DNA of 49,800 nucleotides from an uncultured Clostridia bacterium. Its GTDB lineage: Bacteria > Bacillota > Clostridia > TANB77 > CAG-465. Both the position numbers and the translations under genes were made by a program. The notes under the pieces are model-generated. The model had not been told where the DNA came from, did no database searches, and worked only from the letters and a program-made list of their open reading frames with translations. Where the stretch lies: positions 1-49,800 of the forward strand of contig CALXJE010000045.1 of assembly GCA_944388545.1 (NCBI GenBank). The letters run 5' to 3'. How positions within the stretch are numbered: position 1 is the stretch's first letter; every line of letters starts with the position of its first letter. This document shows, piece after piece, positions 1 to 49,800 of the stretch.

Positions 1-881
1 ATTATCGTGAAGATAAAATTGAAGAATGTTTAATGCAATTTATTTATGACTTAGTTGAGTATGATATGGCAGTTAAAAAGTATTTTTTACCTATTTTAGC
101 AGACCATAAGCCAACAAAAACTGATGATATAGATAAAGAGATAAAACAATTACTAAAACAAAAAGAACGTATTAAAAAAGCATATATGAGTGGTATTGTT
201 GAGATGGAAGATTTTTCAGAAGACTATAAACTAATTGAAGAAAAATTAGAAATTTTAGAACAAAAGAAATCAGAACTTTTAAACTTAGACAATATAACTT
301 TTACACCACAACAATTAATGGCAGACAGAGATATTGAACGAGAAACTATGATAAGATTAGATACACTAAATGACGTTGTTAAAACAAATTGGGAAAGCAA
401 AATCAAAGATGAGAAACAAGAATTTATATCTAAATTTATTGAGTCTGTTATTCTTATAAAAGATAAAAACAATGAACTTTATATAGAAAAAATTAATTTT
501 AGAAAGAGTTATATAAATAACTTAATGAAGTTTTTAGATAAAGGAATATTAGATGTATTAGTACCAGTTGAAATAAATGGTAAAGAAGAATTTATAATTG
601 GTAGCCCTAATATTTCTAATGAACAAGTACAAGAGTATTTAGATAGATTAAATGAATTTTATGAAACAAAAATGTATCAACTTTATGAAAAAGTTGATGA
701 AGATACAGGTAATATTATAGGTGAATTTACACCTATAAAAGATGAAAAAATTATAAGAATAGTACCAATATCACCTACTGAAATAAAAACAAAATCAATC
801 ATAAATAAAGAAGATATTGAAACAAAATATGGAATTGTTACTTACAATCCTAACAAACCAAATAAGAAAGGAAATGATTAA
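1..881 (+). CDS. Large serine recombinase, C-terminal part (cut by window edge)
   Basis: The reading frame is open from base 3 of the window, so the 5' part lies outside. An ATG at 33 is internal to a continuous frame and is not the start. The visible 290 residues begin with a region typical of the zinc-ribbon/coiled-coil part of large serine recombinases, including a charged coiled coil near residues 30-90 (IDKEIKQLLKQKERIKKAY) and an alpha/beta C-terminal tail. The catalytic resolvase domain is not visible. Such recombinases excise and integrate conjugative or mobilisable elements through short att sites. The TnpV-like gene 2 nt downstream supports a Tn4451/ICE-type element. Family assignment rests on the coiled-coil pattern and context. 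Confidence 0.8.
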   Translation, partial: YREDKIEECLMQFIYDLVEYDMAVKKYFLPILADHKPTKTDDIDKEIKQLLKQKERIKKAYMSGIVEMEDFSEDYKLIEEKLEILEQKKSELLNLDNITFTPQQLMADRDIERETMIRLDTLNDVVKTNWESKIKDEKQEFISKFIESVILIKDKNNELYIEKINFRKSYINNLMKFLDKGILDVLVPVEINGKEEFIIGSPNISNEQVQEYLDRLNEFYETKMYQLYEKVDEDTGNIIGEFTPIKDEKIIRIVPISPTEIKTKSIINKEDIETKYGIVTYNPNKPNKKGND

Positions 882-883
882 AA

Positions 884-1246
884 ATGGAATTAAAATATAC
901 AAGAACTGGTGATTATGAATTACCAAATTTAACCTTAAATGATAATAAAAAAGGAACAATTAATAAATATGGAATGTTAAGACTTGATTATTTAAAAGAA
1001 CATAAAAAAGCACTTTACACTACACTTTTAATGAAAGATGAACTTACTAATCATCTTATTTCAGTAAGTAAAGATGCAGAAAATTTATTAAATAATTTGA
1101 TGGATAGTTATAAAAAATCTAATGAAAAACTGTCTGAAAAAAGTAAAGAAATTAATCAACTTGAATGGGTAAAACTAATGAATAATTATAAAAATATGGC
1201 TGAAGAAGTAATATTAAAAGAAATAATTTATACTGAAAACGTGTGA
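884..1246 (+). CDS. TnpV-like transposon-encoded protein
   Basis: 120 residues starting 2 nt after the recombinase stop, so very likely co-transcribed. The pattern fits TnpV proteins of Tn4451-like elements: an N-terminal YELPNL segment, then KYGMLRLDYLKEHKKALYTT, then helices ending in EWVKLMNNYKNMAEEVILKEIIY. TnpV has no well-defined activity; it accompanies TnpX-type serine recombinases. The stop codon lies inside an 18-bp perfect palindrome. Recognition is by motif memory, not by a search. Confidence 0.75.
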   Translation: MELKYTRTGDYELPNLTLNDNKKGTINKYGMLRLDYLKEHKKALYTTLLMKDELTNHLISVSKDAENLLNNLMDSYKKSNEKLSEKSKEINQLEWVKLMNNYKNMAEEVILKEIIYTENV

Positions 1247-1322
1247 GTACGTACTCACATATTTTGTCTGGCAAGCACTGAATTTGTACTCCTGTACAAA
1301 TTCTAATATGGGAATTCCCATA
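1242..1322. repeat. Three consecutive perfect inverted repeats (candidate oriT/att region)
   Basis: Three symmetric elements lie within 81 bp. 1242-1259 is an 18-bp perfect palindrome centred on GTACGTAC. 1280-1289 and 1294-1303 are 10-bp arms around a TCCT loop. 1307-1322 is a 16-bp perfect palindrome centred on GGGAATTCCC. They sit just upstream of a MobC-like gene, the usual place for a transfer origin recognised by a relaxosome accessory protein. None has a T-tract, so they do not look like terminators. The oriT role is inference. Confidence 0.5.
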
Positions 1323-1353
1323 CCCTTAATGTTTAGAAAGGAGATTTTAAATT

Positions 1354-1722
1354 ATGAGAATAAGAAATAATAAAGTTAATGTATTTTTAAGTGATGATGA
1401 GAAATTTATTTTAAAAAGAGCATCTTCAAAATTAAACTTATCTCAGTCTGAATATATCAGAAATTTAATTGTTGGATATGAGATTAAAATTCCAGAAGTT
1501 AAGGAAGAACCAAAATCTAAAAAAGAGAAATATATTATAGAGAATATTGCTAAAGCATTAGAAGAAAATATTGAATGCTTAATCAAAGTAAAAAATAAAT
1601 TTCACTACCTTGGTTACTTTGAAGATGAACGAGCAATTGGAACTAAAATTGAATATTTAAAATTACAAAATACCACACTTAAAAAATATATGCCTGAAAA
1701 CGATAAAGACAATGCCAACTAA
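1354..1722 (+). CDS. MobC-like mobilisation accessory protein (ribbon-helix-helix)
   Basis: 122 residues. The N-terminus (RIRNNKVNVFLSDDEKFIL then LNLSQSEYIRNLI, residues 1-43) matches the ribbon-helix-helix DNA-binding domain of MobC-type relaxosome proteins, with a helical C-terminal half. MobC proteins bind oriT and help the relaxase nick. A strong site AGAAAGGAGATTTTAAATT precedes the ATG. No relaxase gene follows: the next gene is on the opposite strand, so the mobilisation module is incomplete here. The last codons lie in a terminator stem. Confidence 0.65.
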   Translation: MRIRNNKVNVFLSDDEKFILKRASSKLNLSQSEYIRNLIVGYEIKIPEVKEEPKSKKEKYIIENIAKALEENIECLIKVKNKFHYLGYFEDERAIGTKIEYLKLQNTTLKKYMPENDKDNAN

Positions 1723-1740
1723 GCATTGTCTTTATCACGT
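1702..1740. terminator. Hairpin at the end of the MobC-like gene
   Basis: A 14-bp perfect stem (1702-1715 with 1723-1736) and 7-nt loop overlap the stop codon. The following T-tract is weak (ACGTTTTA). It lies between convergent genes and could serve both. Confidence 0.55.
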
Positions 1741-1741
1741 T

Positions 1742-2640
1742 TTAATCTTTCAAAATATCTTCTATATTAAATGTTGTAACATTACCCATAATATTAATTC
1801 TTACGATAGTATCCTCATCTTCAACTACATAACGTCCTTGTTCTTCTGAATACTTATAATTACCCGCTAAAACATATCCACCATAACCATTATACTGGTC
1901 AGTATAATTATTTACTCCTAGTTTTGTATAATCATATTTATATCTGAAATATTTACTAGTTTGTGAATATGTAATATTAGAAGTATCAAAATCTTTTATG
2001 AAAAATTTTGAAAATTTTACTAAATAATTTAATAACTCATCTTTTGTTTTTAAATCTTCTTTTATTTCAATCTTAGGATCATGTAATTCTACAAAGTTTG
2101 ATAATTCGTCAATATTAGGTATTTGTCCATAATTTATATCTGAATAGTCTTTCATAAATATATTATTAAAACCTATTTCAGCATTAAAACTTTGAGATAT
2201 TATTTCGTTAAGTTTTTTAACCTTATAGTCTTTTAGATAGTTTTCTAAATCTGTTATTCCTAGTTTTTCTTTATAATAATCATTCAAAAAATCATTTTCA
2301 TAAATTTCAAAATTTTCTTTTGCTAAACTAACTATAAAGTTTTTATCTAAATAATTTGTACTCATCGTAAACTCATAACCGTCAACACCTGGTCCCATCC
2401 AAGAACAACCGTAACAAATATCTTTCTCAACCATTTCTACTATTTCGAAATTACCATCCCCGTATTGTTGATTTAAAAGAATAATTATTTGTTCTTGTGC
2501 TTTATTTTCTGCAAGCCTATCCTTCTTTTGTTCGATTTTATATGGTAAATCTTCTATAAAAAGTGCTATTAAAAAAGTTATAACAATAGTTAGTGTATTA
2601 ATTATTAAAACTTTTTTTATTGATTTTTTTTCAGATTCAT
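1742..2640 (-). CDS. Membrane-anchored hypothetical protein; N-terminus needs a -1 shift at an A8 run
   Basis: The longest ATG-started frame runs from 2434 (230 residues), but the frame stays open upstream to 2669 and encodes a plausible N-terminus: a basic patch, a membrane segment (VLIINTLTIVITFLIALFI) and a charged helix leading straight into the ATG region. No ATG, GTG or TTG opens this stretch. An ATG at 2640, six bases after the previous gene's stop and preceded by AGAAGAAA, reads MNLKK in the adjacent frame into eight A residues; one extra A would join it to the long frame. The lumenal domain (CYGCSWMGPGVDGYEFTMS) is unrecognised. Either slippage or an indel is possible. Confidence 0.55.
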
Positions 2641-2646
2641 TTTCTT

Positions 2647-2943
2647 CTAATTTTTGTACATTATTTTTTTATTCTTTATTACTTTAATAAGTATACTAAT
2701 AATAAGCATTAAAAGATATAATGATCCTGTAATACTATTAATTATAAGATATGCTATAAAGTTCCATCCTATGTAGTTCATGTTTATCCAAGAATATGTA
2801 AAGAACACTACTACAAGCGCGATAGATAATATTATCGTTGATAACAACAACGACCAATTCTTTTTATTAGTTTTTTTAATTGTTTTAATTAGCATAACAA
2901 TTTGAACTATTAAAAGAAAAAAATAAAAAAATGTAATACTCAT
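2647..2943 (-). CDS. Small multi-spanning membrane protein
   Basis: About 98 residues with three or four hydrophobic segments (near residues 3-20, 30-53, 58-75 and 76-92) and a basic C-terminus. The ATG at 2943 is preferred over a GTG at 2952, because the GTG lies inside the ribosome site GGGGTGAT that is correctly spaced for the ATG. Its stop is 6 nt before the ATG of the next gene, so the two are probably translated together. I do not recognise a family. Confidence 0.6.
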   Translation of the reverse strand: MSITFFYFFLLIVQIVMLIKTIKKTNKKNWSLLLSTIILSIALVVVFFTYSWINMNYIGWNFIAYLIINSITGSLYLLMLIISILIKVIKNKKIMYKN

Positions 2944-3735
2944 TTTTATCACCCCATATTTTATAGTAATTGTACCATAAATTTTAAAAATTTACTACAC
3001 TCCCATTGAAATATAATTAAATCTAATATATAATGAATTTATCAGAGAGATTTAATCAAATCTTATAGTCTTAATTTCGTAAACGTGTATAGTTAAGGCT
3101 CCATTTAAATACAACTTACGAACCATTTATGGTTTGTAAGTTTTGTATTATAGAAAGCATAAGTTATCATTTAAATTATTACAAAGAACAAATAAACATA
3201 TCAAAAACATTGATATTACTAAAATATAATAGAAAACAAATGCTAAATAATTAATAATATGTTTTAGATTTATTAATTTGAGTAGTAACGTAATTTACTA
3301 ATAAAATACAAATAAAATGTATTATAAAAAAATTAAATATATGAAATAATATAAAAGTATGAAAGTACGTTGAAGATTATATATTCTGAATAAAAAGGAG
3401 ATATATGTTTAAATACATGTATCATAATAAAAGTGCAATAAAAGTAAGTTAATATATAAAGTAAAGAAGCAAAAGGTAAAATAAAAAACATAAGAAAAGA
3501 AAGTAATAAAAAACAAGGAAATAAAGAGTGGAGGGTGGAGGTATGATAAAATATTTATATCTCTGCTAGCATTCAACTTACAAGGATATTTTTAGCTATT
3601 CTGAGCAGTAACGAAAATATAGTATACACATAAATATAACTAGAAATATATATTACTTTAAATAATTTAAAAGAATAAAATATAAAAAGAAGCAAACAAT
3701 ATATATAAAGTATTAAAATAAAAAGAGGATGTTAC
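2944..3735. other. Long AT-rich intergenic region with two tiny SD-led ORFs
   Basis: Nearly 800 bases without a normal gene. It contains a terminator-like hairpin near 3111-3146 and two very short reading frames with strong ribosome sites. 3405-3452 encodes MFKYMYHNKSAIKVS after AAAAAGGAGATAT. 3543-3569 encodes MIKYLYLC after GGAGGGTGGAGGT. Their first six residues share the pattern M-[FI]-K-Y-[ML]-Y. I found no riboswitch, tRNA or c-di-GMP aptamer ahead of the EAL gene. It may be decayed DNA at the boundary of the mobile element. Confidence 0.5.
3111..3150 (+). terminator. Terminator-like hairpin
   Basis: A 13-bp stem with one G-U pair (AACTTACGAACCA with TGGTTTGTAAGTT), a 4-nt loop, then TTGTATTA. 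No upstream plus-strand gene is evident, so its transcript is unknown; it may terminate a small RNA. Confidence 0.45.
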
Positions 3736-4488
3736 ATGAAAAAAGAATTATTAAAATCAATTGAAAATAATGAGTTTATAATATATTTACAACCTAAATT
3801 TAATACATTAACAGAAGAAATAGTTGGTGCTGAGGCTTTAATAAGAAAAAAAGTAAAAGATAAAATTATAATGCCAGGAAATTTTGTTCCTAAATATGAG
3901 AAAACAGGAGAAATCACCTTGCTAGATATGTATGTATTAAAAGAAATTTGTAAATTGCAAAAAAAGTGGAGAAGTTTAAATTTACCTATTTATCCTATAT
4001 CTATTAATGAATCAAGGCATCATTTAAAAAATAAAAACCACATTAATGAATTAAAGCAAATAATACAAGATTATGATGTTGATACCAGTAAAATAGAATT
4101 AGAAATGACAGAAACTACGGTAATAGAAGACATAAAAACAGCAAAAAATGCAGCAAATTCTGTTAAAAAGTTAGGTTTCATAGTATCTATGGATGACTTT
4201 GGAACTGGATATTCTGCATTTAACGTATTAAAAGATATTGAAATTGATATATTAAAAATAGATAAAAGCTTTTTTGATAATATGGAAAACAATAATAGAG
4301 CAAAAATTATTATAGATACAATTATAAAAATGTGTAAAAAATTGAATATAAAAACAGTAGCAGAAGGAATAGAAACTAAAAAACAAGTAGATTTTTTAAA
4401 AAAAATAGGTTGTGATATTATACAAGGTTATTATTTTTCAAAACCAATGTTAGTTAAAGATTTTGAAAAAAAATATTTAAATATATAA
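3736..4488 (+). CDS. Stand-alone EAL-domain c-di-GMP phosphodiesterase
   Basis: 250 residues, essentially one EAL domain. This family hydrolyses cyclic di-GMP to pGpG in the cytoplasm using two metal ions. Key residues look intact: QPK at 19-21, E33-A-L-I-R, N91, E123 in ELEMTE, the DDFGTG loop at 153-158, K174-I-D176, E210 in AEGIE and QGYYFSKP near the end. There is no sensor, GGDEF or membrane segment, so activity is probably set by expression or a partner. The ribosome site is AGAGGATGTTAC. Flanked by a long intergenic region and its own terminator, it is probably monocistronic. Two other c-di-GMP-type genes lie in the window. Confidence 0.93.
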   Translation: MKKELLKSIENNEFIIYLQPKFNTLTEEIVGAEALIRKKVKDKIIMPGNFVPKYEKTGEITLLDMYVLKEICKLQKKWRSLNLPIYPISINESRHHLKNKNHINELKQIIQDYDVDTSKIELEMTETTVIEDIKTAKNAANSVKKLGFIVSMDDFGTGYSAFNVLKDIEIDILKIDKSFFDNMENNNRAKIIIDTIIKMCKKLNIKTVAEGIETKKQVDFLKKIGCDIIQGYYFSKPMLVKDFEKKYLNI

Positions 4489-4516
4489 AACCCTAACTTA
4501 AGAAGTTAGGGTTTTA
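4487..4516. terminator. Rho-independent terminator after the EAL gene
   Basis: A 13-bp perfect stem (AAAACCCTAACTT with AAGTTAGGGTTTT) with a 3-nt loop begins in the stop codon. Confidence 0.85.
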
Positions 4517-4635
4517 TGGGGATCATATGAAAACAGGTTAAAGTAGTTAGTTGTTCTATCTACTTTATGTTCAAATTATACACGTAAATTATGAACAAAT
4601 TATGAATTTTAGGTGATATAAATGTAACAATTAAA

Positions 4636-5346
4636 TTATTTTTTTAGTTTTTTTAATATTTCCTTATCATGATCGCTAACTCTAAATGATTCTGTTATTT
4701 TTTGTATTGTTTTATTATATGTAAACTTATTTATATTGCAATCTTTTAAATAGTTTAAAGTAGTTTGAGGATATTTTATATAACACACTGAAAGTAACCA
4801 TGCAACAGCCATTTGAACATAGTATTCACTATCTTCAACAGTGTTTATAACATAAAAAATATAATTTAAATACTTATCTTCAACAAAATGATTAAGCAAC
4901 ATAACAATTAAGAAACGTAATTCATAAGTATTTTTAGAAGCTATATAACTTGATATATAACTTAACATTTCGTTAGGATATTTTTTTGCTATTTTTAAAC
5001 TATTACAGAAACTATCACATATAGACCAATTATCTATTTTAGGAACAAATTTTTTGCAAAGCTCAATAATTATATGTATATCACATTTATAATATCCGAT
5101 GATTAAACCTTGAAGCATTACTTCCTCAAAGTAAGTACAATTCATTGTTTCTAAGATATCCTTAACATTATTTTCTTTTGCAATTTTTTTTGCAAATTTT
5201 CTAAGTATAGGAAGTCTAACTCCTAGCATTTTATTACAATCAGGAATTAAGTTAGAAGAGAATATTTTGTACTTTTCGTCTATATTAGACATCAGAAAGT
5301 CTGTTATATATTTATTTGTAATTATGTTACCCACCTCTTTAAACAA
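4636..5346 (-). CDS. AlkD-like DNA alkylation repair protein
   Basis: About 230 residues of HEAT-like helical repeats, with family landmarks LGVRLPILRKFAKKI, DNWSICDSFCNSL and MAVAWLLSVCYIKYP. These proteins excise bulky or cationic alkylated bases without base flipping, or bind such DNA. The start is uncertain. The longest frame begins with TTG at 5346, which has no ribosome site. A good site (AAAGAGGTGGG, about 5330-5340) is followed at normal spacing only by ATA (5325) or ATT (5322). The first ATG is at 5292 and would leave a protein beginning MSNIDEKYKIF, also plausible for the family. It is monocistronic, divergent from maf. Confidence 0.85.
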   Translation of the reverse strand: MFKEVGNIITNKYITDFLMSNIDEKYKIFSSNLIPDCNKMLGVRLPILRKFAKKIAKENNVKDILETMNCTYFEEVMLQGLIIGYYKCDIHIIIELCKKFVPKIDNWSICDSFCNSLKIAKKYPNEMLSYISSYIASKNTYELRFLIVMLLNHFVEDKYLNYIFYVINTVEDSEYYVQMAVAWLLSVCYIKYPQTTLNYLKDCNINKFTYNKTIQKITESFRVSDHDKEILKKLKK

Positions 5347-5442
5347 TATTAATATAAATATTATACCATAATATTTTTAATATAAAATATAAAATAATTT
5401 AATTAAACTTAGGTTAAGGGGTAGAAACATTTTTACTATATA

Positions 5443-5451
5443 TGATATACT
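5443..5451 (+). promoter_or_regulatory. Extended -10 promoter for maf
   Basis: TGATATACT lies about 30 bases before the maf ATG. The TG-n extension compensates for the lack of a good -35 box. The same TGATATA form recurs before other genes in this window. Confidence 0.4.
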
Positions 5452-5481
5452 ATAAAAAATAGTAATGTTATTGGAGGAATT

Positions 5482-6063
5482 ATGAAAATAATCTTAGCAT
5501 CAAAATCACCAAGAAGAAAATCAATACTCAGTATGATAGTAAAAGACTTTGAAATAATGATAAGTGATGAAGATGAAGTTTTAGATAGTGATTTAACAAT
5601 AGAAGATCAAATAAAGAAACTTGCATATATAAAAGCAAAAAATATATTTGACAAAACAGAAGGAGATAGAATTATAATAGGAGCAGATACTATAGTTATA
5701 GGAATAGACGGAGAAATATATGGAAAGCCTAAAGATAAAGAAGATGCAAAAAAAATATTAAATAAATTAAAAAATACTAAGCATAATGTTATTACGGGAA
5801 TATCTATTTTAATCGAAAAAGATGGTAAATACATAGAGTATAGTGATTATGATTTAGCAGAAGTATATATTAGTGAAATAACAAATGATGAAATAAATAA
5901 CTGGTTATCTACTGGAGAAGCTTATGATAAAGCAGGTGCTTATGCTATTCAAGGTGATTTTGCAAAACATATAGAAAAAATAAATGGTAATTATTATACA
6001 GTTATGGGATTGCCAATACATAAAGTATATAATATACTAAAAAAATATATAGATATTAAATAA
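5482..6063 (+). CDS. maf: Maf/YhdE-family nucleotide pyrophosphatase
   Basis: 193 residues, normal family length. The N-terminal signature ASKSPRR is at residues 6-12, the catalytic segment GADTIV follows, then GKP and the VITG region, and STGEAYDKAGAYAIQG near residue 150. Maf proteins hydrolyse non-canonical or modified nucleoside triphosphates (dTTP, UTP and relatives) to monophosphates and are linked to septum formation. The site TTGGAGGAATT precedes the ATG. The exchanger gene follows after 14 nt, suggesting an operon. Confidence 0.93.
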   Translation: MKIILASKSPRRKSILSMIVKDFEIMISDEDEVLDSDLTIEDQIKKLAYIKAKNIFDKTEGDRIIIGADTIVIGIDGEIYGKPKDKEDAKKILNKLKNTKHNVITGISILIEKDGKYIEYSDYDLAEVYISEITNDEINNWLSTGEAYDKAGAYAIQGDFAKHIEKINGNYYTVMGLPIHKVYNILKKYIDIK

Positions 6064-6077
6064 CAAAGGAGAATACA

Positions 6078-7121
6078 ATGGAAATTTTGTTAAGTGGAAT
6101 ATTAATGGTAGTTGGACTTGTGATGTTAGTAAAAGGTGCAGATATATTTGTTGACGCTGGTTCAAATATTGGTAGAATATTTAAAATAAGTGAAATAGTA
6201 ATAGGACTTACTTTTGTATGTATAGGTACAAGTTTACCAGAATTATTACTTTCAATAACAGCATCTTTAGATAATAACGCTGATTTTGTAATAGGAAATA
6301 TAGTAGGGACCAATATATTTAACATGTGTTGTATATTAGGAATGATTTGTCTTATGAATCCATTAAAAATTTTAAGGGAGACTGCAAGAAAAGACATGAA
6401 AATGAGTCTATTATCAAGTGTAATATTGCTTGTTTTGTTGATGGATACATTTGGAACGACATTAGAAGATAATATAATATCTAGGACAGATGGAATAATT
6501 TTACTACTTTTCTTTGCAATATTTATGTATTATACTTTATATGAGTTTGGTGAATATTTGCGTGATAGAAGAGAAAAAAAATACAGAGAGAAAATGGAGA
6601 AAAAGGCAAGAGGAGAAGAAGTATCAGAAGAAAAGAAAGAACAGAGAATTTTTACAGTGAAAGATATTAAAGCATTATGTAAAAATTTTATTATAGGCAT
6701 TATTGGAGCAATTTTAGTGTATGTAGGAGCAGAAGTAGTTGTAAATAACGCAGTCGTAATAGCAAGATATTTTAATGTAAGTCAGACATTTATATCTATA
6801 GCTATAATAGCAGTAGGAACATCTCTTCCTGAAATTACTACATCAATAGCAGCAGTTAAGAAAAATAGAATAAATATTGCGATAGGTAATCTTATAGGAA
6901 GTAATATGTTTAATACTTTGTTTGTAATTGGTACAGCAGCTATTGTAAAACCGATAAAACTATCAGATACAACTTTATTTATAGACTGCGGTGTATTTAT
7001 ATTAGTTTCTTTAGTTATGGTACTATTTACTAAGAGAAAACCAGAAATTTCTAGGCCACAAGGATTAACATTAATAAGTATTTATATAGTATATATAGCA
7101 TATGTAATATTTAGAAGATAA
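6078..7121 (+). CDS. Sodium/calcium (CaCA-family) antiporter
   Basis: 347 residues with about ten membrane segments in two homologous halves. The alpha-repeat signatures are duplicated: GTSLPELLLS with GNIVGTNIFN in the first half, and GTSLPEITTS with GNLIGSNMFN in the second. A charged cytoplasmic loop (near residues 155-195, rich in K, E and R) joins them. The conserved Glu and Asn residues of the alpha repeats are present, consistent with Ca2+ or other cation exchange for Na+ or H+ at the cytoplasmic membrane. It lies 14 nt after maf and just before the E2-like gene. Confidence 0.92.
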   Translation: MEILLSGILMVVGLVMLVKGADIFVDAGSNIGRIFKISEIVIGLTFVCIGTSLPELLLSITASLDNNADFVIGNIVGTNIFNMCCILGMICLMNPLKILRETARKDMKMSLLSSVILLVLLMDTFGTTLEDNIISRTDGIILLLFFAIFMYYTLYEFGEYLRDRREKKYREKMEKKARGEEVSEEKKEQRIFTVKDIKALCKNFIIGIIGAILVYVGAEVVVNNAVVIARYFNVSQTFISIAIIAVGTSLPEITTSIAAVKKNRINIAIGNLIGSNMFNTLFVIGTAAIVKPIKLSDTTLFIDCGVFILVSLVMVLFTKRKPEISRPQGLTLISIYIVYIAYVIFRR

Positions 7122-7156
7122 TATGCAACAATCGTATATAAAAATGGGGGATAAAT

Positions 7157-8026
7157 ATGTTTGGAAAAAGAGCTGATGGAGTAAGAATAAAAAATTTAAA
7201 CGCTTTTTATAAAATTATTCCATATATTATGAAAACAAGAAGTGATTCACAAGTTTTTTTCGAGGATAAAATAGATCTTAGCAATATAACTGCGTATATA
7301 AAAAGAAAGAAAGAAGAAGGAATAAGAATAACTCATATGGATATTATGATAGCAGCACTTGGAAGAGTTTTCTACGAAAGACCTGGACTTAATCGCTTTA
7401 TAATGAACAGAAGGATATTTCAAAGAAATGAAACAGTATTTTCACTAGCAATGAAGAAAAAGCTGATGGACGAAGCGGTAGAAACTACAGTTAAGTTCAA
7501 AATAAAACCCGAAGATACTATATTTGATATATCAAAACAAATAAATGAAATAATTCTAGAAAACAAAAAAGAAAGTGTAAGAAATAATACAGATAAAGTA
7601 GCTGATATAATAATGTCATTTCCAAATTTTATTATAAAAGCAATAGTAGACTTTATAATGTGGCTGGATAAACACGGAATGATCCCTAAAAGTTTAATTG
7701 ATGCATCGCCATTTCATACAAGTGCATTTTTTACTAATTTAGGATCTCTTGGAATTAATTCAGTATATCACCACATTTATGACTTTGGAACAACAAGTGT
7801 ATTTTTTGCTATGGGTTCTAAAAAATATGAAAAAGATTTAGAAGGAAATGTAAAAGGATATATTGATATTAAAGTAGTTGCGGATGAAAGAATATGTGAT
7901 GGGTTGTATTATGCAAGATCTTTTGTGTTGCTTAAAAAATATATTGAAAATCCTGAAATTCTTGAAACACCAATAAAATTAAGTATAGAAGATAAAATAG
8001 AAAATATGGAAATTGATAAAATATAG
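7157..8026 (+). CDS. 2-oxoacid dehydrogenase acyltransferase-like protein without the catalytic His
   Basis: 289 residues resembling the chloramphenicol-acetyltransferase-fold catalytic domain of E2 enzymes: ITHMDIMIAALGRVFYERPGLNRFI near residues 58-83, FTNLGSLGI at 192-200 and DERICDG at 243-249. In E2 enzymes the last motif is DHRxxDG, with the His as catalytic base; here the His is Glu244. There is no lipoyl or E1/E3-binding domain and no dehydrogenase gene nearby. It may be a non-catalytic or altered acyltransferase. Preceded by GGGGGATAAAT and 35 nt after the exchanger. Confidence 0.75.
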   Translation: MFGKRADGVRIKNLNAFYKIIPYIMKTRSDSQVFFEDKIDLSNITAYIKRKKEEGIRITHMDIMIAALGRVFYERPGLNRFIMNRRIFQRNETVFSLAMKKKLMDEAVETTVKFKIKPEDTIFDISKQINEIILENKKESVRNNTDKVADIIMSFPNFIIKAIVDFIMWLDKHGMIPKSLIDASPFHTSAFFTNLGSLGINSVYHHIYDFGTTSVFFAMGSKKYEKDLEGNVKGYIDIKVVADERICDGLYYARSFVLLKKYIENPEILETPIKLSIEDKIENMEIDKI

Positions 8027-8032
8027 TTTACG

Positions 8033-8070
8033 AAAAATGACTAATATAGAGATATATTAGCCATTTTTTT
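8033..8070. terminator. Terminator after the E2-like gene
   Basis: A stem of about 15 bp with one mismatch (AAAAATGACTAATAT with ATATTAGCCATTTTT) followed by T residues. The next 220 bases to rny are AT-rich; only small stems (AGGTG/CACCT near 8135-8155 and ACCTAA/TTAGGT near 8212-8233) are visible. Confidence 0.75.
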
Positions 8071-8292
8071 ACATTGTGAGTTATTTTTTTAAAATAGCTT
8101 GCATATTAGCAAAAATAATTATATAATTTATAATAGGTGTATTAGATTGCACCTTACAATAAGAAATAAACTTTATGAGAAATATAAAATCAATATCAAT
8201 ATATAAATATATACCTAACTAACTTTTTTAGGTTATAAAAATAAATATAATAGATGTTGAACATTGAAAATTTAATATTAATGGAGGTTTTT

Positions 8293-9843
8293 ATGTTAGT
8301 ACCAATAATAGTAACTTTTGCTATTACTGCGGTAATCACCTCACCTATATTCTTTAGTATAGGTTCTAATCACAGAAAAAAAATAGCACAACAAGAATTA
8401 GACAGTGCAGAGCTTAAAGCTAAAAAAGTGATAGAAGAAGCTGAGAAAGATTCTGAGAGAATAAAGAAAGATGCGGTAATAGAAGCAAAAGCAGAAACAC
8501 TAAAACAAAAAGAAGAAGCTGAAAAAGAAATAGTTTATAGAAAAAATGAACTAAAAGAAACAGAAAGAAGAATTAATCAAAGACAAGATTTGCTAGATAA
8601 AAGATTTAGTATAATTGAAGAAAAAGAAAGTAGTCTTACAAAAAAACAAAAGGAAATTGAAAAAGCAGAAAGTACATTGAAAGAAAAAGAAGTAGAAAAA
8701 CAAAATGAACTTCTAAGAATTTCTAAAATGACAGAGCAAGAAGCTAAAAAAGAACTGATGAAAAATTTAGAAGATGAAATGAAACAGGAAATGGCAGCGT
8801 ACATAATAGAAAGTCAAAATAAAGCAAAATACGAAGTAGAAAAGAAGGCTAAAACAATGATTGCAGAAGCAATTCAAAGATGTGCGACAGACCATACTGC
8901 AGAAGCTACAGTTTCAGTTGTAAATTTACCAAGTGATGATATGAAAGGCAGAATAATTGGTAGAGAAGGAAGAAATATCAAAGCTATAGAAACTCTTACA
9001 GGTATTGATATTATAATTGATGATACCCCGGATGTTATAGTATTATCTAGTTTTGATCCAATAAGAAGAGAAGTAGCAAGAATAGCAATAGAACGACTTA
9101 TGACAGATGGGAGAATACATCCTGGAAAGATAGAAGAAATGGTAGAAAAAGCAAAAGTTGAAGTTGCTAATACTATTAAAGATGAAGGAGAAAGAGCTCT
9201 TTATGAAACAGGAGTAATAAATCTTCATCCTGATTTGGTTCAGTTACTTGGAAAATTAAGATACAGAACAAGTTATGGTCAAAATGTTCTTAATCATTCA
9301 ATTGAAGTGGCTCATATAGCTGGACTTTTAGCATCAGAACTAGGACTAGATGTGACATTTGTAAAAAGAGCTGGATTATTACATGATATAGGAAAGTCTG
9401 TTGACCATGAAGCCGAAGGAACTCATGTAGAATTAGGTGTTGAAATTCTTAAAAAATATAAAGAATCAGATAAAGTTATTAATGCAGTTGCTGCACATCA
9501 TGGTGATGTTGAACCACAAACATTAGAAGCTATACTAGTTCAAGCAGCAGATACAGTTTCGGCTGCAAGACCAGGTGCAAGAAAAGAAACGGTAAGTACA
9601 TATATTAAACGTCTTCAAAAGTTGGAAGAAATTTGTAATGGATATAAAGGTGTAGATAAATCTTATGCAATTCAAGCAGGAAGAGAAGTTAGAATTATTG
9701 TTAAACCTGAGGAAATAGATGATGCGGGAGCAGTGTTGATGGCAAGAAATATAGCATCACAAATTGAAAAAGAGATGAATTATCCAGGCCAAGTTAAAGT
9801 TAATGTTATAAGAGAAACAAGAGCAATAGAGACAGCAAAATAG
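8293..9843 (+). CDS. rny: Ribonuclease Y
   Basis: 516 residues from the ATG at 8293, chosen because ATGGAGGTTTTT lies directly upstream; an in-frame ATG at 8254 has no ribosome site. Order: N-terminal membrane anchor ([19 protein letters not shown]), long coiled coil, KH domain ([19 protein letters not shown]) and HD domain with [13 protein letters not shown] and LLHDIGK. RNase Y is the membrane-bound endoribonuclease that starts mRNA decay in many Firmicutes. The metallophosphoesterase gene follows, the common rny-ymdB order. Confidence 0.97.
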
Positions 9844-9850
9844 ATTAAGT

Positions 9851-9875
9851 GGCGGTTATATTTTGGCCGCCTTTT
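9851..9875 (+). terminator. Weak hairpin between rny and ymdB
   Basis: GGCGG pairs with CCGCC (9851-9855 and 9867-9871), extended by two G-U pairs and followed by TTTT. It is probably an intra-operon attenuator or mRNA-end stabiliser. Confidence 0.45.
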
Positions 9876-9896
9876 AAGCAGTTTAGAGGTGTTAAA

Positions 9897-10685
9897 ATGA
9901 AATTTTTAATTATAGGAGATGTAGTTGGTAGAAGTGGATTAAATATAATAAAAAATAATATTAATGATATAGTAAATAAAGAAAAAATAGATTTTATTAT
10001 AATAAATGGTGAAAATTCTGCAAACGGAAGAGGAATTAAAGAAAGAGAAATGAAAGAATTATTTTCTTTTGGTGCAGATGTAATAACAATGGGAAATCAT
10101 TTATATTACAGAAAAGAAGCAAAAAAGCTATATGAAAGTGTAGATAAGTTACTTATACCAGCTAATATAACTAATTTAGTGGGACATGGCGTAAACATTA
10201 GTGAAAAAAATGGAAAGAAAATAGCAGTTATAAATTTAATTGGAAAGGTTGGAATGGGAGATTTTAATCAAGAAAATATTTCAGATCCATTTTCAAAGGC
10301 GAAAGAAATAATAGAAGAACTAAAAAAGGAAAAAGTGGATTATATATTTGTTGATTTTCACGCTGAAGCAACAGCTGAAAAAATAGCTATGAGTTATTTT
10401 TTAGAAAATGATGTGACATGTGTATTTGGAACGCATACTCATGTTCAAACATCTGATGAAACAATATATGATACAGGAATGGCATATATAACGGATGTAG
10501 GAATGTGCGGACCTAAAAAGAGTGTATTGGGACTAAAAAAAGAAATAGCCGTAGCAAGATTTGTTACAGGAGAAAAAATAAAATATGAATGTAGTGAAAA
10601 CCCAGGATGGTTTAGGAGCATAATTGTTGAAACAGACGATAAAACAAATAAAGCAATAAGTATAAAAAGATATAATATAGATTAA
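9897..10685 (+). CDS. ymdB: YmdB-like metallophosphoesterase
   Basis: 262 residues from the ATG at 9897, which follows TTTAGAGGTGTTAAA; an upstream alternative start lies within the hairpin region and lacks a ribosome site. Metal-binding landmarks: IGDVVGRSG near the start, INGENSANGRG, MGNHLYYRKEA, FHAEATAEK and FGTHTHVQTSDE. YmdB-type enzymes are 2',3'-cyclic nucleotide phosphodiesterases that affect biofilm and sporulation choices. Position directly after rny agrees with a shared RNA-turnover role. The usual HxW/F pattern reads NHLY here, a minor variant. Confidence 0.93.
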   Translation: MKFLIIGDVVGRSGLNIIKNNINDIVNKEKIDFIIINGENSANGRGIKEREMKELFSFGADVITMGNHLYYRKEAKKLYESVDKLLIPANITNLVGHGVNISEKNGKKIAVINLIGKVGMGDFNQENISDPFSKAKEIIEELKKEKVDYIFVDFHAEATAEKIAMSYFLENDVTCVFGTHTHVQTSDETIYDTGMAYITDVGMCGPKKSVLGLKKEIAVARFVTGEKIKYECSENPGWFRSIIVETDDKTNKAISIKRYNID

Positions 10686-10778
10686 TAATTAAATAACTAT
10701 TGCATATTTTAAATAGATTAAGTATAATCACTATATAAGTTATTATATATAGCTTAGTGTACATAAGAGGAGGAAATT

Positions 10779-11048
10779 ATGGAAATATTAAAAATATCAG
10801 CAAAGTCTAGTCCAAATGGAGTAGCAGGAGCAATAGCAGGATTAGTAAAGGAAAATGGAAAAGTAGAAATGCAAGCCATTGGAGCAGGAGCAATAAATCA
10901 AGCAATAAAAGCGGTAGCGATAGCAAGAGGATTTGTAGCACCTTCAGGAGTAGAGCTTACATGTACACCATCATTTACCGAAGTTACTATAGATAATGAA
11001 GAAAAAACTGGAATTAGATTCACAGTAGAACCTAAGATTCAAATGTAG
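10779..11048 (+). CDS. spoVS: Stage V sporulation protein S
   Basis: 89 residues, the expected length and nearly the canonical sequence: MEILKISAKSSPNGVAGAIAG at the start, AIGAGAINQAIKAVAIARGF in the middle and a C-terminal beta hairpin. SpoVS is a small Alba-like regulator needed for coat assembly and normal septation in sporulation. GAGGAGGAAATT precedes the ATG. Its place after rny and ymdB is conserved in several Firmicutes. Confidence 0.97.
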   Translation: MEILKISAKSSPNGVAGAIAGLVKENGKVEMQAIGAGAINQAIKAVAIARGFVAPSGVELTCTPSFTEVTIDNEEKTGIRFTVEPKIQM

Positions 11049-11083
11049 AAAAAAAGCAAGCCATAATAAGGGCTTGCTTTTTT
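11049..11083. terminator. Bidirectional terminator
   Basis: GCAAGCC (11056-11062) pairs with GGCTTGC (11071-11077), with A7 before and T6 after. It serves spoVS and the convergent hypothetical gene. Confidence 0.9.
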
Positions 11084-11085
11084 AA

Positions 11086-11568
11086 TTATTGATTTTTTAA
11101 TAATGTTGATAACTCTAATGGAGTTAATGAAATTTGGATTTTTTCAAATTCAAGGATAAACTTGAGTTTTTCTTGAGCACTTAAAGAGTTAAATAAATCT
11201 AGGCATTCAATGTGGGTTTTTTCTTTTTTTTGTTCTTCTTGTAAAAACATATATGAGGCAGTCCTTTCTTTAATTTCTTCTATTACTGGAAGCTTTAGTA
11301 ACAAACAAAGCTCTTTAAATTCATTAGATGAAACAGGTAATGTTTTGTCGTTTTTAAATAACTCATCTTTTAATTTAAAAAAATCAATATTGTGTTCTTT
11401 GACAAGTTTTTCTAAATATTGATACTTAACACCTAATCGACTGGAAGCATTTGTAATCAATAATTTTAAAAATACGTTAAAGTCTTCTACACAAACAACT
11501 CCTCCCTTAGAAAACATAGAAATATTATTTAGTTCTTCTGCTGTAGACCAATTTAAATTTTTCGGCAC
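11086..11568 (-). CDS. Hypothetical cytoplasmic protein
   Basis: 160 residues, mostly helical by composition, no membrane segment or signal peptide, and acidic/basic helices in the C-terminal half (EEIKERTASYMFLQEEQKKEK). GTG start at 11568 preceded by AAAGAGGTGAACTAATTT. I recognise no family. Monocistronic and convergent with spoVS. Confidence 0.7.
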   Translation of the reverse strand: MPKNLNWSTAEELNNISMFSKGGVVCVEDFNVFLKLLITNASSRLGVKYQYLEKLVKEHNIDFFKLKDELFKNDKTLPVSSNEFKELCLLLKLPVIEEIKERTASYMFLQEEQKKEKTHIECLDLFNSLSAQEKLKFILEFEKIQISLTPLELSTLLKNQ

Positions 11569-11806
11569 AAATTAGTTCACCTCTTTTTATGTAAATATTA
11601 ATTTAACAATAAAAAACTAACAACATAATTATTATATCATATATCCAAAGTTATGTAAATAGAATAAGGTTTTCCTTATGACTTTATTATTATTTTATAT
11701 TTAATTTTAAAAAAGGTAATACTTTTTTATGTTAAATATATATTTTTTATATTATTTGTGGTAAAATATATTAAAATGCGTAAATAATATATAATGGTGA
11801 AGTAAA
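11569..11806. other. AT-rich divergent intergenic region
   Basis: About 240 bases between divergent genes must hold both promoters. TGGTAAAAT at about 11758-11766 is a possible extended -10 for the plus-strand gene. Nothing else is supported. Confidence 0.3.
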
Positions 11807-13387
11807 ATGGAAAAAAAATATTTACATGAAGATAGATATAAAAAGGTTCCTAGAAGTTCAAGCAGAAAAAGAAGAGTAGTAAATTCTAATAAAAAAAATA
11901 TACAAAAGAAAAAGATATCTAACAATAGAAAATATAGAATAAAGCCGGGAAAGTTTGTTAGATTTCTTTTTTGTTTAATTATACTTATACTTATTATAAT
12001 AGTTACAAGATTAGTAACAATGACAAAAGATGAACCTTTTATACCTGTATTTTTTAACAATGAAGTTAAAGAAAACACAGATAATATAAATATAGCAATA
12101 TACGATAATACTAATATAGGTGTTAATAACTCAGTTATAACTGAGATTGAGGAGTATATTTATCCTATGCTTCTTAATATTAAGGAAGATTATACTGTCC
12201 AGTTTGAGTTAATATCAAATATATCCAAAATAAATAATAAAGAATATGAAATTAAATTAGATACTGTATCTGGAATAACAGCAGTAGAAGTAAAAGATGC
12301 AATAGATACAATTATTAAAGAAAAGAATAAGCATTATTACAAAGTGGAAAATGTTGATAAAGTCGAGATAAAATCAAAAGATACTTTATTAATAACATTA
12401 AAACAAGAAGACGAGTATTTTATATATAATCTAAATATTCCAATATACATAGTAAATAGTAATTATGGAATATATAGTATAGATAGTTCAAGTAATGAAA
12501 ATAAACTTATATTAAACAGAAAAAGTAATGCAAATAAAGAATATTTAAAAAATATAACAGTTATAAAAGTAGAGAATGAAGAAATTGCTATTGAAATGTA
12601 CAAACAAAATAAAATTGATGTGTTTTTTAGTAGTTCCAACAACTCAATTAAAATGCTTGGGAAATATGAATATGATATAAAATCATATAATAATGGTGAA
12701 GGAATATATCTAATGTTTAATCCATTATCCGATAAAACTAAAGAAAAATATATAAGACAAATAATTGCTTATAGTATAGATAGAGAAAATATACTATCAG
12801 AAGTAGGAGAAGCTCAAGGAAAAATAATAGATTTACCATATATTTTTGATGAAGAAAAATACAAATATGATGTATACGCTGCAGATAATATATTACTTTC
12901 AAATGGATATAAAAAAGAAAATTTATACTATACTAAATCAGGAAAAATTATATCACTTAATTTAATGGTAAATGAAGATGATGAAGAAAAAATAAATATA
13001 GCAAATAAAATAAAGAATGATTTGTTAAAAGTAGGTATAAATCTAAATGTGGATAAATTAAGTGAAAAACAAATAGAAGATAAAAAAAATACTAAAGAGT
13101 ATGATTTATTACTTGCAAGTGTATATGTAAATGAAAATCCAAATATCAATTATTTAGATAGCAACATACGAATATCAAATGAGATATCAAATCAAATGAA
13201 TTTAATAAAAAACGAAGATATTAGTAATATTAAAGAGAATATATTGAAATTAAAAACAACGTTATCTGATGATATTGCAATTTATGGTATTTATTCAAAA
13301 AATAACTATGTGATATATAAAAAAGGATTAGATATATTTAAGGAAATAAACTATATGAATTTATTTAATGAGTATTTTAATAATTAA
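11807..13387 (+). CDS. Membrane-anchored family-5 solute-binding-like protein
   Basis: 526 residues: a very basic cytoplasmic N-terminus (residues 1-48), one membrane segment (about 50-70, VRFLFCLIILILIIIVTRLV), then an extracytoplasmic domain resembling peptide-binding SBP family 5 (FELISNISKINNKEYEIKL; EGIYLMFNPLSDKTKEKYIRQ; IIAYSIDRENIL). It is not a lipoprotein (no lipobox), and no ABC permease or ATPase gene is nearby, unlike OppA systems. Possibly a sensor or scaffold rather than a transporter subunit. A weak site (ATGGTGAAGTAAA) precedes the ATG. The 49-residue gene follows after 20 nt. Confidence 0.7.
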   Translation: MEKKYLHEDRYKKVPRSSSRKRRVVNSNKKNIQKKKISNNRKYRIKPGKFVRFLFCLIILILIIIVTRLVTMTKDEPFIPVFFNNEVKENTDNINIAIYDNTNIGVNNSVITEIEEYIYPMLLNIKEDYTVQFELISNISKINNKEYEIKLDTVSGITAVEVKDAIDTIIKEKNKHYYKVENVDKVEIKSKDTLLITLKQEDEYFIYNLNIPIYIVNSNYGIYSIDSSSNENKLILNRKSNANKEYLKNITVIKVENEEIAIEMYKQNKIDVFFSSSNNSIKMLGKYEYDIKSYNNGEGIYLMFNPLSDKTKEKYIRQIIAYSIDRENILSEVGEAQGKIIDLPYIFDEEKYKYDVYAADNILLSNGYKKENLYYTKSGKIISLNLMVNEDDEEKINIANKIKNDLLKVGINLNVDKLSEKQIEDKKNTKEYDLLLASVYVNENPNINYLDSNIRISNEISNQMNLIKNEDISNIKENILKLKTTLSDDIAIYGIYSKNNYVIYKKGLDIFKEINYMNLFNEYFNN

Positions 13388-13407
13388 TTATTAAGGGAGA
13401 TAAAAAT

Positions 13408-13557
13408 ATGAATAATAATATAAGTAATGAAAAGCTTAGTAAAATGATAGATGATATATTAAATAAGAATAGCATAAATAAAGAAATTGATAATACAGGA
13501 TATGTTGATGAAAAAGCAGAAGCTTTTATAAATTCACTTAAAGATATGGTGAATTAA
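13408..13557 (+). CDS. Small acidic hypothetical protein (49 aa)
   Basis: ATG at 13408 with a strong site AAGGGAGATAAAAAT, ending TAA at 13557. The sequence is helical and charged, starting MNNNISNEKLSKMIDDI and ending AFINSLKDMVN. It lies 20 nt after the solute-binding-like gene, so probably the same transcript. No family recognised. Confidence 0.6.
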   Translation: MNNNISNEKLSKMIDDILNKNSINKEIDNTGYVDEKAEAFINSLKDMVN

Positions 13558-13608
13558 AAGTTTAACATGTAAATATGTTGCATAAATATTACAAGTAAGA
13601 AATAGTAA

Positions 13609-13638
13609 TTGACAGAGTAAAAGTGTATGTGAAATAAT
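13609..13638 (+). promoter_or_regulatory. Candidate sigma-A promoter before the pilin-like gene
   Basis: TTGACA (13609-13614), 18-nt spacer, AATAAT (13633-13638), about 38 bases before the ATG. Perfect -35, imperfect -10. Confidence 0.45.
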
Positions 13639-13675
13639 ATGTATTATGTAAAAAATAAAGAGGGGAAATGAAAAA

Positions 13676-14327
13676 ATGGGTAAAAAACAAAAGACAGGAA
13701 TGTCATTAATAGTATTAACAATAACAATAATCGTAATGATAATCTTGGCAGGAGCAATAATTTTGACATTAAATAATAGCTCAGTAATGGATAGAGCAAG
13801 AGAAGCAAAATTTAAGAATGATATTAGATCGATTCAAGAAGAGTTAAGTTTAAGATTATTTGATGAGTTAGCAGATTCCGAAAATGGAAATATATCTAAT
13901 ATAAATGGACCAGCAGAGCAAAATTTAAGTAGTGCAGAAAAATATCCGGGAATATTTATAATAGAAAATGGAAAATTATTAATATCATCTGAAGCAAGTG
14001 ACAAGCAAAAAGAAATAGCAAAGGATTTGGGAATAGGAGAGAAAAAAGAAGAAGCTAGATTGATAAATTTTACTATTGATGGTTAAACTTACACTGCTAA
14101 AGAAGGATATACTTGGGGTGATTTATGTTTAGATCAAGAGTTAAATAAACAAAACCCTATAGAATTAAGTGTTTTTTCGGATCAGTCGGTTCGGATATGA
14201 AAGATTATATGCTGGAGAGACACCAATATTATATACTTGGGATGCTACGTATGCTCCAGATAAAAACTGGATACAAATGTCATACTATATAATTGAAGAG
14301 GGGCATGCATACCTATTTAATACGTAA
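13676..14327 (+). pseudogene. Pilin-like secreted protein, broken by a stop and a frameshift
   Basis: The first 136 codons encode a type-IV-pilin-like N-terminus (KKQKTGMSLIVLTITIIVM, with the cleavage Gly before MSLIV and a long hydrophobic helix) and a globular part ending FTIDG, then TAA at 14084-14086. The same frame continues as TYTAKEGYTWGDLCLDQE, which looks like the natural continuation, to 14194. After a +1 shift it continues GYERLYAGETPILYTWDA to the TAA at 14325-14327. The in-frame codon where the shift fits is CGG (14192-14194). The usual Glu at mature position 5 of pilins is absent. Ribosome site AGAGGGGAAATGAAAA. Either the gene is dead or only the 136-residue product is made. 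Confidence 0.7.
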
Positions 14328-14594
14328 ATTTTGTACTAAATAATTGTTTATTTATGTGATTAAGAATAATATAAATATTTTAAAACGCTTAAATATTAAG
14401 AATAAGTGATTATATGTATTTGATAGAAATGGTTAATTAAACTACAGCAAAAGCATATGTATATTTACATATAAAGTAAGAGGTATTGACATGTAGTGTA
14501 TAATATATATGTACCTTATACTATGATATATCTTTTCCTTAAGGAGTTATTTCTTGGTTTAAGGTGAATTTAAAATATTAAGGAGGAAGTTAGC
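14328..14594 (+). promoter_or_regulatory. rpsO leader with alternative pairing over the ribosome site
   Basis: CCTTAA (14537-14542) can pair with TTAAGG at 14559-14564 or with TTAAGG at 14578-14583, which is part of the rpsO ribosome site (TTAAGGAGGAAG). Such a switch would fit the known S15 autoregulation of rpsO, though leader structures differ between phyla. A TTGACA at 14486 and TATAAT at 14499 are only 7 nt apart and cannot form one standard promoter. Confidence 0.35.
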
Positions 14595-14858
14595 ATGACA
14601 AAAGAAAGAAAGACAGAAATAATTAAAACTTATGCAAAAGGTGAAAATGATACTGGAAGTACAGCTGTTCAAGTAGCATTATTAACTGAAAGAATTAATG
14701 AGTTAACAGAGCATTTGAAGTTTCATAAAAAAGATGAACATTCAAGAAGAGGTCTTTTAAACATGGTAGGAAAAAGAAAAAGCTTATTAAGATATCTTGA
14801 AAATAGAAATATTGAAGAATACCGTGATTTAATTGCTAAATTAGGAATAAGAAAATAA
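14595..14858 (+). CDS. rpsO: 30S ribosomal protein S15
   Basis: 87 residues, typical length. Conserved core: [22 protein letters not shown], then [12 protein letters not shown] and [12 protein letters not shown]15 binds the central domain of 16S rRNA early in small-subunit assembly. Strong site AAGGAGGAAGTTAGC. In many Firmicutes pnpA follows; here it does not, and two terminators follow. Confidence 0.98.
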
Positions 14859-14876
14859 TATTCAATAATTTTGACT

Positions 14877-14912
14877 CTAAAACAATATTTAGTTTGTTTT
14901 AGATGTTTTTTT
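14877..14912 (+). terminator. rpsO terminator 1
   Basis: CTAAAACAA (14877-14885) pairs with TTGTTTTAG (14894-14902), followed by ATGTTTTTTT. Confidence 0.75.
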
Positions 14913-14951
14913 ATTTAAATAAACATATAAGTATAATGTGAAAAATAAGTA

Positions 14952-14988
14952 AAAGAAAGTAATAAATATTGTTACTTTCTTTTTTTTA
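14952..14988 (+). terminator. Terminator 2 before the P-type ATPase
   Basis: An 11-bp stem AAAGAAAGTAA (14952-14962) with TTACTTTCTTT (14972-14982), then a run of T. Tandem with the previous one, isolating rpsO from the ATPase gene. Confidence 0.8.
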
Positions 14989-15041
14989 TGATAAAATTCC
15001 TTTGATATGATAGATATATTTGTAAAGGGAGGCAATATTAT

Positions 15042-17700
15042 ATGGAAAAGGATATGTATAATCTGAGTATTGAAGAAGTTTTGAAAAATACTAAGAGTTC
15101 AAGTAATGGGTTGACTGATAATGAAGCCAGTAAAAGACTTGAAGAATATGGACTAAATAAATTAAAAGAAGGAAAGAAAAAAACAATATTAGGAAAGTTC
15201 ATAGATCAGTTTAAAAATATTATGATTATAATTTTATTAATTGCAGCTGTAGTGTCAGGAGTAGTTGCTTATATGGAAGGAGAATCACTTACAGATGCAA
15301 TTATAATATTAGTTGTAGTATTTTTAAATGCACTTATGGGAGTAGTACAAGAAAGCAAGGCAGAAAAGGCTATTGATTCTTTAAAGACAATGTCTCTTCC
15401 ATTTATAAAAGTAAAAAGAAATGGAATTATTAAAAGTATAAAAACAGAAGAGTTAGTGGTTGGAGATATTGTTCTTATAGAGGCAGGAGATTTTGTACCT
15501 GCTGACATGAGAATAATTGTAAATAGTAGTTTAAGAGTTGAGGAGGCTGCACTTACAGGAGAGTCGCTTCCAATAGATAAAGAAATAGATACATTAGACG
15601 GTGAAGTACCACTTGCAGAAAGAAAAAATATGTTATATTCAGGAAGTTCTGTTGTATATGGTAGAGGAGAGGGTGTAGTAACCGCAACTGGAATGAATAC
15701 AGAACTTGGTAAAATAGCTACTATTCTTACGGATAGTAAAGAAGAACTTACACCGCTTCAAAAGAAAATGAATGAAATAAGTAAGACGTTAAGTGTTATT
15801 GTTGTTATAATAGGAATTCTTATGGTACTTGTAGGTATAATTAGAGATAATCCAATATTAGAAGTGTTTATGCTTGCCGTATCACTTGCTGTAGCAGCAA
15901 TACCAGAAGGCTTGCCAGCGGCTATAACAATAATACTTTCAATAGGTGTTCAAAAGATGGCAAAAGAAAATAGTATAGTTCGTAAACTGTCATCAGTTGA
16001 AGCACTTGGTTCAACAGAAGTAATATGTTCTGATAAAACAGGAACACTTACACAAAATAAAATGACTGTAAAAGAGATTTGTTTGGGTGTTCAGACAAAA
16101 ACAATTGATAGTATAACATTGAGTGATGCTAAATCAGAAAAAATGGCAACTCTTATACATGGAATGCTTCTTTGTAATGATACAAAATATGGAGAAGAGC
16201 AAGGAACATTATTAGGAGATCCTACAGAAACAGCTTTGGTTGCATTTGCAAACAAATATGATATAGAAAAAAGTAAATATGATATAAAACATGAAAGAAA
16301 AGATGAAATTCCATTTGATTCAGATAGAAAGATGATGAGTACTATAAATGAGTACAAAGATGCATATAGAATGTATACTAAAGGAGCCATAGAATCTATA
16401 CTAGACAGATGTTCACATGCTGTTATAAATGATAGTATTGTTGAGATGACAGAAGACATTAAAAAAAGTATAATAGAAAAAAATAATGAAATGTCGATGA
16501 AGGCGCTTAGAGTTCTTGCTTTTGCATATAAAGATGTAAAAGAATTACCAGAAGAAATGAAGAGCGCTGAACTAGAAAGAAACATGGTTTATGTGGGGCT
16601 TGTAGGAATGATTGATCCACCTAGACCAGAAGCAAAAGATGCAGTAACAAAATGTTTTGAAGCAGGAATGACTCCCGTAATGATAACAGGAGATAATAAA
16701 GAAACGGCAGTAGCAATAGCAACAGAACTTGGAATAATGAAAAAAGGTGTTATTGCAGTAACAGGTGCAGAGCTTGATAAAATGTCTGATGAAGAATTTG
16801 AAAAGAAGATAGATAAAATAAGAGTATATGCAAGAGTGTCGCCTGAAAATAAACTTAGAATAGTTAAAACGTGGAAAAAACTTGGTAAAACTGTTGCGAT
16901 GACAGGAGATGGAGTTAATGATGCACCAGCTCTTAAAAATGCAGACATAGGTGTAGGAATGGGTATAACCCGGTACAGAAGTGTCAAAAAGTGTTTCTAG
17001 CATGGTCATAACTGATGATAACTTTGCGACAATAGTCGTTGCAATTAAAGAAGGAAGAAGAATATATACTAATATTCAAAATGTTATAGCATATCTTTTG
17101 GCTTCAAATTTAGCAGAAGTAATAATTATATTCTTTGGAACATTGTTTGGTCATAATGTAATGTTACCACTTCAACTATTATGGATTAATTTAATAACAG
17201 ACACAATACCAGCTATAACGTTAGGATTTGAAAAAGCAGAGAAAAATATTATGAAAGAAAAACCAAGAAGTGCTAAAGAAAAGTTTTTCAATCCTTTCTT
17301 ATCTTGTAGAATAATTGTTCCAGCTATAATTAAAAGTATATTGATACTTACAGTATTTATGATTATTGAAACTAGTCCTAAATACGGTCATGAAGAAGCT
17401 ATGACAGTTGCCTTTATAATGCTATCATTTATAGAATTACTGTTTGCATATACAATGAGATCTGATAGAAGACTTGTAACTAGTATAGGAATATTTTCTA
17501 ATAAACCAATGTTAATAGGATCATTAATAACTATTGCATTACAGCTTTCAGTAATATTTATACCAGTGTTTGCGGAAGTATTCAGATTAGAAAGATTAGA
17601 TAATCATTTATATCTATTATGTATAGTGTCTGCAATTGGTTTTGTGATTGTAGCTGAAATAGTAAAAGTGATACTTGCTAAAATATTTAACAAAAAGTAA
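15042..17700 (+). pseudogene. Calcium-type P-type ATPase, split by a single-base +1 frameshift
   Basis: Together the two frames give a P2-type ATPase of about 885 residues: N-terminal cation-ATPase domain, TGES actuator loop (LTGESLP), PEGLP in the fourth membrane helix, phosphorylation site DKTGT (D331), KGA nucleotide-binding motif, TGDGVNDAP hinge and a C-terminal membrane domain. The first frame goes off after GVGMGIT at CGG (16971-16973) and ends at 17000. Skipping one C restores GTEVSKSVSSMVITDD and runs to 17700. The family sequence at the join is G-x-T-G-T-E-V, so exactly one base is extra. PEGLP and the membrane Asn/Asp pattern suggest Ca2+ export. Indel, assembly error or recoding are all possible. 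Confidence 0.9.
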
Positions 17701-17777
17701 AATATGGATGAATTTTAAACATAAAAACCTTTTCTGGGCAATATACATATAATAGTAGTTGCAAGGGAGAGGTTTTT

Positions 17778-18233
17778 ATGATGAATAATATGATGGGAAA
17801 TAGTCAAAACAATATATTTGCTCAAATAAGAAACTTTTTAGGGATTAATAGAGGTCTGCAAAATGGATATAATAGTAGGAGTATTACTAGAATACTTACC
17901 ATGGAAGATGCATATATGCAAATGATGTCTGGGAATTGTAAAATACTAGATGTAAGAACAGAAAATGAATATAAACTCATGAGAATAAAAGGAGCAATAA
18001 ATGTACCAATAAATATGTTATCATCTAATATACAAAGTATAATACCAAATAAAGCAGAGTGTATACTTGTGTATTGTGCATGTGGACCAAGAGCTGCACA
18101 AGCAGTGCAAATACTTAAAAATATGGGATATATTAATATATGTATTTGGGAAGGTGCAGGGATAAATAATTTTAAATATAAAGATATTATTGAAAAATAT
18201 AACGATAATATTATAAAAGAAGATAACAACTAA
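17778..18233 (+). CDS. Rhodanese-domain protein
   Basis: 151 residues: an N-terminal Met/Asn-rich tail (1-35) and one rhodanese domain with KILDVRTENEY, IKGAINVPIN and the active loop YCACGPRA, where the Cys (YCAC) would carry persulfide. Single-domain rhodaneses transfer sulfane sulfur to thiols or act in redox sensing. GGGAGAGGTTTTT precedes tandem ATG codons at 17778 and 17781. 77 nt after the ATPase end, with its own terminator downstream. Confidence 0.88.
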   Translation: MMNNMMGNSQNNIFAQIRNFLGINRGLQNGYNSRSITRILTMEDAYMQMMSGNCKILDVRTENEYKLMRIKGAINVPINMLSSNIQSIIPNKAECILVYCACGPRAAQAVQILKNMGYINICIWEGAGINNFKYKDIIEKYNDNIIKEDNN

Positions 18234-18265
18234 AAATTTGTAAAAACGCCTTAAAATAAATCAAT

Positions 18266-18332
18266 AAGAATAATATGTAACATTTTTGTAACAAAAAAGA
18301 AGATAATTTGATACAAAAATGTTATTCTTTTG
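18266..18332 (+). terminator. Terminator after the rhodanese gene
   Basis: ACATTTTTGTA (18280-18290) pairs with TACAAAAATGT (18312-18322). Outer arms AAGAATA and TATTCTT extend the stem past a bulge, then TTTTG. Confidence 0.6.
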
Positions 18333-18407
18333 TAGTTGTAATTGTTTATTTAGATAGTATAATTATTATATAATAAGGTATATAAATTACAAATGAGGTG
18401 TTTAATT

Positions 18408-19247
18408 ATGAAAGATTTTTTTAAAAACGAATGGAAGCTATTTTTACAAGACATGGAAGCAATAGGAAATGCAGTACTTAGTTTCTTCTCAAGAAAAGAA
18501 GAGCCACTTATGATATCGGCAGCGCCTGAAACGCCAGAGGAACAAGCGGTGCAAGAATATGTTCCAGATGAGATTGATTATAAAGTAGAAACATATTTTG
18601 GAGAAAATATAGGAGAATTAAAAGAAAGTTTTTGTGGAGATAAAACTCAGCACGAGGTTTTAAGAGAATATGCAAAGTTCTTTAAACCATATGGTGAAAA
18701 TGCAGAAATGTGTCAAACTGCTTTTAAAAAATATTATGATAGACATGCGTTAAAGATGGCTGTTAATGAATTTCCAGTAGAACAAGCTAGAATAATCCAA
18801 AATAATGTTGATTTATTTATACAAGGTCAAGAAGTATTTGGAGAAAACGGACAATTTATTGATTCTAGAGTTGATTCTATATTTGAAAAAGTTGGCATGG
18901 ATCAAGTATCTAAAATGGTAAATATTTTAGGGGAAGCAGATGAAAATGGAATAAATTATCAAGGTGAAAGAACATTTGCAGAGGCTATATGTCACATGGT
19001 TGATAATGGTATTAAAGTAGAAAAAGATGGTAATTTAGTTAATCCAGTTAGAAAGGCTTTAGAGGAGAAATTAAATGAAGTTCATGCTTCACTTAGAAGT
19101 CACGAAGATTGGAATGATGATTATCAAGCATTACTTTCTCAAGAAAGAAAGTACTTATATGCGTTAAATAGAATTGAACAGTATGAAACTGAAGAAAGAA
19201 TAGCTGAGTTTGAAAATAAATTAAACGAATTGGATGTAATTGTATAA
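18408..19247 (+). CDS. Hypothetical protein, mostly helical
   Basis: 279 residues from the ATG at 18408, chosen because GAGGTG lies 8 nt upstream; the earlier ATG at 18393 is in front of that site. An amphipathic N-terminus (KDFFKNEWKLFLQDMEAIG) is followed by a short low-complexity Pro/Glu stretch (residues 36-60) and a soluble helical body. No signal peptide, membrane span or known motif. Flanked by terminators on both sides, so it has its own promoter. I do not recognise it. Confidence 0.7.
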   Translation: MKDFFKNEWKLFLQDMEAIGNAVLSFFSRKEEPLMISAAPETPEEQAVQEYVPDEIDYKVETYFGENIGELKESFCGDKTQHEVLREYAKFFKPYGENAEMCQTAFKKYYDRHALKMAVNEFPVEQARIIQNNVDLFIQGQEVFGENGQFIDSRVDSIFEKVGMDQVSKMVNILGEADENGINYQGERTFAEAICHMVDNGIKVEKDGNLVNPVRKALEEKLNEVHASLRSHEDWNDDYQALLSQERKYLYALNRIEQYETEERIAEFENKLNELDVIV

Positions 19248-19267
19248 ACGGCGATAATAAGAGGTTT

Positions 19268-19304
19268 GGAATAACAGTATATATAACTGTTATTCCTTTT
19301 TTAT
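19268..19304 (+). terminator. Rho-independent terminator
   Basis: GGAATAACAGT (19268-19278) pairs with ACTGTTATTCC (19286-19296), then T6. Confidence 0.9.
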
Positions 19305-19342
19305 TGATAACAGTAAGTATTTATTTTATATATTGACTTTTG

Positions 19343-19351
19343 TGATATAAT
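19343..19351 (+). promoter_or_regulatory. Extended -10 promoter
   Basis: TGATATAAT about 50 bases before the next gene. A TTGACT at 19333 is only 7 nt away, too close to act as its -35. Confidence 0.4.
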
Positions 19352-19401
19352 ATAGTTAATTAACAAGATGACCTGACGAAATAATTTAAGGAGGGATTAT
19401 T

Positions 19402-20040
19402 GTGCGGTATATTAACTATGCGAAGACTCTAGAAAATGAGTCAAATAAAATTACCATTTTATCCTTAATTGTATATAAAAAGATGAGAGAAGAATTAATA
19501 AGAATTCAAAGTGAATTAAAAACACTTACAAGAGATGAGAAGATTAGATGGATTAAATGGGATAAAGAAAAATTTAACAAACAATTGCTACGAGAAATTA
19601 AAAGTAAATGGCATATGGCACTAAATCTTGATAAATATTGGCAAATGGTACTTAAAGAATTTCCTATGCTTTATATTCAGCAGGATTTTATGGGTAATGC
19701 GTATGGATACACTTATTCATGCAAAAAAGATAAGTATAGAGACTATGGAAATGTAGTATTTTATGCAAATTACAATGGACTAGGAGATGAATATTCTAAA
19801 GAACTATTAGAGCATTGGTTTGATAAAATAGTAATTCCTAAATATAAAAAAAGATATGGGAAAATCAGCAATATAACGAAAAAAAGAGAGGTTTATCAGA
19901 CTATATATCTTATTTATGATGCAATACTTCATTTTGATAAAAATATAACAAAAGAGAGACTGGATAGTTATATTTTTGAAATTGCCTTGGTAAAACATGT
20001 TAGAATAAAAAGTATTACAGATCAAGAATTAATTTTCTAA
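19402..20040 (+). CDS. Hypothetical protein
   Basis: 212 residues, GTG start after AAGGAGGGATTATT. Basic helical N-terminal half (KKMREELIRIQSELKTL; KIRWIKWDKEKFNKQ) and a tyrosine-rich middle (MGNAYGYTYSCKKDKYRDY). No membrane segment. The second codon is CGG, one of few in-frame CGG codons in the window. Bounded by terminators on both sides. No family recognised. Confidence 0.65.
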   Translation: MRYINYAKTLENESNKITILSLIVYKKMREELIRIQSELKTLTRDEKIRWIKWDKEKFNKQLLREIKSKWHMALNLDKYWQMVLKEFPMLYIQQDFMGNAYGYTYSCKKDKYRDYGNVVFYANYNGLGDEYSKELLEHWFDKIVIPKYKKRYGKISNITKKREVYQTIYLIYDAILHFDKNITKERLDSYIFEIALVKHVRIKSITDQELIF

Positions 20041-20047
20041 AAATACT

Positions 20048-20082
20048 AAATGCACTTAAGATTAATTTTAAGTGCATTTTTT
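20048..20082 (+). terminator. Rho-independent terminator
   Basis: A 12-bp perfect stem AAATGCACTTAA (20048-20059) with TTAAGTGCATTT (20068-20079), then T. Confidence 0.9.
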
Positions 20083-20199
20083 AATTTATTTTTTGTTTAG
20101 TTTTAAATGAGATTTTGATTATTTTCTTTACAAATCCTTATTTTTGGTATATTATGTATATGTAGAATTTTATCAGAAGTTGCGAAGGATGGTATTTAT

Positions 20200-21654
20200 A
20201 TGAAAATTAAATTAAATATTCAAAAAGATGGAGAAAACTTAATTAAGGACAGATTAATAAAAGAAAGTGAAGCTAAACCTAAAAAAGTATATTTTTTTAT
20301 GGGAAATATAAAAGAAAGTGGATTTGATATTTTGGAAGAATGCTTAATTGATTTAAAGGCAAGAAAACTAATTGTAATTGGAATAGATAAAAAAAATACT
20401 ACAAAAAAAATGCTAAATTCTTTATATAATTATACAAAAAGCATATATGTTTTTAATAATAATGGATTATTAGAATTTGACAGTAATATAGCAGTATTTG
20501 AGCAGGATAAAAAAGCAGTTATATATATAATGAATTCAAATACATCTGAAGGTTCATTTGTGGATGATATTGCCACTTATACAGAAGTGCTTTATGATTT
20601 AGAAGATAAACAAGATGAGGAATCATATAAAGAATATATAAATAATTTAGTTAGTATATCTAAACTAGATAGTGCAAGGAAGCTAGATAAAGAGTATATA
20701 AAAGAATTATTTGATAATGGACAAATATTTACTACTAAACAGTATACACATTCTGTAATGTCTATAGCAGAACTTTTAGGAGAAAAAGATAATAAAGAGT
20801 CAACTGAAAAAGATAAAGATGTATCTATAGATGATGATATAAAATTTGAGCCTAAGGAAACAGTTAAAATACCGACTGTAGATTTAAGTGATATAGAAGA
20901 TTTTAATATAGATATAGATATTGATGATTCAATAAAAAGAGAAGAAAGTATAGCCGAAAATATAGAAGATGAAAAATTATTAAACAGTGTTAAAAAAAAT
21001 AAAGTAAAAAAAGAAGAAAGTAAAATAGAAATAGATGATACAATAAAAAATGAAGAAGCAGATTTTAACTTTGATGAGGATGAAGTGTTAGATATTGAAG
21101 ATTTGCTTTTTGAAAAATCAGATATTGAGCTTGATAAGAAAGTTATAAAGAAAAAGATCTCTGATAATAAAAAAGAAGAAAAAGCAATATCTAAGAAATT
21201 AGATTTAACAAAAGTTAGTAATTTAATAATGGAACTTCCTAAAAAGCCAACCAAAGGTAAAGATGTTTCAGTTATTAAAATACCAAATTATATCAAAGAA
21301 ATGATACCTGAATTCTTTTCAGCATCTGCTAAATATAAAACGGTAGAAAGAATAGATGGTATATATAAAGAAGCAAAGATTAATTTGGAAATAGTTAATA
21401 TAATTTCAGGAGAAAAATATTCAGATCCTGCAGCTAAAATATTAATGAAAACAGGCCAAACGTATATAACATTTTTCTCTGAGTATTTATCTAATATAAA
21501 ATATAATGAGAATGATATAGTTAGGATTATAAAATTATCTAGTGATACATATCATATAGAAATAGTATCACAAGATGTTCAAGAGTATAAAATATGGAAA
21601 AAATTATGTACCAAAAACCTAAAGGGATCAAGTAGAACTTATGGTGTTATGTAG
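20200..21654 (+). CDS. Hypothetical multidomain protein upstream of smc
   Basis: 484 residues. The N-terminal 130 form an alpha/beta region (KKVYFFMGNIKESGFDILEE; LIVIGIDKKNTTKKML) that vaguely resembles PLD-like domains but lacks a clear HKD motif. Residues about 200-340 are a long charged linker rich in D, E and K. A folded C-terminal domain of about 140 residues follows (PNYIKEMIPEFFSASAKYK). No membrane segment. It ends 20 nt before smc, so it is probably co-transcribed; in many Firmicutes rnc occupies this place. A chromosome-related role is only inference. Confidence 0.6.
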   Translation: MKIKLNIQKDGENLIKDRLIKESEAKPKKVYFFMGNIKESGFDILEECLIDLKARKLIVIGIDKKNTTKKMLNSLYNYTKSIYVFNNNGLLEFDSNIAVFEQDKKAVIYIMNSNTSEGSFVDDIATYTEVLYDLEDKQDEESYKEYINNLVSISKLDSARKLDKEYIKELFDNGQIFTTKQYTHSVMSIAELLGEKDNKESTEKDKDVSIDDDIKFEPKETVKIPTVDLSDIEDFNIDIDIDDSIKREESIAENIEDEKLLNSVKKNKVKKEESKIEIDDTIKNEEADFNFDEDEVLDIEDLLFEKSDIELDKKVIKKKISDNKKEEKAISKKLDLTKVSNLIMELPKKPTKGKDVSVIKIPNYIKEMIPEFFSASAKYKTVERIDGIYKEAKINLEIVNIISGEKYSDPAAKILMKTGQTYITFFSEYLSNIKYNENDIVRIIKLSSDTYHIEIVSQDVQEYKIWKKLCTKNLKGSSRTYGVM

Positions 21655-21674
21655 GTAGAATAGTAGGGGTAAAA

Positions 21675-24600
21675 ATGCAATTAAAAAGAGTAGAAATACA
21701 AGGATTTAAGTCGTTTGCTGATAAAACCAATATAGAATTTTTAGATGGTATAACAGCGATAGTTGGACCGAACGGTAGCGGAAAAAGTAATGTTTCAGAT
21801 GCTATAAGATGGGTACTTGGAGAACAAAGTGCTAAAAGTCTAAGAGGAGCAAAAATGGAGGATGTAATATTTGCAGGAACAGAGCAAAGAAAAATGCTTG
21901 GACTTGCAGAAGTTACATTAGTACTTGATAATAATGATAGTAAGCTTCCTGTAGAATATAATGAGGTTGCAGTTACAAGAAGAGTGTATAGAAGTGGAGA
22001 TAGTGAATACTATATAAATAAAAATCAGTGTAGACTAAAAGATATACAAGAACTATTTATGGACACTGGTGTAGGTAGAGATGGATATAGTATAATTGGA
22101 CAAGGTAAAATAGATGAAATATTATCTTCAAAATCAGAAGATCGTAGAAGTATATTTGAAGAAGCATCGGGAATAGTAAAATATAGAACTAGAAAAGAAG
22201 AAGCATTAAGAAAATTAGAACATACTAATGCTAATTTAATTAGAGTTACAGATGTATTAAATGAGATAGAGTCATCACTTGGCCCTTTAGAAGAAAAATC
22301 AAAGATTGCAAAAAAATATTTAGAGTTAAGAGATGAGTTAAAAGGACTTGAGGTAAGATCTTTTATCAATACAATATCTGGGACAGAAGAAGAGATAAAT
22401 AAAATTAATGAAATTCTATATGGTTTAGAACAAAGTGTATTAAATTATCAAAAAGATATAGAAACGATAGAGAAAAATAAGGACGAAGCCAAAATAACTC
22501 TTGAAAAGATATTATTAGATATTGAAAAAAGCCAAGAAGAATATTTTCAAAAAATAAATGAACTAGAAAAATTAAAGAGTAGAATTGAAACTTTTGATGA
22601 TAGAGTAAATAGCAACAAAGAAACAATAGAAAAGCTTAATCTTGAAATCGAAGAAAATGTTATTTCTATAGAATCACTAAAGGAAGATATAGAAAAAAGA
22701 AATGTTAAAAAGAAAAATATGCTTGATAATAAAGTAAGATTTGAACAGGAATTAGAGGAAAAAGAATTAGAATTAAAAGAATTAACTCAAAATATGACTG
22801 CTAGAGAGCTTGAAATAGAAGAGATAAAAAGATATATTGAATCATTAAAAGATAAAATTACAGAATATAAAGTAGAAACTAGTTCGCTTGAGTCTACTAT
22901 GGAAGCAAATCAAAAAAGAATTGATACACTTTTGAAAGAAAATATAGCTAATATTTCTTCTGCAGATAGTGTTAGAATTTCAGAAACAGAAGAAAAAGAA
23001 AGGTTTGCAAAAATTAAGAAAGAAAAGTATGAGTTAGAAGAATCAATAAAAAATTTAGAAGAAGTAAAAAATAGAATAGAAATAAATATAACTGGATTTA
23101 ATGAAAAAGATTCTGAATTTAAGCAGAAAATACTAGAAATAAAATCGAAAATAAATTATTTGACAAATTTAGAAAATGAGAATGAGGGATATATAAGAAG
23201 TGTAAAAGAAGTAATTGGAAAAGCTAAAAATGATGGGATTTATGGAAAAAATGTGTATGGCACACTTGCTTCTCTTGTAAGTACAGACGAAAAATATGAA
23301 AGAGCTATAGAGATAGCATTAGGAGGATATATTCAAAATATTGTTGTTGAAAATGATAAAGACGCAAAAGATGCTATATATTATTTGAAGAAAAATTCTT
23401 TGGGTCGTGCAACATTTTTACCTATAAAAAGCATTAAAAATGTAAAAATAGAAAATTTTAAAACTAAAGAAAATGGATATGTGGGACTTGCTCTTGATTT
23501 AGTAAAATATGATAAAAGATTTGATAGTGTTGTAAAACTTGCTTTAGGCAGAACTATTATAGTAGATAATATTGATAACGGAGTTTTAATATCTAAAAAT
23601 ATTCCTTCTGGCATGAAGGTTGTAACATTAGATGGTGATATTGTAATGTCTACAGGAAGTATGACAGGTGGAGCTACAGTTTCTAAAAAAAGCTCGCTAC
23701 TTGGTAGAAGTTCTAAAATAGATAATGCTAAACAAGAATTACTAAATATTGAAAAAGAATATAACACTTTTAATGAGAGCATTAAAAACGATAAGGACTC
23801 TTACCAAAATGTAGTAAATGAAATAAATGAAAAGCAAGAGTCTTTGAATAGAATAAACATAGATTATAGTGTAATACAAGAAAAGCTTAAAAACATATTA
23901 AAGCAATCTGAAAAAATAGCTAATATGAGAAAAAATAAAGAAGAAGAAAAAGATATGTTATTTAAGCAAAATGAAGATATAATAGAGAAAAAATTAAGTA
24001 TAGCAGAAGCTTCTGCTATTATACTTAAAGAGATTGAAGTTAAAAGTCAAGAAATTGAAGAATATGCTAGATTTAATAAGGAAAAAGAAGACAACATTAA
24101 TTTTTTAAATGAAGATATAGTTAATTTAAAAATTTCTTTGTCATCATTTGATGAATCTAATTTAGCAATTGATGAAATTGTGGATAAAATAAAAGAAGAT
24201 ATAGAGAGCTTAGAACTATCAATAGAAAAGAAGAAGCAGAGTATATTTGAATGTGAGAATGATTTATTGATATCAGAGCAAGAGAATAAAACAGATACTT
24301 TAAATATAGCAAAACTAACTGATGAGATAGAAGTATTAAAAAGGCATAATAATAATCTTAAGGATTCTAAAAATAAGAATATAGAATTACAGGCAAGTTT
24401 AGAAGAGCAATATATTATTAAATTACAAGATCTTGATAAATTAAGAGATCAAAAAGGTAAAGTTGAAAATAGAAGAACCAAATTTGATATAGAAATAGAT
24501 TCACTAAAGAATAAGATGTGGGATGATTACGAGCTTACAATAAGTAGTGCGAAAGAATATGATAAAATTAGTGGTATTGATAATGAATTATCAAAGACAA

Positions 24601-25238
24601 AATTAGATAATAAAATAAATAAGACAAAGAATGATATTAAAGCATTAGGAGAAGTTAGTGTAAGTAGTATAGATGAATATAAAGAGCAAAGTGAAAGAGC
24701 ATTATTTATATCCACTCAAAAAAAAGATTTGCAAGATACAGCACAGAAACTAGAAAATCTTATTGATAATACTACTTCTATAATGAAAACACAATTTGCT
24801 AAGCAATTTAAGATAATTAGAGAAAATTTTGCAAAAGTATTTGTTGAGCTTTTTGATGGTGGAAAAGCAGATTTAAGATTGTCTGATGAGAATAATATAT
24901 TAGAAAGTGGTATAGAAATAGAAGTACAGCCACCTGGTAAGAAGCTTCAAAATATGATGCTTTTGTCAGGAGGAGAGCGAGCACTTACAGCTATTGCCCT
25001 ACTATTTGCTATATTAAAAATTAAAACGCCACCGTTTTGTATATTAGATGAAATTGAGGCGGCTTTAGATGATATAAACGTATCTAGATTTGCAAAGTAT
25101 ATAAAGAAGTATTCAAAACAAACACAATTTATAGTAATTACACACAGAAAAGGTACAATGGAAGTTGCATCATCTGTCTATGGAGTAACAATGCAAGAAT
25201 ATGGTGTTTCAAAACTTGTTTCAATGAAATTAAAATAG
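21675..25238 (+). CDS. smc: Chromosome segregation ATPase SMC
   Basis: 1187 residues, normal length. Walker A GPNGSGKSN at 31-39, then a long coiled coil, a hinge around residues 515-640 (IYGKNVYGTLASLVSTDEKY ... GGYIQNIVVEN), a second coiled coil, the ABC signature LSGGERALTAIALLFA near 1097, and Walker B CILDEIEAALDD. SMC dimers with ScpA/ScpB extrude DNA loops and drive chromosome segregation. The weak site TAGTAGGGGTAAAA precedes the ATG. scpA/scpB are not in this window. Confidence 0.98.
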   Translation: MQLKRVEIQGFKSFADKTNIEFLDGITAIVGPNGSGKSNVSDAIRWVLGEQSAKSLRGAKMEDVIFAGTEQRKMLGLAEVTLVLDNNDSKLPVEYNEVAVTRRVYRSGDSEYYINKNQCRLKDIQELFMDTGVGRDGYSIIGQGKIDEILSSKSEDRRSIFEEASGIVKYRTRKEEALRKLEHTNANLIRVTDVLNEIESSLGPLEEKSKIAKKYLELRDELKGLEVRSFINTISGTEEEINKINEILYGLEQSVLNYQKDIETIEKNKDEAKITLEKILLDIEKSQEEYFQKINELEKLKSRIETFDDRVNSNKETIEKLNLEIEENVISIESLKEDIEKRNVKKKNMLDNKVRFEQELEEKELELKELTQNMTARELEIEEIKRYIESLKDKITEYKVETSSLESTMEANQKRIDTLLKENIANISSADSVRISETEEKERFAKIKKEKYELEESIKNLEEVKNRIEINITGFNEKDSEFKQKILEIKSKINYLTNLENENEGYIRSVKEVIGKAKNDGIYGKNVYGTLASLVSTDEKYERAIEIALGGYIQNIVVENDKDAKDAIYYLKKNSLGRATFLPIKSIKNVKIENFKTKENGYVGLALDLVKYDKRFDSVVKLALGRTIIVDNIDNGVLISKNIPSGMKVVTLDGDIVMSTGSMTGGATVSKKSSLLGRSSKIDNAKQELLNIEKEYNTFNESIKNDKDSYQNVVNEINEKQESLNRINIDYSVIQEKLKNILKQSEKIANMRKNKEEEKDMLFKQNEDIIEKKLSIAEASAIILKEIEVKSQEIEEYARFNKEKEDNINFLNEDIVNLKISLSSFDESNLAIDEIVDKIKEDIESLELSIEKKKQSIFECENDLLISEQENKTDTLNIAKLTDEIEVLKRHNNNLKDSKNKNIELQASLEEQYIIKLQDLDKLRDQKGKVENRRTKFDIEIDSLKNKMWDDYELTISSAKEYDKISGIDNELSKTKLDNKINKTKNDIKALGEVSVSSIDEYKEQSERALFISTQKKDLQDTAQKLENLIDNTTSIMKTQFAKQFKIIRENFAKVFVELFDGGKADLRLSDENNILESGIEIEVQPPGKKLQNMMLLSGGERALTAIALLFAILKIKTPPFCILDEIEAALDDINVSRFAKYIKKYSKQTQFIVITHRKGTMEVASSVYGVTMQEYGVSKLVSMKLK

Positions 25239-25344
25239 AGCATAGAGGCTACTTTAATTTATATAACTAAGAAGTATGCGAATTTATGATATTAGAAGAG
25301 TTATATAATTTTATGTAAGTAGAATTTATGTGAAAGGGGATTTT

Positions 25345-25608
25345 ATGGAGTCAAATTTAAGAAAAACATGGCTTGATATTTTAAAGATATTTGCATGTTT
25401 TTGCGTGTTAATTAATCATACGGTGGGATTTATTTTAGAGAAAGATGCAAGTAGTGTTGTAAATAATGTATTTTATATAATTCAGTTTTCTCTTTGCAAA
25501 GTAGGTGTTCCTTTATTTGTAATGACAACAGGAGTACTAATATTAAACAGAAAATATAAATTTAAAGACGTATTAAGAAAAATTCCTATCGTAAATAAAT
25601 TTTTGTAA
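25345..25608 (+). pseudogene. Acyltransferase-3 family, N-terminal fragment
   Basis: About 87 residues from the ATG at 25345 (after AAAGGGGATTTT). The start KTWLDILKIFACFCVLINH is the classic first helix of membrane acyltransferase family 3 (O-acetyl transferases of cell-surface glycans), with the catalytic His in INH. A second membrane segment and GVPLFVMTTGVLIL follow. The family has about ten membrane helices and over 300 residues, so only the first quarter remains. Homology to mrnC begins 17 bases after the stop, marking a deletion or recombination junction. Confidence 0.8.
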
Positions 25609-25624
25609 TTTATATAAAAAAACA

Positions 25625-25749
25625 TACAAAAGAGAAAGAAATGCAAATGTAAATACAGTACTTAAAAATACAGATTTAATTACTTATAAAAAAATACTAC
25701 TTTTGAAGGTGCAATTGGTTATTTGTATTTAACAATTCGTAAGAAATAA
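25625..25749 (+). pseudogene. Decayed copy of the 3' end of mrnC
   Basis: The translation YKRERNANVNTVLKNTDLI matches YKRGRNANTNTIPKNTDLI of the intact mrnC at 26619. After a frameshift near 25700 it continues TTFEGAIGYLYLTIRKK, matching ATGFEAILGYLYLTNQKRR, to the TAA at 25747-25749. The nucleotides are also clearly alignable. The 5' half is missing, so this is a duplicated or horizontally acquired remnant. Confidence 0.85.
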
Positions 25750-25814
25750 TGATTAATTATAAATGTAATAAAAAATCATATTATAATTGAATAAGAAAAA
25801 ATTGATATAAATAA

Positions 25815-25843
25815 TTGCACTACTTTTAATAATATGATATAAT
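25815..25843 (+). promoter_or_regulatory. Sigma-A promoter of the GGDEF gene
   Basis: TTGCAC (25815-25820), 17-nt spacer, TGATATAAT with TATAAT at 25838-25843. Both boxes and the TG extension are good. Confidence 0.65.
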
Positions 25844-25894
25844 AATATTATGTAAAATTAAAACACTCTAACTAATGTGAGAGGTGAGTATGGT

Positions 25895-26503
25895 TTGAGC
25901 AAACTAGACATTGATATTTTAAAAAAGGACGTGATAACAGGTTTTATTACAAGAACATTTTTTGAAATTGAAGAGAAGAAAAAAATACAAGAAAATTTTA
26001 TAAATCACAAGATGTTTTGTATGTTTGCAGATTTTAATTTCCTTAAATTTGCAAATGATCTTTATGGATATAGCGGAGTAGATAAAGCTTTAAAAGTAAT
26101 ATCCAAATGCATTAGAGATGTAGTATCTGAGCATGTTAAAAATTATAAAATTATTCGGTATGGTGGAGATGAAATTTTTATATTTGGTAATGGACTAAGT
26201 AAAACTAAAGTAATAAATCTAAAAAACAAAGTTCAAAATGAAATAAAAGAATTACCAGATAAAAAACGTTTAGGATTATCAATTGCTATTGGTTATTGTT
26301 TTTACGATGAGGTTGTATCTTTTGAAGAAGCAATGACAATTGCAAGAGATCGTATGAAAGTTGATAAGGTATACACAAAAGGAGATACGGAAATAGATCT
26401 AGAAAAAGTAGTTAACCTTTTAATACCCACTATAGAAAGAATGATTCCAAAAGAAAAAAATACAGACTTTATAAAGCTTTTAGAAGAACAGTTAAAAAGA
26501 TAA
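25895..26503 (+). CDS. Soluble GGDEF-domain protein (diguanylate cyclase)
   Basis: 202 residues from a TTG at 25895, chosen because GAGAGGTGAG lies at normal spacing; a GTG at 25877 lies upstream of that site. The domain starts with DVITGFITRTFFE (the usual DxLTGLxNR region), has the metal-binding ADFNFLKFAND, and the active loop RYGGDEI (GGDE at 90-93). This predicts synthesis of c-di-GMP from two GTP. No RxxD inhibitory site is seen at the usual distance and there is no sensor domain. The Arg before YGGDE is encoded by CGG and is read in frame. Confidence 0.87.
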   Translation: MSKLDIDILKKDVITGFITRTFFEIEEKKKIQENFINHKMFCMFADFNFLKFANDLYGYSGVDKALKVISKCIRDVVSEHVKNYKIIRYGGDEIFIFGNGLSKTKVINLKNKVQNEIKELPDKKRLGLSIAIGYCFYDEVVSFEEAMTIARDRMKVDKVYTKGDTEIDLEKVVNLLIPTIERMIPKEKNTDFIKLLEEQLKR

Positions 26504-26533
26504 CATATATTTTAATTATGTTATCTTTTTAAC
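26491..26533 (+). terminator. Terminator overlapping the GGDEF stop codon
   Basis: A 16-bp perfect stem GTTAAAAAGATAACAT (26491-26506) with ATGTTATCTTTTTAAC (26518-26533). It covers the last codons; the T-run is inside the stem. Confidence 0.7.
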
Positions 26534-26587
26534 GTTTTAATATATTAATGAAATTTTATAATATCTATGTTGAAAATTTATATAATA

Positions 26588-26596
26588 TGATATAAT
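26588..26596 (+). promoter_or_regulatory. Extended -10 promoter of mrnC
   Basis: TGATATAAT, with TTGAAA (26570-26575) 15 nt before TATAAT; the spacing is slightly short. Confidence 0.45.
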
Positions 26597-26618
26597 ATAT
26601 CAAAAGGTGATGCTATTA

Positions 26619-27014
26619 ATGGATAAAGAATTAGACATAAGAGAATATAATATAAAGACACTAGCATATATGGGAGATGCAGTATATGAATTATATATTA
26701 GAAAACATGTTGTAAAAAATTCGAGGGAAGTATCAAATAAACTTCATAAAAAGACTATAAAATATGTTAGTGCAAAGGCACAAGAGTATATTATATCAAA
26801 AATATATGAAATATTAACAGAGGAAGAAAAAGAAATATATAAAAGAGGGAGAAACGCAAATACTAATACAATTCCCAAGAATACAGATTTAATTATATAT
26901 AAAAAGGCGACGGGTTTTGAAGCTATATTAGGTTATTTATATTTAACAAATCAAAAAAGAAGACTAGAAGATATTATTAGAGAAAGTATAAGAATAATAA
27001 GCGAGAGGGGTTAA
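26619..27014 (+). CDS. mrnC: Mini-ribonuclease III
   Basis: 131 residues from the ATG at 26619, which lies at the right distance from AAAAGGTGAT; upstream GTG and ATG codons lie inside or against that site. The RNase III-like catalytic domain has LAYMGDAVYELYIR (with the catalytic Asp), KRGRNANTNTIPKN and FEAILGYLYL, and there is no dsRNA-binding domain. MrnC matures 23S rRNA precursors. The next gene starts 4 nt later. A decayed partial copy lies upstream. Confidence 0.95.
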   Translation: MDKELDIREYNIKTLAYMGDAVYELYIRKHVVKNSREVSNKLHKKTIKYVSAKAQEYIISKIYEILTEEEKEIYKRGRNANTNTIPKNTDLIIYKKATGFEAILGYLYLTNQKRRLEDIIRESIRIISERG

Positions 27015-27018
27015 TAGT

Positions 27019-27282
27019 GTGAGTGTATATGAAAATAATAATTGGGGTTTAAACGAAGAAATGGAAGAGTTGCTAAATAGTATAGAGTTAAATTCTGAGA
27101 AAAGAGTTATATTAACGGATGGAAATAAACAGTTTATTTATGATAATGGACAAATATATGTAGCTAACGCTAGAAACAGTTTTACTTATGAAAAACTATC
27201 TAAATCAGATTTTAAGGAACAAGCAGAAGAGATAATGATTAATTATAGATGTAATAAAAAAAATGATATTATCATTGAGTAG
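27019..27282 (+). CDS. Small hypothetical protein (87 aa)
   Basis: GTG start at 27019 after GAGAGGGGTTAATA, 4 nt after mrnC, so translationally linked. Acidic helical N-terminus (NEEMEELLNSIELN) and a beta-rich middle (RVILTDGNKQFIYDNGQIYV). No family recognised. Confidence 0.65.
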   Translation: MSVYENNNWGLNEEMEELLNSIELNSEKRVILTDGNKQFIYDNGQIYVANARNSFTYEKLSKSDFKEQAEEIMINYRCNKKNDIIIE

Positions 27283-27350
27283 AAAAAATTAAAATAAATA
27301 TAGTGTAAAATATTAAGTATTAATGTTATACATGCAGAATAAAAAATATT

Positions 27351-27392
27351 AAGCTGAACCCAAAAAGTGTCTAACTTTTGGGTTCAGTTTAA
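27351..27392 (+). terminator. Terminator of the mrnC transcript
   Basis: CTGAACCCAAAA (27354-27365) pairs with TTTTGGGTTCAG (27376-27387), then TTT. The next 180 bases hold no gene. Confidence 0.85.
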
Positions 27393-27571
27393 AAATGCAA
27401 CTGGCTTTTTACATATTAAACGTATAGTATAACAAATTATGATTATATAAAAAATAAGTATTTGACTACTTTAAGAGATTTAATATTAAATTATACAAAT
27501 CCTATAACTTCTTTCACTAAAAAGGTTATACATCATATAATATATTATAAATTTAGAAAGGAGTATTTTAT

Positions 27572-28144
27572 ATGGAAGATATAGAAAGATTTTGGGGAGA
27601 TAATAATATGCTTTGGGGTGTAGGACCATTTGCAGGATCCCCTGGTTCAGTAGGATATGGTTTTACATACCCTGGTATGATGCCATTTTGGGGATTTGGT
27701 TTAGAACCAAATCTTTGGGCTGATGCTAATATTCAAAATGATATGGAAGATGATGTGATGAGAAATTATATGAATATGAATCAAATTTCAAATAAAGTAA
27801 TGCCAATAGATATGTTATACCCTAAATGTTTTAAAATGATGTATAAACCTGTAAATAGAGAGTGTAATATTTTTATTAAGAAAAATAGTGGCATAATGCC
27901 AAATAAAATTGGCAGAGAAGAATTTTGTAAAATGGTAGAAAATTGTACAATGCACATAATTAATAATGAGGATACATTTGTAGAAAAATTAAAAGAAACA
28001 TGGATGTGTAAAAGAGATGAGGAAGATGAAGAAATAGAAATAAGATCACATTTTGGAAGACATGGAAATTTACTTATAGGGGGAATAATGAGTATATTAT
28101 TATTACAAGAATTAAGAAGAAGAGGGTGTATGTATTGTTATTAA
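27572..28144 (+). CDS. Hypothetical protein, Gly/Met/Trp-rich N-terminus
   Basis: 190 residues. The first 60 are rich in Gly, Phe, Pro, Trp and Met (FAGSPGSVGYGFTYPGMMP), like some spore-coat or inner-spore proteins. The middle holds several Cys residues (YPKCFKMM, RECNIF, FCKMVENC) and the C-terminus a short hydrophobic stretch (LLIGGIMSILLLQEL) before RRRGCMYCY. Strong site AAAGGAGTATTTTAT. A spore-surface role is a guess from composition only. Own terminator follows. Confidence 0.6.
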   Translation: MEDIERFWGDNNMLWGVGPFAGSPGSVGYGFTYPGMMPFWGFGLEPNLWADANIQNDMEDDVMRNYMNMNQISNKVMPIDMLYPKCFKMMYKPVNRECNIFIKKNSGIMPNKIGREEFCKMVENCTMHIINNEDTFVEKLKETWMCKRDEEDEEIEIRSHFGRHGNLLIGGIMSILLLQELRRRGCMYCY

Positions 28145-28149
28145 TAAAA

Positions 28150-28175
28150 AAGAGATGAAATAAAATTCATCTCTT
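28150..28175. terminator. Bidirectional terminator
   Basis: AAGAGATGAA pairs with TTCATCTCTT (28150-28159 and 28166-28175) between convergent genes, with flanking A-run and weak T-rich end. Confidence 0.7.
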
Positions 28176-28183
28176 AAATTATA

Positions 28184-28555
28184 TTAATTATTATCTAAAT
28201 CATTACAATCAATATAGTTTACTTGATGGTAATTTTTAAAATTTTCCATATAGTAATCTTTGTTATCAATAAATTCATTTAATGCTTGTGAAGCAATGGA
28301 ACCAAATATGGTAACAACAAATATTATTCCAAGAAGAATAGTACCTAAAATATCATATTTTAATGTTACATCTTCTCTAGAGTTATAATATAGAACTTCG
28401 ATACCTACGGATATTAATATTATAGGCCATGCCCAAAGAGTATATTGTAATATTTTTATCCCTAAGAACATTGAAGCAAAAGAAGCAATTCCTATTAGTA
28501 TTAGGCAAAATCCAATGGTAAGTGTACCAATTCTTTTTACTTTTTTATTTTCCAT
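28184..28555 (-). CDS. LiaI/LiaF-like small membrane protein
   Basis: 123 residues with three or four membrane segments: TLTIGFCLILIGIASFASMF, then YTLWAWPIILISVGIEVLY (the LiaI-LiaF-like transmembrane pattern), then a third around ILGTILLGIIFVVTIFG, and an acidic tail. These proteins accompany cell-envelope stress systems. Last gene of the sigma-factor operon, one base after the gene above it. Confidence 0.7.
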   Translation of the reverse strand: MENKKVKRIGTLTIGFCLILIGIASFASMFLGIKILQYTLWAWPIILISVGIEVLYYNSREDVTLKYDILGTILLGIIFVVTIFGSIASQALNEFIDNKDYYMENFKNYHQVNYIDCNDLDNN

Positions 28556-28556
28556 A

Positions 28557-29069
28557 CTAATCCTCCTTTTTATTTGTAGATACCAGTTTTAAACCGATAA
28601 ATACAGCTATTATTGAGGCAAATATAGTAGGGATATATCTTGATAGTATAGAGCATAGTTCAGAAAGCCAAAGAATATCTAATTGCCAAGCAATTCTAAA
28701 TAGTACAGAATCTAGTAGGATATATATACCAATACCAATTAATATATATCCTAATATTTTTCTATGTTTACTAATTTTACTTTTATCAATTGCAATTCCA
28801 AAGTCATTAGAGTTCCAAATATATTCATCTTTAAATTCAGCTCTTTTTTCGTCAGAAAGATTTCTTATATGATATGTATCAAAAAAACTATATGCACAAA
28901 CTATTAAAGTTGGAATAATAAATATAGGAGAGCCTATCATTGCAGTAAGCATTAAAAATATAGCAAATATGGACATTAATGATAATCCTCTTTTCATATA
29001 TTCTTGATACATTTGTCCTGCGCCTGGGATAAAAGAAAACACTAGGGTAAAAAATAAATTTTTCTTCAT
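28557..29069 (-). CDS. TM2-domain-like membrane protein
   Basis: 170 residues. N-terminal FIPGAGQMYQEYMKRGLSL resembles TM2-domain proteins, followed by two membrane segments, a cytoplasmic loop (YHIRNLSDEKRAEFKDEY) and two more membrane helices. Function unknown. The start is 2 nt after the anti-sigma-like gene, so one operon. Confidence 0.65.
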   Translation of the reverse strand: MKKNLFFTLVFSFIPGAGQMYQEYMKRGLSLMSIFAIFLMLTAMIGSPIFIIPTLIVCAYSFFDTYHIRNLSDEKRAEFKDEYIWNSNDFGIAIDKSKISKHRKILGYILIGIGIYILLDSVLFRIAWQLDILWLSELCSILSRYIPTIFASIIAVFIGLKLVSTNKKED

Positions 29070-29071
29070 AA

Positions 29072-29473
29072 TTATTCTCCTTTCAAATCATAGTTTAGCA
29101 TAAAATTGCTAAACGATTTCATTGCATTATCTATTTTATCACTAATTTTATAAATAGTATTTTTACTTTTTAATTGAGTATTATTTTCTTTTGTTGAAGC
29201 ATATGTTGCATTCATAAATAGTTCTGTACAAAGAGTTATTATAAGTGCAAAACATGCAACTTTCATAACATCTGTAAAAGATAACTTAAATATAGAAGTG
29301 TTCTTTTGTTTATTAATATTCTCATTAGTTGCTACGGAATTATAGCATTTATTTAGAATTTTATCTTTTAAATCTTTAGGCGGAGATATAGAAGTGTTTT
29401 TTTCGATAGTTTCTATATAACTTGAAATATCATCTGATTCTAATAATTTATTTACATATTCTAATTTATTCAA
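29072..29473 (-). CDS. Probable membrane anti-sigma factor
   Basis: 133 residues: cytoplasmic N-terminus (about 70), one membrane segment (VMKVACFALIITLCTELFM) and a short extracytoplasmic tail. No zinc-finger Cys/His pattern is seen. Assigned mainly from context: it overlaps the ECF sigma-factor gene by 8 nt, the usual sigma/anti-sigma arrangement. Strong site AAAGGAGGAGA upstream. Confidence 0.7.
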   Translation of the reverse strand: MNKLEYVNKLLESDDISSYIETIEKNTSISPPKDLKDKILNKCYNSVATNENINKQKNTSIFKLSFTDVMKVACFALIITLCTELFMNATYASTKENNTQLKSKNTIYKISDKIDNAMKSFSNFMLNYDLKGE

Positions 29474-30002
29474 ATAAATCTCCTCCTTTCAAATTTTCCT
29501 TTAGTATCTTTTTTGAACGATACAATTGAGTTTTAATTACAGCTTTGTCTCTGCCTAGTTTTTCAGCAATTTCATCTAGTGTTAAATTATTAAAATAATA
29601 ATCGGTTATTACTTCTCTGTAAGGTTCTTTTAACTCATTAACCACTTTTTTTATAAGCATCTGTCGTTCTTTTTTTATTAAACTATCATCTATAGAATTG
29701 TTATCTGTTATGCTATTTGCAAAATTGTCTTTATCTTCGATAGAAGAAACTAATCTAAACTGGCTACTCTTTAAATAATCTTTACATTTATTTAAAGCAA
29801 TTTTACATATTAAGTTTTTAATTTCATTGTTTTTTAAACATGAGTATTTATAAAAATTTTTGTAAAGACTAAGAAAAGTATCTTGAGAAATATTTTCAGC
29901 CTCATATGTGTCGTGTAAAACGTCAAAGCATACTTTATATACTAGTTTATAATAGTCTTCTACTATTTTTTCAAAAAGTTCGTTGTTAATAATATTTCTC
30001 AC
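29466..30002 (-). CDS. ECF-type RNA polymerase sigma factor
   Basis: About 175 residues. Region 2: YKLVYKVCFDVLHDTYEAEN then ISQDTFLSLYKNF. Region 4: ELKEPYREVITDYYFNNLTL then DEIAEKLGRDKAVIKTQLYR. It directs RNA polymerase to a small stress regulon. The start is odd: a GTG at 30002 sits within the ribosome-site-like GGGGTGAG, and at normal spacing only ATT (29993 or 29990) follows. It heads a four-gene operon with anti-sigma, TM2-like and LiaI-like membrane proteins and is probably autoregulated. Confidence 0.93.
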   Translation of the reverse strand: MRNIINNELFEKIVEDYYKLVYKVCFDVLHDTYEAENISQDTFLSLYKNFYKYSCLKNNEIKNLICKIALNKCKDYLKSSQFRLVSSIEDKDNFANSITDNNSIDDSLIKKERQMLIKKVVNELKEPYREVITDYYFNNLTLDEIAEKLGRDKAVIKTQLYRSKKILKENLKGGDLFE

Positions 30003-30262
30003 CCCACTTTAGACATTATATATAACGATTAACTTATTATAAAGATAACAAAATATATATTTTTTAATTTATTAAATAATTATAGCGCAATAATTAAAAG
30101 CTGTATATAATATAGCTATAAACCTTGATTTTTAGACACTTTTGTAATAAAATGTAGTAAATTAGAATACAAAAAATTATTAGATTTATAAAATATGACA
30201 AAATATATTTTAAATATGTAGTAGTATATATGTAGAAATAATGACGCATAAGAGGTGTAATA

Positions 30263-32587
30263 ATGGTTTTTGAACAAGAACAAAGTAACACAATAAATGT
30301 TAAATATAGTAAATTAGATGGAATAATATCATTTTTAAAAAATATTGTAAGTTATAAAGTATTTATATTTACGGTTATATTAATAGTATCATGCGGAGTG
30401 AACATATTTGGATACAGTCCAATTCCATATGTAATGTTAGCAGTTGCAACGGTATTTAAAATACCTTTACTTTTACCTGGAATTATATCTATAATTTCAA
30501 TGTTGATATTTAAAGCGGCTCCAGCAGATATTCTTTTTTATTTTATAACTAATATTGTATATATAATCGTTACTGTTGTTATTAATATACAGGACGTAAG
30601 TAGAAAAGTATCTATAGGTGTGAAACTAGCAATATCAATGGCATTAGTATCCATAGTGATGTTTATAATTAAAGGGCTTGAACTTGGATATTTGCTAGAT
30701 AATGTGGCATTAATATTTTTAGTACAAGCACTTTATTATATATATGTATATGGTTTTTATTTTTTATCCAATATAGATAGGAATATGATATATTCAATAG
30801 AAGAAATAGTGTCAATGGCAGTCATGATAATGATTACTTTGATGGTGCTTACGGAAATTAATACATTAGGTTTATCTATATGGACAACAGTAGCAATAGC
30901 GTTTACTATATTAGTTGGATATACTGGTGGAATTTTATCTGGAATAGCAGTAAGCGTAGTGTTAGGATTTTTAGGAGCTATTATAACAAAAGATATAAAT
31001 ACCCTTCTTATAGTTACATGTCCTGGAATAGTATCAAGTTTATTAAATAGAGTTAATAAAGGATTTGCTATAGGTGGCGTTATAATATCATCTGTTATAT
31101 TAAACTATATAATAGAAAGAAATTTGGTTATATCTTCTGGTATAATAGAAACTGCAATAGCTTCAGCTATAATATTTCTTTTGCCTAAAAAGATTACAGT
31201 TATTTTTGAAGATATTTTTAATAAAAATAATACACTTAAAAGTGCTTATGAAAAAGAACTAGGAGTAGGTAGCGATATAAAGAATAAGCTTAGCGCTATG
31301 TCAGAAGTTTTCGATAATTTATCAAGTATAACTTTAAGTTCAAATAAAGAATATTATGAAGAGACTCAAAAAGTAATTGAGAAATATTTAAATGACTATA
31401 AAGAGGCTAAATGTTTAACATGCACAAAGAGATTTTATTGTTTAAAGGATAATATGCATCTTGTATCATCATATATAGCAAGAAAATTAGAAGATAATGA
31501 AAATATAACAGAAAACATGCTACCAGTAGATTGTGAAGAAGCAAGTATAATGATTAAAGAAATAAAAGATATATATAATAACATGAAACTTATGAGAATA
31601 ATAAAGCAAAAAGAGGAAGAAAGTAATATTAAGCTTGCAATGGAATATAAAGAAGTTGCTAAGTTAATAAAAAATATGTCTCATGAAGTAGTAGTGAAAG
31701 ATCAAAAAGAAGTATCTTATACACAAAAATGCATAAGACAGGAGCTAAAATTATTAGGATATCAAATATATGAAGATAACTATATAGAAGAAAATGATAA
31801 TAAGACTTATGAATTTATAACAGATATATTAGGGAATGTAGATAGTTCCAAAGCTGAAATTCAGGCTGTAGTAGGTGAAGTTTTAGGCCAGAAAATGAAT
31901 ATTAAGCTTATACTAAATAGTAGTAAAAATGAAAAATCTAGGATAAAACTTGTTTCAGAAGGTAAATATTCTATAAATAGTGAAGTTTATCAGAAAAGTA
32001 AAAATGATAATGGTGTAAATGGAGATGTATATTATATATCTGATATAAAAAATGGCAAGATAATAGCATTAAGTGATGGAATGGGATCTGGCGTAGAGGC
32101 AAATGAAGCAAGCAATGTTGTAATAACTATGCTTGAAAAACTTTTAACTAGTGGTTTTAATAATAATACAATTACTAAGATGATAAATTCCGTATTAAAA
32201 CTTAAAGAAGAATCAAGTGTAAGTGCATCGCTGGATATGACTGTTATAAATACTGCTAAAGAAAAAGTAGAATTTGTAAAAATGGGAGCAGCGCCTACTT
32301 ATATAATATCTAGTTTAGGAGTTGAGGAATTAAATAAAGACAACTTGCCAATTGGAGTGTCAAATATGGCGATTCAAGATAGCTATGTTATGGATCTTAA
32401 AAGTCCAATGATTATAATAAATATTTCTGATGGTGCATATAGTGATGAACTCAAAGAATATTTAGACTATATATCTAAAAAGAATTTTGACCTTGTTAAA
32501 GAAAAGGAAATAATAGATGGAATATTAGAAAGAATAAACGAAAATAACAATGATGATATTACAATAATAGTAACTAAAATTGAATAA
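30263..32587 (+). CDS. spoIIE: Stage II sporulation protein E (PP2C phosphatase)
   Basis: 774 residues. About ten membrane helices fill residues 25-310, then a regulatory region with a Cys cluster (CLTCTKRFYC) and a C-terminal PP2C domain with GDVYYISDIKNGK, LSDGMGSGVEA and NDDITIIV. SpoIIE sits at the asymmetric septum and dephosphorylates SpoIIAA-P, which frees sigma-F in the forespore. AAGAGGTGTAATA precedes the ATG. Spo0A control would be expected, but no clear Spo0A box was confirmed in the 260-base upstream region. Confidence 0.96.
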   Translation: MVFEQEQSNTINVKYSKLDGIISFLKNIVSYKVFIFTVILIVSCGVNIFGYSPIPYVMLAVATVFKIPLLLPGIISIISMLIFKAAPADILFYFITNIVYIIVTVVINIQDVSRKVSIGVKLAISMALVSIVMFIIKGLELGYLLDNVALIFLVQALYYIYVYGFYFLSNIDRNMIYSIEEIVSMAVMIMITLMVLTEINTLGLSIWTTVAIAFTILVGYTGGILSGIAVSVVLGFLGAIITKDINTLLIVTCPGIVSSLLNRVNKGFAIGGVIISSVILNYIIERNLVISSGIIETAIASAIIFLLPKKITVIFEDIFNKNNTLKSAYEKELGVGSDIKNKLSAMSEVFDNLSSITLSSNKEYYEETQKVIEKYLNDYKEAKCLTCTKRFYCLKDNMHLVSSYIARKLEDNENITENMLPVDCEEASIMIKEIKDIYNNMKLMRIIKQKEEESNIKLAMEYKEVAKLIKNMSHEVVVKDQKEVSYTQKCIRQELKLLGYQIYEDNYIEENDNKTYEFITDILGNVDSSKAEIQAVVGEVLGQKMNIKLILNSSKNEKSRIKLVSEGKYSINSEVYQKSKNDNGVNGDVYYISDIKNGKIIALSDGMGSGVEANEASNVVITMLEKLLTSGFNNNTITKMINSVLKLKEESSVSASLDMTVINTAKEKVEFVKMGAAPTYIISSLGVEELNKDNLPIGVSNMAIQDSYVMDLKSPMIIINISDGAYSDELKEYLDYISKKNFDLVKEKEIIDGILERINENNNDDITIIVTKIE

Positions 32588-32622
32588 AAAAATAATCTTA
32601 CTGAGTGTAAGATTATTTTTAT
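32588..32622. terminator. Terminator between spoIIE and the tRNA gene
   Basis: A 14-bp perfect stem AAAAATAATCTTAC (32588-32601) with GTAAGATTATTTTT (32607-32620). Symmetric enough to serve both strands. Confidence 0.9.
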
Positions 32623-32623
32623 T

Positions 32624-32700
<77 letters not shown>

Positions 32701-32822
32701 ATAAATGTTACTGCCTATATATAATAGCATAAAATAATAGTATTTGTCAAGATTTTTTGATATATAATTAAAAAATATTAAATAGAAGGATTGCAAGTTA
32801 TAATATATAAAAAACGATGTGC

Positions 32823-33395
32823 TTAATGCACACCGTTTAATTTTAAGTTTTCAACACTAACTAAGATGTGAGGCTCAGGAACATATACATTAATGGAATA
32901 TTTAAAAGGGATTTCTTTCAAAGAAATTTTTCTAGAAGAATCATTTGGAATGTCAGAAATAGATCTTTCTTTCATTGTCCAAATTAGTTTATGATCCAGA
33001 TGGAAAGAGGCTGGAGTAAATTCGGTAAGATCTTGGTCAATTTTCCATTTATCTTCCTCAATTGGATAATCATAGTCTCTCTTTAAATGTTCATTGTATT
33101 TAGTAGGAGTTGCTGGGTGATTCTCACTTACTATCACAGATAGTATGATGCGTTCACCAATCTTTCTTGAGCCTTGTGACATTACACTTTCCCGAAAACT
33201 TTGAATTATGTCAGAAGGGTCATAGTAAAAGTTTATTTCAAAACTTTTCTCCCATCCATCAGGTAAGACTTCCATTAATTGATTAAATCGACTTTTAGAT
33301 CGAATTTCCCTTAAAAGCAATTCTTGTTGCTTATTAAGTTTTTTGTTGGCCTTTGTAAAACAGTTTTCATTTTTTGTGTAAGTTGAATATAACAT
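32823..33395 (-). CDS. Hypothetical cytoplasmic protein
   Basis: 190 residues from the ATG at 33395, since AAGGAGG lies 6 nt upstream; an ATG at 33401 abuts the site. Charged helical N-terminus (KANKKLNKQQELLLREIR) and a beta-rich rest (SFEINFYYDPSDIIQSF; KYSINVYVPEPHILVSVENL). No membrane span. It contains an in-frame CGG codon, and its codons look less AT-biased than its neighbours, a hint of transfer. No family recognised. Confidence 0.6.
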   Translation of the reverse strand: MLYSTYTKNENCFTKANKKLNKQQELLLREIRSKSRFNQLMEVLPDGWEKSFEINFYYDPSDIIQSFRESVMSQGSRKIGERIILSVIVSENHPATPTKYNEHLKRDYDYPIEEDKWKIDQDLTEFTPASFHLDHKLIWTMKERSISDIPNDSSRKISLKEIPFKYSINVYVPEPHILVSVENLKLNGVH

Positions 33396-33540
33396 GAACA
33401 TCCTCCTTATAAAATAATTATATTTTTAATGTTGGTGTAAATGTGGTATACATAATATCATATTATTGCTAAAAAGTAAATAGATATGGTGTTATTTTTT
33501 AAAGTAGAATAAAATTAATTTAAATTAATAAAATATAATA

Positions 33541-33568
33541 TTGTTATTATTTTAATAAATGATATAAT
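33541..33568 (+). promoter_or_regulatory. Promoter of the thiol-redox operon
   Basis: TTGTTA (33541-33546), 16-nt spacer and TGATATAAT with TATAAT at 33563-33568, about 27 bases before the first ATG. Confidence 0.5.
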
Positions 33569-33594
33569 GTATAAAAAGTAGTGAGGTATATAAT

Positions 33595-34458
33595 ATGTAT
33601 GATGTAATAATTATAGGTAATGGACCTGCGGGAGTATCAGCTTCAATATATACAAAAAGAGCAAATTTAAAGACATTAGTGATAGGGAAAGATGGAGGAG
33701 CTTTAGAGAAAGCTGAGAAGATAGATAATTTTTATGGGTTTCCAAATGGAATAAGTGGCAAAGCATTAATAGACTTAGGAATAGAACAAATAAGAAATTT
33801 AGAAATTGATTTTATTAAAGAGGAAGTAACCGCAATAGATTATGAAAATAATCAATTTACAGTTGTTACTAGAAATATGGATTACAATTCAAAAACGGTC
33901 ATAATAGCAACAGGTGTAAATAGACCAAAATCTAAAGTAGACGGATTAAAAGACTTTGAAGGTAAAGGAGTTAGTTATTGTGCTATTTGTGATGCATTTT
34001 TCTTTAGAGGAAAAGATGTAGCAGTTTTAGGTAATGGAGATTATGCCATCCATGAAATCACTGAACTATTACCAATTGTAAAAACTGTAAATGTATTAAC
34101 AAATGGAAAAGAAAGAATAAATCTAAGAGATGAAAGAATAAAGGTGTATGATAAACCCATTAAAAGATTTTCAGGCCATGATAGATTGGAAAATATAGAA
34201 TTTGAAGATGATACTAAATTACCAGTATCTGCTGTGTTTATGGCAGAAGGAACAGCTTCAAGTGTTGACTTTGCAAGAAGAATAGGAGCAGTTGTAGATA
34301 AAAATAAAATAGTTGTAGATGAAGAGTTTATGACTAATATTCCTGGACTTTTTGCAGCAGGTGATTGTATAGGTGGATTGCTTCAAGTTTCAAAGGCTGT
34401 GTCTGATGGTGCTAAAGCAGGAATAGCCGTTATAAACTATGTGAGGAATAATAAATAA
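33595..34458 (+). CDS. Thioredoxin reductase-like flavoprotein without NADPH motifs
   Basis: 287 residues, shorter than the usual 305-320. FAD sites are intact (IIIGNGPAGVSAS near the start, GLFAAGDCIGG near the end), and the redox pair is C129-A-I-C132 followed by DAFFF. The region that binds NADPH in classical TrxB (GGGDSA and HRRxxFRA) reads GNGDYAIHE, with no HRR motif. Some clostridial thioredoxin reductases with this loss use reduced ferredoxin instead (FFTR type); that electron donor is inference here. First gene of an operon with ccdA, a TlpA-like protein and thioredoxin; its stop overlaps the next ATG. Confidence 0.85.
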   Translation: MYDVIIIGNGPAGVSASIYTKRANLKTLVIGKDGGALEKAEKIDNFYGFPNGISGKALIDLGIEQIRNLEIDFIKEEVTAIDYENNQFTVVTRNMDYNSKTVIIATGVNRPKSKVDGLKDFEGKGVSYCAICDAFFFRGKDVAVLGNGDYAIHEITELLPIVKTVNVLTNGKERINLRDERIKVYDKPIKRFSGHDRLENIEFEDDTKLPVSAVFMAEGTASSVDFARRIGAVVDKNKIVVDEEFMTNIPGLFAAGDCIGGLLQVSKAVSDGAKAGIAVINYVRNNK

Positions 34459-35129
34459 TGGAATATGCAGTAATATTATTAGAAGGAATTATAACTTTTT
34501 TATCACCATGCATGTTGCCAATGCTTCCAATATATATATCATACTTTGCAGGTCAAGAAAATGATAATACTAATAAATTAAAAACATTAAAAAATGCTTT
34601 AGGTTTTGTAATTGGATTTACAATAATATTTACTTTACTTGCTATTTTATCTGCTTCGCTTGGAAGCTTTTTAAAAAGTAATATGTATATAGTAAATGTT
34701 ATATTAGGAATACTTGTTATAGTTTTCGGAATTAATTTAATTGGTATTATTAAATTACCATTTGTAAATAATACTAAAGGTATAAAGTTAAAAAGTAAGA
34801 ATGCTACATTTATATCATCAATAATATTTGGAGTAATATTTTCTATTACGTGGACACCATGTGTTGGAGCGTTTTTAGGAACGGCGCTTAGTATCATATT
34901 AGTAAATGGACATATACTAAAAGGAACAATTCTTATACTTATATATTGTATAGGACTTGGAATTCCATTTATAATTTCTGCTATTCTAATAGACAAACTA
35001 AAAAATACATTTAATGTAATAAAAAAACATTATAAAACTATAAATATAATGTGTGGAATTTTCCTATGTATTATAGGGGTACTCATGATAACGGGATTAA
35101 TAGATAAATATTTTAGTTTAATAATGTAA
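34458..35129 (+). CDS. ccdA: CcdA-type membrane thiol-disulfide transporter
   Basis: 223 residues with six membrane helices. The paired redox cysteines are SPCMLP (C18) and TPCVG (C135). CcdA carries electrons from cytoplasmic thioredoxin across the membrane to exported thiol proteins. The ATG overlaps the preceding stop (TAATG), giving translational coupling. Between a reductase and an anchored TlpA-like protein it forms a complete reducing chain. Confidence 0.92.
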   Translation: MEYAVILLEGIITFLSPCMLPMLPIYISYFAGQENDNTNKLKTLKNALGFVIGFTIIFTLLAILSASLGSFLKSNMYIVNVILGILVIVFGINLIGIIKLPFVNNTKGIKLKSKNATFISSIIFGVIFSITWTPCVGAFLGTALSIILVNGHILKGTILILIYCIGLGIPFIISAILIDKLKNTFNVIKKHYKTINIMCGIFLCIIGVLMITGLIDKYFSLIM

Positions 35130-35146
35130 AAATAGAAAGGAATAAA

Positions 35147-35710
35147 ATGAAAGATAATATAAAAGTGATAATATATGTACTTATATTTGCCTTGTTTATG
35201 GTATTTGCAATTATAGGATATAAAAAGTTATTGGTAAAAGAAAATACAAAAATAAATAATGAAATTAACGATGTAAGTAGTAATACCCAAAGTAGTAAGA
35301 CTAAATTGGAGGATTTTGAAGTATATTCAGAAGATGGCACAAAAGTAAAAGTTTCATCATTTAAGGGGAAACCTATAATAATTAATGTATGGACGTCATG
35401 GTGTACATATTGTAATATAGAAATGCCATATTTTAATGAACTATATTTAAAGGAAAAAGATAATATTAAATTCATGATGATAAATATTACTGGAGATAGG
35501 GATACAAAAGAAGCTGCTAAAAAATTTGTAACAGAAAATAATTATGACTTTGATGTATATTATGATTTGAATTTGGATGCTGCTAGAGCATTAGGAATAT
35601 ATAGTTATCCAACAACGATATTTATAGATAAAGAGGGATATATTGATAGTACTAAAATAGGAGTAATAACTAAAGAAGAATTAGAAAACAAAATAGAAGA
35701 ACTTAAGTAA
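35147..35710 (+). CDS. Membrane-anchored TlpA/ResA-like thioredoxin
   Basis: 187 residues: N-terminal membrane anchor (about 5-23), linker, then a thioredoxin fold with WTSWCTYC (C86, C89) and the cis-proline YPTTIF. Such extracytoplasmic proteins reduce disulfides in exported proteins, fed by CcdA. Strong site AGAAAGGAATAAA, 17 nt after ccdA. Cytochrome c maturation cannot be concluded, since no haem genes are here. Confidence 0.9.
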   Translation: MKDNIKVIIYVLIFALFMVFAIIGYKKLLVKENTKINNEINDVSSNTQSSKTKLEDFEVYSEDGTKVKVSSFKGKPIIINVWTSWCTYCNIEMPYFNELYLKEKDNIKFMMINITGDRDTKEAAKKFVTENNYDFDVYYDLNLDAARALGIYSYPTTIFIDKEGYIDSTKIGVITKEELENKIEELK

Positions 35711-35724
35711 AGGGAGGTGATAAA

Positions 35725-36033
35725 ATGATTTTAGATATTACCAAGAGTAATTTTGAACAAGAAATATTAAAGTCAGATAAAAGAGCTATTGTTGACTTTT
35801 GGGCTGAATGGTGTAATCCTTGCAAAATGATGCATCCAGTACTTGAACAGTTAGACAAGGATTTAGGAGATTCTATAAAAGTAGGAAAAATAAATATTGA
35901 TAATGATCCTGAACTTGCGGCTAAATTTGGAGTTATGAGTATACCAACATTTATTGTTTTTGAAAATGGTACTATGATTAATTCAATAGTTGGAGTTCAA
36001 ACATTAGAAAAATTAAAAGAAATATTAAAATAA
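35725..36033 (+). CDS. trxA: Thioredoxin (CNPC active site)
   Basis: 102 residues, the standard thioredoxin length. The active site is WAEWCNPCKM (C30, C33), unusual beside the common WCGPC; the cis-proline SIPTFIVF is normal. It sits 14 nt after the TlpA-like gene, with GGGAGGTGATAAA upstream. It is the likely partner of the flavin reductase and CcdA; Asn-Pro between the cysteines should alter its redox potential. Confidence 0.95.
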   Translation: MILDITKSNFEQEILKSDKRAIVDFWAEWCNPCKMMHPVLEQLDKDLGDSIKVGKINIDNDPELAAKFGVMSIPTFIVFENGTMINSIVGVQTLEKLKEILK

Positions 36034-36049
36034 TTTTAAGAAGAGATGT

Positions 36050-36083
36050 AAAAAGACTAGCCAAAGTGTGACTAGTCTTTTTG
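36050..36083. terminator. Terminator of the thiol-redox operon
   Basis: AAAAAGACTAG (36050-36060) pairs with CTAGTCTTTTT (36072-36082), with loop CCAAAGTGTGA. Also suited to the convergent PIN gene. Confidence 0.9.
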
Positions 36084-36089
36084 TTATAA

Positions 36090-37055
36090 TTAATGATAAA
36101 TTAATTGATTTTGAAGATTATGATTAAAATTTCTAATAAAATTTTTATATTCTGCTTTAGGAAGAGAATTTATATCCTTGCGTTCATATATTCTTTTAGA
36201 GAAAATTAACTGACAATTATTTTCTGGTCTTATAGAAATAATTTTATAATGAGAAAATGTTATATAGTCTTTTTTGTTAGACGCTATTAAAATATTATCG
36301 CCACTTTTTAGTTCTATTAAGCCTTCTTCGTAAGTTTTATCATTTGATAAAACTCTTATAGATTTCCTAGCAGAAGTAAAAGTAGAAATTAATAGCTTAT
36401 TTCCTAGCATTCTTGCAGAAAACAAAGTAACAAGATTAAATTTTGGCTCAGAAATGTTTCCGACGCAATCTATATATTTAGTTTCAACACCAAGTTTTTT
36501 AGCATTTGATGCCATACCTTTATCTGCTGTCAAAAGTAAAGTTGTATCAATATTATCTACACAGTATTGAACAATAGAATCATCAACAGATAATTTAGTT
36601 TCTTCTAGAAAAATCACTTCAAATTTATCTTGTTTTTTAGTGGCTAAATTCAAAATGTACCTTGCATTATTTCCAGATATATCAGGGTATTTTTTTAATT
36701 TATTAAGTTCTACTATTGTCATGTTAGTAAGAATAAATACATAACTTGATAAAGCGTCTAAAAATTTGGTTAAATTTTGAGTTCTAGTAATAGAAGCATC
36801 TAAAACAACTTTGGTAGATAAAGGACTTTTAGAAGTTATATTATTTTTTTTCTGAGATGTATTAGAATTACTTTTTTTAGACTTTGAAAATTTTTGTATG
36901 ATTTTTTCGAAGAATATAGAAAGACATGCAACAAGTTTGGGATAAGTTAGCCTTTGTTTTTTTGTAATACCTTGTAAGCTTTTTGCATTTTTTATACGTT
37001 TTCTAGTTTTTACAAAGTCTTTTTTAATTTTTTTCCGTGTTTTTCTAAAGATCAT
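36090..37055 (-). CDS. PIN-domain protein, PhoH-type nuclease domain
   Basis: 321 residues. A very basic N-terminus (residues 1-80, rich in Lys, Arg and Ser) precedes a PIN domain: VVLDAS, TIVELNKLKK, VDDSIVQYC and LLLTADKGMASNAKKLGVE, with the three or four acidic metal ligands present. A C-terminal beta region of about 100 residues is a possible nucleic-acid-binding barrel. PIN domains are metal-dependent RNases; PhoH itself is absent. Good site AAAAGGAGAATTGAATC. The basic tail suggests nucleic-acid binding. Confidence 0.75.
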   Translation of the reverse strand: MIFRKTRKKIKKDFVKTRKRIKNAKSLQGITKKQRLTYPKLVACLSIFFEKIIQKFSKSKKSNSNTSQKKNNITSKSPLSTKVVLDASITRTQNLTKFLDALSSYVFILTNMTIVELNKLKKYPDISGNNARYILNLATKKQDKFEVIFLEETKLSVDDSIVQYCVDNIDTTLLLTADKGMASNAKKLGVETKYIDCVGNISEPKFNLVTLFSARMLGNKLLISTFTSARKSIRVLSNDKTYEEGLIELKSGDNILIASNKKDYITFSHYKIISIRPENNCQLIFSKRIYERKDINSLPKAEYKNFIRNFNHNLQNQLIYH

Positions 37056-37263
37056 TGATTCAATTCTCCTTTTAATTATTTTTTTGTTTCTCCGAGAAAA
37101 TAGTCTCTATATTTTCCTCTAATTAGACATATTAATAAAAATATAGTATATAGCCCTCCCTTCATAACTAATAAGTGTGAAACTTTACATAAAATACATC
37201 TTTATTATATAATAATTATATATTCTTGTAAAGGGGGTATAATAAAAATAGGCGTAAAAAAGA

Positions 37264-37302
37264 CCCTAATATTATAATAAAATTTAATATTAGGATTTTT
37301 TT
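37264..37302. terminator. Bidirectional terminator after the SPFH gene
   Basis: CCTAATATTA (37265-37274) pairs with TAATATTAGG (37285-37294), with T-runs on both strands. The bases between the PIN gene start and here (37056-37263) show only AT-rich promoter-type DNA. Confidence 0.8.
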
Positions 37303-37312
37303 AATTTTTGTA

Positions 37313-38242
37313 TTATTTGTCGTTTATAATTTCTTTTGCTGCACCAAGAGCTCCTAAAGCTTTAGTTGCATCAAATGGGATAAATACTTTATTTGCAGGA
37401 CCCTCTGCTACTTTTTCAAGCGATTCTAATGTTTTTAAAGCAACAAGATTATCACTAGGTTTTGCATCCATGATAGCACCATAAACTGCTGAAATTTCTT
37501 GTGCTTTTGCTTCTGCTATCTTTTTAATTGCCTCTGAAGTACCTTCAGCTTCAAGAATTTTAGCTTCTCTAATACCTTGTGCTTTTCTTATACTTGATTC
37601 TCTTTCAGCTTCAGCTTCTAATATAACTGCTTGTTTTTTACCTTCTGCATGAGTGATATCAGATTGTCTTTTTCCTTCAGCTTCAAGTATAGCAGCTCTC
37701 TTAGTTCTCTCTGCATTCATTTGCTTTTCCATTGCATCACGAATATCAGCTGGAGGTTTAATATCTTTTATTTCAACCCTTTCAACTTTACAACCCCATT
37801 TATCAGTTGCTAAGTCCAATACATCTCTTAGCTGAGCATTTATAGAATCCCTTGAGCTAAATGTATTATCTAAATCCATTTTACCTACTATATCACGAAT
37901 TGTTGTTATTGCAAGATAAGCAATACCTTTTTGTAAGTTTTCTATTTCGTATACCGCTTTTGCAGGATCAGTTATTTGATAGAAAACAACAGTATCTATT
38001 GTTATAGTAACATTATCTTTTGTGATAACTCCTTGTGGCGGTACGTCCATAGTTTGTTGTTTAAGACTAACAACAGCTCTAACTCTATCTACAAAAGGAA
38101 ATATTAAGTTAAGTCCAGCATCAGCTTGTTTATAGAACTTACCTAACCTTTCTATAATGTAGACTTCAGATTGTCTAACAACTTTAATGGAAAATAAAGC
38201 AATTATTACTAAGAAGATAAAAATACCAATTAAAACTCCCAT
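37313..38242 (-). CDS. SPFH/stomatin-family membrane protein
   Basis: 309 residues: N-terminal membrane segment (GVLIGIFIFLVIIALFSIKV), the SPFH/band-7 domain (VVRQSEVYIIERLGKFYKQ; TIDTVVFYQITDPAKAVYEI), then a repetitive Ala/Glu/Lys coiled coil (residues about 180-240, ILEAEGKRQS-type repeats) and a hydrophobic tail. Such proteins form large rings organising membrane microdomains. Paired with an NfeD gene 22 nt upstream, the usual operon. Confidence 0.93.
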   Translation of the reverse strand: MGVLIGIFIFLVIIALFSIKVVRQSEVYIIERLGKFYKQADAGLNLIFPFVDRVRAVVSLKQQTMDVPPQGVITKDNVTITIDTVVFYQITDPAKAVYEIENLQKGIAYLAITTIRDIVGKMDLDNTFSSRDSINAQLRDVLDLATDKWGCKVERVEIKDIKPPADIRDAMEKQMNAERTKRAAILEAEGKRQSDITHAEGKKQAVILEAEAERESSIRKAQGIREAKILEAEGTSEAIKKIAEAKAQEISAVYGAIMDAKPSDNLVALKTLESLEKVAEGPANKVFIPFDATKALGALGAAKEIINDK

Positions 38243-38264
38243 ATAAAAAATCCTCCTTCATTTA

Positions 38265-38693
38265 TTAAACCTTTTTAACAATAAGTCTAACACCTTCAAT
38301 TTTAAGTACTACTACAGTAGAACCTTCTTCAATCTCTTCATCATTAGAAGATACTGCTGACCAAACTTCGCCAGCTACTTTAACTTGCCCTTTGCCGTGC
38401 AAATTATCTATTGGTTTTATAACCAACGCATTTTTACCAATTACAGAACTAGAGTTCATAGCAACATTCTTCGTTTTAAAGAATTTAGTAACAATTGGTC
38501 TTATAAAAGCAATTAATAAAAGCGAAGATACGACAAACACAATTACTTGTACTTGCATACTAGCACCAAATATTGCACATAAGAATGCTAAAAATGCTCC
38601 TAAAGCAGGGAAGAATAGTAAAAAGCTAATAGTAAATATTTCAAGTAAAAACATAATAGCACTTGCTATAAGCCATATCCCCCAAAGTGGCAT
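38265..38693 (-). CDS. nfeD: NfeD-family membrane protein
   Basis: 142 residues from the ATG at 38693, selected because AGAGGAGGTGC lies just upstream; an earlier ATG at 38747 has no such site. Membrane helices are near residues 3-22, 25-45 and 50-68, then a soluble OB-fold (IGKNALVIKPIDNLHGKGQV; GSTVVVLKIEGVRLIV). NfeD works with SPFH partners. This is the short form lacking a protease domain. Confidence 0.9.
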   Translation of the reverse strand: MPLWGIWLIASAIMFLLEIFTISFLLFFPALGAFLAFLCAIFGASMQVQVIVFVVSSLLLIAFIRPIVTKFFKTKNVAMNSSSVIGKNALVIKPIDNLHGKGQVKVAGEVWSAVSSNDEEIEEGSTVVVLKIEGVRLIVKKV

Positions 38694-38841
38694 CTTAAGC
38701 ACCTCCTCTCGTAACATTATAATGAATATATTTAAATTATATAACAAAAATATTTAAAAAGAAAGCTTTTTGGTGTAAATAATAAAAATAAATATATAGA
38801 TAAAAAATATTAAAATTGTTCACAAATTAATAACTTTGATA

Positions 38842-38847
38842 TATAAT
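38842..38847 (+). promoter_or_regulatory. Possible -10 box before the GH18-like gene
   Basis: TATAAT lies 42 bases upstream of the ATG. A TTGTTC 20 nt further up is poorly spaced, so this is tentative. Confidence 0.35.
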
Positions 38848-38889
38848 AACAAAATAAGAAAAATGTAAAAATAAGGGGAATTTTGCATT

Positions 38890-40455
38890 ATGAAGTTAAA
38901 ACGAAGAAAATCATATAAAAATTATTTTATATTGTTATTTTTTGTTATTGTAATATTTATAGTATTAAATTTAGTTAATAGTAATCATAATATAAATATA
39001 GATTTATTTGGAAAAGTATTTAATAATGAAACTATATTAAAAAACGGAAAAGAGTACTATTTACCATATGATTTTATAAAAGAAAATATAGATAATGAAA
39101 TATATTTTGATAATGCTTCTAGAAAAGTAGTTATATCTTCTGATATAGGTCTTTTTAAAGCTAAAGTAGATGATAAGATTATTACAAATAATTTTAAAGA
39201 GGAAAATATTGAAAGTATAGGGATAATAGAAGAGAAAAATAAATATATGTCACTGGAATTACTTAGAAAAGCATACGGTTTAAATATAGAAGTTAGTAAT
39301 AATACAATATATATTTTTGAGAATGAAAATTTTGAATGTAAAGTAGTAGCGAATAATATAGGAGTGTATAAAGAAGGTAATATTAAGAGTAGCATTGTGG
39401 ATTATGTTGATAAAAAGGACAAATTAGTAGGATGTTTTGAAAATGAAGAGTATGTTTTTGTAAAAATAAATGACAACAGTGTAGGATATATATCTAAAGA
39501 TATGCTAAATTATTCTAAAAAAGAAGATGGAGAAGAGATAGAAGAAATAGTAGAAAATAAAGAATATATTTTTGCGGATAATACAAATCAGTTTATTAGT
39601 AAAGATTTATCTATAGATGGAGTATTTGTTAATTTGTTTGATGTTACTCAAATTAATTCAAATGTTAATGTAAGGAATTTAAATAATAAATTTCTTTCTG
39701 ATACTAAGGAAAAAGGATATAAAATTTATGGAATTGTTACCAACGGATATAGTTTGGCAGGATTTAATACATCAACAATATCACAAATTTTATCTGATGA
39801 GTCTAAAAGAATGTCACTTATAAATAATTTAACTGAGAAAATAAAAGAATATAACTTAGATGGAATAGTTCTAGATTTTAGAATGATAAAAGAAACAGAT
39901 ACAAATAATTATGTTCAATTTGTAAAAGAATTTAATGCTTTTTGTAGTAAAGATGTTATTGTTAGCATAAACGGTACTGAATATGAAAATTATATAAAAG
40001 CTATAAATTATTCTGATTTTTCTGTACTTAATATGTATGGACAAAGAGACTTAAATTCAACTGTTGCAGGTTCTATTTCTGAAATACCTTGGATGGAAGA
40101 TATAATTAATAAAACTTTAGAAGAGGCAAATCCAAAAAAATTAGTGATAGGAATAGCAGCTTACTCTATTTTGTGGACAGAAAAAAATAGTAATGTGATA
40201 GATGCAGAAATGTATAATTTAAGCGCTACACAGGATTATATATCTAAAAATAATTTAGAAACAAAATATAGTGAAATAACAAAACAAAATTATATTGAAC
40301 TAAAAAAAGGATCACTTGTATATAAAATGTGGGTAGAAGATAAAATATCAATAAAAAATAGAATGGACATAATTAAATCCAATAATATAATGGGAGTTGC
40401 TATATATAAATTAGGCTATGAAAATAATGAAATAATAGAAAGTATAAAAAGATAA
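38890..40455 (+). CDS. Anchored GH18-like protein with altered catalytic motif
   Basis: 521 residues: basic start and a membrane anchor (about 13-32), a copper-amine-oxidase-N-like domain (YYLPYDFIKENIDNEIYFDN), an SH3-like segment (near 165-205) and a C-terminal TIM-barrel resembling spore-wall GH18 hydrolases (VFVNLFDVTQ; LVIGIAAYSILW). The catalytic motif is normally DGIDIDFE; here it is D324-GIVLDF-R331, with Arg in place of the essential Glu. Hydrolysis is therefore unlikely; glycan binding is more plausible. Site AAGGGGAATTTTGC. Confidence 0.75.
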   Translation: MKLKRRKSYKNYFILLFFVIVIFIVLNLVNSNHNINIDLFGKVFNNETILKNGKEYYLPYDFIKENIDNEIYFDNASRKVVISSDIGLFKAKVDDKIITNNFKEENIESIGIIEEKNKYMSLELLRKAYGLNIEVSNNTIYIFENENFECKVVANNIGVYKEGNIKSSIVDYVDKKDKLVGCFENEEYVFVKINDNSVGYISKDMLNYSKKEDGEEIEEIVENKEYIFADNTNQFISKDLSIDGVFVNLFDVTQINSNVNVRNLNNKFLSDTKEKGYKIYGIVTNGYSLAGFNTSTISQILSDESKRMSLINNLTEKIKEYNLDGIVLDFRMIKETDTNNYVQFVKEFNAFCSKDVIVSINGTEYENYIKAINYSDFSVLNMYGQRDLNSTVAGSISEIPWMEDIINKTLEEANPKKLVIGIAAYSILWTEKNSNVIDAEMYNLSATQDYISKNNLETKYSEITKQNYIELKKGSLVYKMWVEDKISIKNRMDIIKSNNIMGVAIYKLGYENNEIIESIKR

Positions 40456-40482
40456 AAAATAAAAGTAAACATTTTTTATTCA

Positions 40483-40511
40483 TTGACATTAAAACTTATT
40501 TATAATATCAT
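40483..40511 (+). promoter_or_regulatory. Sigma-A promoter of the pilin-like pair
   Basis: TTGACA (40483-40488), exactly 17 nt, TATCAT (40506-40511), about 40 bases before the ATG. Confidence 0.65.
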
Positions 40512-40551
40512 ATAGTTATTAAAGTTAAAGCTAATTATTAGAGGTGAATAT

Positions 40552-41007
40552 ATGGACTATCATAAAAAAGGTATTACTGTTGTATCTATTTTGATAATTG
40601 TAGTAGTACTTACGGTTTTAGTATCTACAATTACGGTATCATTAAGATTTATACTTCAAGATACATATAAAAAAGAATTTATGAATGAGTATAGTTTAGT
40701 AAAATCTGCAACACAAGACTATATAATAAGAAATAGTGGAATAATAGACTTTGAAGAAATTCAATTTGATTTGTCAAAAGTATCAACAATATATAGAGAT
40801 CAATTTGATGGAGAAACTATAGTAAGTAATAAAATTGATATGTATGTAATTGATTTAGAGAAAATAGGAGTATATAACACTACGTATGGAGAAAAAGCTG
40901 AAGGTGATGATGATGTTTATTTAGTATCCAAAGATAAAAATACAGTCTATTATCAAAAAGGATTTGAAAATGGTGGATATGTATATTACAAAGCAATTAA
41001 AGATTAA
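40552..41007 (+). CDS. Pilin-like secreted protein, short paralogue
   Basis: 151 residues. Prepilin-like start (HKKGITVVSILIIVVVL) with a Gly before the hydrophobic helix but Ser, not Glu, at mature position 5. The C-terminal part (TTYGEKAEGDDDVYLVSKDK then YYQKGFENGGYVYY) is clearly related to residues 100-150 of the next protein. It ends 24 nt before that gene, so they are probably expressed together. AGAGGTGAATAT precedes the ATG. A minor subunit or assembly partner is the likely role. Confidence 0.75.
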   Translation: MDYHKKGITVVSILIIVVVLTVLVSTITVSLRFILQDTYKKEFMNEYSLVKSATQDYIIRNSGIIDFEEIQFDLSKVSTIYRDQFDGETIVSNKIDMYVIDLEKIGVYNTTYGEKAEGDDDVYLVSKDKNTVYYQKGFENGGYVYYKAIKD

Positions 41008-41031
41008 TTTAAAAAAGAGGAAGATGATAGT

Positions 41032-42996
41032 ATGAATAAAAGAGGAATATCACTTGTTTCAATATCGATATCTATAGTTATTATGCTAATATTAGTTTCT
41101 GTAATAGGTGTCTCACTTACTTATTCAATTGCAAATGCTAAGAAGATGACATTTGTACAAGAATTATACAATATACAAAGTATAGTAGATGAGTATATCG
41201 AAAAAGAAGGCACTATTCCAGAAATAGTCGAGACACTAGAAGTTACGCCTACAGATACAACACAGTTTGAAGGAGAAGTTTTTAATAATGGTAATATAAA
41301 TTTAGATGTGTTAGATCTTCCAAGTCTTGATATAAAAAATACTAATTATGGAAATAAAAGTATAGGAAATAACGATACTGAAAAAAACAAAGATGTATAT
41401 ACAGTATCACAAACTACAGGAAGAGTATATTATATAGCTGGATTTGAGATAAACGGTAAAATATACTATACTTTAACAGATGAATTATTAAAGATGGTAG
41501 ATAAAAATCAAAATCTTTTAATAGGAGAAAATACAATAGTTTTTACACCAAGTAAAATAGGATGGGGAAATGAAGGAATAGCGGTTACTGTAGCTATTCC
41601 ATCAGAATTTACATCTCCAAGTATTCAAATAAATAATAGTAATATACAGTACACGTCATCTACAAGTAATAATATTAGATATTATAATGTTAATACAAGT
41701 AAGGTCGCAGAGGAGTATACTATAACAGTAAGTTATACTAAAAATGGTACTGCTGCAGCTGCAACATATACTGCTAAGATAGATACAACAGCTCCAGAAA
41801 TAATAAAAAGTGGAGAAGTTGCAAATACATCTAATGAGGTAAAAGGATTAAGTGCGACTGATAGTAAAAGTGGCATAAAATATTTTAAATATGCTGAAGG
41901 CGTTATAGATATTTCAAATGTTAAAGCATATATGGATTCATATGGAAGAAAAATAAATAATGGTTCAATTAAATTTGAAACAAAAACACCTTATACAATA
42001 TATGCTGAAGATAAAGCAGGAAATTATAGAATAGCATATATAGATGTATATGGAAATATAACAAATAATAAACCGGAAAATGTAATTGTACCAGCAGGAT
42101 TTACTCCTTCTATATACTCAGGTGAAAATACTGTAGATGGAGGTTTTGTAATTTATGAAACAGATTCACTAAATGGAATAGCACAAAACACTGCTATGAC
42201 AACATATAATCAATTTGTATGGGTGCCAGTAGATATGTCAGAGTTTACAAGAACAGCATGGAAAAATAATGCCCCAACTTCTGGTTTATCATCAAGTTAT
42301 ACAGAGCCATATTCATATAATACAACAATAACAGAAGCAAATGATTTAACAGGAGAATATGCAGAGTATAAAGCAATGAGAGCAAGTGTAGAAAAATATG
42401 GAGGTTTTTATATAGGAAGATATGAAGCAGGAAGTGAAACTGAGAGGACAAATGTAGCAAATGGAACAACAAAACTAAAAGCAAGTGTAAAAGATGCATA
42501 TATATATAACTATGTAGGATGGGGACCAAGCATGACATCAGCAAGTGGAGATATAACATATAGTAGTAAAAATCAAGGAAAAGGAGCAGTAGAACTATCA
42601 AGAAATTTATATAAAGACAGCACCTCAGTAAAATCAACATTAATATATAGTGTGCAGTGGGATGCAGTATTAAGATTTATAGCAGATGATAAGCATAATG
42701 TAAATGATAGTTCCATATGGGGAAATCATAGTAATAATCCAGATAGAACAAGTGTAAGTCCAAATAATCCAGCCAAAACAGGAGCACATGAAAATTGGAA
42801 AGCAAAGAATATATATGACTTAGCAGGAAATGTGCGTGAATGGACAATGGAGGCCTTTAGTTCTGATTACCGTGTTCCTCGCGGTGGTAACTATTCGGGC
42901 ACCGGTTCTTTCAATCCGGCCTCTTATCGTGGCAACAATAGTCCGTCTTATTGCTACAGTACTAGCGGCTTCCGCTTAGCACTTTATGTAGTGTAG
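41032..42996 (+). CDS. Pilin-like protein with FGE/C-lectin domain; candidate DGR target
   Basis: 654 residues. Order: prepilin-like start (NKRGISLVSISISIVIML, no Glu5), a domain shared with the short paralogue (to about 155), one or two Ig-like domains (about 160-345; TTAPEIIKSGEVANTSNEVK), and a formylglycine-generating-enzyme-type C-lectin domain (about 350-654) with FVWVPVDMSEF, GGFYIGRYEAGS, NIYDLAGNVREWTMEAF and terminal RGGNYSGTG to SGFRLALY. This fold is the usual scaffold of diversity-generating retroelement targets. The last ~50 codons differ sharply in base composition. True FGE function is improbable, as the domain is displayed outside the cell. Confidence 0.85.
   Translation: MNKRGISLVSISISIVIMLILVSVIGVSLTYSIANAKKMTFVQELYNIQSIVDEYIEKEGTIPEIVETLEVTPTDTTQFEGEVFNNGNINLDVLDLPSLDIKNTNYGNKSIGNNDTEKNKDVYTVSQTTGRVYYIAGFEINGKIYYTLTDELLKMVDKNQNLLIGENTIVFTPSKIGWGNEGIAVTVAIPSEFTSPSIQINNSNIQYTSSTSNNIRYYNVNTSKVAEEYTITVSYTKNGTAAAATYTAKIDTTAPEIIKSGEVANTSNEVKGLSATDSKSGIKYFKYAEGVIDISNVKAYMDSYGRKINNGSIKFETKTPYTIYAEDKAGNYRIAYIDVYGNITNNKPENVIVPAGFTPSIYSGENTVDGGFVIYETDSLNGIAQNTAMTTYNQFVWVPVDMSEFTRTAWKNNAPTSGLSSSYTEPYSYNTTITEANDLTGEYAEYKAMRASVEKYGGFYIGRYEAGSETERTNVANGTTKLKASVKDAYIYNYVGWGPSMTSASGDITYSSKNQGKGAVELSRNLYKDSTSVKSTLIYSVQWDAVLRFIADDKHNVNDSSIWGNHSNNPDRTSVSPNNPAKTGAHENWKAKNIYDLAGNVREWTMEAFSSDYRVPRGGNYSGTGSFNPASYRGNNSPSYCYSTSGFRLALYVV
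42851..42980 (+). other. Candidate DGR variable region (VR)
   Basis: By hand count 66 of 130 bases are G or C (about 51%) and only 22 are A (about 17%), in an otherwise very A-rich gene. Upstream Gly, Arg, Ala and Ser codons are mostly GGA, AGA, GCA and TCA; here they are GGT/GGC, CGT/CGC, GCC and TCT/AGC. Most codons end in C or T, as expected if AAC/AAT template codons were rewritten at adenines. The end GFRLALY is typical. No matching template repeat is seen in the window. Confidence 0.65.
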
Positions 42997-43087
42997 AACT
43001 AATTCTGTAAGCATTAAATTAAATAAAATATATATAAGTAAATATAATTTGTATAGAAAAATAAACTAAAGTAAATACTTGAATTTT

Positions 43088-43137
43088 GCAGTAGAATGTA
43101 ATATAATTTGGATTATAGACATTCTACTGTATTTTTT
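43088..43137 (+). terminator. Terminator after the pilin-like pair
   Basis: CAGTAGAATGT (43089-43099) pairs with ACATTCTACTG (43119-43129), a 19-nt loop, then TATTTTTTG. It starts 92 bases after the stop; a role as DGR homing hairpin is unlikely because of the distance and loop size. Confidence 0.75.
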
Positions 43138-43169
43138 GTATATACATGTATTATGTATGGTGGTTAGAA

Positions 43170-44048
43170 ATGAGAAAAATAAAATTAATATATAATGTTA
43201 CGGCAGGCCATAATGAATTTAAATATTTTTTGGATGCCATAGTTGAAAAATTTACAGATAATGATTACGAGGTTTCTGTTTTTAGAACAGGAAAAGGAGA
43301 TAGTCTAGAAGAGTATATTAAAGAAAGCAAAGATATTTATGGAATTGTAGTTGCAGGTGGAGATGGAACTATTAACAAGGTAGTTAATATTATGATGAAA
43401 AATAATATTAAAGTTCCTTTGGGAGTTATTCCTGCAGGGACATCTAATGATTTTGCAAAACATATAAATATGCCAGCTAGTTACATTCAATGCGTTGATA
43501 GAATATTAAAAGGTAATATAGGAGCTGTTGATGTAGGTCTTGCAAACAATAATTATTTTATAAATGTATGTTCTGCAGGAGTATGTACAAATGCTTCTCA
43601 GAAAACAGATAAAAATTTAAAAAATATATTTGGAAAAACTGCATATTTTTTTACAGGACTTGTAGAATTTTTTAAATTTAAGCCTTTTGAAGTAAAAATA
43701 GAAACAGAGAATAGTATTTATGTTGGTAAGATATTTTTGTTTTTAATATTTAATGGTAGCACAGTTGGTGGTATGGATATTTTTACAAAAAATCCAAGTA
43801 TTCAAGATGGACTGCTCGATTGCATAATATTAAAAGATTGTAAGCATAGAAAATTTAGAAAAATGGTTACTAATATATTAAGTGGAAAATTTGAAGAGGA
43901 TGAAAATATAATTTACTCAAAAGAGAAATATATTAAAATAACAAAGCTTTCTGGAAAATGCGACGATCCAGATGTTGACGGTGATCCGGGGCCAAAATTC
44001 CCTATGGAAATCAGATGTATTAAAGATGGACTTAATATGTTTTTGTAA
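43170..44048 (+). CDS. Diacylglycerol/lipid kinase family protein
   Basis: 292 residues from the ATG at 43170, which follows GGTGGTTAGAA; an earlier ATG at 43146 lies before that site. The nucleotide-binding motif GGDGT is at 63-67, followed by PLGVIPAGTSNDFAKHI and a C-terminal beta domain ending DVDGDPGPKFP. YegS/DgkB-type kinases phosphorylate diacylglycerol or related lipids so they can re-enter phospholipid synthesis. 19 nt before leuS. Confidence 0.93.
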   Translation: MRKIKLIYNVTAGHNEFKYFLDAIVEKFTDNDYEVSVFRTGKGDSLEEYIKESKDIYGIVVAGGDGTINKVVNIMMKNNIKVPLGVIPAGTSNDFAKHINMPASYIQCVDRILKGNIGAVDVGLANNNYFINVCSAGVCTNASQKTDKNLKNIFGKTAYFFTGLVEFFKFKPFEVKIETENSIYVGKIFLFLIFNGSTVGGMDIFTKNPSIQDGLLDCIILKDCKHRKFRKMVTNILSGKFEEDENIIYSKEKYIKITKLSGKCDDPDVDGDPGPKFPMEIRCIKDGLNMFL

Positions 44049-44067
44049 TTAATATGGAGGATAAATA

Positions 44068-46464
44068 ATGTATAGTAAAGAAATAGATAAAAAGTGGCAA
44101 GATAAATGGTACAACTCAGATTATTTTAATGCTAAAGATGATAAGAAAATGAAAAAGTTTTATGGGTTAATAGAATTCCCTTATCCATCAGGAGTGGGTC
44201 TACATGTAGGGCATGTAAGAGCATTTATGGGAATGGAAGTTATAGCAAGGAAAAAAAGATTAGAAGGATATAACGTACTATTTCCAATAGGTTGGGATGC
44301 GTTTGGTCTTCCAACTGAAAATTATGCTATTAAAACGGGAATTCATCCTAGAGTAGTAACGGATAAAAATATAGAAACATTTACAAAGCAACTTAAAACA
44401 TTAGGATTTTCTTTTGATTTTACAAGGCAGGTAGATACAACTGATCCTAGTTTCTATAAATGGACACAATGGATATTTTTAAAATTATTTGAGAAAGGTC
44501 TTGCATATAAAGATAAAACTGAAGTAAATTATTGTAATAATTGTAGAGTAGTGCTAGCAAATGAGGAGTCTCAAGGCGGAAAATGTGATAGATGTGGTGG
44601 TGAAGTAGTACAAAAAGAGAAAGAAGTATGGATGCTTAAAATTACAGATTATGCGGACAAGTTATTAGAAGAACTAGATAATTTGGACTATTTACCTAGA
44701 ATAAAAACAATGCAGGAAAATTGGATAGGAAAGTCAACAGGTGCAGAAGTTAATTTTGATATATACGGAAAAGAAGGTAAATTAAAAATATATACTACAA
44801 GACCAGATACGATATTTGGAGTAACTTTTATGGTTATAGCGCCAGAACATCCTATAATACAAAAATATAAAGATAAAATTGAAAATGTAGAAGAGATAGA
44901 AATGTATGCAAAGGAAGCTAAGAAAAAGACAGAGTTTGAAAGAGTTCAACTTGCAAAAGATAAAACTGGTGTTGAAGTAAAAGGAATAAAAGCAATTAAT
45001 CCTATAACTGGAAGAAATATACCTATATGGGTTTCAGACTATGTAATGATGGGATATGGAACTGGTGCAATAATGGCAGTACCAGCTCACGATACAAGAG
45101 ATTATGAATTTGCAAAGAAATTTAATATTGATATTATACCTGTAATAGAGGGTGGAGATGTAGATAAAGAACCTTTTACAGATATAAATAATGGAAAGAT
45201 GATTAACTCTCAATTCCTAAATGGATTAGATGTAAAAGATGCTATAAGTAAAATAATAGAGTATATAGAAGAAAATAAAATTGGGAAAAAAGCAGTTAAT
45301 TACTCTATGAAAGACTGGGCTTTTGCAAGACAAAGATACTGGGGAGAGCCTGTACCTATAGTTAAATGTGAGGATTGTGGACTTGTTGCAGTGCCAGAAA
45401 ACGAACTTCCATTAAAATTACCAGAGGTAGAAGATTTTAAACCAGGTGAAGGAGGAGAATCACCATTAATAAAAGTAGAGTCATGGGTAAATACTAAATG
45501 TCCTAATTGCTCAAAACCTGCAAAAAGAGAAACAGATACCATGCCTCAGTGGGCAGGATCTAGCTGGTATTATTTAAGATATGTTGATCCGCACAATAAT
45601 AATGAACTTGCTTCTAAAGAAAACTTAGAATATTGGACACCAGTTGATTGGTATAACGGTGGTATGGAGCATGTTACTAGACATTTAATTTATTCTAGAT
45701 TCTGGCATAGGTTTTTATATGATAATGGTATAGTTCCAACAAAAGAACCATATAAGAAAAGAACAGCTCAAGGTTTAATACTAGGTTCAGATGGGGAGAA
45801 AATGTCTAAATCTAGAGGAAATGTAATTAATCCGGATGATATTATAAATGAATATGGAGCAGATACATTAAGGGCATATATATTATTTATAGGAGATTAT
45901 GAAATGGCAGCTCCTTGGTCTGATAATGGAGTTAAAGGAGTAAAGAAATTCTTAGATAGAGTGGTTCGTTTAGAAAATTTTGTGGATTTAAACGGCTTTA
46001 AAAACGAAGAAATAGAAAGAGAACTTAATAAAACAATTAAGAAAGTTACAGAAGATTATGAAAACATGAAATACAATACGGCAATAGCTCAAATGATGAC
46101 ATTTGTAAATTTAGTGTATAAAATAGGGAAAATAAGTAAAGAAGATTTAAACAAGTTTTTATTGGTACTAAACCCTGTAGCTCCACATGTTACAGAAGAA
46201 GTGTGGTCAAAATTTAATGATGATATGATAATTAATAATAGCTGGCCTAATTATGACGAAAATAAAATAAAAACAAATACAATAGAACTTGCAGTTCAAG
46301 TAAATGGCTCAGTAAAATTTAGAGTAAATGTTCCAGTTGATGCTTCTAAAGAAGAAATAGAAGATATAGTTATGAGTGATAATAATTTAACTAAATATGT
46401 GAACAAAGATAGTATTAAAAAATTAATTATAGTGCCTGGAAGAATTATTAATTTTGTTATATAA
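44068..46464 (+). CDS. leuS: Leucyl-tRNA synthetase
   Basis: 798 residues, bacterial length. Class I signatures HVGH (46-49; variant of HIGH) and KMSKS (578-582). Zinc-ribbon cysteines are CNNC/CDRC near residue 155, the editing domain has YTTRPDTIFGVTF and MAVPAHDTRDYEFA, and the second zinc cluster CEDCG/CPNC precedes the return to the catalytic core. It charges tRNA-Leu. Good site TATGGAGGATAAATA. No T-box leader is visible in the short upstream gap, so it is read from the lipid-kinase transcript. Confidence 0.98.
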   Translation: MYSKEIDKKWQDKWYNSDYFNAKDDKKMKKFYGLIEFPYPSGVGLHVGHVRAFMGMEVIARKKRLEGYNVLFPIGWDAFGLPTENYAIKTGIHPRVVTDKNIETFTKQLKTLGFSFDFTRQVDTTDPSFYKWTQWIFLKLFEKGLAYKDKTEVNYCNNCRVVLANEESQGGKCDRCGGEVVQKEKEVWMLKITDYADKLLEELDNLDYLPRIKTMQENWIGKSTGAEVNFDIYGKEGKLKIYTTRPDTIFGVTFMVIAPEHPIIQKYKDKIENVEEIEMYAKEAKKKTEFERVQLAKDKTGVEVKGIKAINPITGRNIPIWVSDYVMMGYGTGAIMAVPAHDTRDYEFAKKFNIDIIPVIEGGDVDKEPFTDINNGKMINSQFLNGLDVKDAISKIIEYIEENKIGKKAVNYSMKDWAFARQRYWGEPVPIVKCEDCGLVAVPENELPLKLPEVEDFKPGEGGESPLIKVESWVNTKCPNCSKPAKRETDTMPQWAGSSWYYLRYVDPHNNNELASKENLEYWTPVDWYNGGMEHVTRHLIYSRFWHRFLYDNGIVPTKEPYKKRTAQGLILGSDGEKMSKSRGNVINPDDIINEYGADTLRAYILFIGDYEMAAPWSDNGVKGVKKFLDRVVRLENFVDLNGFKNEEIERELNKTIKKVTEDYENMKYNTAIAQMMTFVNLVYKIGKISKEDLNKFLLVLNPVAPHVTEEVWSKFNDDMIINNSWPNYDENKIKTNTIELAVQVNGSVKFRVNVPVDASKEEIEDIVMSDNNLTKYVNKDSIKKLIIVPGRIINFVI

Positions 46465-46510
46465 TTACTATGTAGTTGTAACATCATGATACGAAAGAGG
46501 TATAAGATAT

Positions 46511-47939
46511 ATGTTTGGAAATTTTAATATGGATATATTTAAGCAAATATATGGAGAAATTATAATAATACTTGTGTTTTTATGTTTTATATTTATCTTG
46601 TATAGATTAAAACAAACAAAAGCTATTTCAAATGCTGCATATAATGATGCTTTAACTGGAAAAGGAAACAGATATAAATTTAATCAAGTAATGGAAAGAC
46701 TAGTAACAGATGCTGATAGCAAATTTGCTTTATGCTTTCTTGATTTAGACGGTTTCAAACATATAAATGATAATATGGGTCATGATGCTCGGTGATGAAC
46801 TTTTAATAAAACTATCTAATGTACTTGCGGGAGCACTCCCTGAAAATGGTGAAGTATTTAGACTTGGCGGTGATGAATTTGCCATTATATTTAATAACAT
46901 TATAGATAGAGCTGAAGTAGAGGAAAATGTAAAAAAAATAAACGCAGCCGTAAAAGAACCAATGGATATAAGGGGAACACAAATTAATTTAGAATATAGC
47001 TTAGGAATATCTATATTTCCTGAAGATTCAAAAGACAGAGTAGAACTTACAAACTTTGCTGATGCTGCAATGTATCATGTAAAAGAGACTGGTAAGAATG
47101 GATATTATTTTCATAATGAATCACTTAAGGCAAAATTAGATAACAAAAATAAAATGGAATTAGATTTAAAGAAGGCTTATGAAAATAATGAATTTGATAT
47201 TGATTTTCAACCTCGAATTAATGTAAAAGATAGTGATGAAATATGGCTTGAAGCATTACTTTATTGGAATCATAGTACACTTGGCAAGTTAAGAGCGCAA
47301 TATTTTCTAAGTTATATAGAAAGTATAGGATTGGTCATAAATGTAGATGAAATAGTACTAAAAAAATCTATTGATAAGTTGATAGAATTAAAAGCACAAG
47401 GATATTCTAATGTTAAAATCGCATTAAATTTATCACTTAGACATTTTATGAGAAGTGATTTTATTGAAAGAATATGTAATATATTAGAAAATAAAAGATT
47501 TGAACATGGAAGCTTAATGATTGAAATAACAGATTTGATTGATGACTCTAAAATAGAAGATTATAAATTAAAGATGGATAGACTAAAAGAGTATGGAGTA
47601 AAAATATCTGTAAATAATCTAGATATAAAATATGAAATAATGAGCTTATTTAAAAAATTACCTGTAGACGAGGTAAAAGTTAGCGCTGAATATGTGGAGA
47701 AAAGTTCAATATTTAACAATTCTGTTTTAAGTGATATAGTAGAACTAGGAAAAGATTTATACTATGAAGTTACTGTTGTTAAAGTTGAAAATGATAGAGA
47801 ACTAGAAAATGCATTGAAATGTAAAGTTGATAAAATACAAGGTAATTATATTTATAGACCTATAGAAGAAGATGAACTACCTCAGTTTTTAAATGAGTAT
47901 TCAGAAATTAGAAATCAGATATTAAGAGTTAAGGAATAA
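46511..47939 (+). pseudogene. GGDEF plus degenerate EAL protein, split by a +1 frameshift
   Basis: One membrane anchor (about 12-32), then a GGDEF domain starting AYNDALTGKGNRYKFNQVM. The frame leaves after INDNMGHDA at CGG (46790-46792), followed at once by TGA. Skipping one C gives GDELLIKLSNVL, the expected continuation, then RLGGDEFAIIF with an intact GGDEF. The EAL part keeps EALL but lost others: NNLDIKY for DDFGTGY, KVS for KID, VEND for AEGVE. It would make c-di-GMP, or bind it through the dead EAL, if the frame is restored. Site CGAAAGAGGTATAAGATAT. Confidence 0.88.
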
Positions 47940-47966
47940 TTTGTATAAAAATATAATTAATGTAAT

Positions 47967-47999
47967 ATACTATACTATGAAAATTAGTATAGTATAATT
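47967..47999. promoter_or_regulatory. Inverted repeat at the -10 region of the flavin reductase gene
   Basis: ATACTATACTA (47967-47977) and TAGTATAGTAT (47985-47995) are perfect 11-bp arms with a 7-nt gap. A TATAAT-like sequence overlaps the right arm (AGTATAATTT). It could be an operator or a weak terminator of the preceding gene; the lack of a T-run favours the former slightly. Confidence 0.4.
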
Positions 48000-48016
48000 T
48001 ATAAAGGAGAATAATT

Positions 48017-48577
48017 ATGAGTAAAATTTCTTGGAAACCTGGAACTATGATTTATCCTGTTCCAGCTGTATTAGTATCATGTGGGGACATAGAAAAACCT
48101 AATATATTTACAGTGGCGTGGACTGGTATAGTAAATACAGATCCTGCAATGACATATATATCTGTTAGACCAGAAAGGTATTCATATAACATAATTAAAG
48201 AAAATGAAGATTTTGTTATAAACTTAACTACAAAGGATTTAGCTTTTGCAACTGATTATGCAGGTGTAACTAGTGGAGCTAAAGTAAATAAAGTAGAAAA
48301 ATTAGGAATTCATTTAGAGTCAAGTAATTTTGTAAAATCACCTATGATAAGTGAAAGTCCAATTAGTATTGAATGTAAGGTAATAGAAGTTAAAGAATTA
48401 GGTTCACACCATATGTTTTTAGCAGAAATAAAATGTGTAAATGTTGATGAGAAATATATAGATAGCAATGGAAAATTTGATATGGAAAAATGTAATCTCA
48501 TTGCTTATTCACATGGTCAGTATTACACATTAGGAGAAAGAATTGGGAAGTTTGGATATTCAGTAAAGAAAAAATAA
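48017..48577 (+). CDS. Flavin reductase-like FMN-binding protein
   Basis: 186 residues with the flavin reductase/FMN-binding split-barrel pattern: PVPAVLVSCGD, NIFTVAWTGIVNTDPAMTYI, VRPERYSYNII and DFVINLTT. These bind FMN and reduce it or pass electrons in anaerobes. GTAGGAG-type site AAAGGAGAATAATT. It follows an inverted repeat that may regulate it. Confidence 0.9.
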   Translation: MSKISWKPGTMIYPVPAVLVSCGDIEKPNIFTVAWTGIVNTDPAMTYISVRPERYSYNIIKENEDFVINLTTKDLAFATDYAGVTSGAKVNKVEKLGIHLESSNFVKSPMISESPISIECKVIEVKELGSHHMFLAEIKCVNVDEKYIDSNGKFDMEKCNLIAYSHGQYYTLGERIGKFGYSVKKK

Positions 48578-48597
48578 ATAAATAAATAAATAAATGA
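48572..48597. repeat. AAAT tetranucleotide microsatellite
   Basis: Five tandem AAAT units directly after the flavin reductase stop. Short and non-coding. Confidence 0.8.
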
Positions 48598-48598
48598 A

Positions 48599-48634
48599 AA
48601 TAACATAAGTTCTATATGACTTATGTTATTTTTT
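48599..48634 (+). terminator. Terminator after the flavin reductase gene
   Basis: AATAACATAAG (48599-48609) pairs with CTTATGTTATT (48620-48630), then T residues. Confidence 0.85.
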
Positions 48635-48688
48635 AGAATATTGTTAAGAAAAAAATACATAATATTGTTAAGGAATAAGTGAGAATTT

Positions 48689-49504
48689 ATGAAAGATAAA
48701 AATAAAAAAACAATATTTATAACAGGAAGTGGTTCCGGGCTTGGGAAAAGTGCTGCTATAGCACTTGCTAAAAGAGGTCATAAAGTAATTGCTAGTGTAC
48801 ATTATAACCAGCAAATAGACGATATGTTAGAAATAAAAGAAAAAGAACAGCTTAATATGGAAGTAATAAAATTCGATATTACTGATAGTCAAGATAGAAA
48901 TAAAATATTAGAATACGATATAGATGTTTTAATTAATAATGCTGCATTAGCAGATTCAGGGAGTGTAGCAGAGGTAGATATTAATAGAGTAGAGAAAGTA
49001 TTTGATACAAATGTTTATAGTAGTATTTGTTTAACTCAACTCGCGTTAATTAATATGATTAAAAAAAAGAAAGGGAGAGTAATATTTATATCATCCCTAG
49101 TTGGAAGAGTATCTCTTCCATTTTTAGCACCATACTGTATAAGTAAATTTGCAATAGAGAGCCTTGCATCGTGTCTTAGAAACGAAATGAAGATTTTAAA
49201 TAAAATACAAAAAATTAATATTCAAGTAGGAATTATAGAGCCAGGGGCTTATGCAACAGGGTTTAATAGAGATAGTAATAGTAAAAAATATGCATGGATG
49301 GAAAAGGATTCATATTTTAAAGAAAACTTAGAAGATATAAAGAAGATAGAAAAAAAGATATGGGATTTTACAGAACTTAAAAATTATGATAGTATAATTA
49401 AAAAGTATATTAAGGCTGTAGAAGATAGGAAGGTTAAACATAGATATTATGCGCCATTATATCAGGCTGTAGGAATACAGATTCTTAGAATTTTTGGCCA
49501 GTAG
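48689..49504 (+). CDS. Short-chain dehydrogenase/reductase
   Basis: 271 residues. The Rossmann start is ITGSGSGLGKSAA, then DVLINNAAL, IFISS (catalytic Ser), and YCISK (catalytic Tyr and Lys in the YxxxK pattern). Substrate unknown; the long C-terminal part (residues 180-271) is typical of SDRs on larger substrates. Weak site AAGGAATAAGTGAGAATTT. Single gene. Confidence 0.9.
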   Translation: MKDKNKKTIFITGSGSGLGKSAAIALAKRGHKVIASVHYNQQIDDMLEIKEKEQLNMEVIKFDITDSQDRNKILEYDIDVLINNAALADSGSVAEVDINRVEKVFDTNVYSSICLTQLALINMIKKKKGRVIFISSLVGRVSLPFLAPYCISKFAIESLASCLRNEMKILNKIQKINIQVGIIEPGAYATGFNRDSNSKKYAWMEKDSYFKENLEDIKKIEKKIWDFTELKNYDSIIKKYIKAVEDRKVKHRYYAPLYQAVGIQILRIFGQ

Positions 49505-49753
49505 TTAATAATTAGGATATTAATTAATTCTTTTATGTATTAATAAAGAAATGTGAAAGAATTTATCCGTATGATATTATTTGTTCTGTTTAAATAATCT
49601 CAGCTTTACATCGGATTATAAAACTGGATTTTTATATTTTAGCGAAGTCTTGCTTGAATTTTTTGAGGAATGCCAGGGAAAAAACATCAATTATTACAAA
49701 AATTGAATAATGGTACTTAAATATGGAAAATATTAACAAAATATAATATATTT
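49505..49753 (+). other. Non-coding region with possible gene remnant
   Basis: No complete gene. One frame near 49622-49709 reads TGFLYFSEVLLEFFEECQGK and stops at TGA, less AT-rich than its surroundings, without a start or ribosome site. It may be a fragment of a decayed gene. Otherwise nothing is supported. Confidence 0.3.
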
Positions 49754-49799
49754 GTGTTACAGAGTTATGTTTTTGTGAATAACTCTGTAACACTTTTTA
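49754..49799. terminator. Strong terminator at the window end
   Basis: A 15-bp perfect stem GTGTTACAGAGTTAT (49754-49768) with ATAACTCTGTAACAC (49779-49793), then TTTTT. It ends a plus-strand transcript, perhaps that of the SDR or a small RNA. Confidence 0.9.
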
Positions 49800-49800
49800 A

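Follow-up and report, generated by a model that had tools for sequence, protein, structure and literature searches.

A TRi-type thioredoxin reductase encoded in one operon with a CcdA and TlpA-like thiol relay in an uncultured Clostridia bacterium

The CcdA-ResA/StoA relay of Bacillus is supplied with electrons from NADPH through a standard TrxB, and its genes are not arranged in an operon with the reductase. In a streptococcal pathway, CcdA likewise reduces exported thioredoxin-like proteins, with NADPH and TrxB as the presumed source and MsrAB as a dedicated client (PMC7034828). Among reductases with other donors, ferredoxin dependence has been demonstrated for the FFTRs, whose FAD potential is very low (-448 mV in Gloeobacter), and two proteins of C. 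difficile have been placed in this family from sequence. The TRi family, in contrast, was defined by the replacement of HRRD with TQ/NGK in 17 members from Deltaproteobacteria and Clostridia (Valette et al., 2017, PMC5627308), and some clostridia have TRi alone (PMC5627308). The enzyme of Desulfovibrio vulgaris, DvTRi, accepted no electrons from NADPH or NADH at up to 1 mM, while the artificially reduced enzyme was able to reduce its thioredoxin; deletion of the gene led to higher diamide sensitivity, and its transcript increased about 11-fold in air (PMC5627308). The authors could not name the electron donor; they disfavoured ferredoxin because the TRi pocket differs in sequence from that of the clostridial enzyme that depends on ferredoxin, and put forward flavodoxin instead (Valette et al., 2017, PMC5627308). 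No paper after 2017 that names DvTRi or its donor was found in the literature searched.

Here we describe a locus in which a reductase of the TRi type is encoded together with a CcdA relay. The window, i.e. the whole stretch of 49,800 nucleotides analyzed, contains at 33595-36033 four consecutive open reading frames on the + strand, exactly where the first-pass annotation had placed a four-gene thiol-redox operon:

33595..34458, + strand: flavin thioredoxin reductase assigned to the TRi family, 287 aa (open reading frame, domain, tree, fold)
34458..35129, + strand: CcdA-type membrane thiol electron carrier, 223 aa (open reading frame, domain)
35147..35710, + strand: membrane-anchored ResA/StoA/TlpA-like thiol-disulfide oxidoreductase, 187 aa (domain, fold)
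35725..36033, + strand: cytosolic thioredoxin, 102 aa (domain, WCNPC)
33541..33568, + strand: promoter-like site TTGTTA-16-TATAAT with extended -10 TG, 10/12 consensus matches
36049..36083, + strand: terminator hairpin with U-tract, -13.1 kcal/mol, z -3.4

The reductase stop and the CcdA start overlap by 1 nt, and gaps of 17 nt and 14 nt separate CcdA from the TlpA-like gene and the latter from the thioredoxin gene. All Pfam scores exceeded their cut-offs (Pyr_redox_2 115.7 bits, DsbD_TM 69.3 against 27.1, Redoxin/AhpC-TSA 79, Thioredoxin 104.5). The promoter-like site is weak evidence by itself, since shuffled sequences give nearly as many such sites (22.4) as were observed (29); the hairpin, which a simple scanner overlooked, was found by folding. 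The common strand, the tight packing, the promoter-like site before and the hairpin after the genes bear out the operon, and the recurrence of the unit in relatives described below supports the view that CcdA, the anchored TlpA-like protein and the CNPC thioredoxin form one unit with the reductase.

The motifs of the reductase are as follows:

33616..33633, + strand: FAD-binding GNGPAG (GxGxxG), with G8, G10 and G13 invariant in 53 aligned proteins
33979..33990, + strand: redox-active CAIC (C129, C132), between the thioredoxin-binding GKG and FFF
34030..34056, + strand: degenerate pyrophosphate site GNGDYAIHE (canonical GGGDSAxEE), GxGxxA kept
34099..34119, + strand: TNGKERI replacing HRRxxxRA, with the TRi signature T(Q/N)GK as TNGK at residues 169-172
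34345..34365, + strand: FAD motif GLFAAGD

In addition, the FAD motif ATG is present, and the thioredoxin-binding G[R/K]G and FF are retained (GKGVSYCAICDAFFF). The first-pass annotation had described a thioredoxin reductase without NADPH motifs that keeps its FAD sites and CAIC. The latter holds throughout (GNGPAG, ATG, GLFAAGD and CAIC are all there), as does the absence of HRRxxFRA, in place of which TNGKERI is read. The missing GGGDSA is literally true, although GNGDYAIHE still keeps the general GxGxxA fingerprint, and the known TRi family was not recognised. Judged from the sequence, it is the loss of HRRxxxR that is the informative change, not the wording of GGGDSA.

Because of the idea of a ferredoxin donor, membership in FFTR was considered first; it was rejected, since the window protein lies outside the FFTR clade (100/99; 6gna, 6gnc and the relatives L008-L010 and L110) and keeps GxGxxA as GNGDYA, whereas FFTRs lose both motifs. 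In the same maximum-likelihood tree of 59 proteins a 99/99 branch groups the window reductase with DvTRi, itself a long branch, apart from the FFTRs and from the NADPH enzymes (NTR), which are separate from both clades. The best PDB sequence match was DvTRi (5nii, E 6.7e-55; next 4e-40), and a profile of 53 proteins matched 5nii with 284 bits and the next entry with 219, a separation of 65 bits. An AlphaFold model (pLDDT 92) superposed on 5nii with Z 36.9 and an rmsd of 1.9 A over 286 residues, followed by the FFTRs 6gna (Z 29.6, 4.3 A), 5j60, 6xtf and 6gnc. The structural comparison with ferredoxin-linked enzymes that the first-pass annotation had suggested thus placed DvTRi closest and the ferredoxin-dependent 6gna only second. 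Full-length superposition of most NADPH enzymes on the model left an rmsd of about 13-16 A, owing to a different angle between their two domains. On account of the tree, the PDB sequence match and the fold match, the window reductase almost certainly belongs to TRi, with which it shares T(Q/N)GK, a degenerate GGGxxAxE, G[R/K]G and FF, the tree grouping and the domain angle of DvTRi. A classical NADPH-dependent TrxB was rejected on the absence of HRRxxxR and GGGxxAxE, on the tree and on a TIGR01292 score of 228.8 bits against a cut-off of 343.45.

Besides the clade, the window reductase and DvTRi have in common 41% identity, TNGK/TQGK, a predicted open domain arrangement and a thioredoxin partner. 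However, DvTRi is an isolated gene in a genome that also has the NADPH-dependent TR1, whereas the window TRi lies in an operon with its own thioredoxin and a CcdA-TlpA relay and is the only thioredoxin reductase found in the host genome, in which a Pyr_redox_2 search gave no second full-length reductase of TRi type. With the FFTRs (6gna/6gnc of acetobutylicum, 5j60/6xtf of Gloeobacter, TrxB1 of C. difficile) it shares the lack of HRRxxxR, the open conformation and the character of a small TR-fold flavoenzyme paired with a thioredoxin. In contrast, identity between clostridial FFTR and the window TRi is only about 32%, GxGxxA is lost in the former and kept in the latter, and ferredoxin use is demonstrated for FFTR but only proposed for the window TRi.

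Since the window reductase is assigned to TRi, and since DvTRi, the member of that family that has been studied, is reduced by neither NADPH nor NADH, the window enzyme is most probably NAD(P)H-independent, as the first-pass annotation had proposed. The ferredoxin-type donor put forward there fared less evenly: the enzyme is not an FFTR and the pocket argument stands against it, while the absence of flavodoxin families speaks for it by elimination. In the source assembly, a small clostridial genome of gut type (1.15 Mb, 49 contigs, completeness rated 100%), a Fer4_7 search gave four places. One is a 2[4Fe-4S] ferredoxin, the single free one, which is about 56 aa long and has 10 acidic residues and 3 basic ones; another is a PorD subunit adjoining PorA; the remaining two are subunits of a [FeFe] hydrogenase of group A6, which has a NuoF-like partner. 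Flavodoxin_1 (PF00258) and Flavodoxin_3 (PF12641), the two families searched, had no match in the window genome or in that of its genus mate. With no such flavodoxin found, and with a free ferredoxin present alongside ferredoxin-reducing enzymes, ferredoxin is by elimination the likelier donor, and we narrowly favor it as the donor of the window TRi.

That the physiological donor is instead a flavodoxin or another flavoprotein, ferredoxin being unused, appears unlikely for this host given the absence of both families from its genome and that of its genus mate, and given that, among 385 genomes of the order, strong Flavodoxin_3 genes occur in only about 28 but TRi in 214. A corresponding count for PF00258 is uninformative as a flavodoxin census, because most of its strong matches are open reading frames that reach about 400 aa and, judging by this length, probably encode flavodiiron proteins. 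Nevertheless, a flavodoxin was what the DvTRi paper proposed (PMC5627308), and genus g7 has five genomes (G057, G305, G195, G231, G137) in which TRi, thioredoxin and a BilS-type flavodoxin gene follow each other in series on the same strand, the flavodoxin lying just downstream:

L128:3055-3570, BilS-type flavodoxin gene
L129:3196-3711, BilS-type flavodoxin gene
L130:3161-3676, BilS-type flavodoxin gene
L131:3515-4030, BilS-type flavodoxin gene
G137:C2:136157-136630, BilS-type flavodoxin gene

The two that were scored reached 212-214 bits against a BilS cut-off of 155, and that of G137 was placed by coordinates only. The BilS-type flavodoxin is a possible donor gene for TRi in this genus; flavodoxin is therefore favored there, which argues against a universal ferredoxin rule. 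We infer that TRi uses whichever low-potential one-electron carrier its host offers.

The thiol sites of the three downstream proteins are the following:

34509..34511, + strand: CcdA Cys18, present in 31/32 aligned relatives, with one gap
34860..34862, + strand: CcdA Cys135, invariant (32/32)
35399..35413, + strand: WCTYC active site (C86, C89) of the TlpA-like protein
35809..35823, + strand: WCNPC motif of the thioredoxin, mostly WCGPC in relatives

CcdA has five cysteines, and only Cys18 and Cys135 are conserved, which are the two membrane cysteines expected of CcdA. The model of the TlpA-like protein consists of a single long N-terminal helix and a thioredoxin fold, and the WCxxC cysteines and P155 (cis-Pro) are invariant in the alignment, so that the N-terminal anchor, thioredoxin fold, CxxC and cis-Pro of exported ResA/StoA/TlpA-type proteins are all found. 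As it stays below the curated NCBIfam cut-offs (87.6 of 170 bits for ResA, 79.9 of 210 for StoA), the protein is taken to function like ResA/StoA and is not filed as either. The thioredoxin reached 118.5 bits for TIGR01068 (cut-off 96.8).

TRi was found in the 214 genomes of the order at E <= 1e-45, in the examined loci mostly with a thioredoxin gene next to it, and CcdA in 113 of the 385. The order TRi-CcdA-TlpA-thioredoxin occurs in ten genomes counting the window (the others being G063, G172, G368, G382, G244, G150, G090, G159 and G076). In G076 CcdA and TlpA are fused in one 399-aa frame; in G382, G244, G159, G150 and G090 the TRi gene is in two pieces or without its end, possibly through frameshifts in draft assemblies, and L022 from another collection is apparently the same record as G159, with which it shares the flanking genes and the length of the contig. 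Two further genomes (G268, G212) show the order CcdA, thioredoxin-like gene, TRi. Altogether, TRi is linked to CcdA in at least 12 of the 385 genomes. Among the 39 genomes with both positions listed, seven adjacencies were observed compared to about 0.2 expected, and five more come from individually examined loci outside these 39. The linkage is not due to chance; since the genomes are related, the 12 cases, which cover six genera, are not independent events.

The neighbors of TRi in the window (the 32823 gene, Band_7, NfeD, GH18) are also found around TRi in G029, the genus mate, but there ccdA-tlpA-trx and the gene at 36090 are missing, a four-gene insertion or deletion relative to window 32823-38747 (L102). 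The latter gene (36090-37055, - strand) encodes a 321-aa protein without a Pfam match, which from its sequence looks like a PIN-domain protein whose N-terminus is basic. Elsewhere, G029 has CcdA, a short TlpA-like protein and a thioredoxin beside a pyridine-nucleotide-disulfide-oxidoreductase/rhodanese gene. Because TRi occupies the same place there without ccdA-tlpA-trx, export is not an obligate role of TRi. The window TRi tends to group with relatives that do not have the block, whereas CcdA and thioredoxin are nearest to block members, both with low tree support. Horizontal capture of the whole block was rejected on these differing affinities, at the same low support. The ccdA-tlpA-trx genes may have been gained beside a resident TRi, or lost in G029.

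An FFTR search of the order gave 127 matches, most of them TRi genes, and only four genomes score as FFTR. These true FFTRs, in genomes from the family and order of the window genome, stand where relatives have TRi (L008, L009 and L010 in G012, G003 and G006, respectively; L110 in G209) and adjoin a thioredoxin in L008, L009 and L010; one NADPH-independent reductase has apparently taken the place of another. TRi-like proteins were also seen in Thermoplasmatota archaeal bins (L024, L027), outside the TRi taxa of 2017 and possibly through bin contamination.

With fair confidence, we regard the operon as encoding a full chain that conducts electrons from a low-potential carrier in the cytosol to the outer side of the cell membrane, a reading based on the reductase family, the conserved cysteines, the linkage and recurrence of the genes and the carrier inventory. 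A one-electron carrier, here most likely the 2[4Fe-4S] ferredoxin, would reduce TRi, which would take no hydride from NAD(P)H; electrons would then pass from FAD to the CAIC cysteines, to the WCNPC thioredoxin and to the two membrane cysteines of CcdA. CcdA would in turn reduce the ResA/StoA-like protein at its WCTYC domain, which faces outward, so that exported thiols would stay reduced. This relay is likely to run outward, in the reducing direction.

It is quite unlikely that the thioredoxin serves cytosolic targets only, such as peroxide defence with CcdA-TlpA merely co-transcribed, or that the relay is SdbA-like and oxidising. TRi with thioredoxin alone is indeed the commonest arrangement, and in G172 the block of four is followed by a gene for an AhpC/1-Cys-type peroxiredoxin (L094:6847-7554), with a similar open reading frame in G368 (L095:1940-2710), which suggests that the thioredoxin of the block may also serve peroxide defence. 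Yet the four-gene block is conserved across several genera, and CcdA and TlpA are fused in G076. The top fold match of the TlpA-like model is S. gordonii SdbA (Z 23.4), a disulfide-forming enzyme, but ResA structures tie with it (23.0; StoA lower at 18.0), and an oxidase requires an acceptor that the thioredoxin of an anaerobe would hardly supply. Even less probable than this departure from the outward reducing relay is an ordinary pyridine-nucleotide chain to CcdA, in which the reductase has merely changed its specificity to NADH (or weak NADPH use), as the retained GNGDYA fingerprint and the NADH-linked hydrogenase of the host might suggest, since DvTRi, the nearest studied enzyme, is reduced by neither nucleotide up to 1 mM, the arginines of HRRxxxRA are missing and the predicted domain arrangement fits DvTRi and then the ferredoxin-dependent enzymes.

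The host looks like a spore former, judging from SpoIIE in the window and SpoIVA elsewhere in the genome (E 6.5e-119). It thereby resembles Bacillus subtilis, with which it also shares CcdA, a membrane-anchored CxxC reductase and a SpoVD-like client candidate. Two of its three penicillin-binding proteins have S-C-N together with a set of cysteines plus a histidine, the spacing of which matches that of the zinc site in C. difficile PBP2, PBP3 and SpoVD: the SpoVD-like protein (C344/C357/H364/C377; 599 bits against a cut-off of 688), whose following gene reads as murE, and PBP2 (D423/C435/H445/C458; 539 bits against 455). The matching motif of B. subtilis SpoVD is reported to interact with StoA (Sacco et al.). 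Zinc-thiolate penicillin-binding proteins of growth and spore cortex synthesis, with predicted sites outside the membrane, would be the likeliest clients, an assignment that we offer only tentatively. The PBP2 gene adjoins a gene for a radical-SAM-like protein with clustered cysteines that reads like spore photoproduct lyase (L088:2659-3675, - strand).

While the TRi family and its NADPH-independence were already known, its recurrent coupling to a CcdA-TlpA relay is new, as are a host in which TRi was the one reductase detected and flavodoxin was not detected, and the flavodoxin neighbor in relatives. TRi could, with somewhat less than an even chance, represent a second class of thioredoxin reductases that evolved separately and draws on low-potential carriers, either ferredoxin or flavodoxin depending on the host. 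In the present operon it would then power the reduction of exported proteins, the ferredoxin pool keeping enzymes of the cell envelope and the spore reduced with no need for NADPH. With ferredoxin as the donor, the export of reducing power in these anaerobes would be tied to fermentation and not to NADPH. As searches of its genome gave TRi as the sole thioredoxin reductase, no member of two flavodoxin families and just one small free ferredoxin, the host offers a clean test case for the TRi donor, and the flavodoxin gene beside TRi in relatives provides a second, independent handle on this question. Elsewhere in the window, a P-type cation ATPase is apparently split into overlapping frames of 652 and 239 aa (15042-17000 and 16981-17700, + strand), through a frameshift or an assembly error.

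Follow-up and report, generated by a model that had tools for sequence, protein, structure and literature searches.

A pilin-like surface protein gene of an uncultured Clostridia bacterium as a probable trans target of a diversity-generating retroelement

The window analysed here, a DNA stretch of 49,800 nucleotides, carries a gene for a pilin-like surface protein whose 3′ end (42851-42986) is very probably the variable region (VR) of a diversity-generating retroelement (DGR) target served in trans. In the genome to which the window belongs, we observed a template repeat (TR), a reverse transcriptase (RT), bAvd, mismatches biased to adenines, the expected fold, a paralogue family and pilus-type assembly genes. 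The RT assembled in this genome appears broken, and the DGR may no longer be active. The original prediction had proposed a DGR target at this gene end, and the template in trans, the DGR-type RT and the A-biased mismatches support that reading.

In the proposed mechanism, the DGR RT and Avd would copy an A-rich template RNA and err at adenines, and the cDNA would then replace the 3′ end of the gene by mutagenic retrohoming. Asn codons would thereby be rewritten in the C-terminal part of the FGE/C-type-lectin-fold domain of the pilin-like protein. One machinery would serve several scattered paralogous genes in trans. The variable residues would bind ligands, presumably for adhesion, and would be displayed on a pilus-like filament or on the cell surface.

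Composition and limits of the variable region

The genome in which the window is contig C45 spans 1.15 Mb in 49 contigs and is rated 100% complete and 1.95% contaminated. The segment 42851-42980 has 50.8% G+C and 16.9% A, while the whole window has 26.4% G+C. In a sliding count over the whole window, nine of 49,671 segments of 130 bp had a G+C fraction of at least 0.508, and all nine lay inside 42845-42982, so that in its G+C content the gene end pointed out earlier is unique in the window. Upstream of the VR, the target gene had a G+C fraction of at most 0.377 and an A fraction of at least 0.346 per 130 bp. Third-position G+C (GC3) per block of 15 codons was 0.00 to 0.27 before 42832 and 0.40 to 0.53 from 42832 onward, in agreement with the sharp codon switch suspected near 42838. 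The terminal GFR motif was also found, in the protein end SGFRLALYVV. The VR limits in Table 1 are those of the homology to the template in the target gene. Just 5′ of this tract, the codon at 42834-42836 specifies R, Y, W, H, L or S among the paralogues, within an otherwise conserved GNV-x-EW.

Table 1. Features of the target gene and its neighbour in the window
Feature	Position	Strand	Basis or remark
Upstream gene, 151 aa, similar pilin-like N-terminus (MDYHKKKG/ITVVSILIIVVV)	40552..41007	+	24 bp before the target gene
Target gene, 654 aa: pilin-like N-terminus, stalk, C-terminal FGE/C-type-lectin-fold domain	41032..42996	+	ends GFRLALYVV
Pilin-like N-terminus (MNKRG/ISLVSISISIVIM...)	41032..41208	+	sequence; cleavage point (slash) judged by eye
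FGE/C-lectin-fold domain, residues 345-654	42064..42993	+	model pLDDT 88.6; near solved DGR variable proteins
Variable codon in GNV-x-EW, R here	42834..42836	+	alignment of 11 paralogues
Variable region (VR)	42851..42986	+	110/136 identical to the template repeat G000:C35:1271-1406 (L010)

Template repeat, RT and Avd on a second contig

We searched the whole genome at the DNA level with 42851-42980 and obtained 23 matching places, the query itself counted. The TR, at C35:1271-1406, is A-rich, lies outside any ORF of at least 50 aa and starts 22 bp 3′ of the end of the RT frame, which is itself preceded by a bAvd-like ORF. The RT scored 31.7 bits against Pfam RVT_1 (cut-off 29.6) and the Avd 44.1 bits against PF22296 bAvd (cut-off 40), although the ORF of the latter is cut by the start of contig C35, which falls within avd. 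In the RT, motif 4 has its DGR form, IGNYCSQ, and (I/L)GNYTSQ was found in 12 of 12 aligned RTs of relatives (20 relative RT loci fetched). PMC3521204 gives (I/V/L)GxxxSQ as the motif typical of DGR RTs and also describes the exchange of A by DGRs.

The original prediction had noted that RT and template are both absent from the window, and had supposed a target acting in trans. Both points held: in a search of the whole genome the sole RVT_1 match was on C35, the place in the window next best to the VR matched the template at 58 of 136 positions, and the DGR-type RT with its bAvd adjoins the template on C35, with the VR on C45. We consider it most improbable that the C35 repeat is the decayed end of a target gene instead of a template. 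The repeat is the exact donor of no VR examined, which would suit such a remnant, but no ORF of at least 50 aa runs over it, and it yields 14 AAY codons when read in the VR frame. It also occupies the same place as the template of the same-genus relative G001, which lies 35 bp 3′ of the RT, and the columns that vary can be predicted from where it has A.

Mismatches between the template and the VR

An A-biased mismatch between template and VR is the known signature of DGR mutagenic retrohoming. A near-copy differing mainly where the copy has A had been anticipated, and 18 of the 26 mismatches between the window VR and the TR indeed lay at TR adenines, which make up 42 of the 136 TR positions (p = 7.8e-6). 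All 24 adenines of the VR stood at template A, and the amino-acid changes between TR and VR, ten in total, were all from Asn (AAY codons). Toward the 3′ end, VR and TR have GGCTTCCG in common, beyond which they are unlike at positions 125, 126 and 134; this pattern is at most compatible with the 3′ initiation-of-homing sequence of DGRs (IMH/IMH*). Eight VR mismatches were not at template A, five of them in positions 1-124, compared with 0 to 2 in the template-VR pairs of relatives. Judging from these letters, the assembled TR therefore cannot be the exact, recent donor of the window VR.

The target protein and its fold

The predicted FGE/C-lectin gene end was borne out by residues 552-650, which match Pfam FGE-sulfatase. 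The pilin-like anchor with Ig-like stalks was borne out in its first part: the pilin-like N-terminus is supported, whereas the stalk has no Pfam match and its Ig-like nature was not upheld. The N-terminus scored 14.1 bits against PF07963 N_methyl, under the cut-off of 21.2, and the label was therefore kept to "pilin-like". A helix at residues 5-59 in a model of the full-length protein (seven sequences, pLDDT 34) is weak evidence for the same segment, the rest of that model being useless.

We modelled the 310-residue domain with AlphaFold from 38 aligned sequences (pLDDT 88.6). With an E value of 2.1e-6, the top Foldseek match of this model was variable protein 1 of Treponema denticola, a DGR target also known as TvpA. 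Structural comparisons with VIA-align gave Z scores of 16.8 for TaqVP (3.2 Å, 200 aligned), 15.6 for PvdO, 15.1 for the T. denticola protein, 12.6 to 13.1 for Mtd variants and about 13 to 14 for formylglycine-generating enzymes. Because PvdO and the FGE folds, which are no DGR targets, match about as well, the modelled fold alone is not diagnostic of DGR proteins. The Pfam match and the structure model together place the VR at the C-terminus of the FGE/C-type-lectin-fold domain.

A locus on contig C3 encodes A24_N_bact (prepilin-peptidase domain), two T2SSE ATPases and T2SSF, that is, type IV pilus-type assembly genes, and also holds a small protein with the same N-terminal type (L085:486-914). 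This locus and the pilin-like N-terminus suggest that the target is likely displayed on a type IV-like filament. If so, binding specificity would be set by retroelement writing and not by slow divergence. The 151-aa gene upstream of the target gave nothing above cut-off in family searches, and the two are possibly partners in one transcript. Just upstream of this pair, 38890-40455 encodes a GH18-family protein with a copper amine oxidase N-terminal-like domain.

Paralogous targets in the genome

The genome contains 17 FGE-tailed genes, to which a gene on C12 with a cut 3′ end can be added; within the list of 17, the C10 gene and one C20 gene lack their 5′ ends at contig ends. Those with a complete start mostly open, as judged by eye, with the pilin-like segment KKGISLIVLVITIIIMIILAGAIIL or a variant of it. 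Most paralogues are 73-85% identical to the family member C3a, and two are 52-54% identical. When the genome was searched with the template, ten places were found besides the TR, namely the window VR and nine others. For the 17-gene list, the nine template-matched tails had G+C fractions of 0.44 to 0.57, and C40a (0.49) and C26b (0.44) aligned with it over 100 positions, with identities of 74 and 77%. All these G+C values are those of the tails themselves, because in low-identity loci the 100-nt best match to the template may lie elsewhere. The six remaining tails had 0.33 to 0.41 G+C and no alignment with the template. The codon shift, whose presence in non-DGR FGE genes had been named as a point against a DGR, is thus not general. 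We rejected a foreign or codon-biased tail, since these six of the 17 tails, which have no template alignment, also have no strong shift.

The bias toward template A was found at p < 0.05 in 10 of 11 ungapped copies, the C4 copy failing (p 0.11), and two of these ten, C7 and C32, have one common VR. This set leaves out the indel copies (C40a and C26b), C12 and the more diverged tails. Column entropy, for which C4 was also left out, was 1.14 bits at template A as against 0.29 to 0.35 bits at C, G or T (10 copies, C7 and C32 both counted). Among 11 paralogues, pN was lower than pS upstream of the VR in all 55 pairs (pN 0.094, pS 0.214), and inside the VR it was higher in 39 of the 55 (pN 0.318, pS 0.292).

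These data bear on an explanation with no DGR at all, in which gene conversion would have distributed a G+C-rich tail of foreign or codon-selected origin over the paralogues. The high identity of most tail-bearing genes to C3a would fit such a spread, as would one VR word that is identical in C7, C12 and C32. It would not account for an A-rich near-copy outside ORFs directly 3′ of a DGR-type RT, nor for mismatches biased to A with amino-acid changes all from Asn, and we regard it as highly implausible beside the DGR explanation.

Non-A differences from the TR at positions 32, 47, 53 and 56 were common to 7-8 of 10 VR copies, and the 11 VR copies examined, two of which were compared for just 100 positions, each differed from the TR at five or more non-A sites within positions 1-124. 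The shared letters and these numbers of differences indicate that the assembled template was not the last donor of the VRs; as far as sequence comparison goes, the last donor of most of them is another or an older template. A second template guessed from the VR consensus is circular; all we take from it is that the donor was probably a different one. The word common to the ends of C12, C7 and C32 is 127 nt long and identical letter for letter (L021:1-127, L022:1-127 and L024:1-127). Upstream of it there is a single flank and downstream there are two, as would arise from strain mixture or from recombination between VRs of different loci.

State of the reverse transcriptase

The reading frame of the C35 RT is interrupted within the catalytic Y-x-D-D, a motif kept in 12 of 12 aligned relatives. 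Downstream of the break, the frame remains open for ~113 codons in an A+T-rich genome, which suggests that the break is recent, is present in part of the population only or is an assembly error. RVT_1 and DGR RT searches found no intact DGR RT in the assembly and, besides C35, only a 21-aa stub on C47. There (L031:7210-7931), a second avd and the first RT codons are joined directly to a VR-like tail, a 70-aa ORF ending GFRVALYIV, and the RT body is gone. The avd/RT start on C47 is identical to that on C35 at 283 of 290 positions, and the joint is apparently an RT-body deletion or a chimeric contig. The DGR either died recently in this lineage or has another cassette missing from the assembly.

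Both possibilities are sub-cases of the DGR explanation. To the first, a frozen repertoire in which a DGR wrote the VR, the RT has since been lost and the VRs now change by ordinary mutation and recombination, we give an even chance. It is consistent with the sole RT found being broken at its catalytic motif, with the remnant on C47 and with the non-A differences, at least five, of all 11 VRs examined. The long open frame past the break speaks against it, however, as does the distinctive composition kept in 11 of the 17 tails. The second, a DGR still active from a cassette that is absent from the 49-contig assembly and includes an intact RT and a second template as the real donor, seems to us to have slightly less than an even chance. 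The shared differences at positions 32, 47, 53 and 56 are as expected from a second donor; contigs C7, C12, C24, C32 and C40 end in or near VRs, and C35 starts inside avd; and several relatives (G021, G022, G048 and G052) have at least two RT matches. On the other hand, the genome is rated 100% complete with RT matches only on C35 and in the C47 stub, and an older state of the same template also fits the shared differences.

Comparison with known systems

Our system has in common with Mtd of a Bordetella phage, T. denticola variable protein 1 and TaqVP of Thermus aquaticus the RT motif, Avd, an A-rich template and a C-terminal VR in an FGE/C-lectin fold. It differs from them in the pilin-like N-terminus, where those systems have a phage fibre or a lipoprotein, the VR in trans on another contig and the broken state of the assembled RT. 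More than one VR was reported for 271 of 948 DGRs in PMC6642488, and dispersed paralogous DGR targets in cyanobacterial genomes in PMC7517822. One cassette with several target genes is a feature of those systems and of ours, whereas here the family is modular and pilin-like, the genome has a pilus-type locus and there is probably more than one template.

Pilus-borne targets have also been considered elsewhere. PMC6642488 mentions, after an earlier paper, putative pilin structures among DUF1566 DGR targets; PMC12632263 cites a study of Bacteroides type V pili as DGR targets; and PMC6199706 refers to pilin-tip homologues among hypervariable proteins. As in Bacteroides, the DGR would here diversify a pilus-borne adhesin, but one of another filament class (type IV-like N-terminus; T2SSE, T2SSF and prepilin peptidase genes) and in another bacterial class. 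PilB of Streptococcus sanguinis likewise has a bulky binding module behind a pilin N-terminus in a monoderm, and retroelement diversification is not mentioned in the portion of its account available (PMC8179133). A global survey describes cellular DGR targets as being, for the most part, membrane-anchored binding proteins (PMC8144416).

Published work thus already covers DGRs as such, their C-lectin targets, templates that serve many targets, and targets borne on pili (PMC3521204, PMC6642488, PMC7517822, PMC6199706 and PMC12632263). In the accessible portions of the DGR literature on type IV pilins and pilins, we did not find an arrangement like this one described. What sets this system apart is the dispersed pilin-like target family together with an apparently broken RT; the mechanism itself is known. 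Through it, machinery for targeted mutation is connected with an entire set of related proteins of uncultured Clostridia that are probable pilus adhesins. The system also offers a natural case of a mutator that is seemingly breaking while many of its products persist, and provides a concrete template and target list for testing in reads.

Related cassettes in the order

RT matches were found in 26 of the 56 genomes searched (own genome counted), not all of them DGR RTs, and target-protein matches in 40 of the 56, many through the N-terminus alone. A template-target scan of 22 loci (20 of relatives and two of our genome) gave 10 credible pairs, two chance pairs and no pair at the other ten, both loci of our genome included. 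The chance pairs, the best ones in G054 and G042, were low-complexity matches and were dropped. Mismatches at template A and elsewhere numbered 14/0 in G001, 18/0 in G049, 22/0 in G052, 8/0 in G021:C107 and 19/0 in G021:C57, and 21/2 in G019, 16/2 in G010, 17/2 in G047, 28/2 in G045 and 13/2 in G004. Five of the 10 same-order pairs thus had no non-A mismatch and the other five had two; because the scan favours A mismatches, the A bias of the pairs is partly built in, but the zero non-A mismatches in five of them are not.

The RT frame was unbroken at nine of the 10 pair loci. The exception, G047:C26, has its RT split into two frames (L078:6633-7671), and broken RTs beside VR-bearing targets may recur in the order. 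By a simple text pattern, nine of the 10 pair targets have a pilin-like start, that of G049 having none. In G001, of the same genus, the target, an accessory gene, Avd, an intact RT and the TR lie on one 6-kb contig (JAQUBQ010000064.1).

We tentatively propose, while thinking it rather more likely wrong than right, that DGRs in this order keep a bank of at least a dozen dispersed, modular pilin-like proteins whose tips would be rewritten in trans, with a single template or a small number of them as the source. This would amount to a heritable repertoire, antibody-like in kind, of binders at the pilus tip; it could freeze on loss of the RT and still be retained. In G052, a trans target on C7 had 25 of 29 mismatches at template A. 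Several results from relatives count against a many-target rule. The G001 template matched well only its neighbouring VR among 12 G001 loci, with two others weak and partial (ungapped search, by which indel copies could be missed). The G004 template matched nothing in its own genome but itself and the cis VR, and in G021 it matched the C107 template and VR. The G052 target on C11 had no A bias (25/59, p 0.16), although its alignment, made without gaps, could be misplaced.

In several of the cassettes, avd is preceded by an accessory gene of 136-175 aa (L032:2573-3100, L064:6915-7352 and L075:7047-7457); the one tested, in L032, gave no family over the cut-off. Exact pattern searches with the template and its flank gave no matches, and neither did the target protein against viral_contigs. 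The C35 RT matched three distant loci in viral_contigs, at 34-38% identity.
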